Shown: positions 1 through 47,241 of the stretch, piece by piece
Numbering within the stretch: position 1 is the stretch's first letter
How the letters are laid out: each line of letters opens with the position of its first letter
From: Candidatus Eiseniibacteriota bacterium
GTDB lineage: Bacteria; Eisenbacteria; RBG-16-71-46; JAFGJU01
Direction: 5' to 3'
Assembly (NCBI GenBank): GCA_020349905.1
Contig: CP070702.1
Location: forward strand, 1,404,468-1,451,708
Length of the DNA: 47,241 nucleotides
Position numbers and translations under genes: made by a program
Notes under the pieces: model-generated
The model's input: the letters and a program-made list of their open reading frames with translations, nothing else
Told to the model about the DNA's origin: nothing
The model's database searches: none

Positions 1-1
1 G

Positions 2-410
<409 letters not shown>

Positions 411-538
411 ACCAATGTGTGTGCTTGAGTTTTGAGGTGAGGCCGCCGGTCGCGTAGCACGCAGCGGCTGACACCGGGCAGCCCACAAGCATTATACTGC
501 CAGGAACGGCTCGGGTCAAGAAACGTCCTGGGAGGCGC

Positions 539-650
539 ACCACCGAAGCCCCCAGGCAAACGCCCCGCAAAAGCATACCGCAGAAACGACCGAGAAGCGC
601 ACCACAGAAACGTCCCAGAAAATGCCCCACAAACACGTCCCGCAGAAGCG
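539..650. repeat. Degenerate 12-bp tandem repeat, about nine units
   Basis: Units of 12 bp starting at 539, 551, 563, 577, 589, 601, 613, 625 and 639 resemble ACCGCAGAAACG. Examples are ACCGCAGAAACG at 577 and ACCACAGAAACG at 601. Two 2-bp insertions break the phase. No convincing gene runs through it; the open minus frame across it is only a 4-residue echo of the repeat. A further direct repeat (TGCCAGCGCT type) follows at 667-688, just past the stop of the VOC gene. Confidence 0.65.
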
Positions 651-691
651 CGTGGTGACGCTCACCGCGCTGCCAGCGCTTGCCAGCGCCC

Positions 692-1045
692 CTACTTCTT
701 TGCCGACTCCCAGATTCCGACGCCGATGTTGTCCGGCCCCATGAAGAAGGCGAAGAAGCCCATGTCCCCCACCGGGGTCTTGGGTACAAGCACTTGCCCG
801 CCGGCCTTCTTGACCTTCTCAAGGGTCTGGTCAGCGCTATCCACGAGGAAATAGACCTGGAGGGCCGGAAACGGTGCCCCTTCGGGCTTAAGCATCATGC
901 CGCCCTCGGGTGCGGTTCCGGTCTTTATCATGGTGTAGCCCTCCATGGAGTCGTCGAACTTCCAGTCGAAGACCTTCGAATAGAACTCCTTCGTCTTAGC
1001 GACGTCGGTCACCTGGAATTCGAAGTGACAGAGCTGGTTTCCCAT
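692..1045 (-). CDS. VOC (glyoxalase/bleomycin resistance-like) family protein
   Basis: A 117-residue single-domain protein of the vicinal oxygen chelate fold. It begins MGNQLCHFEFQVTDVAK, the usual first strand and helix with a metal-ligand His, continues through FYSKVFDWKF, and ends with GFFAFFMGPDNIGVGIWE, where the acidic residue near the end is typical of the second metal ligand. These proteins are cytoplasmic and often act as lyases or dioxygenase-like enzymes, but the substrate cannot be read from sequence. The frame stays open further upstream, yet the ATG at 1045 is preceded by a strong AGGAGG about 7 nt away and begins the domain exactly, so it is chosen. It stands alone on the minus strand. 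Confidence 0.85.
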   Translation of the reverse strand: MGNQLCHFEFQVTDVAKTKEFYSKVFDWKFDDSMEGYTMIKTGTAPEGGMMLKPEGAPFPALQVYFLVDSADQTLEKVKKAGGQVLVPKTPVGDMGFFAFFMGPDNIGVGIWESAKK

Positions 1046-1146
1046 CACAAGCCTCCTTCTGCAAAAGTCTGGTCGTGCACCACGGCCCGTAACTTGCCGG
1101 CTCCGGTTGCAGGCCGCCACCTCAGCCGGTGCCTTATCAGTTCACC

Positions 1147-3891
1147 CTAAAGACTCAGCCAGTACGTCACCTTTACAAGGAAGATGTTCTCGGGCCTGGT
1201 GTCAAACAGGTTCTTCCAGTCCCTGGAAAAATCGAACTTACCGGGGTCCTCTTCGTTCTCACGAAACTGAGTCCACACAAGATACAGGGCGGAACCGGGC
1301 CTGTATTCCCATCTGAACACGGCGTTCACCCTGAGGGACTTGTAGTTAAAGTCGGGGTCCTCGAACCAGTAGGAACCGGCAGGTCCCGCCCCATCAGGGT
1401 CCACGGTGTATCCGCCGTGCTCGGGCGTGATGGTCGAGCCGCTCTCGCCGTACGTATTGAACTCAAACGCGTCAGGTTTCGCGAATTCCTTGAACTCCCT
1501 GTAATCGCCCACCGAGATGAGCGGCTGGGCGTAGAGCTGGAAACTGGTCCGCGGAGAGAAGGTGCAATTGACCCGCATACCGAGCGAGACGGTCTTCTGT
1601 TCCATCGTGGCGAAGATGTACCGGGAGCCGTACGTGTGCGCCGCGTAAGGTTCCTCCCAGTAATCCACCCACTGTGCGGACTGGTTCACCCATTCGTAGG
1701 AAGGGTGAAGGCTCATTCTCACGTGGCCGAGCGGCTTGAACGTTATCCGTCCCTCCAACTCGTGGCTCTTCGCTCCGCCGTCGTTGCGATAGACCTCTCC
1801 CCAGATTCCTATTTCTATCTTCTTGCGGCTGTCCGAATCCACCTCCACCTCAAACCATCTCCCGAAAGGGCTCTTCGCCACAGGCCCGCCCCTCGTGAGG
1901 TGATTGTCTGAGGATTCCGGGAACAGCCCTCCTATAAAGTGCAGGGACCAGTAGTTTGAGAACTGGCACTCAAAAAGGCCGAGGTATTCCTCACTGGTTC
2001 TCCTGCCGCCGAAGTCGAAGCTCCTGGCGGTCGCGACCGCGAACGTCTTCGTGCGGAAGATCCTGTCCGGCTCGAACCATCTGTATCCGGTCACAACGTG
2101 CCCGGTGACTTTGTCGCCGACCATGTGGAAGCCGGCGTCGTTGGTTTCGAATCCGGGCGAGAGCGCTCCGAGTGCCACGTTTACAATGCTGTTGCCCTTC
2201 TCCTTGTTGAGGCACAACCTGCTACCCCAGCCAGTCATGGACGTGGCGTCCGGGTCGAACTGAACGTGGCTCGCGTCCGGCCTCTGGTAATAGTGGCGCG
2301 AGTCCTCCTGAAGGGCGACCATGGCCTCCTCAGTCCCCTGCACGTGCGTTGCCCCGGACCAGCCGGTAACAACCCATTCTCTCTCCTCGTCCAGGAAGGT
2401 CCACCCGTCCATCCCGGCTGTGAACGCGCGCTCGCTGACTTCTTCGGCGAAGAGTGGGTCCTGGATGTCACGGAGCACGCTCGTCCCGATCAAGCCTATG
2501 GATTGTCTCCCTCCGTTGAGACGCTTCTGTCCTCTCACGACCGTGTAGGAGGTGAGCGGCTCTATCTCTTCTCTGTATCTGAGGCCCGACGTGTCGACGT
2601 GAACCTGCACGTATTCCCTGTCGGTCACTGCCTGGAGAACACCCAGCGACCAGCCACCGGGGAGTTTCCCGGAGAGCTTCGCCGCTCCGAGGATGGTGGC
2701 CGCGTCCGGCCTGCTGAGAAAGCCGTCGTGTCTCTCCTCTCCCCGCGGCGCTCTTCCTATGCGTCGGCTGTAAAAAAACATGGGGTCAAACCAGTCGATT
2801 CCCCAGTAGTTCGTTGCTCCTCCCAACCCGAACATGAAGTTGTCGGCTCCTTCGACGAAGAAAGGCCTTTTCTCCTGGTAGAATGTTTCGAACTCGGAGA
2901 GGTTGACCACGGCGGGGTCCACTTCGACCTGGCCGAAGTCAGGATTAACAGTTCCATCCACCGTGAGATTGCTTCCGATTCCCAACTTAAAATCCAACCC
3001 TGCCGTGGCAAGATACTCGCTCCCGTCGTTAAAGGGGTTTCCTGCCTCAGCCTCGCTGAACTCTCCGCGGCCGACCGAATAGGGCAGAATCTCAACTCTT
3101 CGCGCAGGTCCGATTCCTTCGAGACCCACCAGGTGGACGAAGAGCGAGACGTACTTGCTCTCCGTCCTGGGATAGAAGACAAGGGAGCTGACTTCATTGC
3201 ACCGCTTCACCAGTCTTGAGAAATTGACACCCCAGACGTGGTTCTGGCTTTTCTGAAAACGAAGCTGTGAAAGCGGTATCCCCATTTCGACAGACCAACC
3301 TTCCTCGTCGACAGTCGCGCCGCTCTTCCACGCAGCGTCCCAGGACGCGTCCCTCCAGCTGTCGTTGAAAAGCGTTTCGTCTCTCATGCAGCCGGAGGGG
3401 TTCACGGCGAAGGAAAACCCGGTCTGGTGGTCGTGAAAAGTGTCCAGGTCAACCTGGAACAGGTCGGAGTCGCTCGTCTCGTCTCTCCGGTTGAGAGACG
3501 TTACTATGGAGTCGGGGCTGGGGTCGTGAAGGCGAGCCGCCACGTACAGGGCCTTGCCGTCGTAGGCGAGCCAGACCTCCGTCCTGAAGCAGGCCGCCGC
3601 CCCCTCGTCCGGCTCGAGCTGTGTGAACCCGGTGATACCGGGTCGCTGCCATGCTTGCTCGGATAGGGCACCGTCCACGAGAATGCTCTCATACTGGACC
3701 CTCACTGCGCGCACTTCCAGAGTTTTGGAGGAGAGGGCAACAGTGGGAGCCAGAGCGGTAAGGCAGGCCAGACAGAGCGCGAACACGACGGCGCTCTCGA
3801 ATCCGGCCAGCCGCCCGTTTCGCAATCGTTTGTCTGAAAGGCGGTTACGCCCTGCGAGGGCGCGTCTTCGAGACGGGCTCCTCAGTGACAA
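1147..3891 (-). CDS. Exported CBM9-like / DUF5916 outer-membrane protein
   Basis: A 914-residue protein. After a basic N-terminus a hydrophobic segment (about residues 32-54, VVFALCLACLTALAP) acts as signal sequence. Residues 60-235 resemble the carbohydrate-binding module family 9 fold (ILVDGALSEQAWQ, ALYVAARLHD, FSFAVNPSG). The rest is rich in alternating aromatic strands (ERPFFVEGADNF, FYSRRIGR) as in DUF5916, which is predicted to form an outer-membrane beta-barrel. A role in glycan or polymer binding at the cell surface is inferred. The start is a TTG with AGGAGGG 4-5 nt upstream. The protein lacks the FlgD-type tail seen in two other exported proteins here. It is transcribed away from the ATC-like gene at 4062. 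Confidence 0.82.
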   Translation of the reverse strand: MSLRSPSRRRALAGRNRLSDKRLRNGRLAGFESAVVFALCLACLTALAPTVALSSKTLEVRAVRVQYESILVDGALSEQAWQRPGITGFTQLEPDEGAAACFRTEVWLAYDGKALYVAARLHDPSPDSIVTSLNRRDETSDSDLFQVDLDTFHDHQTGFSFAVNPSGCMRDETLFNDSWRDASWDAAWKSGATVDEEGWSVEMGIPLSQLRFQKSQNHVWGVNFSRLVKRCNEVSSLVFYPRTESKYVSLFVHLVGLEGIGPARRVEILPYSVGRGEFSEAEAGNPFNDGSEYLATAGLDFKLGIGSNLTVDGTVNPDFGQVEVDPAVVNLSEFETFYQEKRPFFVEGADNFMFGLGGATNYWGIDWFDPMFFYSRRIGRAPRGEERHDGFLSRPDAATILGAAKLSGKLPGGWSLGVLQAVTDREYVQVHVDTSGLRYREEIEPLTSYTVVRGQKRLNGGRQSIGLIGTSVLRDIQDPLFAEEVSERAFTAGMDGWTFLDEEREWVVTGWSGATHVQGTEEAMVALQEDSRHYYQRPDASHVQFDPDATSMTGWGSRLCLNKEKGNSIVNVALGALSPGFETNDAGFHMVGDKVTGHVVTGYRWFEPDRIFRTKTFAVATARSFDFGGRRTSEEYLGLFECQFSNYWSLHFIGGLFPESSDNHLTRGGPVAKSPFGRWFEVEVDSDSRKKIEIGIWGEVYRNDGGAKSHELEGRITFKPLGHVRMSLHPSYEWVNQSAQWVDYWEEPYAAHTYGSRYIFATMEQKTVSLGMRVNCTFSPRTSFQLYAQPLISVGDYREFKEFAKPDAFEFNTYGESGSTITPEHGGYTVDPDGAGPAGSYWFEDPDFNYKSLRVNAVFRWEYRPGSALYLVWTQFRENEEDPGKFDFSRDWKNLFDTRPENIFLVKVTYWLSL

Positions 3892-4061
3892 TCGACCCTC
3901 CTAGACACGGGGTACGCTCGCGCTCCGAGTGGGGTTACCAACTTTCTAACGGGTAGTGCCTAATCCCGCTGGTGACATTGCAGGCGGCGCGTGTTATGTT
4001 CGGCTTCAGCAGATACGTCCTCGTATGTTAGCACATCATGCCGCAGACAAGGAGGCCAAAC

Positions 4062-4568
4062 ATGGGCACCGTGGAGAAGCAGTTTCCGTCGGCCATCGCT
4101 GACAAACCACCGGAGAAGAACTGGTCGGCGGCCTGCAGAAGTTACGGGATCATCTGGGGTCAGCTGGGGAGGGCCATCGTGGACCAGCTAGGTGAGAAGG
4201 GGGTAGAGGCCATCAAGGAGGGACAGAGGCGTGTGGCCAGGCTCCAGGTGCCGCGGGCCTTCGAATCCGGTCGGTTTGAGCGCAACGCCAAGGGCATGGC
4301 CGAATACCTGCTGCTTGCAGAACAGACCCTGGGGATGGTGGTGGAGATTGCACCGGGCGCCACACAGAAGAAAGCCTCGTTCCGCTGGCTCAAGTGCCCT
4401 CTATACGACGACCCCTCAGAGGAATCGACTCCCGAGCTGTGCGATGCTTACGTGGAGTTCGAGATGGAAGCTGTGAAACTCTGCAATCCTAAGCTGACAT
4501 GCACTTCGGCCAAGTGTATGGGGCGCGGTGACGACTTCTGCGAGGTTACCTTCGAGCTGGAAGACTGA
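4062..4568 (+). CDS. L-2-amino-thiazoline-4-carboxylic acid hydrolase-like protein
   Basis: A 168-residue soluble protein. The C-terminal half carries a Cys series: LKCPLYDD, then ELCDAYVEFE, then KLCNPKLTC, then AKCMGRGDDFCEVTFELE. This pattern is typical of the ATC-hydrolase-like family (PF14196 type) and resembles the Cys-containing end of 4-vinyl reductase sensor domains. The founding activity is ring opening of an aminothiazoline acid to carbamoyl-cysteine, but most members are uncharacterised, so the activity is only suggested. An earlier ATG at 4038 is in frame, but AAGGAGG sits 7 nt before the ATG at 4062, which is chosen. A distant relative with a similar Cys ladder lies at 21560-22072. 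Confidence 0.65.
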   Translation: MGTVEKQFPSAIADKPPEKNWSAACRSYGIIWGQLGRAIVDQLGEKGVEAIKEGQRRVARLQVPRAFESGRFERNAKGMAEYLLLAEQTLGMVVEIAPGATQKKASFRWLKCPLYDDPSEESTPELCDAYVEFEMEAVKLCNPKLTCTSAKCMGRGDDFCEVTFELED

Positions 4569-4751
4569 CGGGCCGTAAGTACTGCACAAACCATCATAAA
4601 CTCACACTGCTCTGGCTTCCCCTGATACGGGCTTTCTCTGTCTTATAGTAGGTGCCTGTCCCTGGTAGAGTTCTATCCTCTGGACGCACAGCCCAGTATC
4701 CCCTTCTCATCTCCTGGTTAAGACACTTGTCTCCCGAACCGATTTACATAC

Positions 4752-5174
4752 GTGGAAGGGACTAACGCATACTACGAGGGAGACAGGTATAACGTGCCCG
4801 GGGAAACACCACAAAGCGTGCGCACCGAGTCTTTGCAGAATGGCGAATCGAGCAGAGATCTTCTTGTCCGCCTTGCCGACCTCCTGACACACGAACTGCT
4901 GGATTCCATCGGAGTCATCAAGGTCTACACGGAGATACTTCTGAACAACGAAGCAGCTCCCGTGGAGGAGTTTCTGAACGTCATCCTTGAAAACACCGAG
5001 AAGGTGGACCGCGTCATACAGGAGGCAATCCACCTGGCGCGCTCCGAGGCCAATCGCCCGTCGCAAATGGCCAGGGCCAATCAGAGTTGCGGCGGCGTCA
5101 CCTGCGGAAGACACCGCAAACCCCGTCACAAGCCCTTCCATTCGTCATCTCGGAGAATGGACGCCACTGCGTGA
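4752..5174 (+). CDS. Histidine-kinase dimerisation-domain-like protein, no ATPase domain
   Basis: A 140-residue frame whose middle (about 34-98) resembles a HisKA helix pair: RLADLLTHELLDSIGVIKVY contains the H-box His followed by Glu, and FLNVILENTEKVDRVIQEAI resembles the second helix. The frame then becomes low-complexity (residues 105-140) and stops; no N, G1 or G2 boxes of a HATPase domain follow. It is either a truncated sensor kinase or a stand-alone phosphotransfer/dimerisation protein. The start is a GTG at 4752 without a clear ribosome binding site; an in-frame GTG at 4794 behind GAGGGAGACAGG is equally possible. It lies upstream of a second kinase remnant and a sigma-54 regulator on the same strand. 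Confidence 0.5.
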   Translation: MEGTNAYYEGDRYNVPGETPQSVRTESLQNGESSRDLLVRLADLLTHELLDSIGVIKVYTEILLNNEAAPVEEFLNVILENTEKVDRVIQEAIHLARSEANRPSQMARANQSCGGVTCGRHRKPRHKPFHSSSRRMDATA

Positions 5175-5331
5175 CCTGATTCCCTGATCGACCCAGCGAC
5201 CTGCCCAGAAACCGCTCAACGCTACCTCGCCGGGTGCTGTGCACGACCGGCGTTCGCACAATACTCCTGGCCCGTTCTGCATATCGTTCCTATCCAGAGA
5301 AGCCTTCTAGACAAGTCTCGGGCCTTCCTGT

Positions 5332-5784
5332 ATGATGGCGCTCGCTGTGTACTCCGGCTTTCTCTCTTTCCGGGAGGAGGGAAGACGTGAGCCTCCAGAT
5401 CTCGACAGGTGCTCTTCCACTTTCAGTCAGATTACTTCACCCCCCTTGCTTCCCAGACGGACTCCGTTCTATCTCCGTCAGCGCTGGCAGAGACCGGAGA
5501 TTGCTTGGAGAATCGGGAGTATTGGCCACATGACTCGTCGCGGAACAGCACAAGGGAACGCCGGCTTCTCGGAAGAGACACTCCGTACGGTGCTTGAGCA
5601 GATAGCACTGGGAATCGCCCACGGATTCAATAACCTGCACGGTGGGATACGGGGCTACGTGGAGCTGGCGCTAGGCGTGGCTGGAATCCTGCGGAAACCC
5701 GTCACTCTTGGGGCTCTCTACGCAAGCTTGGAGAGAGCTGTTCTGCAGAAAGAAACCTCGCGTCAAGAAACGATCGCAAGATGA
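5332..5784 (+). pseudogene. Remnant of a hybrid histidine kinase with internal deletion
   Basis: Only the C-terminal half of this 150-codon frame looks protein-like. Codons 80-112 (LEQIALGIAHGFNNL, then GGIRGYVELAL) are the H-box region of a hybrid kinase of the AHDFNN type. They are followed directly by GILRKPVTLGALYASLERAV, the last strand and helix of a receiver domain with its KP motif. The HATPase domain and most of the receiver, about 1 kb in a normal gene, are absent, so an in-frame internal deletion is the simplest reading. The first 75 codons are composition-biased and resemble nothing. The frame ends 10 bp before the sigma-54 regulator, its likely former partner. Confidence 0.65.
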
Positions 5785-5794
5785 GGAGACGGCA

Positions 5795-7126
5795 TTGGAC
5801 GAACTCAAGGTCCTGGTCATTGACGACGAGCAGGCAATCCGAGACACCTGCTCGCGAGTGCTCAGAAAGCTCGGTTTCTCTCCGCTTCCCGCCTCCTCCG
5901 GGAAAATGGCAGTGCGGTTGGTAGGGGAACATGACGTCGGGCTGGCCATACTGGACATAAAGATGCCGGGAATGGACGGGATAGAGACGCTCACGGAACT
6001 CAAGAAGCTCCGTCCGGACACCCGGGTCATAATCATTACGGCCCACGGAACCATCGAAAACGCAATCCAGGCGATGAGGTGCGGAGCCTCTGACTACCTT
6101 CTTAAGCCCTTCTCCATAGTCCAACTGGAGGAGTCCATTCGCCGCGCCTTCGGCGCCATTCTGAAACGCGCGGATCTGGCGGAGATGGACGCCGAATTCT
6201 GCGGGCTGGTGGGGAAGTCGCCCGTGATGCTGGGACTCCGCAGGATGATAGAGCTGGTCTCTTCCAGTGACGTCACGGCTCTCATAATGGGCGAGACCGG
6301 CACAGGCAAAGAGCTGGTGGCCAGAGCCATCCATCAGCTGAGCGACCGTGCGGACGAACCCTTTGTGCCCATCGACTGTAGCGCCATCGGGGAGCACATA
6401 GTGGAGAGTGAGCTCTTCGGTCACAAGAAAGGCTCTTTCACGGACGCTCACGCCGACAGGGTGGGGCTTCTACAGGCGGCCGGGCGCGGCACTGTCTTCC
6501 TGGACGAGATTACCAACATTCCCGTCCACATCCAGGCCAAGCTGCTTCGAGCGCTTCAGGAGAAGGAGATAAGGCCCATCGGTGCGGTGCAATCGGTTCC
6601 TCTGAAGGCGCGCGTGCTTGCGGCCAGCAACGCGGACATAGTGGGAGCCATCAAGACCGGCCAGTTCCGAGAGGACCTCTTCTACCGGCTTCACGTGGTT
6701 CCCATACACGTTCCCTCCCTGGCGAGCAGGAAGGAAGACATCCCTCTGTTGGTGGAGCATTTTCTCGTCAAGCACAGGGGGTCCGGCGAACTCACGCGGA
6801 CCTTCGAAGATGCCGCTGTACGGGCTCTTTCGTCCCAGGAATGGCCGGGCAACGTGCGACAGCTCGAGAGCTTTGTGCGCATGGTCATGACGGTCGTTCG
6901 CTCTCAAAAGATCACCGAAGAAACGGTGGTTCGGCTTCTGGATGAGATGGGGAGGTTGGGCCGACCCGGAGAGGAGAGAGCGATGAGTCTCGAAGAGGCC
7001 GAGAAGCAGGCCATCCTCAGGGCACTCTCCTCTGTGGGCGGGGACAAACGGAAGGCTGCTCAGATACTCGGCATCGCACTCAGCACCCTCTACAGGAAGA
7101 TGAACAAGCTGGGGATAGAAGAATAG
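5795..7126 (+). CDS. Sigma-54-dependent response regulator (NtrC family)
   Basis: A 443-residue protein with three domains. The receiver (1-125) has the acidic pocket DDE at 10-12, phosphoacceptor D54 in AILDIKMPG and K104 in LLKPF. The AAA+ domain (about 135-365) has Walker A GETGTGKE at 166-173 and Walker B with DE at 237-238. The Fis-type helix-turn-helix lies at 400-443 (RKAAQILGIALSTLYRKM). It would activate sigma-54 RNA polymerase upon phosphorylation. The sigma-54 contact loop reads GSFTDA (213-218) instead of GAFTGA. The start is TTG with GAGGAG 6-7 nt upstream; a frame-extending TTG at 5708 lies inside the preceding kinase remnant. Its cognate kinase appears destroyed. A sigma-54 promoter is found at 7402. 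Confidence 0.92.
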   Translation: MDELKVLVIDDEQAIRDTCSRVLRKLGFSPLPASSGKMAVRLVGEHDVGLAILDIKMPGMDGIETLTELKKLRPDTRVIIITAHGTIENAIQAMRCGASDYLLKPFSIVQLEESIRRAFGAILKRADLAEMDAEFCGLVGKSPVMLGLRRMIELVSSSDVTALIMGETGTGKELVARAIHQLSDRADEPFVPIDCSAIGEHIVESELFGHKKGSFTDAHADRVGLLQAAGRGTVFLDEITNIPVHIQAKLLRALQEKEIRPIGAVQSVPLKARVLAASNADIVGAIKTGQFREDLFYRLHVVPIHVPSLASRKEDIPLLVEHFLVKHRGSGELTRTFEDAAVRALSSQEWPGNVRQLESFVRMVMTVVRSQKITEETVVRLLDEMGRLGRPGEERAMSLEEAEKQAILRALSSVGGDKRKAAQILGIALSTLYRKMNKLGIEE

Positions 7127-7313
7127 CAGGCCCCGGGGGTCTGGATTGCGCCGGCGCAGGTGGACCGGCAGCGTTCCGGGAGACCCGTGGAGGTCACGGC
7201 TCGCACCGTTCGCCGGAACTCTTTCGCCGCTTTGAGACACTTCTAACCTGCAGCAAATTAGGATATTAGCCCGAACCACTCCCCTTCTTTCTCGGTTCTG
7301 AGAAAACCCCGCG

Positions 7314-7341
7314 GCCCGAGTGAGGTTTCGAGGCCTCGGGC
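7314..7341. promoter_or_regulatory. Inverted repeat, candidate activator site upstream of the sigma-54 promoter
   Basis: GCCCGAG (7314-7320) is mirrored by CTCGGGC (7335-7341) with 14 nt between. Its centre is about 100 bp upstream of the start point predicted for the sigma-54 promoter at 7402, a normal distance for an enhancer-binding protein. No T-run follows, so a terminator for the preceding gene is less likely. Only one site is seen. Confidence 0.3.
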
Positions 7342-7401
7342 ACACCGCTTAATCCATTCTGTTACAGGCAATTACGTCTCCCGGCGACATCTTTGACGGG
7401 T

Positions 7402-7417
7402 TGGCACAGAAGTGGCA
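7402..7417 (+). promoter_or_regulatory. Sigma-54 (-24/-12) promoter
   Basis: TGGCAC (7402-7407), 5 nt, then TGGCA (7413-7417) matches TGGCAC-N5-TTGCA at all but one core position, with the required GG-N10-GC spacing. It lies 275 bp after the sigma-54 regulator and reads towards the AraC-type gene at 7657, with a predicted start near 7429. The stretch 7127-7656 otherwise holds no convincing gene, only this site and two inverted repeats. Confidence 0.6.
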
Positions 7418-7512
7418 TTCACTCTGGTTTTACCCCACGCGACGCAAACCGAGAACTCCATTCTTGGGCGAAGCCAAAGACCGATTGTTTATTGAATAGG
7501 TCTGGGGTTCCT

Positions 7513-7550
7513 GGTTCCGGCCGGAGGAGTTGTTTCCTTCGGCCGGAACC
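7513..7550. repeat. Long perfect hairpin (16-bp stem, 6-nt loop)
   Basis: GGTTCCGGCC (7513-7522) pairs with GGCCGGAACC (7541-7550) and the pairing continues inward through GGAGGA/TCCTTC with one G-T wobble, leaving a 6-nt loop at 7529-7534. No T-run follows on either strand, so it is not a standard intrinsic terminator. It lies in the leader expected from the sigma-54 promoter and could be an RNA control element, a protein-binding site or a mobile-repeat scar. Confidence 0.7.
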
Positions 7551-7656
7551 GCCTGATTTAGACCACGAGACCAGGGGTTTCGGAGACGCATGGGTACCGA
7601 AAAGGCGGTGACACGGGGACGAGTTCGTCCGGGCCAGCCGGCTGCCCGAAGGGCTC

Positions 7657-8304
7657 GTGGGTATAGTCGTTGACCCGGGTCCCCTGGAGTTCGATGCACT
7701 GACGCTCGCCATCTTGCTGCGACGACACCAACCCGCCCTGCCTCTCTATTTCTTCGGTTCCGCCAGGGATCTGAGCACAGTTTTAGAGATTTTCAATCCC
7801 GATACCACCCGCTGCTACAAGAGTCCCTTCGAGATCTCCGAACTGTCGAAGGCCATCCTTGCTTCATCGTTGAGAACGCGCGGTCTCCCTCACGGCTGGC
7901 GCAGGGGGAACGGGCTCCTCAGGAGGGCGCTCGAGTTCATAGACGTCAACTACCCCACCATCACGTCGGTGACTTACATCAGCACTCATCTTGGAGTCTC
8001 ACGTGAACATCTGACCCGGGAGTTTACCCGCACGGTCGGCCACACGCTCTGGGATTTTCTCACCACTTATCGACTGGAGAAGGCGAAGGAGTTGCTGGGA
8101 GGCGGTTTTCTCGTCAAGCAGGTCTTTGACGAAGTTGGATTCAAGTGCGAGTCGAGCTTCTTCAGGGCGTTCATGAAGCACACCGGCACGACGCCTGGGA
8201 TGTTTCGTGAAACAGCTTTGGCGAGAAATCCCGTGATTCCAACGTGGGAGTCATCGCGAGCCGACGCCCGAAGAGCAGTGGGTCGTCAGGGCGCTCGAGG
8301 GTAG
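7657..8304 (+). CDS. AraC-family regulator with half a receiver domain
   Basis: A 215-residue protein. The C-terminal region (about 88-190) is a complete AraC double helix-turn-helix (ITSVTYISTHLGVSREHLTREF, and FDEVGFKCESSFFRAFMKHTG with the PGMFRE end). The N-terminal 70 residues resemble only the second half of a receiver: LVGIVVD as the phospho-strand with its Asp, LPLYFFGSA as the next strand, and YKSPFEISEL in place of the KP motif. The frame is open upstream to 7612 (GDEFVRASRLPEG continues the receiver) but a TGA at 7609-7611 closes it, so the first half of the domain is missing or out of frame. The start is GTG with a weak GAAGGG. It is probably N-terminally truncated, and may still bind DNA. 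Confidence 0.7.
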   Translation: MGIVVDPGPLEFDALTLAILLRRHQPALPLYFFGSARDLSTVLEIFNPDTTRCYKSPFEISELSKAILASSLRTRGLPHGWRRGNGLLRRALEFIDVNYPTITSVTYISTHLGVSREHLTREFTRTVGHTLWDFLTTYRLEKAKELLGGGFLVKQVFDEVGFKCESSFFRAFMKHTGTTPGMFRETALARNPVIPTWESSRADARRAVGRQGARG

Positions 8305-8312
8305 GCAGCGTT

Positions 8313-8340
8313 CATGGCGGATTCTGGACGGACCGCCATG
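8313..8340. terminator. Hairpin between convergent genes
   Basis: CATGGCGG (8313-8320) and CCGCCATG (8333-8340) form a perfect 8-bp stem with a 12-nt loop, between the end of the AraC gene (plus) and the end of the gene at 8386 (minus). It is followed by TTT on the plus strand only. Position suggests a weak bidirectional terminator. Confidence 0.4.
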
Positions 8341-8385
8341 TTTCGCGGCGAACGGTCGGGGATGGCAGGGGTTCCGTACCCGGTT

Positions 8386-8898
8386 CTATCTGCTAGCTTT
8401 CTTCGCTCTTCTGCGCTGCACACGAAACCGTCTGAGCTCTGCCAGCTCTTCCTCCACGTCTTCAGGACCTGCGGACGCTTGCGATTCGGATTCAAGGACT
8501 ATAGTGCGCAGGTTCTCAGACATGGTTGAAAGCATGTGCTTCCTTGCTTCCCCCAGCGACGCAGCCAGCATGGATAGAGCATTGAAGAGAGTGGGAATCT
8601 CCTCAGGTGTGCAACTGCTTGTTCTGAGTGCGTGAAGGGTCAGCGTAAGGTAGGTGTCGGCGGTGCCGAAAAACTCCAGGTTTCCCGAGAACTCTTCCGG
8701 CAGACTCCCGGGATCCACTTCGGCGATGTCCATACCTCTTATGAAACGCAGATTACATGACTTGAGCTCGACGATTCTTTCCTGTGCCCACTGAAGGATC
8801 TCTTCACTGGGAACACCCTCTGCAGAGAGTTCGACAGCCGGCCAGATGTCCGCGAGTTGAACCGATTGAAACGCGGATTCTGTTTTTCTCGTCTCCAA
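8386..8898 (-). CDS. Uncharacterised helical protein
   Basis: A 170-residue soluble protein that I do not recognise. It lacks a signal peptide or membrane segments, is predicted mostly helical (PEEIPTLFNALSMLAASLGEARKHML), and ends in a strongly basic tail (RRFRVQRRRAKKASR) after an acidic run (PEDVEEELAELR). The frame stays open upstream to 9180, but that part reads like noise (Arg/Ser/Thr-rich). The TTG at 8898 is preceded by GGAGGAG 5-6 nt away and begins the structured part, so it is chosen. The basic tail could contact nucleic acid; this is speculation. It converges with the AraC-type gene. Confidence 0.65.
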   Translation of the reverse strand: METRKTESAFQSVQLADIWPAVELSAEGVPSEEILQWAQERIVELKSCNLRFIRGMDIAEVDPGSLPEEFSGNLEFFGTADTYLTLTLHALRTSSCTPEEIPTLFNALSMLAASLGEARKHMLSTMSENLRTIVLESESQASAGPEDVEEELAELRRFRVQRRRAKKASR

Positions 8899-9274
8899 TC
8901 TTCTCCTCCTCAGGGAGGGTCCGGTCGTGCTGCATAAGAGGTAAACCTTCTCAAACCGGATTTGCGGCGACCCGATCTGCATCAGCAGACAAACGACCGC
9001 CGTGCAGAAACGCGCGGCGGATGTCTCGGGGCAGGTCCTCGGGCTTGTCCAGCGCCCCCTCGCTCTCAGAATCCCGGCCCCGGGGCTGCAGAGTAGGAGC
9101 CTCCGAGGCAGGGATTCTGAAACGGAGGTTTGCTGGGACTGCGATGCAGTATTCTCCCACACAACCTGTTGTGGTGTCAATCACTTTTTGCATAAAGACG
9201 GCCCCAACAGATTGGGTCGTGTTCCGGGGGCATGTGGAGCACGATGCGGGGCGAAATCCTGGCCGAACTTGGAC
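8899..9274. other. Gene-free stretch with nested inverted repeats
   Basis: No convincing gene. CAGAATCCC (9067-9075) is mirrored by GGGATTCTG (9111-9119), and the palindrome GCCCCGGGGC (9077-9086) lies inside. Together they could fold into a branched structure. No promoter could be assigned with confidence. Confidence 0.35.
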
Positions 9275-10219
9275 CTAGTTGATGAGAGAGGAAGAGGGAG
9301 GCTCGAGCGATGCAGGTTTCTCGTAGTCGTGAGTGTTCATTCTGGACCGTGAGCGTATCTGCTTGAAAAATAAGGCCGTTGCGTCAACGAAGTACTCGCC
9401 TACAGTGTCTATCCAGACCCCTTCAGGAAGCCGCCCGCGCTCCTCTGTTGCCCTGAAGGAATGAAGCGTCCAAAGGACGCCGCCGAGAGACTTCACGGGC
9501 CCCAGGGATTCGAATTCTATTCTGGATATGACTTTTTCTTCCTCGTCCACCCACGCGCGGCCGCGCACGTTCCTGAGAAACCCCTCCATCTTTGAGTCGC
9601 TGCCCTTGTAGACGGCCCCCGCCTTGGGCCTGAAAGTGAGTATCGTGGAGGGTCTCCCGTTTACGTGTTCCTCTCCCGCAAAGGTCCATTCGAACATGGT
9701 CAGCAGTTCTTCGGAACTGAGCTCCAGCTTGCCCTCTTCCTTCTTACTCCGCTTCTCCTGTTCGGCTCTCCTCTTCTGTTTTTCCTTCTCAGACAGGGGC
9801 GTTCCGTCCACGGCAATCAGCACCTCGACGTCCGGCCCGTTCGGGACAGAGGTGACTTCAAAAAGCCTGGTCTCTGACTTCTTCGGAGAAAGGTCCTTAT
9901 CGAGCTGCTCGATGAAGACGGTCTTCAGATACTTGTAGCCTGTCAGCAGAGAATCCTGCCTCTTCATCGCGCTGACGGAGAGCTTGAGCACCTGGAGCGC
10001 GTCCACCGACTCGCTCGCTGCCAGCAGTGGTGGAGAAACACGTGCGGAATCGAGGACGCTGGGTTGAAGTCCGGGCGTCTGAGATAACTGCCACGAAGTC
10101 AGGGCGCACGCTCCCAGTGGCGCGGTACTCAGCAAGGCCAGAGCGTGCGACGCCGGTCGGGCGGCACCCGGCCAGGTCAGAAGAAGCAACGTCAACAGAA
10201 GCAGCATCGCGCGTCTCAT
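9275..10219 (-). CDS. Exported protein of unknown function
   Basis: A 314-residue protein with a classical signal peptide (MRRAMLLLLTLLLLTWPGAA). The mature part has an extended linker to about residue 70, then a region with LSVSAMKRQDSLLTGYKYLKT and a later RGRAWVDEEEKVISRIEFE. That arrangement resembles proteins of the LolA/outer-membrane lipoprotein-sorting fold, in which a beta-sheet half-barrel is assembled. A lysine/glutamate-rich insert (about 150-170, KQKRRAEQEKRSKKEEGK) interrupts it. It is probably periplasmic; the function is unknown. The ATG has GGAGAATAAGG directly upstream. It is divergent from the isochorismatase-type gene. Confidence 0.7.
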   Translation of the reverse strand: MRRAMLLLLTLLLLTWPGAARPASHALALLSTAPLGACALTSWQLSQTPGLQPSVLDSARVSPPLLAASESVDALQVLKLSVSAMKRQDSLLTGYKYLKTVFIEQLDKDLSPKKSETRLFEVTSVPNGPDVEVLIAVDGTPLSEKEKQKRRAEQEKRSKKEEGKLELSSEELLTMFEWTFAGEEHVNGRPSTILTFRPKAGAVYKGSDSKMEGFLRNVRGRAWVDEEEKVISRIEFESLGPVKSLGGVLWTLHSFRATEERGRLPEGVWIDTVGEYFVDATALFFKQIRSRSRMNTHDYEKPASLEPPSSSLIN

Positions 10220-10258
10220 CCTTATTCTCCATGCGGACTCCAGACTATCTTACACTCC

Positions 10259-10286
10259 TTGACTTTGGCTTTTCAAGGCCTAGAAT
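10259..10286 (+). promoter_or_regulatory. Sigma-70-type promoter for the isochorismatase-family gene
   Basis: TTGACT (10259-10264), a 16-bp spacer and TAGAAT (10281-10286) match -35 and -10 boxes at five of six positions each. The start would be near 10293, giving a leader of about 65 nt. Confidence 0.55.
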
Positions 10287-10357
10287 CCGTCCAAATCGTA
10301 GGACGACGAGTCCACCTGTCAATCGCACTAAGCTTGCCCCACGAAGGAGGAGGAGGC

Positions 10358-11011
10358 ATGCAGCCGTACGTAACGCATCAGAACCTGGCAGAGAAAACAG
10401 AAGAGTGGCTGAGGACGATTGAGGCGTTCAACGTGCACCGCCTGCGCCTGAAAACGAAGAAGGCCGCTCTGCTCGTCATTGACATGCAGGACTACTTCCT
10501 GGAAGAGGGCTCGCCAGCGTTCATCTGTGGCGGTGTGGCCGTCCTGCCCGGTCTCAAGCGACTGATTGCCGGGTTCCGGAAGGCGGGGAGGCCAGTAATT
10601 TACACGCGCCACGTTCACCACCCCGACGGTATCGATGCGGGGATAATGGAGTGGTGGTGGCAGGGGATGTGTGTGGAGGGGGCCCCGGAGAGCGAGATTC
10701 ATGCGTCGATCGCGCCGCTGAAGAGAGAAAAGGTGGTTCTAAAACACAGGTACTCGGCCTTTTTTGACACGGACCTCGAGACCGTGCTGCGGTGCTGCAA
10801 CATCGAGGACCTGGTCATAAGCGGCGTCATGACGAACATGTGCTGCGAGTCTACGACGCGAGACGCATACTTCAGAGACTACAGGACGTTCTTTCTCGCC
10901 GACGGAACGGGCACCATAAACGAAGAAATGCACGTGGCAACGCTGCTGAACGTGGCCTACGGGTTCTCGCGCGTCACGACGGTCAGGGAGATCGAGAGAG
11001 CTCTGGGTTGA
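10358..11011 (+). CDS. Isochorismatase-family cysteine hydrolase
   Basis: A 217-residue cytoplasmic hydrolase of the isochorismatase/nicotinamidase fold. The catalytic triad is visible: D42 in LVIDMQD, K129 in VLKHRYSAF, and C162 in SGVMTNMCCESTTRDA. A cis-peptide motif (SGVMT) precedes the Cys as usual. These enzymes hydrolyse an amide or vinyl-ether bond; nicotinamidase, ureidoacrylate or N-carbamoyl substrates are all possible, and the WWWQGMC insert (99-105) does not settle which. The frame is open upstream to 10145, but the ATG at 10358 follows a very strong GGAGGAGGAGG. It has its own promoter and a strong hairpin downstream. Confidence 0.88.
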   Translation: MQPYVTHQNLAEKTEEWLRTIEAFNVHRLRLKTKKAALLVIDMQDYFLEEGSPAFICGGVAVLPGLKRLIAGFRKAGRPVIYTRHVHHPDGIDAGIMEWWWQGMCVEGAPESEIHASIAPLKREKVVLKHRYSAFFDTDLETVLRCCNIEDLVISGVMTNMCCESTTRDAYFRDYRTFFLADGTGTINEEMHVATLLNVAYGFSRVTTVREIERALG

Positions 11012-11060
11012 TGGGGGAGCGGCCAGTTTCGCGTCGAAAGCCGCAGGCCTTACGAAGGTG

Positions 11061-11150
11061 TGAGGCCCGGCCGCCGAAGCGTGCGAAAGCCGAAGCCCGG
11101 CCAGAGCCGCAAGGAAGCGCGAAGCCCGTCCTGTAGAAACGCGAACGCTT
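11061..11150. repeat. Degenerate 30-bp direct repeat, about three units
   Basis: GAGGCCCGGCCGCCGAAGC (from 11062) and GAAGCCCGGCCAGAGCCGC (from 11092) are 30 bp apart, and a third start, GAAGCCCGTCC, lies at 11121. The third unit forms the left arm of the terminator hairpin. It is non-coding, in a gap between convergent genes. Confidence 0.5.
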
Positions 11151-11162
11151 CTACGGACGGGC
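11124..11162. terminator. Strong stem-loop between convergent genes
   Basis: GCCCGTCC (11124-11131), a bulged T, and GTAGAA (11133-11138) pair with TTCTAC (11149-11154) and GGACGGGC (11155-11162): 14 bp with one bulge and a 10-nt loop. It lies between the end of the isochorismatase-type gene (plus) and the PLD gene (minus). There is no clear U-tract, so it may act by RNA stabilisation or Rho-assisted termination. Confidence 0.6.
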
Positions 11163-11195
11163 CTCGGTTGCTCCGGGTCCTTTCTGAACGACGTT

Positions 11196-13715
11196 CTATT
11201 TCAGAAGCACGACTTTCTCCGACCTGGAATCTTGGCCAGTGTCGAGGTGCACGAAATAGACGCCGCCTCCGACCTCCCTACCGGAGGAGTCTCTTCCGTC
11301 CCACGGAACGCTGTGGAAACCGGGCAGCTCCTTGTTATTCTCCAGCAACGTCCTTACCAGGCGCCCGGCCACATCGTAGACCTTAAGAGACACGAAGGAA
11401 GTGGCCCCAAGGGTATACCTCACGTTCAGGCTGGGATTGAACGGGTTGGGGAAGGCCTCCAGTGAGATGCCCGGAGGAGGTGCCGCAGCCAGCTGCTCTC
11501 CGACCGAGACGAGAATGCCTCCGGTTCCGCCGGCCTCGTGATACCTCTCGGCGAACTCCTGCAGGTAGACGTTGGAAATTGTGGCATCGTAGATCAAGAG
11601 CGTGTTCTCGTCGTTCACCTGGTTTGCAGAATAGCTCCAGTTGTGGGAACCCGTTATCACTATGGGGTCCATAAGAGGCCGGCTGGAGTCGATGATCATG
11701 TACTTGTGGTGCAGCAGGTCGGACGAGGGCATCCCGTCCTGCCAGACGTCTGCCGCCGGTATCCACTGGTTATAGGAAGCGGGATCACCTGACATGGCAT
11801 ACCACTCGCTCCCCGACGTGATGGGTCCTATGTTGCTTCCCTCGAACACACCCCTCACCTGGAAGCCGGTGATGGAATCCCATTTCGACTTCATGGCGTT
11901 CGAGATGTTGTCGCTCGTAAAACTCAGGATGCAGAAATAGATGGTGGAATCGGCGGTCCCTACGGCTTCGATTATCTCGGGCTCGACCGCGTCCGAAGGA
12001 CTCATGTACTGCTCCATGGGGATTCCAGAGATGGTGAACTTGTGAGGAGTGTTGTTGGACTTCTTGCTTCCCATGCGGGCCTCGCTGGGATTGGGTGTGG
12101 CGGTATCCGAGCCCCACATCTCGTTGAACTCGATCTTGTAGGCGGAGGCGAGGCCGTGGTCCTGGATAGCTAGACAATTGTTTCCGTCGTTCTCGCCCGC
12201 TATGGAGGAGTTCCAGGAGCCCGTCCAGACCCAATCGTCGGTCTTGGAAGAGCCGGTCTGACAGTCGAAGACCGCGAACTTGTTGTGGTTAATGCCCCAG
12301 CCGGCGTCTGCGCCGTGGTTGCCACCGTAGGTGCTGGTAATCACGGGGATGGCGGCGTTGATGAGCCGCTGGACTTCGTAGCTCCCGGAGTTGTCGTCCT
12401 CTATGATGAAGCGAACCTGGACACCTCTGCCCTTGGCGGCGATAAGTGCGTCCGTAACTGTCGAGAGGCTGAAGCTATAGAAGTTGCAGTCGATGGAATA
12501 GGTGGCGGAGTTTATCCGGTCGATGAGCTTCTGCCTGACGTTCTGGTTTCCGAGGGCGTCGGTGCCCGTGCTGTAGCCCGTGTCCACGCTCTTGTTGAAG
12601 TAGACGTGGACTTCTCCCGGAACGTCGGAGATAGTGACGAACATGCGGTCGTTGCTGAATCTGGTTCCTTCTGCGTCCCTGGAATAGACCCTGTAATGAT
12701 AGACCGTGCCCGGCGTCAGCCCCGGCAGCGTGACAGCGTGGTCCGTGACGAGAGTCGTGCTGTCACCGACAGTCGTCCCGTAGGAGCTCGTCTCCCCGTA
12801 CTCAACCACGCTCGTTGAGGCCGTGTTAGTGGTCCAGTAGATGGTAACGGAGGTGGTCGTGATGTCGTCTTCCTCCGGGCCGCTTGTTATGATGGGGCCC
12901 AGACCCTGATAGACGATGTCCGAGGCGAACCGGGGGACGATCTCGTAGCCCGAGTGGTAGGGCAGGGAGGTGTCGTACTGTTTGAGAATCCCGATGACGT
13001 CGAAGTATCCCACGGGTTCGGGCGTTCCGTTGGCGCCAGAATCCTTGTCTATGTAAAGCGTGGTCGTGGCGGTCCCGTCGCTTATCTGTAGAGTGACGTT
13101 CGACGTCGAGGGGATGACCGGCCAGGCGCCGCTCACCAGCTCTACGCTGTTTATTCTGATGAGGCGGCTCTCGTTCGGCTCGGTGTTGTCCATCTGGTAC
13201 GTGGAATTCACCTGCGCGCACGTCAGGACCAGCGGGGCCGGAACGGGCCTTCCGGTGGCGTGAGTGGTGAGAGACACGACCGCGAAGCTGGAATCGATTT
13301 CAGTCAGTCCCTGGTACTGCGCAATGTAACCCGAAAAGGTCACGCTGTCTCCCAGCGCGAAGTGGAGTCCCTGGTTGAGCCCGCCGGATACATATATGTT
13401 CATGCCCGCTGTCTCGTCCTGGATGCACACGCTCGTGCTGTATGTATTCCAGACGCTGTCAGGGGAGGTCACAATACCAGAGACCGTTACAGGCGTTCCC
13501 TTGATGTAGATCGGGCCGGGTATGCCCATACCGTCGTTCTGATGCAGGTCGATTATGTTTACCGCTCCCGCGTTCGGAATCGCTGCGGCCTGGGGAAGAA
13601 AGAGGGCGGCAAAGAGAATAGTGAGCACCAGAAGCGGATTAAGGCCGCGACGCGAGTGCTTTCGGCGAGAGGCGACTTGAGTACGCTGCGTTCGATGAGG
13701 AGGAAACAGTCTCAT
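11196..13715 (-). CDS. Exported PLD-family protein with OB, fibronectin-III and FlgD-type sorting domains
   Basis: An 839-residue secreted protein. After a signal segment (about 26-45) comes an OB-fold-like region of the type found in extracellular nucleases (GIVTSPDSVWNTYSTSVCIQ), then a fibronectin-III/phosphatase-N-like domain (TTTSVTIYWTTNTAST, HYRVYS). Two phospholipase D half-sites follow, both with complete HxKxxxxD motifs: NHNKFAVFD (near nt 12270-12295) and HHKYMIID (near nt 11690-11715), each followed by a GSWN/GSHN element. The end (FPNPFNPSL, YDVAGRLVR, GVYFVHL, KVVLLK) is a FlgD-Ig sorting domain, implying surface attachment or type IX-like export. The likely role is extracellular nuclease or phosphodiesterase. 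The ATG at 13715 has AAGGAGT 5 nt upstream. Confidence 0.85.
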   Translation of the reverse strand: MRLFPPHRTQRTQVASRRKHSRRGLNPLLVLTILFAALFLPQAAAIPNAGAVNIIDLHQNDGMGIPGPIYIKGTPVTVSGIVTSPDSVWNTYSTSVCIQDETAGMNIYVSGGLNQGLHFALGDSVTFSGYIAQYQGLTEIDSSFAVVSLTTHATGRPVPAPLVLTCAQVNSTYQMDNTEPNESRLIRINSVELVSGAWPVIPSTSNVTLQISDGTATTTLYIDKDSGANGTPEPVGYFDVIGILKQYDTSLPYHSGYEIVPRFASDIVYQGLGPIITSGPEEDDITTTSVTIYWTTNTASTSVVEYGETSSYGTTVGDSTTLVTDHAVTLPGLTPGTVYHYRVYSRDAEGTRFSNDRMFVTISDVPGEVHVYFNKSVDTGYSTGTDALGNQNVRQKLIDRINSATYSIDCNFYSFSLSTVTDALIAAKGRGVQVRFIIEDDNSGSYEVQRLINAAIPVITSTYGGNHGADAGWGINHNKFAVFDCQTGSSKTDDWVWTGSWNSSIAGENDGNNCLAIQDHGLASAYKIEFNEMWGSDTATPNPSEARMGSKKSNNTPHKFTISGIPMEQYMSPSDAVEPEIIEAVGTADSTIYFCILSFTSDNISNAMKSKWDSITGFQVRGVFEGSNIGPITSGSEWYAMSGDPASYNQWIPAADVWQDGMPSSDLLHHKYMIIDSSRPLMDPIVITGSHNWSYSANQVNDENTLLIYDATISNVYLQEFAERYHEAGGTGGILVSVGEQLAAAPPPGISLEAFPNPFNPSLNVRYTLGATSFVSLKVYDVAGRLVRTLLENNKELPGFHSVPWDGRDSSGREVGGGVYFVHLDTGQDSRSEKVVLLK

Positions 13716-13803
13716 GATGTACTCCTTCACAAGTGAGCGTTTCAACCAGGATGAGTTGGTGGAGCATCCTCCGTCCGGTCCGAGAGGAACTCGACCCAGT
13801 GTG

Positions 13804-13832
13804 ATTATAGCACAAGACGGGGCGTAAGTGAA
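13804..13832 (-). promoter_or_regulatory. Extended -10 promoter for the PLD gene
   Basis: On the minus strand, TTCACT (13827-13832), a 17-bp spacer and a perfect TATAAT (13804-13809) preceded by TG form an extended -10 promoter. Its start near 13797 gives an 80-nt leader. Confidence 0.6.
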
Positions 13833-13876
13833 GAAGTTTAGGGCGGATGTCACCCGCCGGGGGAAACATTTTGGGC

Positions 13877-13905
13877 TTGAGCAGGCCGGGTGTTTGTCGT
13901 ATGAT
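13877..13905 (+). promoter_or_regulatory. Promoter of the sdh operon
   Basis: TTGAGC (13877-13882), a 17-bp spacer and TATGAT (13900-13905), with a start near 13912 and a leader of about 63 nt to sdhA. It is divergent from the PLD promoter, with the -35 boxes about 45 bp apart. Confidence 0.6.
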
Positions 13906-13974
13906 TGGATATTCGTTTTGGGTCATGCCTTTTTCGGCAACGAGCGACGAAACAGACTCCCACGGAGGCTCTAG

Positions 13975-15693
13975 ATGGCGGAAGTCGTCACACATGATTT
14001 GCTGATTCTTGGCTCCGGGCTGGCCGGCCTGCGCGCGGCGGTGGAGGCGTCTCGCGTGAGTGACGGGAAGCTCAACATAGGTCTCGTGTCGAAGGTACAG
14101 CTCATGCGCTCCCACTCCGTGTGTGCCGAGGGAGGCACGGCGGCCATGCTTCGTCCGGAGGAGGGCGATAGCTTCGAGCTCCACGCCTGGGACACGGTTA
14201 AGGGGAGCGATTTCCTTGCGGACCAGGACGTCGTGGAGCTCTTCGTCAAGGAGGCGCCGAGAGAAATCCTCCAGCTCGACCACTGGGGAATTCCCTGGAC
14301 GAGGCGGGAGGACGGAAGGATCGCACAGCGTCCGTTCGGAGGGCACAGTTACCCCCGTGCGGTCCTTGCAGTCGACAAGACCGGCTTCTTCGAGATGCAG
14401 ACCCTTTACGACACCCTTCTCAAATACGGCAACTTCAAGCGATACGATGAGTTCTTCGTCACCGCCATCATCGTGGAGGACGGCGAGTTCAAATGCATCA
14501 CCGGCTTCGACATGGGCACGGGCAGGTTCTGTGCCATGAGGGCCAAGGCGCTGAACATCGCCAGCGGCGGGGCAGGAACTCTGTTCGGTTTTACGACCTA
14601 CTCCCAGACAGTGACGGGCGACGGCCTGGCAATGGCGTACCGCGCTGGAATTCCACTGGAGGACATGGAGTTTCTGCAGTTTCATCCCACCGGTCTCGTG
14701 CCGTCGGGAATCCTCATTACCGAAGCCTGCAGAGGAGAGGGCGGATATCTTCTCAACAACAAGGGCGAGCGCTTCATGGACAAGTACGCCCCCGAGAAGA
14801 TGGAACTCGCCCCGAGAGACCTCATCTCGCGCTCCATGATAACCGAAATCGAGGCCGGGAGAGGGTTCAAGGGACCGTCCGGCATGGACTTCCTGCATCT
14901 CGACCTCACTCATCTCGGGGCCGACAAGATCAACGAGAGACTTCCCCTCATAAGGGAAGTGTGCATGGACTTCGTCGGGATAGACCCCGTCCACGTTGCG
15001 ATTCCCGTGAGGCCCGTGGCGCACTATTCCATGGGCGGAGTCTCCACGGACATAAGAGGGGCAACCGACGTCAAAGGCATCTGGGCGAGCGGCGAGGTCG
15101 CCTGCGTGAGTCTTCACGGGGCCAACAGGTTGGGCTCCAATTCCACCGCCGAGTGTCTTGTCTGGGGCAGGATTACCGGTGAGGAGACGGGGCGGCACGC
15201 AATGAAGACGGAGGCGATACCCAACGTGCCTGATGACAAGGTGGAGAATGAGAGGAAGAGAGTCTTCGACGACATCCTCAAGAGGGAGGGGCGCGAGAAC
15301 CCGTACGAGCTGAAGAGAGAGCTCCGCGAGCTCATGGACAAGCACGTCGGAGTGTTCAGAACGGGTGAAGGCCTGAAGACGGCCCTCTCTTCCATAGTGG
15401 AGCTCAAGAAGCGGTTCGCCCGGACGTACGTGAAGGACAAGAGCGCAAGCTACAACAGCAACCTGGTTCACGTCCTCGAACTCGAGAACCTCCTCGACCT
15501 GGCCGAGGTGATGGTGGCGGGGGGGCTCGCGCGCGAGGAGTCCAGGGGCGCACATGCGAGACGCGACTTTCCCAAGCGGAACGACGAAGACTGGCTCAAG
15601 CACACGTTTGCTTTCTGGACGCCCGAAGGGCCGAGATTTGAGTACGGAGAAGCGAACATCACTACCTGGAAGCCGGTGGAGAGAAAGTACTAA
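13975..15693 (+). CDS. sdhA: Succinate dehydrogenase / fumarate reductase flavoprotein subunit
   Basis: A 572-residue FAD subunit that oxidises succinate to fumarate on the inner face of the cytoplasmic membrane. It shows the dinucleotide motif LLILGSGLAGLRAA (9-22), the covalent-FAD His (H47 in MRSHSVCAEGG), the active-site Arg in TEACRGEGGYLLN, the substrate His in VRPVAHYSMGGV, and the HGANRLGSNS signature. Length is normal. The ATG follows CACGGAGG. It is the first gene of an A-C-D-B operon, 18 bp before sdhC, with its own promoter at 13877. Confidence 0.96.
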   Translation: MAEVVTHDLLILGSGLAGLRAAVEASRVSDGKLNIGLVSKVQLMRSHSVCAEGGTAAMLRPEEGDSFELHAWDTVKGSDFLADQDVVELFVKEAPREILQLDHWGIPWTRREDGRIAQRPFGGHSYPRAVLAVDKTGFFEMQTLYDTLLKYGNFKRYDEFFVTAIIVEDGEFKCITGFDMGTGRFCAMRAKALNIASGGAGTLFGFTTYSQTVTGDGLAMAYRAGIPLEDMEFLQFHPTGLVPSGILITEACRGEGGYLLNNKGERFMDKYAPEKMELAPRDLISRSMITEIEAGRGFKGPSGMDFLHLDLTHLGADKINERLPLIREVCMDFVGIDPVHVAIPVRPVAHYSMGGVSTDIRGATDVKGIWASGEVACVSLHGANRLGSNSTAECLVWGRITGEETGRHAMKTEAIPNVPDDKVENERKRVFDDILKREGRENPYELKRELRELMDKHVGVFRTGEGLKTALSSIVELKKRFARTYVKDKSASYNSNLVHVLELENLLDLAEVMVAGGLAREESRGAHARRDFPKRNDEDWLKHTFAFWTPEGPRFEYGEANITTWKPVERKY

Positions 15694-15711
15694 GAACTGT
15701 GGAGGGCAAAG

Positions 15712-16158
15712 ATGCCTGAGAGTGGGTTCAGAAGAAACCAGCTTGGTCTTGTGGGATGGCTTTCGGGCGGCAGATACGGCATCGAGAGATACGCGTTCAC
15801 CCTGCACCGCCTGACTGGCCTGGCCATACTGGCCTACTTCCTGCTCCACATTCTCGTCGGTTCATCCAGGATGCTGGGCGAGGAAACGTGGAACAGTGTG
15901 ATGGAGCGGCTGGATTCCCCCGTGTTCAGGTACGGCGAGTTTCTCGTATACCTGGCGTTCGCATTTCATGCCCTTAACGGGCTCAGGCTCGCGCTCACGG
16001 AGCTGGGTTTCTTTCTCGGAGCACCGCGCCAGCCCGTGTTTCCGTACACGTCATCTGTTCGCAGGCAGAGGCCACTATTTGTCCTGGTAATGATAGTGGC
16101 GGCCGTCGTAGTTGTGTTGGGCGGGTATGATTTCTTCTTCGCTCACCCGGTGAAATGA
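15712..16158 (+). CDS. sdhC: Succinate dehydrogenase cytochrome b subunit
   Basis: A 148-residue membrane anchor with three predicted transmembrane helices (starting near residues 34, 76 and 118). His residues in FTLHRLTGLAIL, YFLLHILVG and FAFHALNGLRLAL are placed as haem b ligands of the Sdh_cyt family. Together with SdhD it would bind haem and the quinone. The ATG follows GTGGAGGGCAAAG. It lies between sdhA and sdhD with short gaps. Confidence 0.9.
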   Translation: MPESGFRRNQLGLVGWLSGGRYGIERYAFTLHRLTGLAILAYFLLHILVGSSRMLGEETWNSVMERLDSPVFRYGEFLVYLAFAFHALNGLRLALTELGFFLGAPRQPVFPYTSSVRRQRPLFVLVMIVAAVVVVLGGYDFFFAHPVK

Positions 16159-16170
16159 ACAGGAGAAGTT

Positions 16171-16530
16171 ATGAGAACACGTGAGTCGACTCTCTGGACA
16201 TGGCACCTTTTGGCAGGAGCGGTCATACTCGTGCTATTGGGACTGCACATGTTCATCATGCATCTGAGCGGGCTCGGCGGGTCTGGGGAGGAGGACGTAC
16301 TCTCTTACTCGTCCGTCATGGAGAGAAGCAGAGCGCTCGCCTTCGTGATAGTGTACATCCTGCTCCTGGGAGTTGCGCTCTATCACGGACTGTACGGATT
16401 CAGGAAGATAGTCTTCGAGTTGACTCTTTCCGAAGGAGTCGAACGTGCGGTGACCGTTCTGATCGTCCTTCTGGGGCTTGCGCTTTTCGTGATAGGAAGC
16501 TACGCCACCATAACGGCCTACGCCATGTAA
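16171..16530 (+). CDS. sdhD: Succinate dehydrogenase membrane anchor subunit
   Basis: A 119-residue protein with three predicted helices: GAVILVLLGLHMFIMHL, then FVIVYILLLGVALYHG, then VLIVLLGLALFVIGSY. His residues in GLHMFIMHLSG and ALYHGLYGFRK are candidate haem or quinone-site residues. The position 12 bp after sdhC and 27 bp before the iron-sulfur subunit supports the call. The ATG follows AGGAGAAG. Confidence 0.88.
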   Translation: MRTRESTLWTWHLLAGAVILVLLGLHMFIMHLSGLGGSGEEDVLSYSSVMERSRALAFVIVYILLLGVALYHGLYGFRKIVFELTLSEGVERAVTVLIVLLGLALFVIGSYATITAYAM

Positions 16531-16557
16531 GAACGTTCCTTTCTCGAGGAGGAGTAG

Positions 16558-17421
16558 ATGATAGAGACTCGAAGCCGCAAACAGAGTGGGGGGTCAGAGG
16601 AGGTCATTAAGACGGTGCAGTTCAGCGTGCTGCGGTATGACCCGAAGACTTTGCCCGCGCCCCGGGTCGACTCGTTCAACGTGCCCGTGACCAAAGGGCT
16701 GACGGTTCTGGACGGCCTACACTACATCAAGGAGAACCTGGACAGCTCGTTGGCCTGGAGATACTCGTGCAGGATGGGCGTGTGCGGCTCGTGCGGGATG
16801 TTCATAAACAGCTACCCCAGGCTTGCGTGCAACACGCAGGTTCTGGAGCTCAAGACGGACACGGTCCACCTCAAGCCTCTTCCCAACTTCGACATCATCA
16901 AGGACCTCGTCCCCGATCTCTCTGTCCTCTTTGAGAAACACCGTTCAGTCCGGCCCTTCATCGTACGCAGAGACGTCTCTATTGACGAGCTTCCTTCCGG
17001 CGAGTTCTTCCAGTCGGTGGAAGAGCTGGAGCGCTATCTCCAGTTCACGTACTGCATCAAGTGCGGCCTGTGCATGGCTGCCTGTCCCACGGTCGCGACG
17101 GACAGAAGATACCTCGGGCCCCAGCCTCTGACTCAGGCCTACCGCTACGACATCGACTCGAGGGACGACGGCTCTGATGAGCGCAAAGAAGAGGCGCTGG
17201 GCTCGCACGGAGCGTTTCGGTGCCATTTCGCCGGGGCGTGTTCCGAGGTGTGCCCGAAGGGTGTGGACCCGGCGCTCGGAATACAGCTCTCCAAACGTCG
17301 GGCATTTGTCGCCTCCTTGGGCCTGCTGCCCAAGAAGAGGCTTGCCGCAGTGGCGCCGCCCGTGACTTCGGCGAAGCGCCGCGAAGGCACCCCGGACGCT
17401 CCGGAGAGGACTGTCCGTTGA
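16558..17421 (+). CDS. sdhB: Succinate dehydrogenase iron-sulfur subunit
   Basis: A 287-residue electron-transfer subunit. The [2Fe-2S] site is CRMGVCGSCG plus a later Cys in RLACNT; the [4Fe-4S] site is CIKCGLCMAACP; the third cluster site is CHFAGACSEVCPKGVD. All ligands are present. It passes electrons from SdhA-bound FAD to the quinone site in SdhC/D. The C-terminus extends some 45 residues beyond the last cluster with a basic tail (KKRLAAVAPPVTSAKRREG), a little longer than usual. The ATG follows GAGGAGGAGT. Last gene of the operon. Confidence 0.95.
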   Translation: MIETRSRKQSGGSEEVIKTVQFSVLRYDPKTLPAPRVDSFNVPVTKGLTVLDGLHYIKENLDSSLAWRYSCRMGVCGSCGMFINSYPRLACNTQVLELKTDTVHLKPLPNFDIIKDLVPDLSVLFEKHRSVRPFIVRRDVSIDELPSGEFFQSVEELERYLQFTYCIKCGLCMAACPTVATDRRYLGPQPLTQAYRYDIDSRDDGSDERKEEALGSHGAFRCHFAGACSEVCPKGVDPALGIQLSKRRAFVASLGLLPKKRLAAVAPPVTSAKRREGTPDAPERTVR

Positions 17422-17492
17422 GGAGCGCTTGTCACGCTTCGGGTTGACCCGCACCCAGTGAGAACAGAGTCTTGCCTCAGTCGAGTAGCTCA

Positions 17493-18521
17493 ATGAAAGC
17501 GATGCTGCTTAGCAGACAGGCGCCCGTTGAGGAGGCTCCGCTCGAACTCGTGGAAATGGCGGTACCGGAGCCGCGCGAGGACGAGATTCTCATAAGGATA
17601 CTAACCTGCGGCATCTGCCATACCGACCTCCACACGGTGGAGGGCGACCTGCCTCTGCACAAGAGTCCCGTCATCCCCGGCCATCAGATAGTCGGCGTCG
17701 TGGAGAAACGTGGAGCGCGCGTCGAGTCCCTCGGTCTGGGTGAGAGAGTAGGCGTGGCGTGGCTTCACTGGACCTGTGGGAAGTGCCGGTACTGTTTGCG
17801 GGGTGACGAGAACCTCTGTGAGAACGCCAGGTTCACGGGCTGGGACGCAGACGGCGGCTACGCGGAGTTTGCAGTCGTGCCAGCGCACTTCTCCTACCCC
17901 TTGCCCGAAGGTCTTTCCGCCGTGGAAGTTGCTCCGCTGCTCTGCGCAGGAATCGTGGGCTTCAGGGCGCTTAAGCTGAGCGAAGTGCTGCCGGGCGAGA
18001 CTCTTGCCATGTACGGATTCGGCGCGTCGGCGCACGTCAACATACAGATAGCCCTGGGCCGGGGATGCAGAGTCATCGTGTTCTCGAGGAGCGCCGAGCA
18101 CAGGAGGCTGGCCCGAGACCTGGGTGCCACCTGGGCCGGCACGATAGAGGAGAAACCGCCACTCAGACCGGAGCGAGCCGTGATATTCGCCCCGGCCGGA
18201 CCGCTCGTTCGTCACGCCCTGGAGCTGGTGGACAAGGGCGGGACAGTTGCGCTCGCCTCGATTCACATGACACCCGTTCCCGAGCTGAACTACGAGACCC
18301 ATCTCTACAACGAGAAAAGGCTCAGAAGCGTTACGGCTGCGACGAGGCAGGACGGCGTAGAACTCTTGAGGGAAGCTGCCGCAGTTCCCGTAAGGACCAG
18401 GACTGAAGTCTTTTCACTCACTGATGCCAACAGGGCTCTCTGGCTTCTGAAGGAGAGCAAGATAAACGGGGCCGGGGTGCTGGAACCTGGCAGCCAGTCG
18501 CCGACGGTAAAGGACAGATAG
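17493..18521 (+). CDS. Zinc-dependent alcohol dehydrogenase
   Basis: A 342-residue MDR-family dehydrogenase. The catalytic zinc ligands are C42 (CGICHTDLH) and H64 (PGHQIVG), with a Cys in LLCAGIVGFRAL as the third. The structural zinc is held by C95, C98, C101 and C109 (CGKCRYC, then LC). The NAD(P)-binding loop reads YGFGASAH. The GHQ in place of the more common GHE is typical of one bacterial subgroup. It interconverts alcohols and aldehydes; the substrate is unknown. The ATG at 17493 (MKAMLL) is preferred because family members start there, although an in-frame TTG lies at 17472; neither has a strong ribosome site. It follows sdhB by 71 bp. Confidence 0.88.
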   Translation: MKAMLLSRQAPVEEAPLELVEMAVPEPREDEILIRILTCGICHTDLHTVEGDLPLHKSPVIPGHQIVGVVEKRGARVESLGLGERVGVAWLHWTCGKCRYCLRGDENLCENARFTGWDADGGYAEFAVVPAHFSYPLPEGLSAVEVAPLLCAGIVGFRALKLSEVLPGETLAMYGFGASAHVNIQIALGRGCRVIVFSRSAEHRRLARDLGATWAGTIEEKPPLRPERAVIFAPAGPLVRHALELVDKGGTVALASIHMTPVPELNYETHLYNEKRLRSVTAATRQDGVELLREAAAVPVRTRTEVFSLTDANRALWLLKESKINGAGVLEPGSQSPTVKDR

Positions 18522-18534
18522 CGGGATTGTCATC

Positions 18535-18555
18535 GCGGAGTGTTTTAAGCTCCGC
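18535..18555. terminator. Small hairpin after the alcohol dehydrogenase gene
   Basis: GCGGAG (18535-18540) and CTCCGC (18550-18555) form a 6-bp stem with a loop containing TTTT, 14 bp after the stop codon. No U-tract follows. It is either a weak terminator or part of the leader of the next gene. Confidence 0.3.
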
Positions 18556-18607
18556 CCGGACTCTCGGGTGCTCTTCCGCACGTGTCATCAGAAAAGGGGG
18601 AACAGGC

Positions 18608-21526
18608 ATGAGAGAGAAGGTTTTCGTCTCAAGGACAAGGCGTCTGCTGAGTGCGATGGTGTGGGTTGCGGTAGTCACGGGGTTCCTTCTTTCGGTCTGC
18701 CCGTGCGTAGCTCCACGCATCGTCCTCGCCTCAAAACAGGAGGTGGGGGACTGGTCGGAGAGGGGGCAAGGTGCTGACTTCGGGCCGGCGGTTCTGCTGG
18801 AAAACATCCAGGTGGACCGGAGCGTGCCGACGATTGAAAAGCTCCTCGGTTTCGTACCGGGCACACGAGTGGCGTCCTGCGAAGAGATAAACTTCTTCCT
18901 GAAGCAGCTGGCCGAATCTTCACCGCGCGTCGCCTTGGAGAAGTACGCCACGTCGTACGAGGGGAGGGACCTCTACTACATCGCCGTAAGCTCTGAAGAG
19001 AACATGGCGCGGCTTGAGGAGATAAGGCAATCCGTCTCGGCCCTCGCTGACCCTCGCGAATCCTCCAGCCACGACGCCGAGCGGCTGATCAACAAGACCC
19101 CCGCCGTGGCGTGGATGGAATACAGTATTCACGGGGACGAACCTTCGGGGTCCGACGCCGCTCTGTTCCTTGCCTATTATCTTGCCGCGGCTGAGGACTC
19201 TGTCGCGCGAGCTATACGAGACGCCGTGGTAGTGCTTGTTGACCCTGTTCAGAACCCCGATGGGAGGGAGAGATTCCGCGCCCAGATAGCCCAGTGGGCA
19301 GGCAAGAGACCCAATCCCGACACGCAGAGTCTGGAACATGCTGGGTTCTGGCCCTGGGGTCGGGCGAACCATTACCTTTTTGACTTGAACCGGGACTGGC
19401 TCGCGTTCCTTCACCCTGAAACACGTGGCAGGGCAGGGGCCATTACGAAGTGGCACCCTCAGCTAGTCGTGGACGCGCACGAGATGGGCGAATTCGACAC
19501 CTATCTCTTTTCTCCTCCGAGGGAGCCGTTCAATCCGAATATGACTCCCTCTCTCAGGAAGTGGCTCCAAGTGTTCGCCGTTGACCAGGCGAAAGCGTTC
19601 GACCGATTCGGCTGGAGCTACTACACGGAGGAATGGAACGAGGAGTGGTCTCCGATTTACGCCAATGTATGGGCCTCCCGCTCCGGAGCGGTAGGTATTC
19701 TCTACGAACAGGCCTCGGTTGGTGGGACCCTTGTGAAAAGACCAGACGAGACGTTGATGCACTATCCCGAGACTGTTCTCCATCAAGTCGTGAGCTCCAT
19801 AGCCAATCTCTCGACCGCGGCCCGGAACAGAGAGGAGCTGCTTCGTGATTTCTACGAGGAGAAAGCAAGAGCAGTCAGTTCCCCGCGCGGGGCGAGAAAG
19901 GCATACCTTATCCCGCAGGGAAACAACAAGACTCGCTCGCGAGAGCTTGTTTCTGTCCTGATGCGTCACGGTATCGAAGTCCACAGGGCTAATGAGGTCT
20001 TCGTGGCGAGAGACGTGCAGAGTTGCTTGGGGGGACGGGATGATTCCAAGAGTTTTCCAGAGGGCACGTACATAGTATTTCAAGCCCAGCCCTTGCGTTC
20101 CCTGCTCAACACGATCTTTGAGTTTGACCCTCGGATGTCCACTTCGTTTCTGGAGCAAGAGCGGCACGAACTGGAGAAACTTGGCCAGACGAAGCTGTAC
20201 GAGATAACCGCCTGGTCCCTTCCCCTCGCGTTCGGCGTGGAAGCGTACGAGGCCGGCTCCGTCGGACGCGTTCAGACGGAGAAACTCGGGGAGTTTGAGA
20301 GGGCGAGAGGTGAGGTCGTGCGGCCCGAGGCGTCGTACGGGTTCCTGGTTGACTACTCGGACGACAGCGGCGTGAAAGCCCTTGCGAAGCTCTTCGAGGA
20401 GGGATGCAAGGTAAAGGTGGCGCTGAAGCCCTTTGCCATCCAGGGAATGTCCTTCTCGCGGGGAACGCTGCTTGTTCCCCTGGAGGCTAACGCCGACGGT
20501 CTCGTCTCGACGCTGGAGAAGATAGCTGAAGAGACGGGGGCTGACTTCTACGGCGTAAGCACGGCCTGGACCGAAGAGGGTCCCGACCTCGGGGGCGGTT
20601 ACTTCAGACTCCTTCAGGAGCCGCGCGTGGCCGTGCTCACGGGCGGGCGCATCAACTTCACCTCGTATGGGGCTCTCTGGTTTCTCTTCGACAGGGAGCT
20701 GGGGTACCGATTCTCCGCGCTTGATGTAAACAGGGTCGACGAGTTCGACCTGGACAAGTACAACGTCATAATCCTTCCTTCGGTCTGGGGAAACCCGGGT
20801 CTCTATGCGGACATGCTCGGAAAGAAGAACGTGCAGAAGCTGAAGAGGTGGGTCGAACAGCGGGGCACTCTGATCTGTATGGCCGCTTCCTCCGCCTTTG
20901 CGGCCGACACTACCACGGGTTTCAGCGCCGTCAGGCTGCGAAGGCAAGCCCTGGCGCAACTGAAGGAATTCGAAGAGGCCCTCGCGCGAGAAGACGTGAT
21001 GAAGGCACACGAGATGGTCGACAGCCTTGCGGTCTGGGAAGGGAAGGGGCAGGAGGGCGAAACTTCCTCAGCCGGGACGGAGCAGGCAGCCGGGGAAGCG
21101 CGCCCCGAGAAGGTGGACGTGAAGGCGCTCGAAAGAGAAGACGCCTGGCTGCGTCGATTCATGGTGAGGGGAGCGATCCTGAAGTGCGACGTTGACGAAG
21201 AGCACTGGCTCACATCGGGTATGGGGAACGCGGTTACGGTTACCATTTTCAGCGACCACGTGTTTCTGTCCCAGCCTCCTGTCGAGACGGTCTGTAGATT
21301 CGCTGAAGGTGACTCGCTAAGGTTGAGCGGCCTCCTCTGGCCGGAGGCCAAGAAGAGACAGGCGCGAACCGCATACGCTACCAGGGAAGCACTCGGCAGA
21401 GGCCAGGTAATACTCTTTGCAGGCGAACCGTATTTCCGTGCGTTCTTCCACGGTTCAGGCAGGCTGCTGGAAAACGCGATTCTCCTTGGGCCGGGAATGG
21501 GGACTTCCGTACCGGTTCCGTGGTAG
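18608..21526 (+). CDS. Exported M14-family zinc carboxypeptidase
   Basis: A 972-residue protein with a signal peptide (hydrophobic core about 14-32). The M14 zinc site is complete: H175 and E178 in YSIHGDEPSG, and H291 in VVDAHEMGEF. The catalytic Glu is E367 in GILYEQASVGG. Surrounding motifs (VDPVQNPDGRERF, FDLNRDW) are typical of the large Bacteroidetes/FCB-type M14 proteins. Residues 420-972 hold an accessory region that includes a glutamine-amidotransferase-like Rossmann segment (VAVLTGGRINFTSYGALWF) of unclear function. It should remove C-terminal residues from peptides in the periplasm or at the surface. The ATG at 18608 follows a G-rich Shine-Dalgarno; the frame is open upstream to 18527. 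Confidence 0.9.
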   Translation: MREKVFVSRTRRLLSAMVWVAVVTGFLLSVCPCVAPRIVLASKQEVGDWSERGQGADFGPAVLLENIQVDRSVPTIEKLLGFVPGTRVASCEEINFFLKQLAESSPRVALEKYATSYEGRDLYYIAVSSEENMARLEEIRQSVSALADPRESSSHDAERLINKTPAVAWMEYSIHGDEPSGSDAALFLAYYLAAAEDSVARAIRDAVVVLVDPVQNPDGRERFRAQIAQWAGKRPNPDTQSLEHAGFWPWGRANHYLFDLNRDWLAFLHPETRGRAGAITKWHPQLVVDAHEMGEFDTYLFSPPREPFNPNMTPSLRKWLQVFAVDQAKAFDRFGWSYYTEEWNEEWSPIYANVWASRSGAVGILYEQASVGGTLVKRPDETLMHYPETVLHQVVSSIANLSTAARNREELLRDFYEEKARAVSSPRGARKAYLIPQGNNKTRSRELVSVLMRHGIEVHRANEVFVARDVQSCLGGRDDSKSFPEGTYIVFQAQPLRSLLNTIFEFDPRMSTSFLEQERHELEKLGQTKLYEITAWSLPLAFGVEAYEAGSVGRVQTEKLGEFERARGEVVRPEASYGFLVDYSDDSGVKALAKLFEEGCKVKVALKPFAIQGMSFSRGTLLVPLEANADGLVSTLEKIAEETGADFYGVSTAWTEEGPDLGGGYFRLLQEPRVAVLTGGRINFTSYGALWFLFDRELGYRFSALDVNRVDEFDLDKYNVIILPSVWGNPGLYADMLGKKNVQKLKRWVEQRGTLICMAASSAFAADTTTGFSAVRLRRQALAQLKEFEEALAREDVMKAHEMVDSLAVWEGKGQEGETSSAGTEQAAGEARPEKVDVKALEREDAWLRRFMVRGAILKCDVDEEHWLTSGMGNAVTVTIFSDHVFLSQPPVETVCRFAEGDSLRLSGLLWPEAKKRQARTAYATREALGRGQVILFAGEPYFRAFFHGSGRLLENAILLGPGMGTSVPVPW

Positions 21527-21559
21527 AGAAGGGGAAAACGAGATCAAGGGGAAGCTCGG

Positions 21560-22072
21560 ATGAGGAAGCCAGCTGATTTCACAAAAGAGGAATGGCGGGA
21601 GTTCGTATCTGACGCTGCCAAGAATTGGCTAGCGCACGACGGACTCTGGTTTCTGGAGGTGGAAAAGGAATTCGGACTCGATACTGCCATGAGACTGGAC
21701 AGGCAGGCCTGGGAGAAATTCACTGCGATTGAGGCCAAGCGTATCATGGAACGGCTTGGCATGAAGCCGGGTGGTGGGATTGGGGCTCTCGTAGAGGCAC
21801 TGGGTTTTCGTCTCTACGCCTTCATCAACGAGCAAGAGGTGAGCGAGCTGACTGAGGAAAGTTGCGTCTTCAGGATGAAGACCTGCCGCGTCCAGGACGC
21901 GCGCCGGAAAAAGGGGCTCGCCGATTTTCCCTGCAAGGAGATAGGCATAGTAGAGTACTCTAACTTCGCTGCGACCATCGACCCCAGGATAAAGACCGAG
22001 TGCATAACTTGCCCTCCGGACAGGCATCCAGAGGACACGTGGTGCGCCTGGAGGTTTCGGCTCGAGACTTGA
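21560..22072 (+). CDS. DUF6125-like small Cys protein
   Basis: A 170-residue soluble protein. The N-terminal half (WFLEVEKEFGLDTAMRLD, then EAKRIMERLG) and the end (ECITCPPDRHPEDTWCAWRF) match what I recall of the DUF6125 family, often annotated as a cytosolic protein related to ATC hydrolases. Its Cys ladder (KTCRVQD, FPCKEI, TECITC, TWCAW) parallels that of the protein at 4062-4568. The function is unknown; a bound metal or small ligand is plausible. The ATG follows AGGGGAAG. It lies 33 bp after the M14 gene on the same strand and may be cotranscribed, and converges with the subtilase gene 25 bp away. Confidence 0.65.
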   Translation: MRKPADFTKEEWREFVSDAAKNWLAHDGLWFLEVEKEFGLDTAMRLDRQAWEKFTAIEAKRIMERLGMKPGGGIGALVEALGFRLYAFINEQEVSELTEESCVFRMKTCRVQDARRKKGLADFPCKEIGIVEYSNFAATIDPRIKTECITCPPDRHPEDTWCAWRFRLET

Positions 22073-22097
22073 GGGGTAGGGTCGAAGGGGCCGGGTC

Positions 22098-24014
22098 CTA
22101 CTTGAGAAGAAGGAGCTTTCTGGTCTCGGTGGCCTCGCCCGCCGTGACTGCGAAGAAGTAGACGCCGGAAGGAAGTCCCCGTCCCGAGCCGTCCTTGCCG
22201 TCCCACACGACCGCGGCCGAGCCGCCCACGACAGTGAGCTGCCCGAAGTCCTTCACACACCTGCCTGCAACATCGCAGATACTGGCAGAGACCGGACCTG
22301 TACCGAGAGGTGCGGTGAGCCGGATGGAAATCATCGTGCCGGGATTAAACGGATTCGGGGCGTTTTCGATCTCGACGAAGGAATCGGCTGGCCCCACGGG
22401 CCCAGGCGACTCGTCCAGGGCTGAGAGAAGGACCCAGTTGGACGCGTCCTCCGCCTGGAGGATGCCCCATCCTACGAACGTGTCTGGCGAGCTTGAATTG
22501 GTGCCCGTCACGCGGATGGCCTCCCTCAGCATCACCGGATTCCACAGAGTGTTCTTCTGCAGTATGAGTGTTCCGCCTCCCGCGGCCAGAGGGGTGGCGC
22601 AGGATGTGCCTGCCGCCCTTCCGTAAGCCGTGCTGTCGCTAGGGTGGATGCAGTACACTGAGCTGCCCTGGGTGACTATCTCTGGTTTGATGCGGCCGTC
22701 GTACGTCGGACCTCGTGAGCTTGACGGCCAGTAGCTGCCCAACGAGTCCACGCCTCCGATGGACATGACACTGTCCCCGTCGGCGGGGGCGATGGCGTAG
22801 GGGTAACTGGTGGCGCCCCCGTTTCCCATGGCGGTGAAGACGCTCACGCCGTTGGCCACCGCCATGTCAGCGGCGATAGTAGTGACGGCGGTGTTACCGT
22901 CCATGTCCTCGTACGTGTACCAGGCTATGTAGCCGAGCGAACTTGTGACGAGGTCCACACCCAGGCTGTCCAGCCATTCGATTCCCATCACCCAGTAGTC
23001 CTCTTCCACCGGAGTCTCGGAGGAAACGTCCTCCGTCTTTGCCAGGGCGAACTCGGCGTCAAAGGCAACGCCCGAATACACGCCCTGCTTGAGGCCTCCG
23101 ATTATCCCCAGAATCATCGTACCGTGGTTGTGTTGGCTGGGGACGTCCTGGCCGGGTTCGTTGCTGGTCACGCTGTCCCAGTTTATGAAGTCCCACTGTG
23201 CGACCACCTTCGTACTGTCGAGTGCTTCGTGAACCAGATTGAAGCCCGTGTCCAGCACGCCGACGAACATACCGTCCCCTGTAATGCCCTGAGCATGAAG
23301 AGCGGGCGCCTGAATCATCTGAAGCTGGTTCCACGTGGCACCGTAGAAGGAGGTGTCGCCAGGGGCAGCGCTCGAGAGTAACTCTGAGGGGGCGGCGCGG
23401 GTTTCAGATTTAACGGGATGCTCTTCAGCAGGCCTGGGAACCTCCTCGAAGTGCAGCTCTCGCTTCGGAAACGACGCCACGGGTCTCACGGCCCTCACAG
23501 GCACCAGGTTGAGAAGACGGTTCACATCCCCGGCGCGACACCTGACGCTCACGGCGTTCAACCACTTGGATACGGCTCTGACCGTGAATCCTGAGTTTCG
23601 CAGGAGCTCTATGTTGTCCCGTGGTACCGGGACGTCTCTCCAGTCCACGAGCGGCTCCGCCCTCACCTTCGCCCTCCTGGCAAGAGCCCGAGGAGAGAAA
23701 CGGGTCCGCATCTCCGCCACCGCCCCGGCCACCTCTGAGGCTTCTCCCTTGTCCTTGAAGAAGACCCATAGTGTGACCGTGCTCTCAGGAGCTGCCTCGA
23801 AAGCCACGCGCAGCTTTTGAGGAATAGAGTCGTCACGGCCCAAGGCCGTCGCTGCGTGCGAGAGGTCGTAATTCCCGTGCCTCGGAGAAAGAACGTGTTC
23901 GTCGGAAGAGGTCGCTGCCTCAAGAGGATTGTGCGCGTAGGCGTGCGCCGGAAGTAACAGGGCAAGGGGAATAAGGCATGCAGCCGAATGAAACCATGCA
24001 CCAAAACTTCTCAT
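22098..24014 (-). CDS. Exported subtilisin-like (S8) serine protease with FlgD-type sorting domain
   Basis: A 638-residue secreted protease. The signal peptide (residues 1-27) ends in PAHAYA. A propeptide-like region covers about 65-190. The S8 triad is intact: D255 in VGVLDTGFN, H297 in HNHGTMILG and S471 in GTSCATPLAAG, with oxyanion N398 in AMGNGG. The end (NAPNPFNPG, CDVAGRCVKDF, GVYFFAV, KLLLLK) is a FlgD-Ig type sorting domain like that of the PLD protein. The frame is open to 24161, but only the ATG at 24014 gives a proper signal peptide. It lacks a Shine-Dalgarno and a promoter sits almost on top of it, so the mRNA may be nearly leaderless. Confidence 0.9.
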   Translation of the reverse strand: MRSFGAWFHSAACLIPLALLLPAHAYAHNPLEAATSSDEHVLSPRHGNYDLSHAATALGRDDSIPQKLRVAFEAAPESTVTLWVFFKDKGEASEVAGAVAEMRTRFSPRALARRAKVRAEPLVDWRDVPVPRDNIELLRNSGFTVRAVSKWLNAVSVRCRAGDVNRLLNLVPVRAVRPVASFPKRELHFEEVPRPAEEHPVKSETRAAPSELLSSAAPGDTSFYGATWNQLQMIQAPALHAQGITGDGMFVGVLDTGFNLVHEALDSTKVVAQWDFINWDSVTSNEPGQDVPSQHNHGTMILGIIGGLKQGVYSGVAFDAEFALAKTEDVSSETPVEEDYWVMGIEWLDSLGVDLVTSSLGYIAWYTYEDMDGNTAVTTIAADMAVANGVSVFTAMGNGGATSYPYAIAPADGDSVMSIGGVDSLGSYWPSSSRGPTYDGRIKPEIVTQGSSVYCIHPSDSTAYGRAAGTSCATPLAAGGGTLILQKNTLWNPVMLREAIRVTGTNSSSPDTFVGWGILQAEDASNWVLLSALDESPGPVGPADSFVEIENAPNPFNPGTMISIRLTAPLGTGPVSASICDVAGRCVKDFGQLTVVGGSAAVVWDGKDGSGRGLPSGVYFFAVTAGEATETRKLLLLK

Positions 24015-24024
24015 GGCGCAGGCA

Positions 24025-24053
24025 ATTATCGCATTTCCCGACCTCCAAATCAA
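24025..24053 (-). promoter_or_regulatory. Promoter of the subtilase gene, very close to its ATG
   Basis: On the minus strand, TTGATT (24048-24053), a 17-bp spacer and GATAAT (24025-24030). The expected start at about 24018 is only some 4 nt before the ATG at 24014. Confidence 0.5.
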
Positions 24054-24268
24054 GGCAAAAGACGGAGCCCAAAGCAATCGCGTCAGTTGCGGCGTCCGGC
24101 GAGAAGAGAACGCGGTTTTCGTGCCTCTCGGCTTCATCGCCGCTCTCGCAGGAAGCGTCATGGTATGGCTCGCGCACCGCGCAAAAACCTGACTCTCTCT
24201 TGCCGTCGCGGAAAGCTACGCAGTGGCCAACCTGGCCTTCTCTTTAAAGGGTGGCTCTCGGAGGCAAA

Positions 24269-24421
24269 ATGCGCTATTCTCCCATCGCGCCGCTTGTCTT
24301 TGCCACTCTGCACTTCGGTTACGAACTCGGAACGCTGGTCGGAATACGGAGGTGGCTCTCCGCCAGAAAGCGGCCTTCCGACCCTGTTGCCACGCCCGTT
24401 GCGACAACCGCGAGCCAGTAG
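24269..24421 (+). CDS. Small ORF, possible membrane-associated peptide or glycosyltransferase remnant
   Basis: A 50-codon ORF with a GGAGG (24260-24264) 4 nt before its ATG, ending 39 bp before the hydantoinase A gene. The first 30 residues (YSPIAPLVFATLHFGYELG, then TLVGIRRWL) resemble the end of some membrane-associated glycosyltransferases (LHFSYGLGFLRGL type); the last 20 are low-complexity. It could be a real small protein, a leader peptide for the next gene or a gene remnant. The rest of 24054-24460 shows no other gene. Confidence 0.35.
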   Translation: MRYSPIAPLVFATLHFGYELGTLVGIRRWLSARKRPSDPVATPVATTASQ

Positions 24422-24460
24422 ACCCTCGGCCGTCGCAGAATTCCTTCGAGGGGTTCCTGG

Positions 24461-26422
24461 ATGATCATAGGTGTCGACACAGGTGGCACCTTCACCGACT
24501 TCGTGTTCGTGGACGGTGGTCGCCTGAGAATACACAAGGTGCCGTCTACGCCTTCAAACCCCGCTTTGGCCGTGGGGCGAGGACTACGAGAGCTGCGGGC
24601 GCAGGGTAGGGTGCGGTTCTTCGCCTACGGAACCACGGTCGCCACCAACGCTCTCATCGAGCGGAAAGGAGCCCTCACTGCGCTCCTGACCACCCTGGGT
24701 TTTGAGGACGTAATCGAAATCGGAAGGCAGGCCCGGGAGAGAATATACGACCTGGGAATCACTGCTCCCGGTCCACCTGTACCGCGCGCGCTAAGGTTCG
24801 GCCTGAAGGAAAGGGTCTTCAGCGACGGTCGGGTGGAGAGTCGACTCTCCGCTTCTGCGGTTCGACGCCTCGCGAGGCTCCTCACGAAGAGAGGCGTCCG
24901 CTCAGTGGCCCTCTGTTTTCTAAACTCCTACGCTAACCCGGAGAACGAACTCGCTGCAAAGAAGCTCCTGGAAGCACATTTCGATCACGTCTCTACCTCG
25001 TTTGATATCTTGCCGGAGTATCGCGAGTACGAACGTTTCAGCACGACGTGCGTCAACGCCTACGTCGCCCCCCTCCTGAGTGAGCACATCGGAGACATAG
25101 AGGCACTTGTAAGAGATTCCAAGCTGTTCGTGATGCAGTCCAACGGGGGACTGGCTTCGGCGCGACAGGTTGAGCAACGGGCGGTGCACTCCATTCTATC
25201 GGGCCCGGCGGCGGGCGTACTTGGCGCCCTCAGGACTGCGAAGGCGGCGGGTTTCTCCAGGGTCATCACGCTGGACATGGGGGGCACTTCTACCGACGTC
25301 TCTCTGTGTGACGGACGACCGGGCACTCGTTCCGAGACGACCGTGGGAGGCAGTGCCATAAAGATACCGCTGGTTGATGTCCACACGGTGGGGGCAGGTG
25401 GGGGTTCCATCGCGTGGGTGGACAGGGGAGGGGCTCTCAGAGTGGGACCTCGGAGCGCGGGAGCAGATCCAGGTCCCGCGTGCTATGGAAAAGGACGCGA
25501 CGTCACCGTAACGGACGCCAACCTGGTCCTGGGAAGGCTGGTTCCCGAGTACTTCCTGGGCGGAAGGATGAAGCTTCACGAGGACAGGGCACGAGAGATG
25601 ATTCGGAAGCTGTCACAGAGGCTCGGTCTATCGATGGGTGAGACGGCGGAGGCGGTTCTGCGCGTCGCGAACGCCACGATGGTGCGGGCAGTGCGTGTGG
25701 TTTCGGTCGAGCGAGGTTACGACCCCGCGGATTTCACACTGGTCTGTTTTGGGGGAGCGGCTCCCTTGCACGCCGCTGACCTGGCAAGAGAACTCAACGT
25801 CCCGCGAGTTCTCGTACCGCTCAATCCCGGCGTCCTGTCTGCGCGGGGCCTTCTGGACTCGGATATCGTGCGTGACTATTCACGCACGGTGCTGCTGAGA
25901 ACCGAAGACGCGGACGAGGGGGTACTTGAGAAGTACTTCTACCGGATGGAGCGGGAGGCTCTGCACTTCTTGAGAAGAGAGGGAGTGGACGAAGAGGCTG
26001 CTCTCTTGGAACGGCACGTTGACGTTCGCTACGTGGGGCAATCCTACGAAATAACCGTGCGCTTCGACGGAAGATTCGAGAGAAGGTTTCATTCAGCGCA
26101 CCTCAAACTGTACGGACACGCTACGCCCGAGAGAGATACGGAGATAGTGAACATCAGGGTAAGGGCGGTGGGCAGGAGAGGGCACCCGCGCCTGCAGAAG
26201 CCGCGTGGCGGTCGAGGGAGCGCCGCGCCGCTCGGCCGGGTGGGCGCCGGTAACTCGAGACGTGCGGAACGCGCGTACCTCTACGAAAGGAAACAGCTCG
26301 TTCCGGGAACGAAGCTTTCGGGGCCCGCGCTGATTCTGGAGGAGAGCTCAACGACTCGTATACCTGACGACACACGTTGCAACGTAGACGAGTACGGAAA
26401 CCTCGTCCTCTCGCTGCGGTGA
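24461..26422 (+). CDS. Hydantoinase/oxoprolinase family protein, subunit A
   Basis: A 653-residue protein of the HyuA family. It begins with the phosphate-binding motif IGVDTGGTFTDFVFVDGG, then YGTTVATNALIERKG, MQSNGGLASARQ, SGPAAGVLGA, and a second ATPase motif LDMGGTSTDVSLC. ASKHA-type ATP binding drives hydrolysis of the cyclic amide substrate (N-methylhydantoin, hydantoin or 5-oxoproline, or acetone in carboxylases); the substrate is not determined. The family-typical C-terminal domain (RYVGQSYEITVRF) is present. The start follows GAGGGG. It is paired with HyuB 103 bp downstream. Confidence 0.9.
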   Translation: MIIGVDTGGTFTDFVFVDGGRLRIHKVPSTPSNPALAVGRGLRELRAQGRVRFFAYGTTVATNALIERKGALTALLTTLGFEDVIEIGRQARERIYDLGITAPGPPVPRALRFGLKERVFSDGRVESRLSASAVRRLARLLTKRGVRSVALCFLNSYANPENELAAKKLLEAHFDHVSTSFDILPEYREYERFSTTCVNAYVAPLLSEHIGDIEALVRDSKLFVMQSNGGLASARQVEQRAVHSILSGPAAGVLGALRTAKAAGFSRVITLDMGGTSTDVSLCDGRPGTRSETTVGGSAIKIPLVDVHTVGAGGGSIAWVDRGGALRVGPRSAGADPGPACYGKGRDVTVTDANLVLGRLVPEYFLGGRMKLHEDRAREMIRKLSQRLGLSMGETAEAVLRVANATMVRAVRVVSVERGYDPADFTLVCFGGAAPLHAADLARELNVPRVLVPLNPGVLSARGLLDSDIVRDYSRTVLLRTEDADEGVLEKYFYRMEREALHFLRREGVDEEAALLERHVDVRYVGQSYEITVRFDGRFERRFHSAHLKLYGHATPERDTEIVNIRVRAVGRRGHPRLQKPRGGRGSAAPLGRVGAGNSRRAERAYLYERKQLVPGTKLSGPALILEESSTTRIPDDTRCNVDEYGNLVLSLR

Positions 26423-26525
26423 GCGTGGTGAAGGGCGCACCTTTGAAGGCGACGCCGCTTGCCGGCAGGCGCATGTGGGATGCGTCGCGCGAGGGCTGCG
26501 AGGAAGAACGCTGCGGAAATGAACC

Positions 26526-28181
26526 ATGAAGCACGCTAGAACCAACGGCAGCAAGTCCACACGAAGAACGAAAGTGAGGCGCCGTCCGGCTGGAACCGGG
26601 CTCGGCGAAGCGATGTCAGGAATCTCGCTGGCAGAGCTCGACGTCTGCCACAATCTTCTTCGCTCCGTGGCCGAAGAGATGGGTGTCTCTCTCATGCGGA
26701 CCTCTTTCTCACCCAACATAAAGGAGAGGCGAGATTTTTCCTGCGCCGTCTTCGACGGAGCCGGAAGGATGGTCGTCCAGGGAGAGCACCTGCCCGTGCA
26801 CCTGGGTTCCATGCCCCTGTCGGTGCGGGCCGTTCTGGAGGCAATGGAGTTACGTGAAGGAGACACGGCCATCCTCAACGACCCTTATCAGGGCGGAACC
26901 CACCTGCCCGACATGACTCTCGTGAGCCCCGTGTGCGAGGGCCGCGCAATGCGTCCGCTTCTGTACGTGGCAAATCGCGCCCACCACGCTGACGTCGGGG
27001 GGATGACGCCCGGTTCGATGCCGGTTTCCGAAGACATCTTTCAGGAGGGGCTGAGGATTCCTCCTGTCCTCCTGGCGAGACGAGGCCGTATTCAGACGGA
27101 CGTCATGAGGCTTCTGCTGGCAAACGTCAGGACACCTCGCGAGAGGGAAGGAGACCTTCTTGCGCAACTCGCAGCCAACGAACTCGGCAGAAGACGCCTT
27201 CTCGAACTGGTTCACTCTCGTGGCCGCGGATGGATCCTTCAGGCGTGCAGCGCACTTCAAGTCTACGCGGAGCGCATCATGCGCGAGCTAATCCGCTCGA
27301 TGAAGACCGGCAGGTACAGCTTTACGGATTTTCTTGACGACGACGGAGTCACAGACGACCCGGTCAGGATCTCGTGCACTATCGAAACCAGGGGGAGTTC
27401 GGTGACACTGGATTTTGCGGGAACGTCTGCACAAACTCGAGGGTGTGTCAACGCCCCCTTTGCGGTCACACTTTCAGCCGCCATGTATACGTTCAGGACT
27501 CTCGTCGGCGGCGACGTTCCCTCCAACTTCGGCTCCATGGTGCCCATCCGGGTCGTTGCACCGGCGGGTACCGTCGTGAACGCTCTTCCGCCGGCTGCGG
27601 TGGCGGCCGGTAACGTGGAGACCTCTCAGCGGATCGTGGACGTCCTCTACGGAGCTCTGGCGAAGATTCCCGGGCTCAAGGTACCTGCCGCATCAAGCGG
27701 GACCATGAACAATGTCTCCATCGGAGGAACGAGGCCGGGGAGCGGGCAACATTTTGCGTACTACGAGACAGTTGCGGGTGGGATGGGAGCAAGACCCGGG
27801 CTCGACGGTCTCAGCGCGGTTCACACGCACATGACCAACACGATGAACACTCCTCTCGAAGTACTGGAGAGGGAATATCCGGTTCGGATGAGACGCTATG
27901 CCGTCAGGCGAAACTCGGGAGGCGGAGGGAGGTACAGGGGGGGAGACGGGCTCGTTCGAGAAATTGAGTTGATTGCAGATTGTGAGCTGTCTATCCTTTC
28001 TGATAGAAGAAGATACGCCCCGTACGGGCTTCGCGGCGGGTCCCCGGGAAGGAAGGGCCGGAACGTGCTCGTGCGAGGAGGAAGGCGGAGGTTACTTCCG
28101 TCTAAGGCCTCCGTGTCGGCGAGGAAGGGTGATATACTCACGATTGAAACCCCCGGAGGAGGAGGTTTCGGCAAGAAATAG
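26526..28181 (+). CDS. Hydantoinase B/oxoprolinase family protein, subunit B
   Basis: A 551-residue HyuB-family partner of the preceding gene. Typical motifs are AEEMGVSLMRTSFSPNIKER, FSCAVFD, GEHLPVHLGSMP, DPYQGGTHLPDM, NRAHHADVGGMTPGSMP and an Ala/Gly-rich end (TIETPGGGGFGKK). Together A and B form a heteromeric ATP-dependent cyclic amidohydrolase. The first 29 residues are basic and low-complexity, and family members normally begin near the ATG at 26613 (MSGISLAELD), so the shorter start is quite possible; neither has a good ribosome site. Confidence 0.9.
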   Translation: MKHARTNGSKSTRRTKVRRRPAGTGLGEAMSGISLAELDVCHNLLRSVAEEMGVSLMRTSFSPNIKERRDFSCAVFDGAGRMVVQGEHLPVHLGSMPLSVRAVLEAMELREGDTAILNDPYQGGTHLPDMTLVSPVCEGRAMRPLLYVANRAHHADVGGMTPGSMPVSEDIFQEGLRIPPVLLARRGRIQTDVMRLLLANVRTPREREGDLLAQLAANELGRRRLLELVHSRGRGWILQACSALQVYAERIMRELIRSMKTGRYSFTDFLDDDGVTDDPVRISCTIETRGSSVTLDFAGTSAQTRGCVNAPFAVTLSAAMYTFRTLVGGDVPSNFGSMVPIRVVAPAGTVVNALPPAAVAAGNVETSQRIVDVLYGALAKIPGLKVPAASSGTMNNVSIGGTRPGSGQHFAYYETVAGGMGARPGLDGLSAVHTHMTNTMNTPLEVLEREYPVRMRRYAVRRNSGGGGRYRGGDGLVREIELIADCELSILSDRRRYAPYGLRGGSPGRKGRNVLVRGGRRRLLPSKASVSARKGDILTIETPGGGGFGKK

Positions 28182-28299
28182 GGGACGGGCCGCTTTTCCC
28201 GGCGGCTCACGAGGCGGCCTCAGTGACGTCCCAATGTGACCGTCTTGCCGTGAACGGCGTTCCCGCGGCCCATCACACCTTGGCCTGGAGGTAATGCGC

Positions 28300-29598
28300 A
28301 TGAGTATCTCAAGAGTTTCTGGTCTTCTTCTTCTCGCCGTGACGGGACTCGCGACGTCGTGCCTGTTGCCGAACGCGTGGGCGGAGACACCGGTGTTTGT
28401 GGCAAAAGGTGTTCCGGACAGCCTGTTCTCCGCGGACCCCTCGCTCAAGAAAGTGACGGAGCTTCAGGAGATAGTCTCGGGAGCGCCTGACAGCTCGCTA
28501 ATCATCATCGAAGGCCATCACTGGCTGAAGCCGCAGGTCTACAATGAGAGAACGTGCGGCAACTGTGAGGATCCCGCGACTGAGGTCACGGCCACGGTTG
28601 GACTGCTCGTGACGGGTAAGGGGAAGCGGCTCGTAGGCCTTTCACCTGAAGAGAGCGTCGTGCACACGAATTCCGGGTACGGAATATTGTTTGAGGACTG
28701 TGAAGGCTGCGCCGTTGAGAGTCTCACTGTGACGGACGGAGTCCGAGACAGTGACGCAAACGCTACCGACGCCGGGATTGTCATAAAGGGTGGCTCTGTT
28801 CACGTGGTCCACAATCGGATCGTTGACAACATAGGGGATCCGGAAACCGTCAGAAAGACGGTAGTGGGTGTGATGGGAATCACCGCGAGGGAGAAGTGCG
28901 ACATCGAGCTTCTCTCTAACGAGATTATCAGAAACTCGTGGGACGGAATCGCACTCTACCGTGACGTGATTGCGAGAGTGGACGAGAATTTCATCGACGG
29001 GGTGGACCTGGCCAGGGGCGACGAGATAGGAGGGGGCAGGGGCGTGGGAATAGGTCTCACGTGGAACGCAAAGGCGGCATTGAAAGACAACGTCGTGAGA
29101 CGCTATTGGAAGGGGATAGGCATCTTCGTGGACGCCAACGCCCTGGTCGTTCAGAACATCGTGGAGGACGTGGCAACGTGGGGGATTTCACTGTGGGACG
29201 CGGGTAAGGGAGCGCCCTTTGCGATGATTCTGGGAAACGTCGTGTTTCGCACGGGTGCCTGCGGCATTGCTGTCACGAGGGGAGGAGAGAGGCCCGGTGA
29301 CGGGGGGTTGGTTGTAAAGAACCTGGTTGCCATGAGCGGGCAGGATCCGAAGTACGACAGCGGGGAACCATACTGTTCCCAGCGGGCACTGGCGTTGCAC
29401 AGCGTACCCGAGAAGTTTCAGGTGAACACGAACTGGTTCTACGCAAACAGAGAGCCGGGCGGCAAGGAAGGTTCGGAAGACCTCTCCAAGGAGGACTTCC
29501 TGAAAGGGATCGCCATCCTGGAGACACAGCTCAGGGGCGCCGCGATATTCGGCGAAACAGAAGTTTTGAAGTGGCTTGATTCGCTGAGGAAGGAGTAA
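28300..29598 (+). CDS. Exported right-handed beta-helix protein
   Basis: A 432-residue exported protein. The signal peptide ends around PNAWA. Repeats of 22-26 residues with Asn/Asp turns (GYGILFEDCEGC, HNRIVDNIGD, LLSNEIIRNSWDGIALY, ENFIDGVD, LKDNVVRRYWKGIGIFVDAN) indicate the parallel beta-helix fold (NosD/pectate-lyase-like), often used for carbohydrate binding or cleavage; no catalytic set is visible. Two CxxC-type pairs (CGNC, CEGC) may be disulfides. The ATG at 28300 has GGAGGT at a better distance (7 nt) than the one at 28294. It lies 118 bp after hyuB. Confidence 0.8.
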   Translation: MSISRVSGLLLLAVTGLATSCLLPNAWAETPVFVAKGVPDSLFSADPSLKKVTELQEIVSGAPDSSLIIIEGHHWLKPQVYNERTCGNCEDPATEVTATVGLLVTGKGKRLVGLSPEESVVHTNSGYGILFEDCEGCAVESLTVTDGVRDSDANATDAGIVIKGGSVHVVHNRIVDNIGDPETVRKTVVGVMGITAREKCDIELLSNEIIRNSWDGIALYRDVIARVDENFIDGVDLARGDEIGGGRGVGIGLTWNAKAALKDNVVRRYWKGIGIFVDANALVVQNIVEDVATWGISLWDAGKGAPFAMILGNVVFRTGACGIAVTRGGERPGDGGLVVKNLVAMSGQDPKYDSGEPYCSQRALALHSVPEKFQVNTNWFYANREPGGKEGSEDLSKEDFLKGIAILETQLRGAAIFGETEVLKWLDSLRKE

Positions 29599-29623
29599 GT
29601 GTCTCGGAAGCGTGGGGCGACGT

Positions 29624-29662
29624 CGCCTGCATCTGCTCGCGGCCGCGCCTGCATCCGCTCGC
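29624..29662. repeat. 22-bp-period direct repeat, two units
   Basis: CGCCTGCATCTGCTCGC (29624-29640) recurs with one change at 29646-29662, and a third, weaker echo (CATCTGCCC then TTCGCTCGC) follows to about 29682. It lies in the leader of the ornithine aminotransferase-like gene. Confidence 0.55.
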
Positions 29663-29713
29663 ATCTGCCCACGTTCGCTCGCAGGGTATTTTCGAAGTGG
29701 AAGGAGAGCCCCG

Positions 29714-30919
29714 ATGATGACCGACACCTCGCACCTCATCCAACTAGCTGAAAGATATTCCGCTCGCAACTATCACCCGTTGCCCGTAGTGATATCCGAG
29801 GCCGAGGGGGTCTGGGTCTGGGACGTCGAGGGGAAGAAATACATGGACATGTTGAGTTCCTACTCGGCTCTGAATCAGGGTCATGGGCATCCCCGAATCG
29901 TTGGGGCACTCGTGGAACAAGCGAAGAAGCTGACTCTCACTTCGCGCGCGTTTCACAACGACGTCTTCGGTCCCTTCTGCGAGCTTCTCTGCAAGACCAG
30001 CGGCCAGGAACAGGCGTTGCTCATGAACACTGGCGCAGAGGCGGTGGAGACGGCTGTCAAGGCTTGCAGGAAATGGGGGCACAAGCGGAAGGGCATTCCG
30101 GACGGGAAGGCGGAAATCATAGTCTGCGAGAACAACTTCCACGGCCGCACCACCACGGTCATAAGTTTCTCCTCGGAGGCCCAGTATCGAGACGGCTTCG
30201 GGCCTTTGAGTCCCGGATTCAAGATAATACCGTACGATGACCTGGACGCCTTGAGAGGCGCCATCACTCCCAACACCGCGGGCTTTCTGGTCGAGCCGAT
30301 TCAGGGGGAGGCGGGCATAATCGTCCCTTCGGAAGGATACCTTACTGGAGCCAGAGAAATCTGCCGGGAGAACAGAGTGCTTCTCATGCTCGACGAGATA
30401 CAGACCGGACTCGGCCGAACGGGAAGGCTCTACTGCTACCAATACGAAAAGGCCGAACCGGACATTTTGATAGTGGGCAAGGCGCTGGGGGGCGGGTGTT
30501 ATCCCGTCTCTGCCATCCTGAGCTCCGAGGAGATAATGAGCGTCTTCACTCCGGGAGACCACGGCAGTACGTTCGGAGGAAATCCGCTGGCCTGTGCCGT
30601 GGGGATTGCCTCGCTCAACGTCATCCTGGAAGAGAGGCTCGCGGATAAGGCAGCGGAACACGGGACGTACTTCAGAGAGCGTCTGCTGGCTTCGAAATCA
30701 CGTCACGTAAAAGAGGTCAGGGGCAGGGGACTTCTCCTCGGCGTCTACGTTCACGAGTCCAGCGGAACGGCAAGGCCGTTCTGCGAGGCCTTGATGAAGG
30801 AAGGAATCCTGGCCAAGGAAACGCACGGCCAGGTGATAAGGTTTGCCCCGCCTCTCACCATAGAGCGCAAGGAGCTGGATTGGGCTCTCGAGAAGATAGA
30901 GAAGGTACTGGCTTCCTAG
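29714..30919 (+). CDS. rocD: Ornithine aminotransferase-like class III aminotransferase
   Basis: A 401-residue PLP enzyme. Motifs in order are AERYSARNYHPLPVVISEAEG (first 20 or so family-typical residues), MLSSYSALNQGHGHP, LLMNTGAEAVETAVK, NNFHGRTT, EPIQGEAGI, LDEIQTGLGRTG and the PLP lysine K256 in VGKALGGG. The NYHPLPVV start and SYSALNQGH are typical of ornithine-oxo-acid transaminase, which links ornithine to glutamate semialdehyde and so to proline or glutamate. The frame is open to 29612 (GTG), but AGGAGA lies 6 nt before the ATG at 29714. Confidence 0.88.
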   Translation: MMTDTSHLIQLAERYSARNYHPLPVVISEAEGVWVWDVEGKKYMDMLSSYSALNQGHGHPRIVGALVEQAKKLTLTSRAFHNDVFGPFCELLCKTSGQEQALLMNTGAEAVETAVKACRKWGHKRKGIPDGKAEIIVCENNFHGRTTTVISFSSEAQYRDGFGPLSPGFKIIPYDDLDALRGAITPNTAGFLVEPIQGEAGIIVPSEGYLTGAREICRENRVLLMLDEIQTGLGRTGRLYCYQYEKAEPDILIVGKALGGGCYPVSAILSSEEIMSVFTPGDHGSTFGGNPLACAVGIASLNVILEERLADKAAEHGTYFRERLLASKSRHVKEVRGRGLLLGVYVHESSGTARPFCEALMKEGILAKETHGQVIRFAPPLTIERKELDWALEKIEKVLAS

Positions 30920-30954
30920 CAAAACGCGCTGTCGCTGCAAAACGGACTGCCGTC
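30919..30954. repeat. 18-bp direct repeat, two units
   Basis: GCAAAACGCGCTGTCGCT (30919-30936) is followed at once by GCAAAACGGACTGCCGTC (30937-30954), 13 of 18 positions alike. The first base is the last base of the preceding stop codon. Confidence 0.5.
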
Positions 30955-30992
30955 CAGGGCTCGCGGTAGCTCTCCCCGTTGACTCGGCCCGC

Positions 30993-31289
30993 CTAGACCT
31001 CGTTTACCAGTTTAAGAAAGCGCTTGTAGGGCAGCGCGGTCCAGCTCTCCGCCTGGATGGCTCCGGATGCCAGGGTCAGCATGGACACCTTGGCAGCCAC
31101 CTCCTCGTTCGGCGCCTCGTATATGTCCAGAAAGTCGTAGGGCCCCAGAAGAGCGTAGTGGCATATCCACTTCACGTCCGGACATTTCTCCTCGATGGTC
31201 TTCTTCCACTGTTTGCCTATGGCTTCGCGCGCCTTCAGGCTCTTGGTGATTTCCGGCGAGAGCTTGGTCATGAGAACGTACGTGGCCAC
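30993..31289 (-). CDS. GYD-domain protein
   Basis: A 98-residue protein of the GYD family (PF08734 type), a ferredoxin-like alpha/beta fold. Visible motifs are TYVLMTKLSPE, a middle helix, and YALLGPYDFLDIYEAP, where GPYD corresponds to the name-giving GYD. The biochemical role is unknown across the family. It begins with GTG behind AGGAGG, 6 nt away. It is transcribed in the same direction as the upstream aldo/keto reductase gene, which ends 98 bp before it. Confidence 0.85.
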   Translation of the reverse strand: MATYVLMTKLSPEITKSLKAREAIGKQWKKTIEEKCPDVKWICHYALLGPYDFLDIYEAPNEEVAAKVSMLTLASGAIQAESWTALPYKRFLKLVNEV

Positions 31290-31387
31290 GACGTGCCTCC
31301 TTTCTCAGGGAATCGATTTACCTCTTATCGGCGTGCGCCGGAATCTCCGATTCCGGACATCGCAGATGTCTGAGAGAGACCAGCTCA

Positions 31388-32602
31388 TCAGACCGCCTCC
31401 AGGCCGGAGTGAATACCGACCAGCCTGGTTCTAATGTCTTCAAGTTCGGACTCCTTGCCGACCGTGCCGGTTGCCTTAAGGCCCGAAGCGACAGCAAAGA
31501 GCGGTCGAAGCTCCTGGGAACTCACGTCGAACGTTCCGTGAAGCTCCATCATCCACAGGATGAGGGCGTCCACGATTTCTCTTCCGGCGTCTTCCGAGCG
31601 GACCTCGGTAATGGGAGTCGTAGCGAGAGACGCAATCTGTTCCTTCTTGTAGGTCTCCTTTTCGTCCTCGGTCTCCTTCAGGATGGCGGCAATCTCTTCG
31701 ATGACTCCGGAAGAGAGCGGGGAGTCGAAGGCCGCGGCGTTCTCCTCCACCTGGGACGTCGTCTTGGCGCCCACGAGTGAGACCGAAACCGCGGGATTGG
31801 AGAGAGTCCAGGCCACCGCGAGTTGAGCGAGAGTGCGCCCGGAATCGGAGGCAGGTTTGCGCAATCGTTCCACGCACCTCAGATTGATTTCGAAGATCTT
31901 TCCCTGGAACGGTGCGTCAACGGCCCGCAAATCTGAGAGCGGGAACGTGCTCTCCCTCGTGTACTTACCCGTGAGGAGTCCTCTTCCGAGAGGGCTGTAA
32001 GCCAACACGCCGATGTCGCTTTCCAGGCAGAACGGGAAGAGCTCCTTCTCGCTCTGCCTCTGTATCATGCTGTACTCGGGCTGAAGGGTGGTCACGGGGC
32101 CGTACTCCATGTATTCTCCAATGTCTTTCACGTTCATGTTGGAGAGACCGATGTGTCTTATCTTACCCTGCTCCTTGAGTTCCATCAGGGTGGACATCGT
32201 CTCCTTGACCGGCGTGGAGTGGTCCGGGGCGTGAATCTGATAAAGGTCCACATAGTCGGTTCTGAGCCGACTCAGACTTGCTTCGATGGCCTCCAGTATG
32301 TGCTTATGGCTCGTGTCGAGTCGCGGCGGGGAACCCTTCTTCTTGACCCCCGCCACCTTCGTGGCGACGAGCACTTTCTTTCGCTCTGCTCCGAGAGCCT
32401 TAGCGAGCACCTCTTCCGAATGACCGCCTCCGTAAACGTCCGCGGTATCGAAGAAGTTGATGCCGCAATCGAGCGCCTTTCTGATGGCCTTCACAGACTC
32501 GCCGTCGTCGACAGGACCCCAATCGGTGCCGCCTATCGCCCAACAGCCGAAGCCGATTCTGGAGGCCTTCAAGTCTGATTTGCCGAGCTGAACAAATTGC
32601 AT
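31388..32602 (-). CDS. Aldo/keto reductase with C-terminal extension
   Basis: A 404-residue protein. The first 310 residues form a normal AKR barrel with the catalytic tetrad D52, Y57 (FDTADVYGGGHSEEV), K82 (LVATKVAG) and H124 (LYQIHAPD), and the cofactor loop LVGAKTTSQVEENAAAF. It reduces aldehydes or ketones with NAD(P)H, substrate unknown. About 93 residues follow the barrel (EDEKETYKKEQIASLATT to HSGLEAV), a helical tail not usual for this family. The ATG at 32602 has GGAGGAG 6 nt upstream; the frame continues to 32623. Confidence 0.9.
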   Translation of the reverse strand: MQFVQLGKSDLKASRIGFGCWAIGGTDWGPVDDGESVKAIRKALDCGINFFDTADVYGGGHSEEVLAKALGAERKKVLVATKVAGVKKKGSPPRLDTSHKHILEAIEASLSRLRTDYVDLYQIHAPDHSTPVKETMSTLMELKEQGKIRHIGLSNMNVKDIGEYMEYGPVTTLQPEYSMIQRQSEKELFPFCLESDIGVLAYSPLGRGLLTGKYTRESTFPLSDLRAVDAPFQGKIFEINLRCVERLRKPASDSGRTLAQLAVAWTLSNPAVSVSLVGAKTTSQVEENAAAFDSPLSSGVIEEIAAILKETEDEKETYKKEQIASLATTPITEVRSEDAGREIVDALILWMMELHGTFDVSSQELRPLFAVASGLKATGTVGKESELEDIRTRLVGIHSGLEAV

Positions 32603-32649
32603 AGCGTCTCCTCCGCGCGTCACAAGAACGATAATTCAAGAGAAAAGCT

Positions 32650-32677
32650 TTGCGCAAGGGTGTTTTTCTGTTAGATT
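32650..32677 (+). promoter_or_regulatory. Candidate promoter for the TauE/SafE gene
   Basis: TTGCGC (32650-32655), a 16-bp spacer and TAGATT (32672-32677). The start near 32684 gives a short leader of about 32 nt. TTGCGCAA is palindromic and could also serve the divergent aldo/keto reductase gene. Confidence 0.4.
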
Positions 32678-32715
32678 TGGCTGGCCGGCGCGGGCTTTAA
32701 GATTCCAGGGTTAAC

Positions 32716-33531
32716 ATGATAGAGATCCAGTTCTGGCACTACGCTCTGTTCGGGGTATTCGCGGGCTGCTACGCCACCATCGTCGGGTTGGGTGGAGGTT
32801 TTCTGGTAGTGCCCGCCCTCGTCCTGTTCGCAGGCTTCACACCACAGCAGGCCGTGGCGACCTCGCTGGTCGTCGTTTTCGCCAACGCGGCCTCCGGCAA
32901 CGTCTCCTATCTCAGACAGAAGAGGGTCGACATAGCCACCGGCTGGCGTTTCGGCCTGGCCAGCATCCCCGGCTCGCTCGTGGGAGTCCAGATATCGACG
33001 TACTTCACGAGCGCGGTGTTCAACGTCGTGTTTGGCGTGCTTCTTGTGGCAGCCTCCCTGTTCTTGATGGTGAAGCCGGGAAAGGCGGTTCGCTCATCGG
33101 AGACAGACGGCCTTCCGAGGGCGGGGCTCACGTGCCGAAGACTCGTGGACTGCTGGGGAGGCGTTCACGAATACTCCTTCAACATGAAGACGGGGCTCCT
33201 TCTGAGCTTCTTCGCAGGGATCATCTCCGCCCTGTTCGGCGTGGGCGGCGGAATCGTCTACGTGCCGGCCCTCATCCTACTTTTTGGCTTTCCTCCTCAC
33301 ATCGCCACGGCGACCTCTTTTTTCGTGCTTCTCATTTCTTCGCTGGCGGGAGCCGTATTTCACGGACTCTACCTGCATCCCGTGTATTCGGCCGGCTTCT
33401 CAATCGCAGTGGGGGCGGTCATTGGAGCTCAGATCGGAGCCGCCGTATCCCGAAGTATGAAGGCTCCTCTCCTCGTGAGGCTGTTCGCGGGGGCCCTGCT
33501 CCTGGTGGGCCTCAGGCTCGTCCTTGGCTAG
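32716..33531 (+). CDS. TauE/SafE-family membrane exporter
   Basis: A 271-residue membrane protein of the sulfite-exporter TauE/SafE family, with two repeated halves of about four helices each. The signature GLGGGFLVVPAL in the first half is matched by GVGGGIVYVPAL in the second, as the family requires. A hydrophilic segment with two Cys (about 120-150) links the halves and lies in the cytoplasm or periplasm. Substrates in the family are small sulfur-containing or organic anions; none can be assigned here. The ATG follows AGGG. Confidence 0.85.
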   Translation: MIEIQFWHYALFGVFAGCYATIVGLGGGFLVVPALVLFAGFTPQQAVATSLVVVFANAASGNVSYLRQKRVDIATGWRFGLASIPGSLVGVQISTYFTSAVFNVVFGVLLVAASLFLMVKPGKAVRSSETDGLPRAGLTCRRLVDCWGGVHEYSFNMKTGLLLSFFAGIISALFGVGGGIVYVPALILLFGFPPHIATATSFFVLLISSLAGAVFHGLYLHPVYSAGFSIAVGAVIGAQIGAAVSRSMKAPLLVRLFAGALLLVGLRLVLG

Positions 33532-33625
33532 AGAGGGCGAGCGAAGCTGCGGAGGCGAAGGGGCGAGAGTTGCGGGCTCGCGACGGAGCGCTCTTGACGT
33601 CTCGACTGGCTGCCCGCATAAGGCG

Positions 33626-33654
33626 TTGAAGCACCGGCTCGAATCCGCTAGACT
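33626..33654 (+). promoter_or_regulatory. Candidate promoter for the rhomboid/trpB gene group
   Basis: TTGAAG (33626-33631), a 17-bp spacer and TAGACT (33649-33654); the start near 33661 gives a 26-nt leader to the rhomboid TTG. Confidence 0.4.
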
Positions 33655-33686
33655 GTCTGTGTTTTGGGAAGAAAGGTGGAAGCGAA

Positions 33687-34490
33687 TTGTCATACTACTA
33701 CGCAAGATCCGGCTCCTTCTTCGGCGTCCCCATGGCGCCCGTGGTCAAGAAGCTCCTGATCATCAACGTTGTCGTCTTCGTTTTGCAGCTCCTGTTCCTG
33801 AACCGCTTTCTCGGCTACGTGGGGCTCGTACCTGCGTACGCCGTGGGAAAGGGCATGCTGTGGCAGTTTGTGACCTACATGTTCTTGCACGGCGGTTTCT
33901 TCCACCTCTTCTTCAACATGTTCCTGCTGTGGATGTTTGGTAGCGAGATAGAAAGACACTGGGGCTCGACGGAGTTCTTGAAATACTACTTCTTCACGGG
34001 TGTGGGCGCGGGGATAACGAACTGGGCTTTCAACTACTCGTCTCAAATCCCCACCATCGGGGCGTCCGGCGCCATCTTCGGCATTCTCCTGGCGTACGGG
34101 CTGGCTTTTCCCGACCGGCTCATATACCTTTACTTCCTCATTCCGATACGAGCCAAGTACCTGGTTATGATTCTGGGGGCCATCGAGCTTCTGGCGATAG
34201 CCTCCCCGGGGCGCGACGGAATCGCCAGGTTCGCTCATCTGGGAGGCCTTCTGTTCGGGTACGTGTACCTCAAGAGAGAGAAGCTGGGCTTCGAAGTGCG
34301 CCGCAGGTGGGCCCGGAGCACGCACAAGAGAAGGTTGAGGGTCGTACAGCTTCGGGACGAAAAGGAGGCGAAGGAGAAGGAACGGATCGATGCTATACTT
34401 GACAAGATAAACTCAAGCGGCATAGAGAGCCTCACTGACGAGGAGAGAGACATCCTCACGCGAGCAGGCAAACAGAAGAGGTGGCACTGA
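33687..34490 (+). CDS. Rhomboid-family intramembrane serine protease
   Basis: A 267-residue integral membrane protease with six predicted helices. Catalytic S128 in GASGAIFG and H184 in FAHLGGLLFGY are present, as is the HxxxN helix motif (H73, N77 in HLFFNM). The C-terminal 65 residues are a soluble, charged tail (DEKEAKEKERIDAILDKI, then LTDEERDIL) often found in FCB-group rhomboids. It cleaves transmembrane substrates; targets are unknown. The start is TTG with AGGTGG 6-7 nt upstream. The trpB-like gene follows after 25 bp, so cotranscription is likely. Confidence 0.9.
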   Translation: MSYYYARSGSFFGVPMAPVVKKLLIINVVVFVLQLLFLNRFLGYVGLVPAYAVGKGMLWQFVTYMFLHGGFFHLFFNMFLLWMFGSEIERHWGSTEFLKYYFFTGVGAGITNWAFNYSSQIPTIGASGAIFGILLAYGLAFPDRLIYLYFLIPIRAKYLVMILGAIELLAIASPGRDGIARFAHLGGLLFGYVYLKREKLGFEVRRRWARSTHKRRLRVVQLRDEKEAKEKERIDAILDKINSSGIESLTDEERDILTRAGKQKRWH

Positions 34491-34515
34491 CAACCCAGAC
34501 TCAGGAGGAGCGCAC

Positions 34516-35847
34516 ATGAGTTCCAGAAAGGACACGGCGAAGACTGCATCGGCTTCCACGAGGAGACAATTCTCGCTCCCGGTGGAGGAGATACCCAGAA
34601 AGTGGTACAACATACTCGCGGATCTGCCCGAACCACTTCCTCCCCCGATGGACCCCGAAGAGGGCGAGTCCAGACTTAGTGCTCTGCCCGAAATGCTCAT
34701 CGGGGAGTGTCTAAAACAGGAAATGTCTACCGAGCGCTGGATAGACGTCCCCGAGGACCTGATATCTCTTTACGCCCAGGCCGGCCGACCCAGGCCCCTG
34801 TTCAGAGCCCTGTCCCTGGAGAGGCATCTTAAGACGCCGGCGCGCCTGTACTACAAAGGCGAGTTCTACAGTCCCACGGGAAGCCACAAGGTCAACACGG
34901 CGCTCGCACAGGCCTACTATGCAAAGGAGGCCGGGTTCGAGCGACTCACCACGGAGACCGGCGCCGGCCAGTGGGGCACGGCCTTGGCGTACGCCGCGAC
35001 GCTGGTGGGTCTGCGATGCACCGTGTACTGGGTGCGAGCGGTGTCCAAGTGGAAGCAGAGCAGAATGAACTTCATGCGTCTGATGGGAGCCGAGGTGTTT
35101 CCCTCTCCCAGCGACAAGACAGAGACGGGCAGAAAGCTCTTCGAGAAGAATCCAGACCACCCCGGCTCTCTGGGGATAGCGATTTCGGAAGGGCTGGAGG
35201 ATGCGAAACGCGACAAGAAGGCGATATACTCACTCGGCTCGGTCCTCAATCACGTGCTCTTGCACCAGACAATAATAGGCCTCGAGACTCAGAAGCAGTT
35301 CGAGATGGCGGGCGAATATCCCGACCTCGTCATCTCCTGCCTGGGCGGAGGCAGCAATTTCGGAGGATTCGCCCTCCCGTTTCTGGGGGACGCTCTGACC
35401 AAGGGAAAGAAGACGCGTTTCATCGCGGCACAGAGTCAGGTCGCGCCCAACCTTCAGGGAGAGTACAGGTACGACTTTGCGGACCACGGAGAGCTTACGC
35501 CCCTGCTCAAGATGTACACTCTCGGGCACAGAGTCGACATGGAACCCATAAAGGGCGACGGACTGCGCTATCACGGATGTTCGCCCATATTGAGCTATCT
35601 CAGGAGCAAGGGGTACATTGACACGGTCGCGTATCCCCAGGACGAGAAGCACGTGTTTGAAAGGGCGAGGACTTTCATACTGACCGAAGGGTTCCTTCCT
35701 GCTCCCGAGTCTGCATACAGCATCGCCTGTGCGATAGACGAGGCGGTCAAGTGCAAAGAGACGGGTGAGGAAAAGGTCATCGCCTTCAACATAAGCGGGC
35801 ACGGGTTCATGGACATGGAGGGTTACAGCGAAGTGCTGGGTCTGTGA
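34516..35847 (+). CDS. trpB: TrpB2-type tryptophan synthase beta chain
   Basis: A 443-residue PLP enzyme. Motifs are ARLYYKGEFYSPTGSHKVNTA with PLP lysine K125, TTETGAGQWGTALA, CLGGGSNFGGFA and ISGHGFMDM. The length, the N-terminal extension (EEIPRKWYNILADLPEPLPPP) and YKGEFYSPTGSHK mark it as the TrpB2 (TrpEb_2) group rather than the classical TrpB that pairs with TrpA. It makes tryptophan from indole and serine, or acts in indole salvage. No trpA is in the window, which fits the group. The ATG follows AGGAGGAG. It is part of a same-strand run that continues into the methionine genes. Confidence 0.92.
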   Translation: MSSRKDTAKTASASTRRQFSLPVEEIPRKWYNILADLPEPLPPPMDPEEGESRLSALPEMLIGECLKQEMSTERWIDVPEDLISLYAQAGRPRPLFRALSLERHLKTPARLYYKGEFYSPTGSHKVNTALAQAYYAKEAGFERLTTETGAGQWGTALAYAATLVGLRCTVYWVRAVSKWKQSRMNFMRLMGAEVFPSPSDKTETGRKLFEKNPDHPGSLGIAISEGLEDAKRDKKAIYSLGSVLNHVLLHQTIIGLETQKQFEMAGEYPDLVISCLGGGSNFGGFALPFLGDALTKGKKTRFIAAQSQVAPNLQGEYRYDFADHGELTPLLKMYTLGHRVDMEPIKGDGLRYHGCSPILSYLRSKGYIDTVAYPQDEKHVFERARTFILTEGFLPAPESAYSIACAIDEAVKCKETGEEKVIAFNISGHGFMDMEGYSEVLGL

Positions 35848-35933
35848 GGCATTCGCGGCACAGGTTCTTTGCTCCGCGGGTCTGAGCGGCAGACGCCTCG
35901 AGGTGAGGCAATCTGCGGTTTGTGTGAGGCGAC

Positions 35934-37784
35934 GTGAAAGAGAACCTGGTAGACAGGCTTAGAAGCGGCGCGGTCATAGTCGCCGACGGAGCGATGGGAA
36001 CCGCCCTCTACGCCCGCGGGGCGCCCAAGGGCCACTGCTACGACGAGCTCAATCTCTCCAATCCCTCGATGATCAAAGCGGTCCACGCGGAGTACGCCGC
36101 GGCCGGAGCCGAGTTGATAGAGACCAACACTTTCGGGGCCAACAGGTTCGTTCTGTCCAGGTACTACGACCTGGGTACGAAGACCTTCGAAATCAACCTC
36201 GCGGGCGTCAGGATCGCGAGGGAGGCCTGTCCGGGATGCTACGTCGGAGGTTCTGTGGGACCTGTGTCGAGACCGCTCGATACGACCGAGACTCCGAGCA
36301 GAGAGGAAACGGCCCGAATCTACGCGGAGCAGATCAGCGCGCTCGTGGAAGGCGGGGTGGACCTCATCATCCTGGAAACCATGTCTGACCTGGAGGAGGC
36401 GAAGATGGCCCTGGAGCAGGCCATCAAAGTGGGAAGGGTCCCTGTCGCTGTTCAGATGTCCTTCTCGGAGGAAGGTCGGACGATAACCGGGGTTTCCCCT
36501 TCGCAGGCGGTCGTGGAGCTGGCAGACATGGGGGCGCTCATAGTGGGGGCCAACTGCGGCAACGGGCCCCAGGCCACGATCGATGTCATCAGGAAGATGG
36601 CGGGCAGAAGACAGGTGTTTCTGTCGGCCATGCCCAACGCGGGTCTGGCGTCTTACACGGGAGGGAAGTTCTCCTATCCGCACAATCCAGACTACTTCGC
36701 AAGCAGGGCGGAGGAATTGCTGAACCTGGGAGTGACGATCGTGGGGGGGTGTTGCGGCACCACGCACGAGCACATTGCGGCCCTGTCCTCGCACATCGCG
36801 GGCAAGAAAGTGACTTCGCCTCGCCGCGGTGCCACGCAGCTGGAGAAGGAGGTTCGGGTCGGTCCGCCTCCTGTCGTCACCACGCCTCTCAAGGAGATGG
36901 TTTCGCGCAAGTTCACGGTGGCCGTGGAGCTTTCGCCGCCCAAGGGCACCGACCTTGCCGCCGACCTCGCCTCTGCCAGAGAGCTCAAGGAAGCGGGCGC
37001 CGACGCGGTATCCATCTCCGAGAGCCCGATGGCCAGAATCAGGATGAGCCCCGTCGCTTTGGGTCACAGGATAAAGTCCGAGCTGGGAATGGACGTCATT
37101 CTCCACTTCACTTGCAGAGACCGAAACATCCTGGGGCTGCAGGCAGACCTTCTGAGCGTCTATGCGCTCGGAATGGTTAACATCCTGGCCCTCACCGGCG
37201 ACCCACCGAGCGTGGGGGACTATCCGTTTGCCACCGGAGTGTACGAAGTTAACTCCCGCGGGCTGGTGGAGATCGCCAACAAGCTCAACAGTGGAGTCGA
37301 CTATCTGGGCAACAAGCTGTCTTCAGCGACGAGCTTCTGGATAGGGGCCGCCGCAAGCCCGTCGAACCCGGACCGGGACGGCGAAATCAGGCGGCTCGGG
37401 GAGAAGCTGAAGGCCGGCGCTCAGTTCGTCGTGACGCAGCCCGTGTTCGACGTAGAAGGGCTATTGGATTTCGTCAAGAAGGCGGACCTCGGAGAGAAGC
37501 CTGTGTTTGCAGGGTTGATGCCGCTTGTGAGCTCAAAACAGGCCGAGTTCCTCCATCACGAGGTTCCCGGCATAACCATTCCCGAGTCGATAAGGCAGTC
37601 GATGCGAGACGCAGATGAGGAGAAGGCAAGACAGACCGGAATCACGATCGCTGCACGTATTCTGAGCGAGCTTTCCGAAGTGGTTTCCGGCGTTTGCATA
37701 ATGGTGCCTCTGCGCAGATATTCCGTGGCTGCAGAGGTCATGGCAAAGGCGAACCTGTCCAGGGCGACCAGGTCCGGTACCTGA
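35934..37784 (+). CDS. Fused homocysteine S-methyltransferase / methylenetetrahydrofolate reductase
   Basis: A 616-residue bifunctional protein. Residues 1-290 are a homocysteine-binding zinc domain with ligands C208 (GANCGNG) and C273/C274 (GGCCGTTHEH). Residues 325-610 are a MetF-type domain (VAVELSPPKG with the catalytic Glu, LALTGDPPSVGDYPF, VTQPVFDVEGL, PLVSSKQ). It reduces methylene- to methyltetrahydrofolate and may also transfer methyl groups to homocysteine. This architecture is known from B. subtilis YitJ-type proteins. It begins with GTG behind GTGAGG. The MetH-like gene starts 51 bp downstream and supplies the B12-dependent step. Confidence 0.92.
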   Translation: MKENLVDRLRSGAVIVADGAMGTALYARGAPKGHCYDELNLSNPSMIKAVHAEYAAAGAELIETNTFGANRFVLSRYYDLGTKTFEINLAGVRIAREACPGCYVGGSVGPVSRPLDTTETPSREETARIYAEQISALVEGGVDLIILETMSDLEEAKMALEQAIKVGRVPVAVQMSFSEEGRTITGVSPSQAVVELADMGALIVGANCGNGPQATIDVIRKMAGRRQVFLSAMPNAGLASYTGGKFSYPHNPDYFASRAEELLNLGVTIVGGCCGTTHEHIAALSSHIAGKKVTSPRRGATQLEKEVRVGPPPVVTTPLKEMVSRKFTVAVELSPPKGTDLAADLASARELKEAGADAVSISESPMARIRMSPVALGHRIKSELGMDVILHFTCRDRNILGLQADLLSVYALGMVNILALTGDPPSVGDYPFATGVYEVNSRGLVEIANKLNSGVDYLGNKLSSATSFWIGAAASPSNPDRDGEIRRLGEKLKAGAQFVVTQPVFDVEGLLDFVKKADLGEKPVFAGLMPLVSSKQAEFLHHEVPGITIPESIRQSMRDADEEKARQTGITIAARILSELSEVVSGVCIMVPLRRYSVAAEVMAKANLSRATRSGT

Positions 37785-37835
37785 GCCAGGGGATGCGATT
37801 TGCCTTTCGATGAGACATTTTCCCACCGGTGACCC

Positions 37836-40283
37836 ATGAGACCATTCCTGGAAGCACTCGGGGAAGAAATCATCGTGGCTGACGGAGCCACGGGGACTCT
37901 TCTCATGGCGCAAGGCCTTCCTTCCGATTCTCCTCCGGAAGAGTGGAATCTGTCACGTCCTGAAAAGGTGCGGGACGTGCACAGGTCCTACCTCGAGGCA
38001 GGTGCTCGGATCCTCACCACGAACACTCTCAACGCCAACCCGTTGCGTCTCTCCGAATGGAAGCTGGACGTCTCAGAGACAAATCGCCGGGCGGTCCAGA
38101 TCGCCCTCGAAGCCGCGGGCGATGCGGCGTGGGTATTTGGTTCCGTTGGACCTCTGGGTGAGTTCATCGTCCCTCTGGGAGAAGTGAGTTTCGAAGACGC
38201 CCGCGCCGCCTTCAGGGAGCAGGTGCTCTGTCTCGTCCAGGCAGGCGTTCACGGTCTTATCTTCGAGACCATCTCGGACGTAAAGGAAATGAGGGCGCTC
38301 TTTACGGTCGCACGCGAGGTCTGCTCGCTTCCCGTCATCGCACAGATGTCCTTCGGCACGGACGGCAGAACCGTGACCGGGAGCCCGCCGGAAGCTGTGA
38401 GCATCTCTGTTTCGTCCCTGCGACCCAGCGTCGTGGGAGCAAACTGCGGTGCAGGCCTGGACGACACGGTGCGCGTGATAGAGAAATTCGCAAGCCTTAC
38501 CTCTATTCCCATCATTGCTCAACCCAATGCCGGAATTCCCGTTCTGGAAAACGACCGTCCGGTCTTCCCCGCCACTCCCGACGAGATGGCGGGGACGGCG
38601 ACGCGCCTCGTGGAGGCCGGGGCGGCCATCGTCGGGGGCTGCTGCGGTTCCACGCCCGAACACATCAGGGCCGTAAGCGCGACCGTCGCAGGCCGTAAGC
38701 CGGTCGCCAGAACAGCGGAGCGAGGTGTGAAGCTCTGCTCGAGGACGCGCTGGGTGATTGCAGGAGAATCCCGGCCCTTCGTCGTGATAGGAGAGCGAAT
38801 CAATCCCAGCAGGAGGCGCACGCTCTCGGGTGAGCTGAGCCAGGGAGCGACCAGGCTCCTGCGACAGGAAGCAGTGAGACAGGTGGAGAGGGGGGCGCAT
38901 TGCCTGGACCTCAACGTTTCCGTGCCGGACGCGGACGAGGTCACGTTGATGGAGACGGGCTCGAAGGCTCTCGAGAGGGTCAGCGACGTTCCCGTCTTCG
39001 TCGACAGTCCAGACCCCGCAGTCATAGAGGTGGGTCTGAGGTCTCTTCCGGGAAAATGCGTCGTCAATTCGGTTCCCTGTCAGAGTAAGAAGATGGAAGT
39101 GCTCTTGCCCATGGCGGCACGCTTCGGCGCGGCGATCGTGGCGCTCGCAGTTGGAGAGAAGGGAGTGGCCGAGGATTCTTCAGCCAGAATCGAGATGCTG
39201 GAACGCATCCTGGAGGAAGCGAAGAAGCACGGCTTGGGTGTGGACGACATCCTGTTTGACCCCGCGGCGCACACGTTGGCGGTGGGACCGGAACAAGTTC
39301 GGGAGACGCTAGAGTCCTTACGGATCCTTCGCAGCAGGGGCTGGACGAGCGTGCTGGGCGTGAGCAACGTGTCGCACGGCATGCCCGGGAGAAGTCTCAT
39401 CAACGCCTCTTTCCTCGCCATGGCGATGGAGGCAGGACTCGACGCGGCCTTCCTTAATCCCTTCGACGAGAGAATCGGCGATACCGTCCTCGCCTCCTCG
39501 GCCCTCGTCCGCGACGACAGGTTGGGGAAGAGATTCTCCGCTGCCTTTGCCTCCGCCGCGGGGGAGATGAGTACTGCGGGCGGAGGACCTTCTTCAGCCG
39601 CGCGGCCCGGACGAGAGCCTCCGGTTCCGGACGATTCGTTCCGGCCGGAAGAGGTTGGTCCTGAGGAGGTCTTGAGGCAGAGTCTATTGCAGGGCGAGAA
39701 GGAAGACGCCACGCGGGCCGCGGAGTTGCTTCTGGATAAAGGTATGAACGTGAGCCAGCTGGTGGAGAACATCCTTGTTCCTACGATGCGTGGCATCGGA
39801 GAGAGATTCGAGAAGGGCGAGCTTTTCCTTCCTCACATCGTGCTTTCCGCTGAGGCCGCTCAGGCAGTCTTCGGGGTGTTGATGTCGCAGCGGAAGACCG
39901 CACCTACTCCGCGCGGCGTTGTGGTCATAGCCACTGTGGAAGGGGACGTGCACGACATCGGGAAGAACCTGGTGGCAATGATGCTTCGGACGCACGGCTA
40001 CGAAGTCTTCGATCTGGGCAAGAGCGTCCCGGCTGACGACGTCGTCGAGAAGGCAGAAGAGGTGAAGGCCCAGATCGTTGCACTGAGCGCCCTGCTCACG
40101 ACGACGATGCCGAGGATGGGAGAAACGGCAGAACTTCTGCGAGCCCGGAAGACGGGGGCGAAAGTCCTTGTCGGCGGGGCTCCGGTGAGCGAGACCTTTG
40201 CGAAGAGAATAGGGGCCGCCTACTCACCCAACGCCGTGGAAGCTGTAAGGAGGGCGGACGAACTGGTGGCGGCCAAACCCTGA
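37836..40283 (+). CDS. metH: Cobalamin-dependent methionine synthase without reactivation domain
   Basis: An 815-residue protein of four domains: homocysteine-binding (1-290; zinc ligands C204, C269, C270), pterin-binding methyltransferase (about 315-580; VIGERINPSRRR, HCLDLNVS, GVSNVSHGMPGR), B12-binding cap (about 620-690) and B12-binding (690-815; EGDVHDIGKNLVAMML with the lower-ligand His). It transfers methyl from methyltetrahydrofolate to homocysteine. The AdoMet-binding reactivation domain of classical MetH is absent, as in Thermotoga-type enzymes, so a separate reactivation protein is expected. The start is ATG at 37836 with a weak ribosome site. No B12 riboswitch is visible upstream. 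Confidence 0.95.
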   Translation: MRPFLEALGEEIIVADGATGTLLMAQGLPSDSPPEEWNLSRPEKVRDVHRSYLEAGARILTTNTLNANPLRLSEWKLDVSETNRRAVQIALEAAGDAAWVFGSVGPLGEFIVPLGEVSFEDARAAFREQVLCLVQAGVHGLIFETISDVKEMRALFTVAREVCSLPVIAQMSFGTDGRTVTGSPPEAVSISVSSLRPSVVGANCGAGLDDTVRVIEKFASLTSIPIIAQPNAGIPVLENDRPVFPATPDEMAGTATRLVEAGAAIVGGCCGSTPEHIRAVSATVAGRKPVARTAERGVKLCSRTRWVIAGESRPFVVIGERINPSRRRTLSGELSQGATRLLRQEAVRQVERGAHCLDLNVSVPDADEVTLMETGSKALERVSDVPVFVDSPDPAVIEVGLRSLPGKCVVNSVPCQSKKMEVLLPMAARFGAAIVALAVGEKGVAEDSSARIEMLERILEEAKKHGLGVDDILFDPAAHTLAVGPEQVRETLESLRILRSRGWTSVLGVSNVSHGMPGRSLINASFLAMAMEAGLDAAFLNPFDERIGDTVLASSALVRDDRLGKRFSAAFASAAGEMSTAGGGPSSAARPGREPPVPDDSFRPEEVGPEEVLRQSLLQGEKEDATRAAELLLDKGMNVSQLVENILVPTMRGIGERFEKGELFLPHIVLSAEAAQAVFGVLMSQRKTAPTPRGVVVIATVEGDVHDIGKNLVAMMLRTHGYEVFDLGKSVPADDVVEKAEEVKAQIVALSALLTTTMPRMGETAELLRARKTGAKVLVGGAPVSETFAKRIGAAYSPNAVEAVRRADELVAAKP

Positions 40284-40308
40284 GACGGCTCTACTGAATC
40301 CACACGGG

Positions 40309-41205
40309 ATGGTGAAGATGAACCAGCGAGTTCCCCTACTCATTACGGTCATCCTCGTAGGCATTGGGCTCTTCATAATGGTGAAGAGCATGATGAGTCC
40401 CGAGATGTACCGGGTCACTGACCGCTCAGAGCCCATCAACTACGTTTTCGTGCCGGATTACGACCAGTTCATCCGTTCGAATCACCACGTCGACGGTTCA
40501 TTCTGGAGCACACAGGACGATTCTCTCTTCGTGAGCGTCCACTACAGGACGCCCGGCAGCGAATACGTCGTGGGGAGACTTCAACAGATAGAAGGAAGTA
40601 ACAAGTTCTCCTTTCCCCTCCCTTCGCTTGAGAAGGGAAAGAGGTTCTTCTATTTCCTGAGGGTTCAGGACGCGGCGGGCAATCAGATCGACATCAAGCC
40701 CAGGCGCACGCTGATAGACAGATTTTCAGCCGGAAAGAAGGAGAAGCTGTTCTATGTGACGTTCGAAGGCAGGCCCTCGCGGGCGCTCCTCATAACTCAC
40801 GTCGTCCTCATTCTGGCTGCAATGCTCCTCATGATACATGGCTTTTACTACTCCCTGGAGCACCTGTTGTTGGGCCGCGGGCTGTCAGGGGCATACTGGA
40901 CCTTCTTTTTCGGCTGGCTGCTGTTCATGGTTTCTGTATTGCCCCTGGGCTACGCGGTCGCCAAGAGCGCGTTCGGTGTGGGTTGGGGAGGCTTCCCTTT
41001 GGGAATGGACATCACAGACAACAAGTCCCTGGGCATCGTTCTCTACTGGTTCGTGCTCTTGCTAAGGGGGTGGAGGCCTCAGAGGACGGAGTATTCCGTG
41101 CGTACGGGCAAGGTCTCCGGGACAGTTTTCGCAGGGCTCAGCCTTCTGGGTATCCTGCTCACGATACTGGCCTATTCAATACCGCACAGCGTGTTTATTC
41201 AGTAG
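40309..41205 (+). CDS. Uncharacterised membrane protein
   Basis: A 298-residue protein I do not recognise. One transmembrane helix near the N-terminus (LLITVILVGIGLFIM) is followed by an extracytoplasmic beta-rich domain of about 120 residues (Ig/fibronectin-like strands such as FLRVQDAAGNQID). Three or four more helices follow (LITHVVLILAAMLLMIHGF, TFFFGWLLFMVSVLPLGY, GIVLYWFVLLL, and a last helix near the end). The last cytoplasmic loop is basic. It follows metH by 25 bp and precedes the YeaQ-like gene by 21 bp, so it is likely cotranscribed. The ATG at 40318 is an alternative start. Confidence 0.75.
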   Translation: MVKMNQRVPLLITVILVGIGLFIMVKSMMSPEMYRVTDRSEPINYVFVPDYDQFIRSNHHVDGSFWSTQDDSLFVSVHYRTPGSEYVVGRLQQIEGSNKFSFPLPSLEKGKRFFYFLRVQDAAGNQIDIKPRRTLIDRFSAGKKEKLFYVTFEGRPSRALLITHVVLILAAMLLMIHGFYYSLEHLLLGRGLSGAYWTFFFGWLLFMVSVLPLGYAVAKSAFGVGWGGFPLGMDITDNKSLGIVLYWFVLLLRGWRPQRTEYSVRTGKVSGTVFAGLSLLGILLTILAYSIPHSVFIQ

Positions 41206-41226
41206 GCGATTTTCGAGGGAGGGTTC

Positions 41227-41481
41227 ATGGGCCTTCTGTCTTGGATAGTTTTCGGGACCCTGGCCGGCTGGGTCGCCAGCAAGATCACGGGCAGGGAACA
41301 GGGCTGTTGCCTCAATCTCGTGGTGGGCGTGATCGGCGCGTTCCTGGGCGGGATGATAATGCAGGTTATCATCGACGGGGGGTTCAGCATCGGATTTAAT
41401 CTGAAGAGCTTCGCCGTAGCGGTTATCGGCTCCGTCATCCTGCTGGCGATTGCCGGAGTGGCGACCCGCCGCAGGTTCTGA
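41227..41481 (+). CDS. GlsB/YeaQ/YmgE-family small membrane protein
   Basis: An 84-residue protein with three predicted helices. The start (LLSWIVFGTLAGWVASKI) and the middle (CCLNLVVGVIGAFLGG) are characteristic of the transglycosylase-associated protein family (YeaQ/GlsB), linked to general stress in other bacteria. It has a typical length and ends in RRRF. The ATG has GGGAGGG 4 nt upstream. Confidence 0.88.
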   Translation: MGLLSWIVFGTLAGWVASKITGREQGCCLNLVVGVIGAFLGGMIMQVIIDGGFSIGFNLKSFAVAVIGSVILLAIAGVATRRRF

Positions 41482-41639
41482 GAGCGGCATCCTGTGCTCT
41501 CGTCTTCTCTCTGCCCCGTGTCTCTCCAGACAATCTGGCGCTTCACTGCACTCGGGCGAAGGAATTCTGATTGGAGTAGCTGAGGCTTCGCCGTGACCCC
41601 CGACCTCGACACGGATGAGCCGATAACAGGAGGACGGAC

Positions 41640-42365
41640 ATGAAACCGCATCAAGACGCGGTCGGACGCGAGTTCCTCGACTTCCATCGTGGGAAACCCA
41701 GCTACGAGATAGTTGAGAGAGACGATGGCTACGTTGAACCAACTCCGGGAGTCAAGAGCTACTTCTCTGAATATCGAAATTGGCCCCCTGATGAGAGAGC
41801 GGCTATAGGATACGCGCGAGGGCACGTCCTGGACATCGGCTGTGGGGCGGGAAGACATTCCCTGTATCTTCAGAAGAGGGGCCTCCGGATCCTTCCCATC
41901 GACGTTTCGCCGCTTGCGGTGAAGGTGTGCAGGCTGAGGGGACTGAGGAGCTCAAGGGTGATGAGCATCACCCGGATTCCTCCCACCCTTGGGCCGTTCG
42001 ACACCTTGCTGATGTTGGGACACAACTTCGGCCTGTTCGGCAGCTTCGAAAGAGCAAGATGGCTCTTGAGGAAGTTCCGCGGCATCACGACGGACAGGGC
42101 GAGGATAATCGCTCAGACCGTTGACCCCTACGACACCCAGAATCCGTGGCACCTCAGGTATCACAGGCGCAACCGCCGTAGAGGGAGAATGCCTGGGCAG
42201 ATAAGGTTGCGGGTGAGATACCAGGGCTACGCCACGCCCTGGTTCGACTATCTCTTCGTCTCCAAGTCAGAAATGAAGAGGATACTGGCAGGCAGCGGCT
42301 GGAAAGTGAAACGCTTCATAGATTTCAAGGGACCGGTTTACGTGGCGATAATCGAGAAAGAGTGA
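41640..42365 (+). CDS. Class I SAM-dependent methyltransferase
   Basis: A 241-residue cytoplasmic enzyme. The AdoMet-binding motif I is VLDIGCGAGRHSLYL (63-77), with an acidic end of strand 2 in LPIDVSP (86-92); TLLMLGHNFGLFG is motif IV. A basic, Arg-rich insert (YHRRNRRRGRMPGQIRLR) precedes the last strands (YVAIIEKE). The substrate is unknown. The ATG has AGGAGGAC 5 nt upstream. It lies 158 bp after the YeaQ-like gene and converges with the M28 peptidase. Confidence 0.88.
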   Translation: MKPHQDAVGREFLDFHRGKPSYEIVERDDGYVEPTPGVKSYFSEYRNWPPDERAAIGYARGHVLDIGCGAGRHSLYLQKRGLRILPIDVSPLAVKVCRLRGLRSSRVMSITRIPPTLGPFDTLLMLGHNFGLFGSFERARWLLRKFRGITTDRARIIAQTVDPYDTQNPWHLRYHRRNRRRGRMPGQIRLRVRYQGYATPWFDYLFVSKSEMKRILAGSGWKVKRFIDFKGPVYVAIIEKE

Positions 42366-42369
42366 ATAC

Positions 42370-42448
42370 GTGACAAACAGGTGGTGAGAAACCGCTGTTG
42401 AGAGACACAGCCACTGTGGGAAACAGCTACCGTGAGAATCCGAGCACT
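42370..42448. repeat. Degenerate tandem repeat of 13-19-bp units
   Basis: Five units begin with GTGA or GTTGA at 42370, 42384, 42397, 42416 and 42432 and share a GAAAC/AGC core (for example GTGAGAAACCGCT and GTGGGAAACAGCTACC). It fills the gap between the convergent methyltransferase and M28 peptidase genes. Confidence 0.4.
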
Positions 42449-42455
42449 ATCCCGC

Positions 42456-44375
42456 TCATTTCTTCTCGCCGCCCCTCCGGTCAAGTATTGCCTTGAAGGT
42501 GAGTCTCTCGCCTTCTCTCATCACTACGACTTCCACCTCGTCACCGGGCTTCTTGTCCTTTATGGCGAAGCTCAGATCGTGGAGCCCCGTCACTGTCTTC
42601 CCGTCGAATTCCACAATGACGTCACCCGACAGGAGTCCCGCCTTCTCGGCCGGGCTTCCTTCGCTTACGCCTGAGATCTTGGCTCCTTTCCCCGGTTCTC
42701 CGCCAAAATCAGGCACGATGCCGAAGCGGGCTCCGCGGCCGGGTCCGTATCCCTCCCCGCCGGGAGGCCCGGACGTGTCGGGAGCGGCGCGAGTGAAGGG
42801 TATCGCAGTTTCCTCAAAGACCACTTCCGATAGGGCCAGGGCTGCCAGCCGCACTATGGACGCCACGCCTTCCACGTTCACCTTGTCCCAGTCGTCCGAA
42901 ACCTTGTGATAGTCACCGTGCGCACCCGTGAAGAAGAAGAGCACGGGTATGTCGCTTCCGTAGAAGGGATAGTGGTCGCTGGGGCCGAAGCCGCTTTCGG
43001 AGCTCTCGATTGAGAGAGAAAGCTCAGCGTTTGCCCTCTTCACCAGCCCATCCAGGATAGGAGAGCTACCCGTTCCAGCAGCAAAGACCTTGTTGTCCTT
43101 CATCCTTCCGACCGTGTCGAGGTTGAGCATGAAAACAGTCCTGTCGAGGGGCACCGCCGGATGGTCCACGTAGAAGGTGGAACCAAGCACGCCGAGTTCT
43201 TCTGCGTTGAATCCTACGAAGATGATTCCTCGCTTGAGAAGCTCTCTTCTAGCGGCAAATATCCTGGCCAGCTCCAGCATTCCGGCTGTCCCTGAGGCGT
43301 TGTCGTCCGCTCCGCTGTGAATACCGCCTTCCTTGGTGAGAGAAAACTGGCCGCCCTGCCCGAGATGGTCGAAGTGCGCGCCAACCACCACGTATTCTTT
43401 TACCTGGCTTACCTGCGGCTCCAGAATGCCCACAACGTTGGGGACGTTCCTGCGTTCCTTGGTGAGGTCGATTCCTAGGGAGACCTGTACCGAGGAAATG
43501 TCGAAGGAGGAGGGTACCAGCAGGCTATCGAGCTTGAGCTGTAGCTCTCCGGATTCGTGCCCCTCGGCTTCGAGTATTGCCTCCGCGATACGACGCTTGA
43601 TTTGAATCGCAGGCAGGCCGCTGTCTCCGGCTCCCTCCAAGGACTGAAGCGGCATCAGCTGGTCCTCCTCGGGTTCGCTCAGGGGGTCTGTGTACATCAT
43701 TATGGCCGCGGCCCCTTGGTCCCTGGCGTTGGTGGCCTTGTACCGCAGGTCCGAGTAATGCGTCACCTGCTTGCCTGCAAAGGAGCCTTCGTCGTTCTGT
43801 TGTTGCGGCTCGTGTCTCATCACGAGCATGACCTTACCTTTAGCGTCCAGCTCCGAATAGTCGTCGTAGCCGTATCGGTCTGAGCTGATGCCGTACCCGG
43901 CGAAGGCGAGCGGGCCGGAAATCGTCCCGACGCTCGAGAAGCTGAACGGGACGAAATCCTCCTCGACTACGTATGTCCTCTCTCCGTCCGGGAAGGAGAT
44001 CTTAAGGAAATTCTCCTCCCCCATACTCACGCCCACAGTCGCGTCGAAAGACTGGAAGTACGCTCCTCCATCCCCGCCGGGCCTCAGCCCGATGTCCGAG
44101 AAGACGCCCGCTATGAAGTCTGCTGCTAGCTTGCCTCCCTTTTCTCCCGTCCCTCTTCCCTCCAGCTCGTCGCTCGCCAGGTACTTTATGTCTGAAAGCA
44201 ACCGGCTCGTGTCCGGTGCGGGGAGGGTCTGGACGCTGACGAACAGAGCAGATTGAGGAGCCGACGTTCCGGCGCAGGCACTCCACACCGGCGCGCACAC
44301 GGAAAAACAAAGCGTCACCAGAAAACAGCTCACCAGGTTGTGTTTCAGCAAGCTCGACTTCCCTGAGTATCTCAT
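42456..44375 (-). CDS. Exported M28-family metallopeptidase with PA and PDZ domains
   Basis: A 639-residue exported aminopeptidase. The signal segment (about 10-33) ends near SACA. Residues 45-300 include the family's N-terminal part and a protease-associated insert (DDYSELDAKGKVMLVMRHE). The M28 zinc site is complete: VVVGAHFDHLG, HSGADDNASGTAGMLE, GFNAEELGVLGS, MLNLDTVGRM and SDHYPF, with the last ligand His in GAHGDYHKVSDD. A PDZ domain closes the protein (ISGVSEGSPAEKAGLLSGD, then GEVEVVV-type strands). The role is release of N-terminal residues from peptides. The ATG at 44375 has GGAGG 6 nt upstream. It is divergent from the OPT transporter. Confidence 0.92.
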   Translation of the reverse strand: MRYSGKSSLLKHNLVSCFLVTLCFSVCAPVWSACAGTSAPQSALFVSVQTLPAPDTSRLLSDIKYLASDELEGRGTGEKGGKLAADFIAGVFSDIGLRPGGDGGAYFQSFDATVGVSMGEENFLKISFPDGERTYVVEEDFVPFSFSSVGTISGPLAFAGYGISSDRYGYDDYSELDAKGKVMLVMRHEPQQQNDEGSFAGKQVTHYSDLRYKATNARDQGAAAIMMYTDPLSEPEEDQLMPLQSLEGAGDSGLPAIQIKRRIAEAILEAEGHESGELQLKLDSLLVPSSFDISSVQVSLGIDLTKERRNVPNVVGILEPQVSQVKEYVVVGAHFDHLGQGGQFSLTKEGGIHSGADDNASGTAGMLELARIFAARRELLKRGIIFVGFNAEELGVLGSTFYVDHPAVPLDRTVFMLNLDTVGRMKDNKVFAAGTGSSPILDGLVKRANAELSLSIESSESGFGPSDHYPFYGSDIPVLFFFTGAHGDYHKVSDDWDKVNVEGVASIVRLAALALSEVVFEETAIPFTRAAPDTSGPPGGEGYGPGRGARFGIVPDFGGEPGKGAKISGVSEGSPAEKAGLLSGDVIVEFDGKTVTGLHDLSFAIKDKKPGDEVEVVVMREGERLTFKAILDRRGGEKK

Positions 44376-44499
44376 CCGTTTCCTCCGTCGTCTCGGGCCC
44401 GCGTTCTTCAACCTCGGTTCACGAGGTTTCCAGGGATGACCCCCGCGGCCAGAAGTCTATCACTTCCTGTCGGAGCGCGGCAAGGGTTTGGAGCGGGTG

Positions 44500-44658
44500 C
44501 GGCGAAAGCACGTTGCAGTACGCGGACAGAACGTCGTGGTGCCAGGACACGAAGTCATACGGCCGGCACAGGAGTTCATAGTACCGCACAGGACGTGGTC
44601 GTACCTGGAGAGGAAATCACAGTGCCCGCGCACGACTGCACAGAGCCCGGACAGAGCG
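44500..44658. repeat. Degenerate 21-bp tandem array, about seven and a half units
   Basis: Units start at 44500, 44521, 44542, 44563, 44584 (20 bp), 44604, 44625 and 44646 (partial). Neighbouring units share about 12-13 of 21 positions, with a common pattern near CCGGACAGGAAGTCATAGTA. The period equals two helical turns and the array ends 1 bp before the -35 box of the promoter at 44660. The repeat leaves a 7-residue echo in the minus frame (a Cys every seventh codon), but no real gene is supported here. It lies in the 419-bp gap between the divergent M28 and OPT genes. Confidence 0.7.
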
Positions 44659-44659
44659 T

Positions 44660-44688
44660 TTGACACTTCCTCGCTCCTGCAATAGAAT
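44660..44688 (+). promoter_or_regulatory. Near-consensus sigma-70-type promoter of the OPT transporter gene
   Basis: A perfect TTGACA (44660-44665), a 17-bp spacer and TAGAAT (44683-44688). The start near 44695 gives a leader of about 100 nt. It is the strongest promoter match in the window. Confidence 0.75.
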
Positions 44689-44739
44689 CGCACTCTGAGT
44701 TTCGTGGACAACTATCCAGCCGCAGGGAGCGTTTGCCCG

Positions 44740-44794
44740 GCGGAAACCGGAGTCGGCGGCGTCCGTCCCGCCGAAATCGGAGCTGGCTGCGTTC
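44740..44794. repeat. 30-bp-period direct repeat in the OPT leader, two units
   Basis: GCGGAAACCGGAGTCGG (from 44740) and GCCGAAATCGGAGCTGG (from 44770) are 30 bp apart; over 25 bp they agree at 19 positions. The second unit ends directly at the ATG of the OPT gene. The frame of that gene is open across the repeat, but no start codon lies in it. Confidence 0.45.
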
Positions 44795-46738
44795 ATGGAG
44801 AGAGGTGAGGTGGAAGAAAAGCAGGACAACGAAACACTGATCCCCTACGTACCCGCCTCAAAGTCCCCCAAGGAGTTCACACTCAGAGCGGTCATCCTGG
44901 GGACCATCATAGGGGTAGTCTTTGGTGCCGCTAACGCCTTTCTGGGTCTAAAGACCGGACTCACCGTGACAGCCTCCATCCCGGCCGCGGTCATGTCCAT
45001 GGCCATTCTTCGCGGTCTGCTCAAAAGAGGCACGATTCTCGAGAACAACATGGTTCAGACGTTCGGCTCTACGGGCGAGTCCCTCGCAGCAGGAGTGATT
45101 TTCACCATCCCCGCACTTATCTTCCTGGGAATGGAGCTATCCCAGTTTCGCATCTTCCTCATGGCCCTGACAGGAGGGCTGCTGGGGATATTGTTCATGA
45201 TTCCCCTCAGGCACTACCTCATGGTCAAGGAACACAAGAAGCTCCCCTTCCCGGAGGGAACCGCCTGCGCGAACGTACTTGTGGCCGGAGAAGAGGGAGG
45301 AGTGAAGGCGCGATACGTGTTCTACGGACTGATCGTGGGCGGACTCTACAGGTTCGGGATGGCGGGGATGAGGCTCTGGCGAGAGATTCCTGGCTGGAGC
45401 TTCGCCAAGCTTCACAAGGCCGCGCTTTCCTTCGAGCTCTCTCCCATACTGCTCGGTGTTGGATACCTGGTGGGTCCCAGGATAGCGGCCATAATGCTCT
45501 CGGGAGGTCTACTCGCGTGGATGGTGCTGATTCCGCTCTTCGACCTAATCGGGGGGAGGTCCGATACCATCCTTTACCCGGGCCCGGTCCCGATAGGCGA
45601 GATGACGTCGGACGACATATGGAACTTCTACATCAGATACATCGGCGCAGGGGGAGTGGCCATTGGCGGTGCCATAAGTCTCATCAGGGCGCTTCCCACC
45701 GTGGTTTCGTCCGCCCGGCACAGCTTCTCCGGTCTTTCAGCGTCGAGGACTGGCGGCGGGGCTCTCAGAACCGCTCAAGACCTTCCGCTGCCGATTGTGG
45801 CTGCCGTGTCGGTAGCGGTCGTGGCCGTGCTCCTTTTCGTGCCGCACTTCGGAATCGGTGGAATCGGGACACTGATCGCGGTCGTTGGCTCTTTCTTCTT
45901 CGTGGTGGTTTCTTCCAGGATGGTGGGTCTGATAGGCACCACTTCACAGCCAGTTTCGGGAATGACGATCACGGCGCTGCTTCTTACGAGCATCATCTTT
46001 GCCGGGATGGGCAGAACCGACGCCTCTGGTATGGCCGCTGCAGTGACGGTCGGAGCAGTAGTGTGCATAGCCATATGTATGTCGGGAGACATCGCGCAAG
46101 ATTTGAAGACCGGCGCCCTGGTCGGCGCCACGCCGAAGAGACAGCAGGTGGGGGAGATAATCGGCCTGCTGGCGGCGGCCGTCTTTGCCGGGTGGGTGCT
46201 ACAGCTTCTTCATTCGGCGTACGGGCTGGGCTCGAAGGTGCTCTCCGCTCCTCAGGCGCGCCTCATGGCAGACCTGGTTAGGGGTGTGATGGGAGGAGAG
46301 CTGCCGTGGGGTCTTCTCGGAATGGGAGCCGCGATCGGGGTGGTCGTGGAGCTCTTGGGGGTGCCCGCCTTGCCGTTCGCCATAGGCCTCTACCTGCCCA
46401 TTTCCACTTCCGCACCCATAATCTTCGGTGGCCTGGTTGCGCTCGCGGTCTCGAGGCTCAGCAAGGGCGAGATTCTGAGACGGAGGCAAGAGACCGGGAC
46501 CTTGTACAGCTCGGGTCTCATTGCCGGAGACGCGCTGATGGGAATCCTCATAGCGGTGCTGACCGTGATACCCTTCACCCTCGCCAGTGGTGAGAAGGGA
46601 ACGCTCATAGAGAGACTTGCTCTGCGCAGGCCGGAGGAAGGTGGGGTGGGGGAGGACGTGCTTTCTGTGGCTCTCTTTGGGCTTCTGTGTGGGCTTCTCG
46701 TGTTCTCCATCTTCAGGAGCCGGGCGACGAAGCGCTGA
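44795..46738 (+). CDS. OPT-family oligopeptide transporter
   Basis: A 647-residue polytopic membrane protein of the OPT family with some 14-16 predicted helices. Family motifs include EFTLRAVILGTIIGVVFGAAN, FLGLKTGLTVTASIPAAVMSM, FPEGTACANVLVAGEEG, MIGTTSQPVSGM-like GLIGTTSQPVSGMT, and SGDIAQDLKTGALVGATPKRQQ near the end of the conserved core. It imports oligopeptides, or metal chelates in some members, driven by protons. The start is the ATG at 44795, without a clear ribosome site; an in-frame GTG at 44807 behind AGGTGAG is possible. The neighbours (M28 peptidase, repeat array, strong promoter) suggest regulated peptide uptake. Confidence 0.9.
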   Translation: MERGEVEEKQDNETLIPYVPASKSPKEFTLRAVILGTIIGVVFGAANAFLGLKTGLTVTASIPAAVMSMAILRGLLKRGTILENNMVQTFGSTGESLAAGVIFTIPALIFLGMELSQFRIFLMALTGGLLGILFMIPLRHYLMVKEHKKLPFPEGTACANVLVAGEEGGVKARYVFYGLIVGGLYRFGMAGMRLWREIPGWSFAKLHKAALSFELSPILLGVGYLVGPRIAAIMLSGGLLAWMVLIPLFDLIGGRSDTILYPGPVPIGEMTSDDIWNFYIRYIGAGGVAIGGAISLIRALPTVVSSARHSFSGLSASRTGGGALRTAQDLPLPIVAAVSVAVVAVLLFVPHFGIGGIGTLIAVVGSFFFVVVSSRMVGLIGTTSQPVSGMTITALLLTSIIFAGMGRTDASGMAAAVTVGAVVCIAICMSGDIAQDLKTGALVGATPKRQQVGEIIGLLAAAVFAGWVLQLLHSAYGLGSKVLSAPQARLMADLVRGVMGGELPWGLLGMGAAIGVVVELLGVPALPFAIGLYLPISTSAPIIFGGLVALAVSRLSKGEILRRRQETGTLYSSGLIAGDALMGILIAVLTVIPFTLASGEKGTLIERLALRRPEEGGVGEDVLSVALFGLLCGLLVFSIFRSRATKR

Positions 46739-46829
46739 GGCGTCCGGCGCTTTGGATACGTTTTACCTCTTCCGGTCGCTTTCCGTCTTTCATGCGCTCT
46801 TGCCGCCTAGCACTCTTTGCGCCTGTCCA

Positions 46830-47241
46830 CTACGGGATTTTACCTTCCAACAAATCAATCACCGCCTTGTTCCATCCTGTCGGGCCGGCCTCGTAGGCAA
46901 AGGCGCCGGGAACGCGGCTCACTATCTCTTCCTCCAGCAGGCCGCTCTTCTTGCGCACTAGAACCGCGACGTCACATTCGGCAAGCATCTCCACATCGTT
47001 CTTGCCGTCTCCGAGCCCGACAGTGCGCACCTCGTCTCCCAGAGTCCGAAAGAGAACGCTCAGTCGTGCTACAAGCTCTCCCTTGTGGTGAGTGCCGGAG
47101 AGGTGCAGAAACTTCTCCCCCGCGGTCAGCCTAAGCCCCAGCCCTCCGACGGCTTCGTGGACGGCGCGCAGCGCCTCCTCGGTCCGTTCTCCCTCCAGAA
47201 TGAAGGGCTCAGTGTACTCTCTCATCATCGAGAGCTCGGCC
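46830..47241 (-). CDS. Mannosyl-3-phosphoglycerate phosphatase-like HAD protein (5' end outside window)
   Basis: The frame is open to the window edge, so only the last 137 or so residues are visible. REYTEPFILEG, LHLSGTHHKGELVARL and VGLGDGKNDVEMLAECDVAVLV are the cap-domain start, the core Lys region and the motif IV (GDGKND) of Cof-type HAD phosphatases. REYTEPF with GTHHKG points to the mannosyl- or glucosyl-3-phosphoglycerate phosphatase group, which makes the solutes mannosylglycerate or glucosylglycerate. The N-terminal catalytic DxD motif is outside the window. It converges with the OPT gene 91 bp away. Confidence 0.8.
   Translation of the reverse strand, partial: AELSMMREYTEPFILEGERTEEALRAVHEAVGGLGLRLTAGEKFLHLSGTHHKGELVARLSVLFRTLGDEVRTVGLGDGKNDVEMLAECDVAVLVRKKSGLLEEEIVSRVPGAFAYEAGPTGWNKAVIDLLEGKIP

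Follow-up and report, generated by a model that had tools for sequence, protein, structure and literature searches.

Can a two-step regulatory cascade persist in a bacterial lineage once the kinase at its top is broken? This question is raised by a gene cluster in a 47,241-nt stretch of DNA from Candidatus Eiseniibacteriota bacterium, referred to here as the window, in which an NtrC-type response regulator gene is followed by a putative sigma-54 promoter and an AraC-type gene. The initial annotation had interpreted this arrangement as a compact two-regulator cascade that survived the loss of its kinases. The source genome (G000; 2.69 Mb on a single contig, 90.65% complete) was compared within a set of 59 genomes, which contains only two others from the same family, G001 and G002, each belonging to a separate genus. 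PF04552 (sigma-54, rpoN) was found in all three family genomes, and the source genome has one sigma-54 gene by this criterion.

Organization of the cluster and the NtrC-type regulator

The features of the cluster are listed in Table 1. As the initial annotation had it, a REC-AAA+-HTH_8 regulator lies upstream of the promoter and a protein with an AraC-type HTH is encoded downstream. All three regulator domains (PF00072, PF00158, and PF02954) score above their Pfam cut-offs, and the receiver contains the acidic pair, T, and K in addition to D54. Regulator identities are 65.5% between the window and G002, 61.2% between the window and G001, and 63.4% between the two relatives; the predicted regulator is intact, with no hint of accelerated divergence in the window. 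Its activator loop keeps the F and T of GAFTGA and is uncommon: among 80 related loci, GAFTDA occurs in two and GSFTDA in none, with seven in which the motif expression found nothing.

Table 1. Coordinates of the features of the cluster, counted from the first base of the window.
Feature	Position	Strand	Remarks
PF14196 (ATC hydrolase family), small gene	4038..4568	+	76% identity to G002, 68% to G001
ORF with HisKA-like stretch, without ATPase domain	4752..5174	+	adjoins kinase remnant
Kinase remnant, 150-aa ORF	5332..5784	+	H-box 5602-5685 joined directly to receiver tail 5686-5778
NtrC-type response regulator (REC, AAA+ sigma-54 interaction domain, HTH_8)	5795..7126	+	D54; GSFTDA loop at residue 213
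Distal TGAGA, candidate enhancer (UAS) site	7233..7237	+	169 bp upstream of TGGCAC
Proximal TGAGA, candidate enhancer (UAS) site	7299..7303	+	within GGTTCTGAGAAAACC; 103 bp upstream of TGGCAC
Inverted repeat GCCCGAG-N14-CTCGGGC	7314..7341		chance level, not conserved
Putative sigma-54 -24/-12 element TTGGCAC-AGAAG-TGGCAT	7401..7418	+	conserved; predicted start ~7428 (inferred)
Long hairpin, 18 pairs, leader of AraC-type gene	7513..7550	+	window only
AraC-type regulator	7657..8304	+	first usable start GTG 7657; AraC-type HTH

G001 and G002 share the order of an NtrC-type regulator followed by an AraC-type gene, and a PF14196 gene heads the cluster in all three genomes. The PF14196 protein is the best-conserved member of the cluster and is possibly the sensor of the system. 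Beyond the family, the regulator has at least 578 relatives, of which we inspected the best 80 (36-43% identical to the window regulator): the regulator was recovered in 80/80, and the DNA around these loci contained an AraC-type-like gene at E 1e-4 in none. The AraC-type protein itself has matches in 26 of the 59 genomes, with a best E of 1.5e-10 outside the family, and the out-of-family matches that were inspected mainly cover the HTH.

The -24/-12 element is conserved in both relatives

The claimed promoter sequence, TGGCAC-AGAAG-TGGCA at 7402-7417, is present with exact GG-N10-GC spacing (GG at 7403-7404, GC at 7415-7416). It lies 275 bp past the stop codon of the regulator gene and approximately 240 bp ahead of the first usable start of the AraC-type gene. 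Compared with the consensus TGGCAC-N5-TTGCW, the -24 half is exact and the -12 half, TGGCA, shows one departure. TGGCAYRNNNNTKGCW has 17 matches (9 + 8) in the source genome versus four for the reversed control pattern; the -12 half reads TTGC in 14 and TGGC in three, the window element included. Since the window element thus does not have the genome's usual -12 form, which it shares with only two other candidates, it would on its own be a middling candidate. The genome scan for strict TGGCAC-N5-TTGCA that the initial annotation had proposed returned no match in the source genome (control, one).

The initial annotation had staked its promoter on conservation of the -24/-12 elements in relatives, and this conservation was found. 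The corresponding gaps of G001 and G002 hold TTGGCACGAAAGTSGCAT, which reads TTGGCACGAAAGTCGCAT in G001 and TTGGCACGAAAGTGGCAT in G002. Across the three genomes, whose gaps are related by descent, 15 of the 18 element columns are identical, and the maximum in 100 dinucleotide-shuffle sets was 11. All three retain GG and GC, position -14 varies (G, G, C), and the -12 half of G001 is TCGC. With only three genomes available, just two comparisons beyond the window underlie this footprint. Searches with TTGGCACRRAAGTSGCAT at up to three mismatches gave 10, 5, and 9 matches versus 8, 5, and 9 for the controls, so that weight attaches only to the exact matches, which are by construction the three source sites, and to their uniqueness at 0-1 mismatch: a second copy at 0 or 1 mismatch was not found in the window genome, G001, or G002. 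Judged by its conservation, the predicted -24/-12 element is more than a chance occurrence. No sigma-70 promoter was found in 7000-8500, and the region upstream of the first gene of the cluster contains no TGAGAA and no conserved -24/-12 element.

The same sequence could also be an operator through which the AraC-type protein regulates its own gene. An AraC-type monomer making two major-groove contacts would require a direct repeat with an 11-bp period. TGGCA-N6-TGGCA, whose copies are 11 bp apart in the window and in G002, has this layout, and the spacer is nearly kept (AGAAG, GAAAG, GAAAG), more than a plain sigma-54 site demands. In G001, however, the second copy has become TCGCA while GG-N10-GC stays exact; moreover, a sigma-54 activator is encoded upstream, and the genome has rpoN. 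No such site was seen ahead of seven AraC-type paralogues either, apart from one weak GG-N10-GC at L056, although the paralogues may bind other sequences. We consider the operator function improbable; it and sigma-54 recognition do not exclude each other.

Paired TGAGA sites are better enhancer candidates than the inverted repeat

The initial annotation assigned an enhancer-like role to the inverted repeat upstream of the promoter. The repeat is present, approximately 100 bp from the predicted start, but 24% of 300 shuffled versions of the gap also contained one with 7-bp arms and a loop of at most 20, and the G002 gap contains no inverted repeat with arms of at least 6. Moreover, the scan for further copies suggested by the initial annotation found none in the source genome. 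We therefore rejected it as the main enhancer candidate. Some doubt over this rejection comes from the G001 gap, where an unrelated palindrome, CGGGAC-CCGAT-GTCCCG, is centred 77 bp upstream of TGGCAC, close to the 74.5 bp of the window repeat; two repeats with arms of at least 7 occur in that gap, a number reached by 7% of 300 shuffles.

The better enhancer candidates, as far as conservation can tell, are two TGAGA sites. Counted from the first base of TGGCAC, they are found at -169/-103 in the window, -171/-105 in G002, and -170/-103 in G001, i.e., 66, 66, and 67 bp apart. In a test that was framed after the sites had been noticed, 5-mers shared by the three gaps at an equal distance (tolerance 2 bp) averaged 0.002 over 2000 shuffles; a 5-mer anchored twice occurred in 0/2000, and the real gaps contain TGAGA twice and the overlapping GAGAA once. 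Less tailored tests of the gaps agree with the conservation of TGAGA but are milder: 12-mers outside the promoter reached nine identical columns (equalled by 2/100 shuffles), and for anchored k-mers the observed value was 7 at k=10 (reached by 1/200) and 8 at k=14 (2/200).

The best copies of the site read TTCTGAGAA, a palindrome that would suit binding by a dimer of Fis-type HTH domains. The distal site of the window (CTTTGAGACAC) matches TTCTGAGAA less well than the proximal one, and in the relatives it is the proximal sites that match less well. PMC4641369 and PMC7057263 place activator sites of sigma-54 promoters at least 100 bp and about 100-150 bp upstream, respectively. At approximately 130 and 195 bp ahead of the predicted start, the TGAGA sites fit what is expected of such upstream sites, being conserved, about 100 bp or more upstream, and at a fixed distance.

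The pair also appears to be particular to this locus. None of the 16 other candidate sigma-54 sites of the source genome has two TGAGA within 260 bp upstream, and no TGAGA occurs in the 400 bp upstream of any of the seven AraC-type paralogues. In the three genomes, TGAGA-N55..70-TGAGA-N85..110-TGGCA was found at seven places (controls, six). Three of these are the loci described here, and at the other four the match does not extend to GG-N10-GC. These results are consistent with the promoter of the AraC-type gene being a dedicated local target.

The kinase of the window lacks its catalytic domain

In both relatives, a kinase gene lies between the PF14196 gene and the regulator gene. The PAS kinase of G001 has 834 aa and carries HATPase_c and a C-terminal receiver; that of G002 has 851 aa and carries HisKA and HATPase_c. 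At this place the window has a remnant, in which an H-box (28 residues; 54% identity with residues 458-485 of the G001 kinase) runs directly and in frame into a receiver tail (31 residues; 45% identity with its residues 796-826). What the G001 kinase has in between, residues 486-795 with the remainder of the HisKA region and with the ATPase domain, is gone. No Pfam family, HATPase_c included, was matched in 5332-5781, and the ATPase region is not present in 4569-5794. The adjoining upstream ORF contains a HisKA-like stretch of 24.5 bits versus a Pfam cut-off of 26.9, and a clear orthologue of it was not found in the G001 and G002 clusters.

The comparison shows an in-frame internal deletion by which the window kinase has lost its catalytic domain. 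A search of the source genome, at 90.65% completeness, gave 19 kinase matches with a best identity of 30% and no intact copy; the last of the 19 is the remnant itself (window 5590-5676). The loss of kinases claimed by the initial annotation holds because the relatives have full-length kinases, the remnant carries the deletion, and no close copy exists elsewhere. With a kinase that lacks its catalytic domain, activation of the regulator would have to come from a different kinase, from a small phosphodonor, or from basal activity of the regulator itself.

The AraC-type gene is truncated and has a structured leader

Homology of the AraC-type gene to its relatives starts at approximately 7618, upstream of GTG 7657 and just past an in-frame stop, and there is no in-frame ATG start. 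Compared with the relatives, the window protein lacks the first half of the N-terminal domain. The relatives' proteins have a receiver-like domain ahead of the HTH (aligned Asp and Lys, by eye), for which Pfam did not call Response_reg and gave a weak OKR_DC_1_N in G002 only; such a domain is not complete in the window protein. In the HTH part, its identity with G002 is 63% across 90 columns.

Half of the N-terminal domain being gone and an ATG being absent, the cascade may be decaying, and we considered that the whole cluster is degenerating in the window lineage and that the promoter is now without function. The internal deletion of the kinase and the truncation of the AraC-type protein point in this direction, as do the identities over 140 common columns of the AraC-type proteins, which are lower for the pairs that include the window (41.4% and 37.9%) than between the relatives (46.4%). 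The regulator, however, shows no such lag; like the gene that heads the cluster, it is intact and conserved to the degree found in the relatives, and the spacing of promoter and enhancer sites is kept to within 2 bp. General decay is unlikely. The statement that the cascade survived has to be qualified, as the AraC-type gene is itself 5'-truncated relative to the relatives.

The leader of the AraC-type gene contains a long hairpin, unique in the source genome, approximately 85-120 nt past the predicted start. Folding of the leader beats all 200 shuffles (z -5.3). Together with the missing in-frame ATG, this would fit a promoter that mainly drives a small RNA ending in the hairpin rather than the AraC-type gene. 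Against this, the gaps of G001 and G002 have no comparably strong hairpin (best 50-nt folds -22.3 and -17.2 versus -35.5 kcal/mol), no T run follows the hairpin, and a scan of 7000-8500 found no terminator. Riboswitches and other known RNAs were rejected for the leader, as 7100-7700 gave no Rfam match up to E 10, which also speaks against the small RNA. We regard a small-RNA promoter as very improbable and retain the AraC-type gene as the predicted target.

All three family genomes also encode very short AraC-type proteins (137-167 aa; L055, L059, and L060) that consist of a basic N-terminus and an HTH, and their adjoining ORFs are alike too, by eye. Separately, both relatives have a second conserved pair, in which a short AraC-type HTH protein is encoded after a long ORF of 840 and 934 aa, respectively (L057 5898-9192 and L058 5352-8904).

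Discussion

The locus is likely to be a local switch in which an enhancer-binding protein and sigma-54 control the gene of an AraC-type regulator, and which has been orphaned from its kinase. Sigma-54 RNA polymerase would bind the -24/-12 element and wait there as a closed complex, while the NtrC-type regulator would bind two enhancer sites around TGAGA 7233 and 7299, form an ATPase ring, loop to the promoter, and open it for transcription of the AraC-type gene. In the relatives, phosphorylation of the regulator would fall to the PAS kinase encoded in the same cluster; in the window, one of the three inputs named above would have to activate it. Of the cascade put forward by the initial annotation, the conserved promoter between the two genes stands, and its control by the adjacent regulator is inferred.

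The window lineage has kept the activator, the enhancer candidates, the promoter, and their spacing even though the kinase is dead and the second regulator shortened. It is conceivable, if doubtful, that activator, twin enhancers, and promoter were retained as a unit after the kinase lost its catalytic domain and the target regulator half of its receiver-like domain, and that a two-step phospho-controlled cascade has thereby become one that operates without its kinase and without control at the second step. The signal of such a cascade might come from another kinase or perhaps from the PF14196 protein, which is conserved.

Each component is of a known kind, and the locus is a well-preserved example of a familiar gene switch. 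In the E. coli NtrB/NtrC system, glnAp2 has a pair of enhancer sites approximately 100-140 bp upstream, TTGGCAC at -24, and a -12 half that departs from TTGC. The window shares these three traits with glnAp2 but differs in that the regulated gene and the signal are unrelated and an intact kinase is absent. Like other orphan response regulators, the window regulator is intact and has no intact cognate kinase beside it; unlike them, two relatives with a kinase reveal that the loss was an in-frame deletion, which fused the H-box to the receiver tail.

PMC4641369 describes enhancer-binding protein genes of Desulfovibrio vulgaris that are co-localized with conserved sigma-54 promoters and gives tGGcacg and tTGCt as the -24/-12 consensus. 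The pairs described there resemble the window in having a REC-AAA+-HTH_8 activator, a GG-N10-GC promoter, sites approximately 100 bp or more upstream, and a target that adjoins the activator gene. Compared with these pairs as described in PMC4641369, the window differs by its AraC-type target, a -12 half of the form TSGC, a broken cognate kinase, and candidate enhancer sites that are TGAGA pairs 66-67 bp apart.

For this little-studied bacterial family, the cluster provides a testable set of regulator, candidate enhancer, promoter, and target, with a paired candidate motif that emerged from conservation alone. It has been caught with its kinase present in two genomes and broken in one, so that what becomes of a response regulator once its kinase is lost can be tested directly here.
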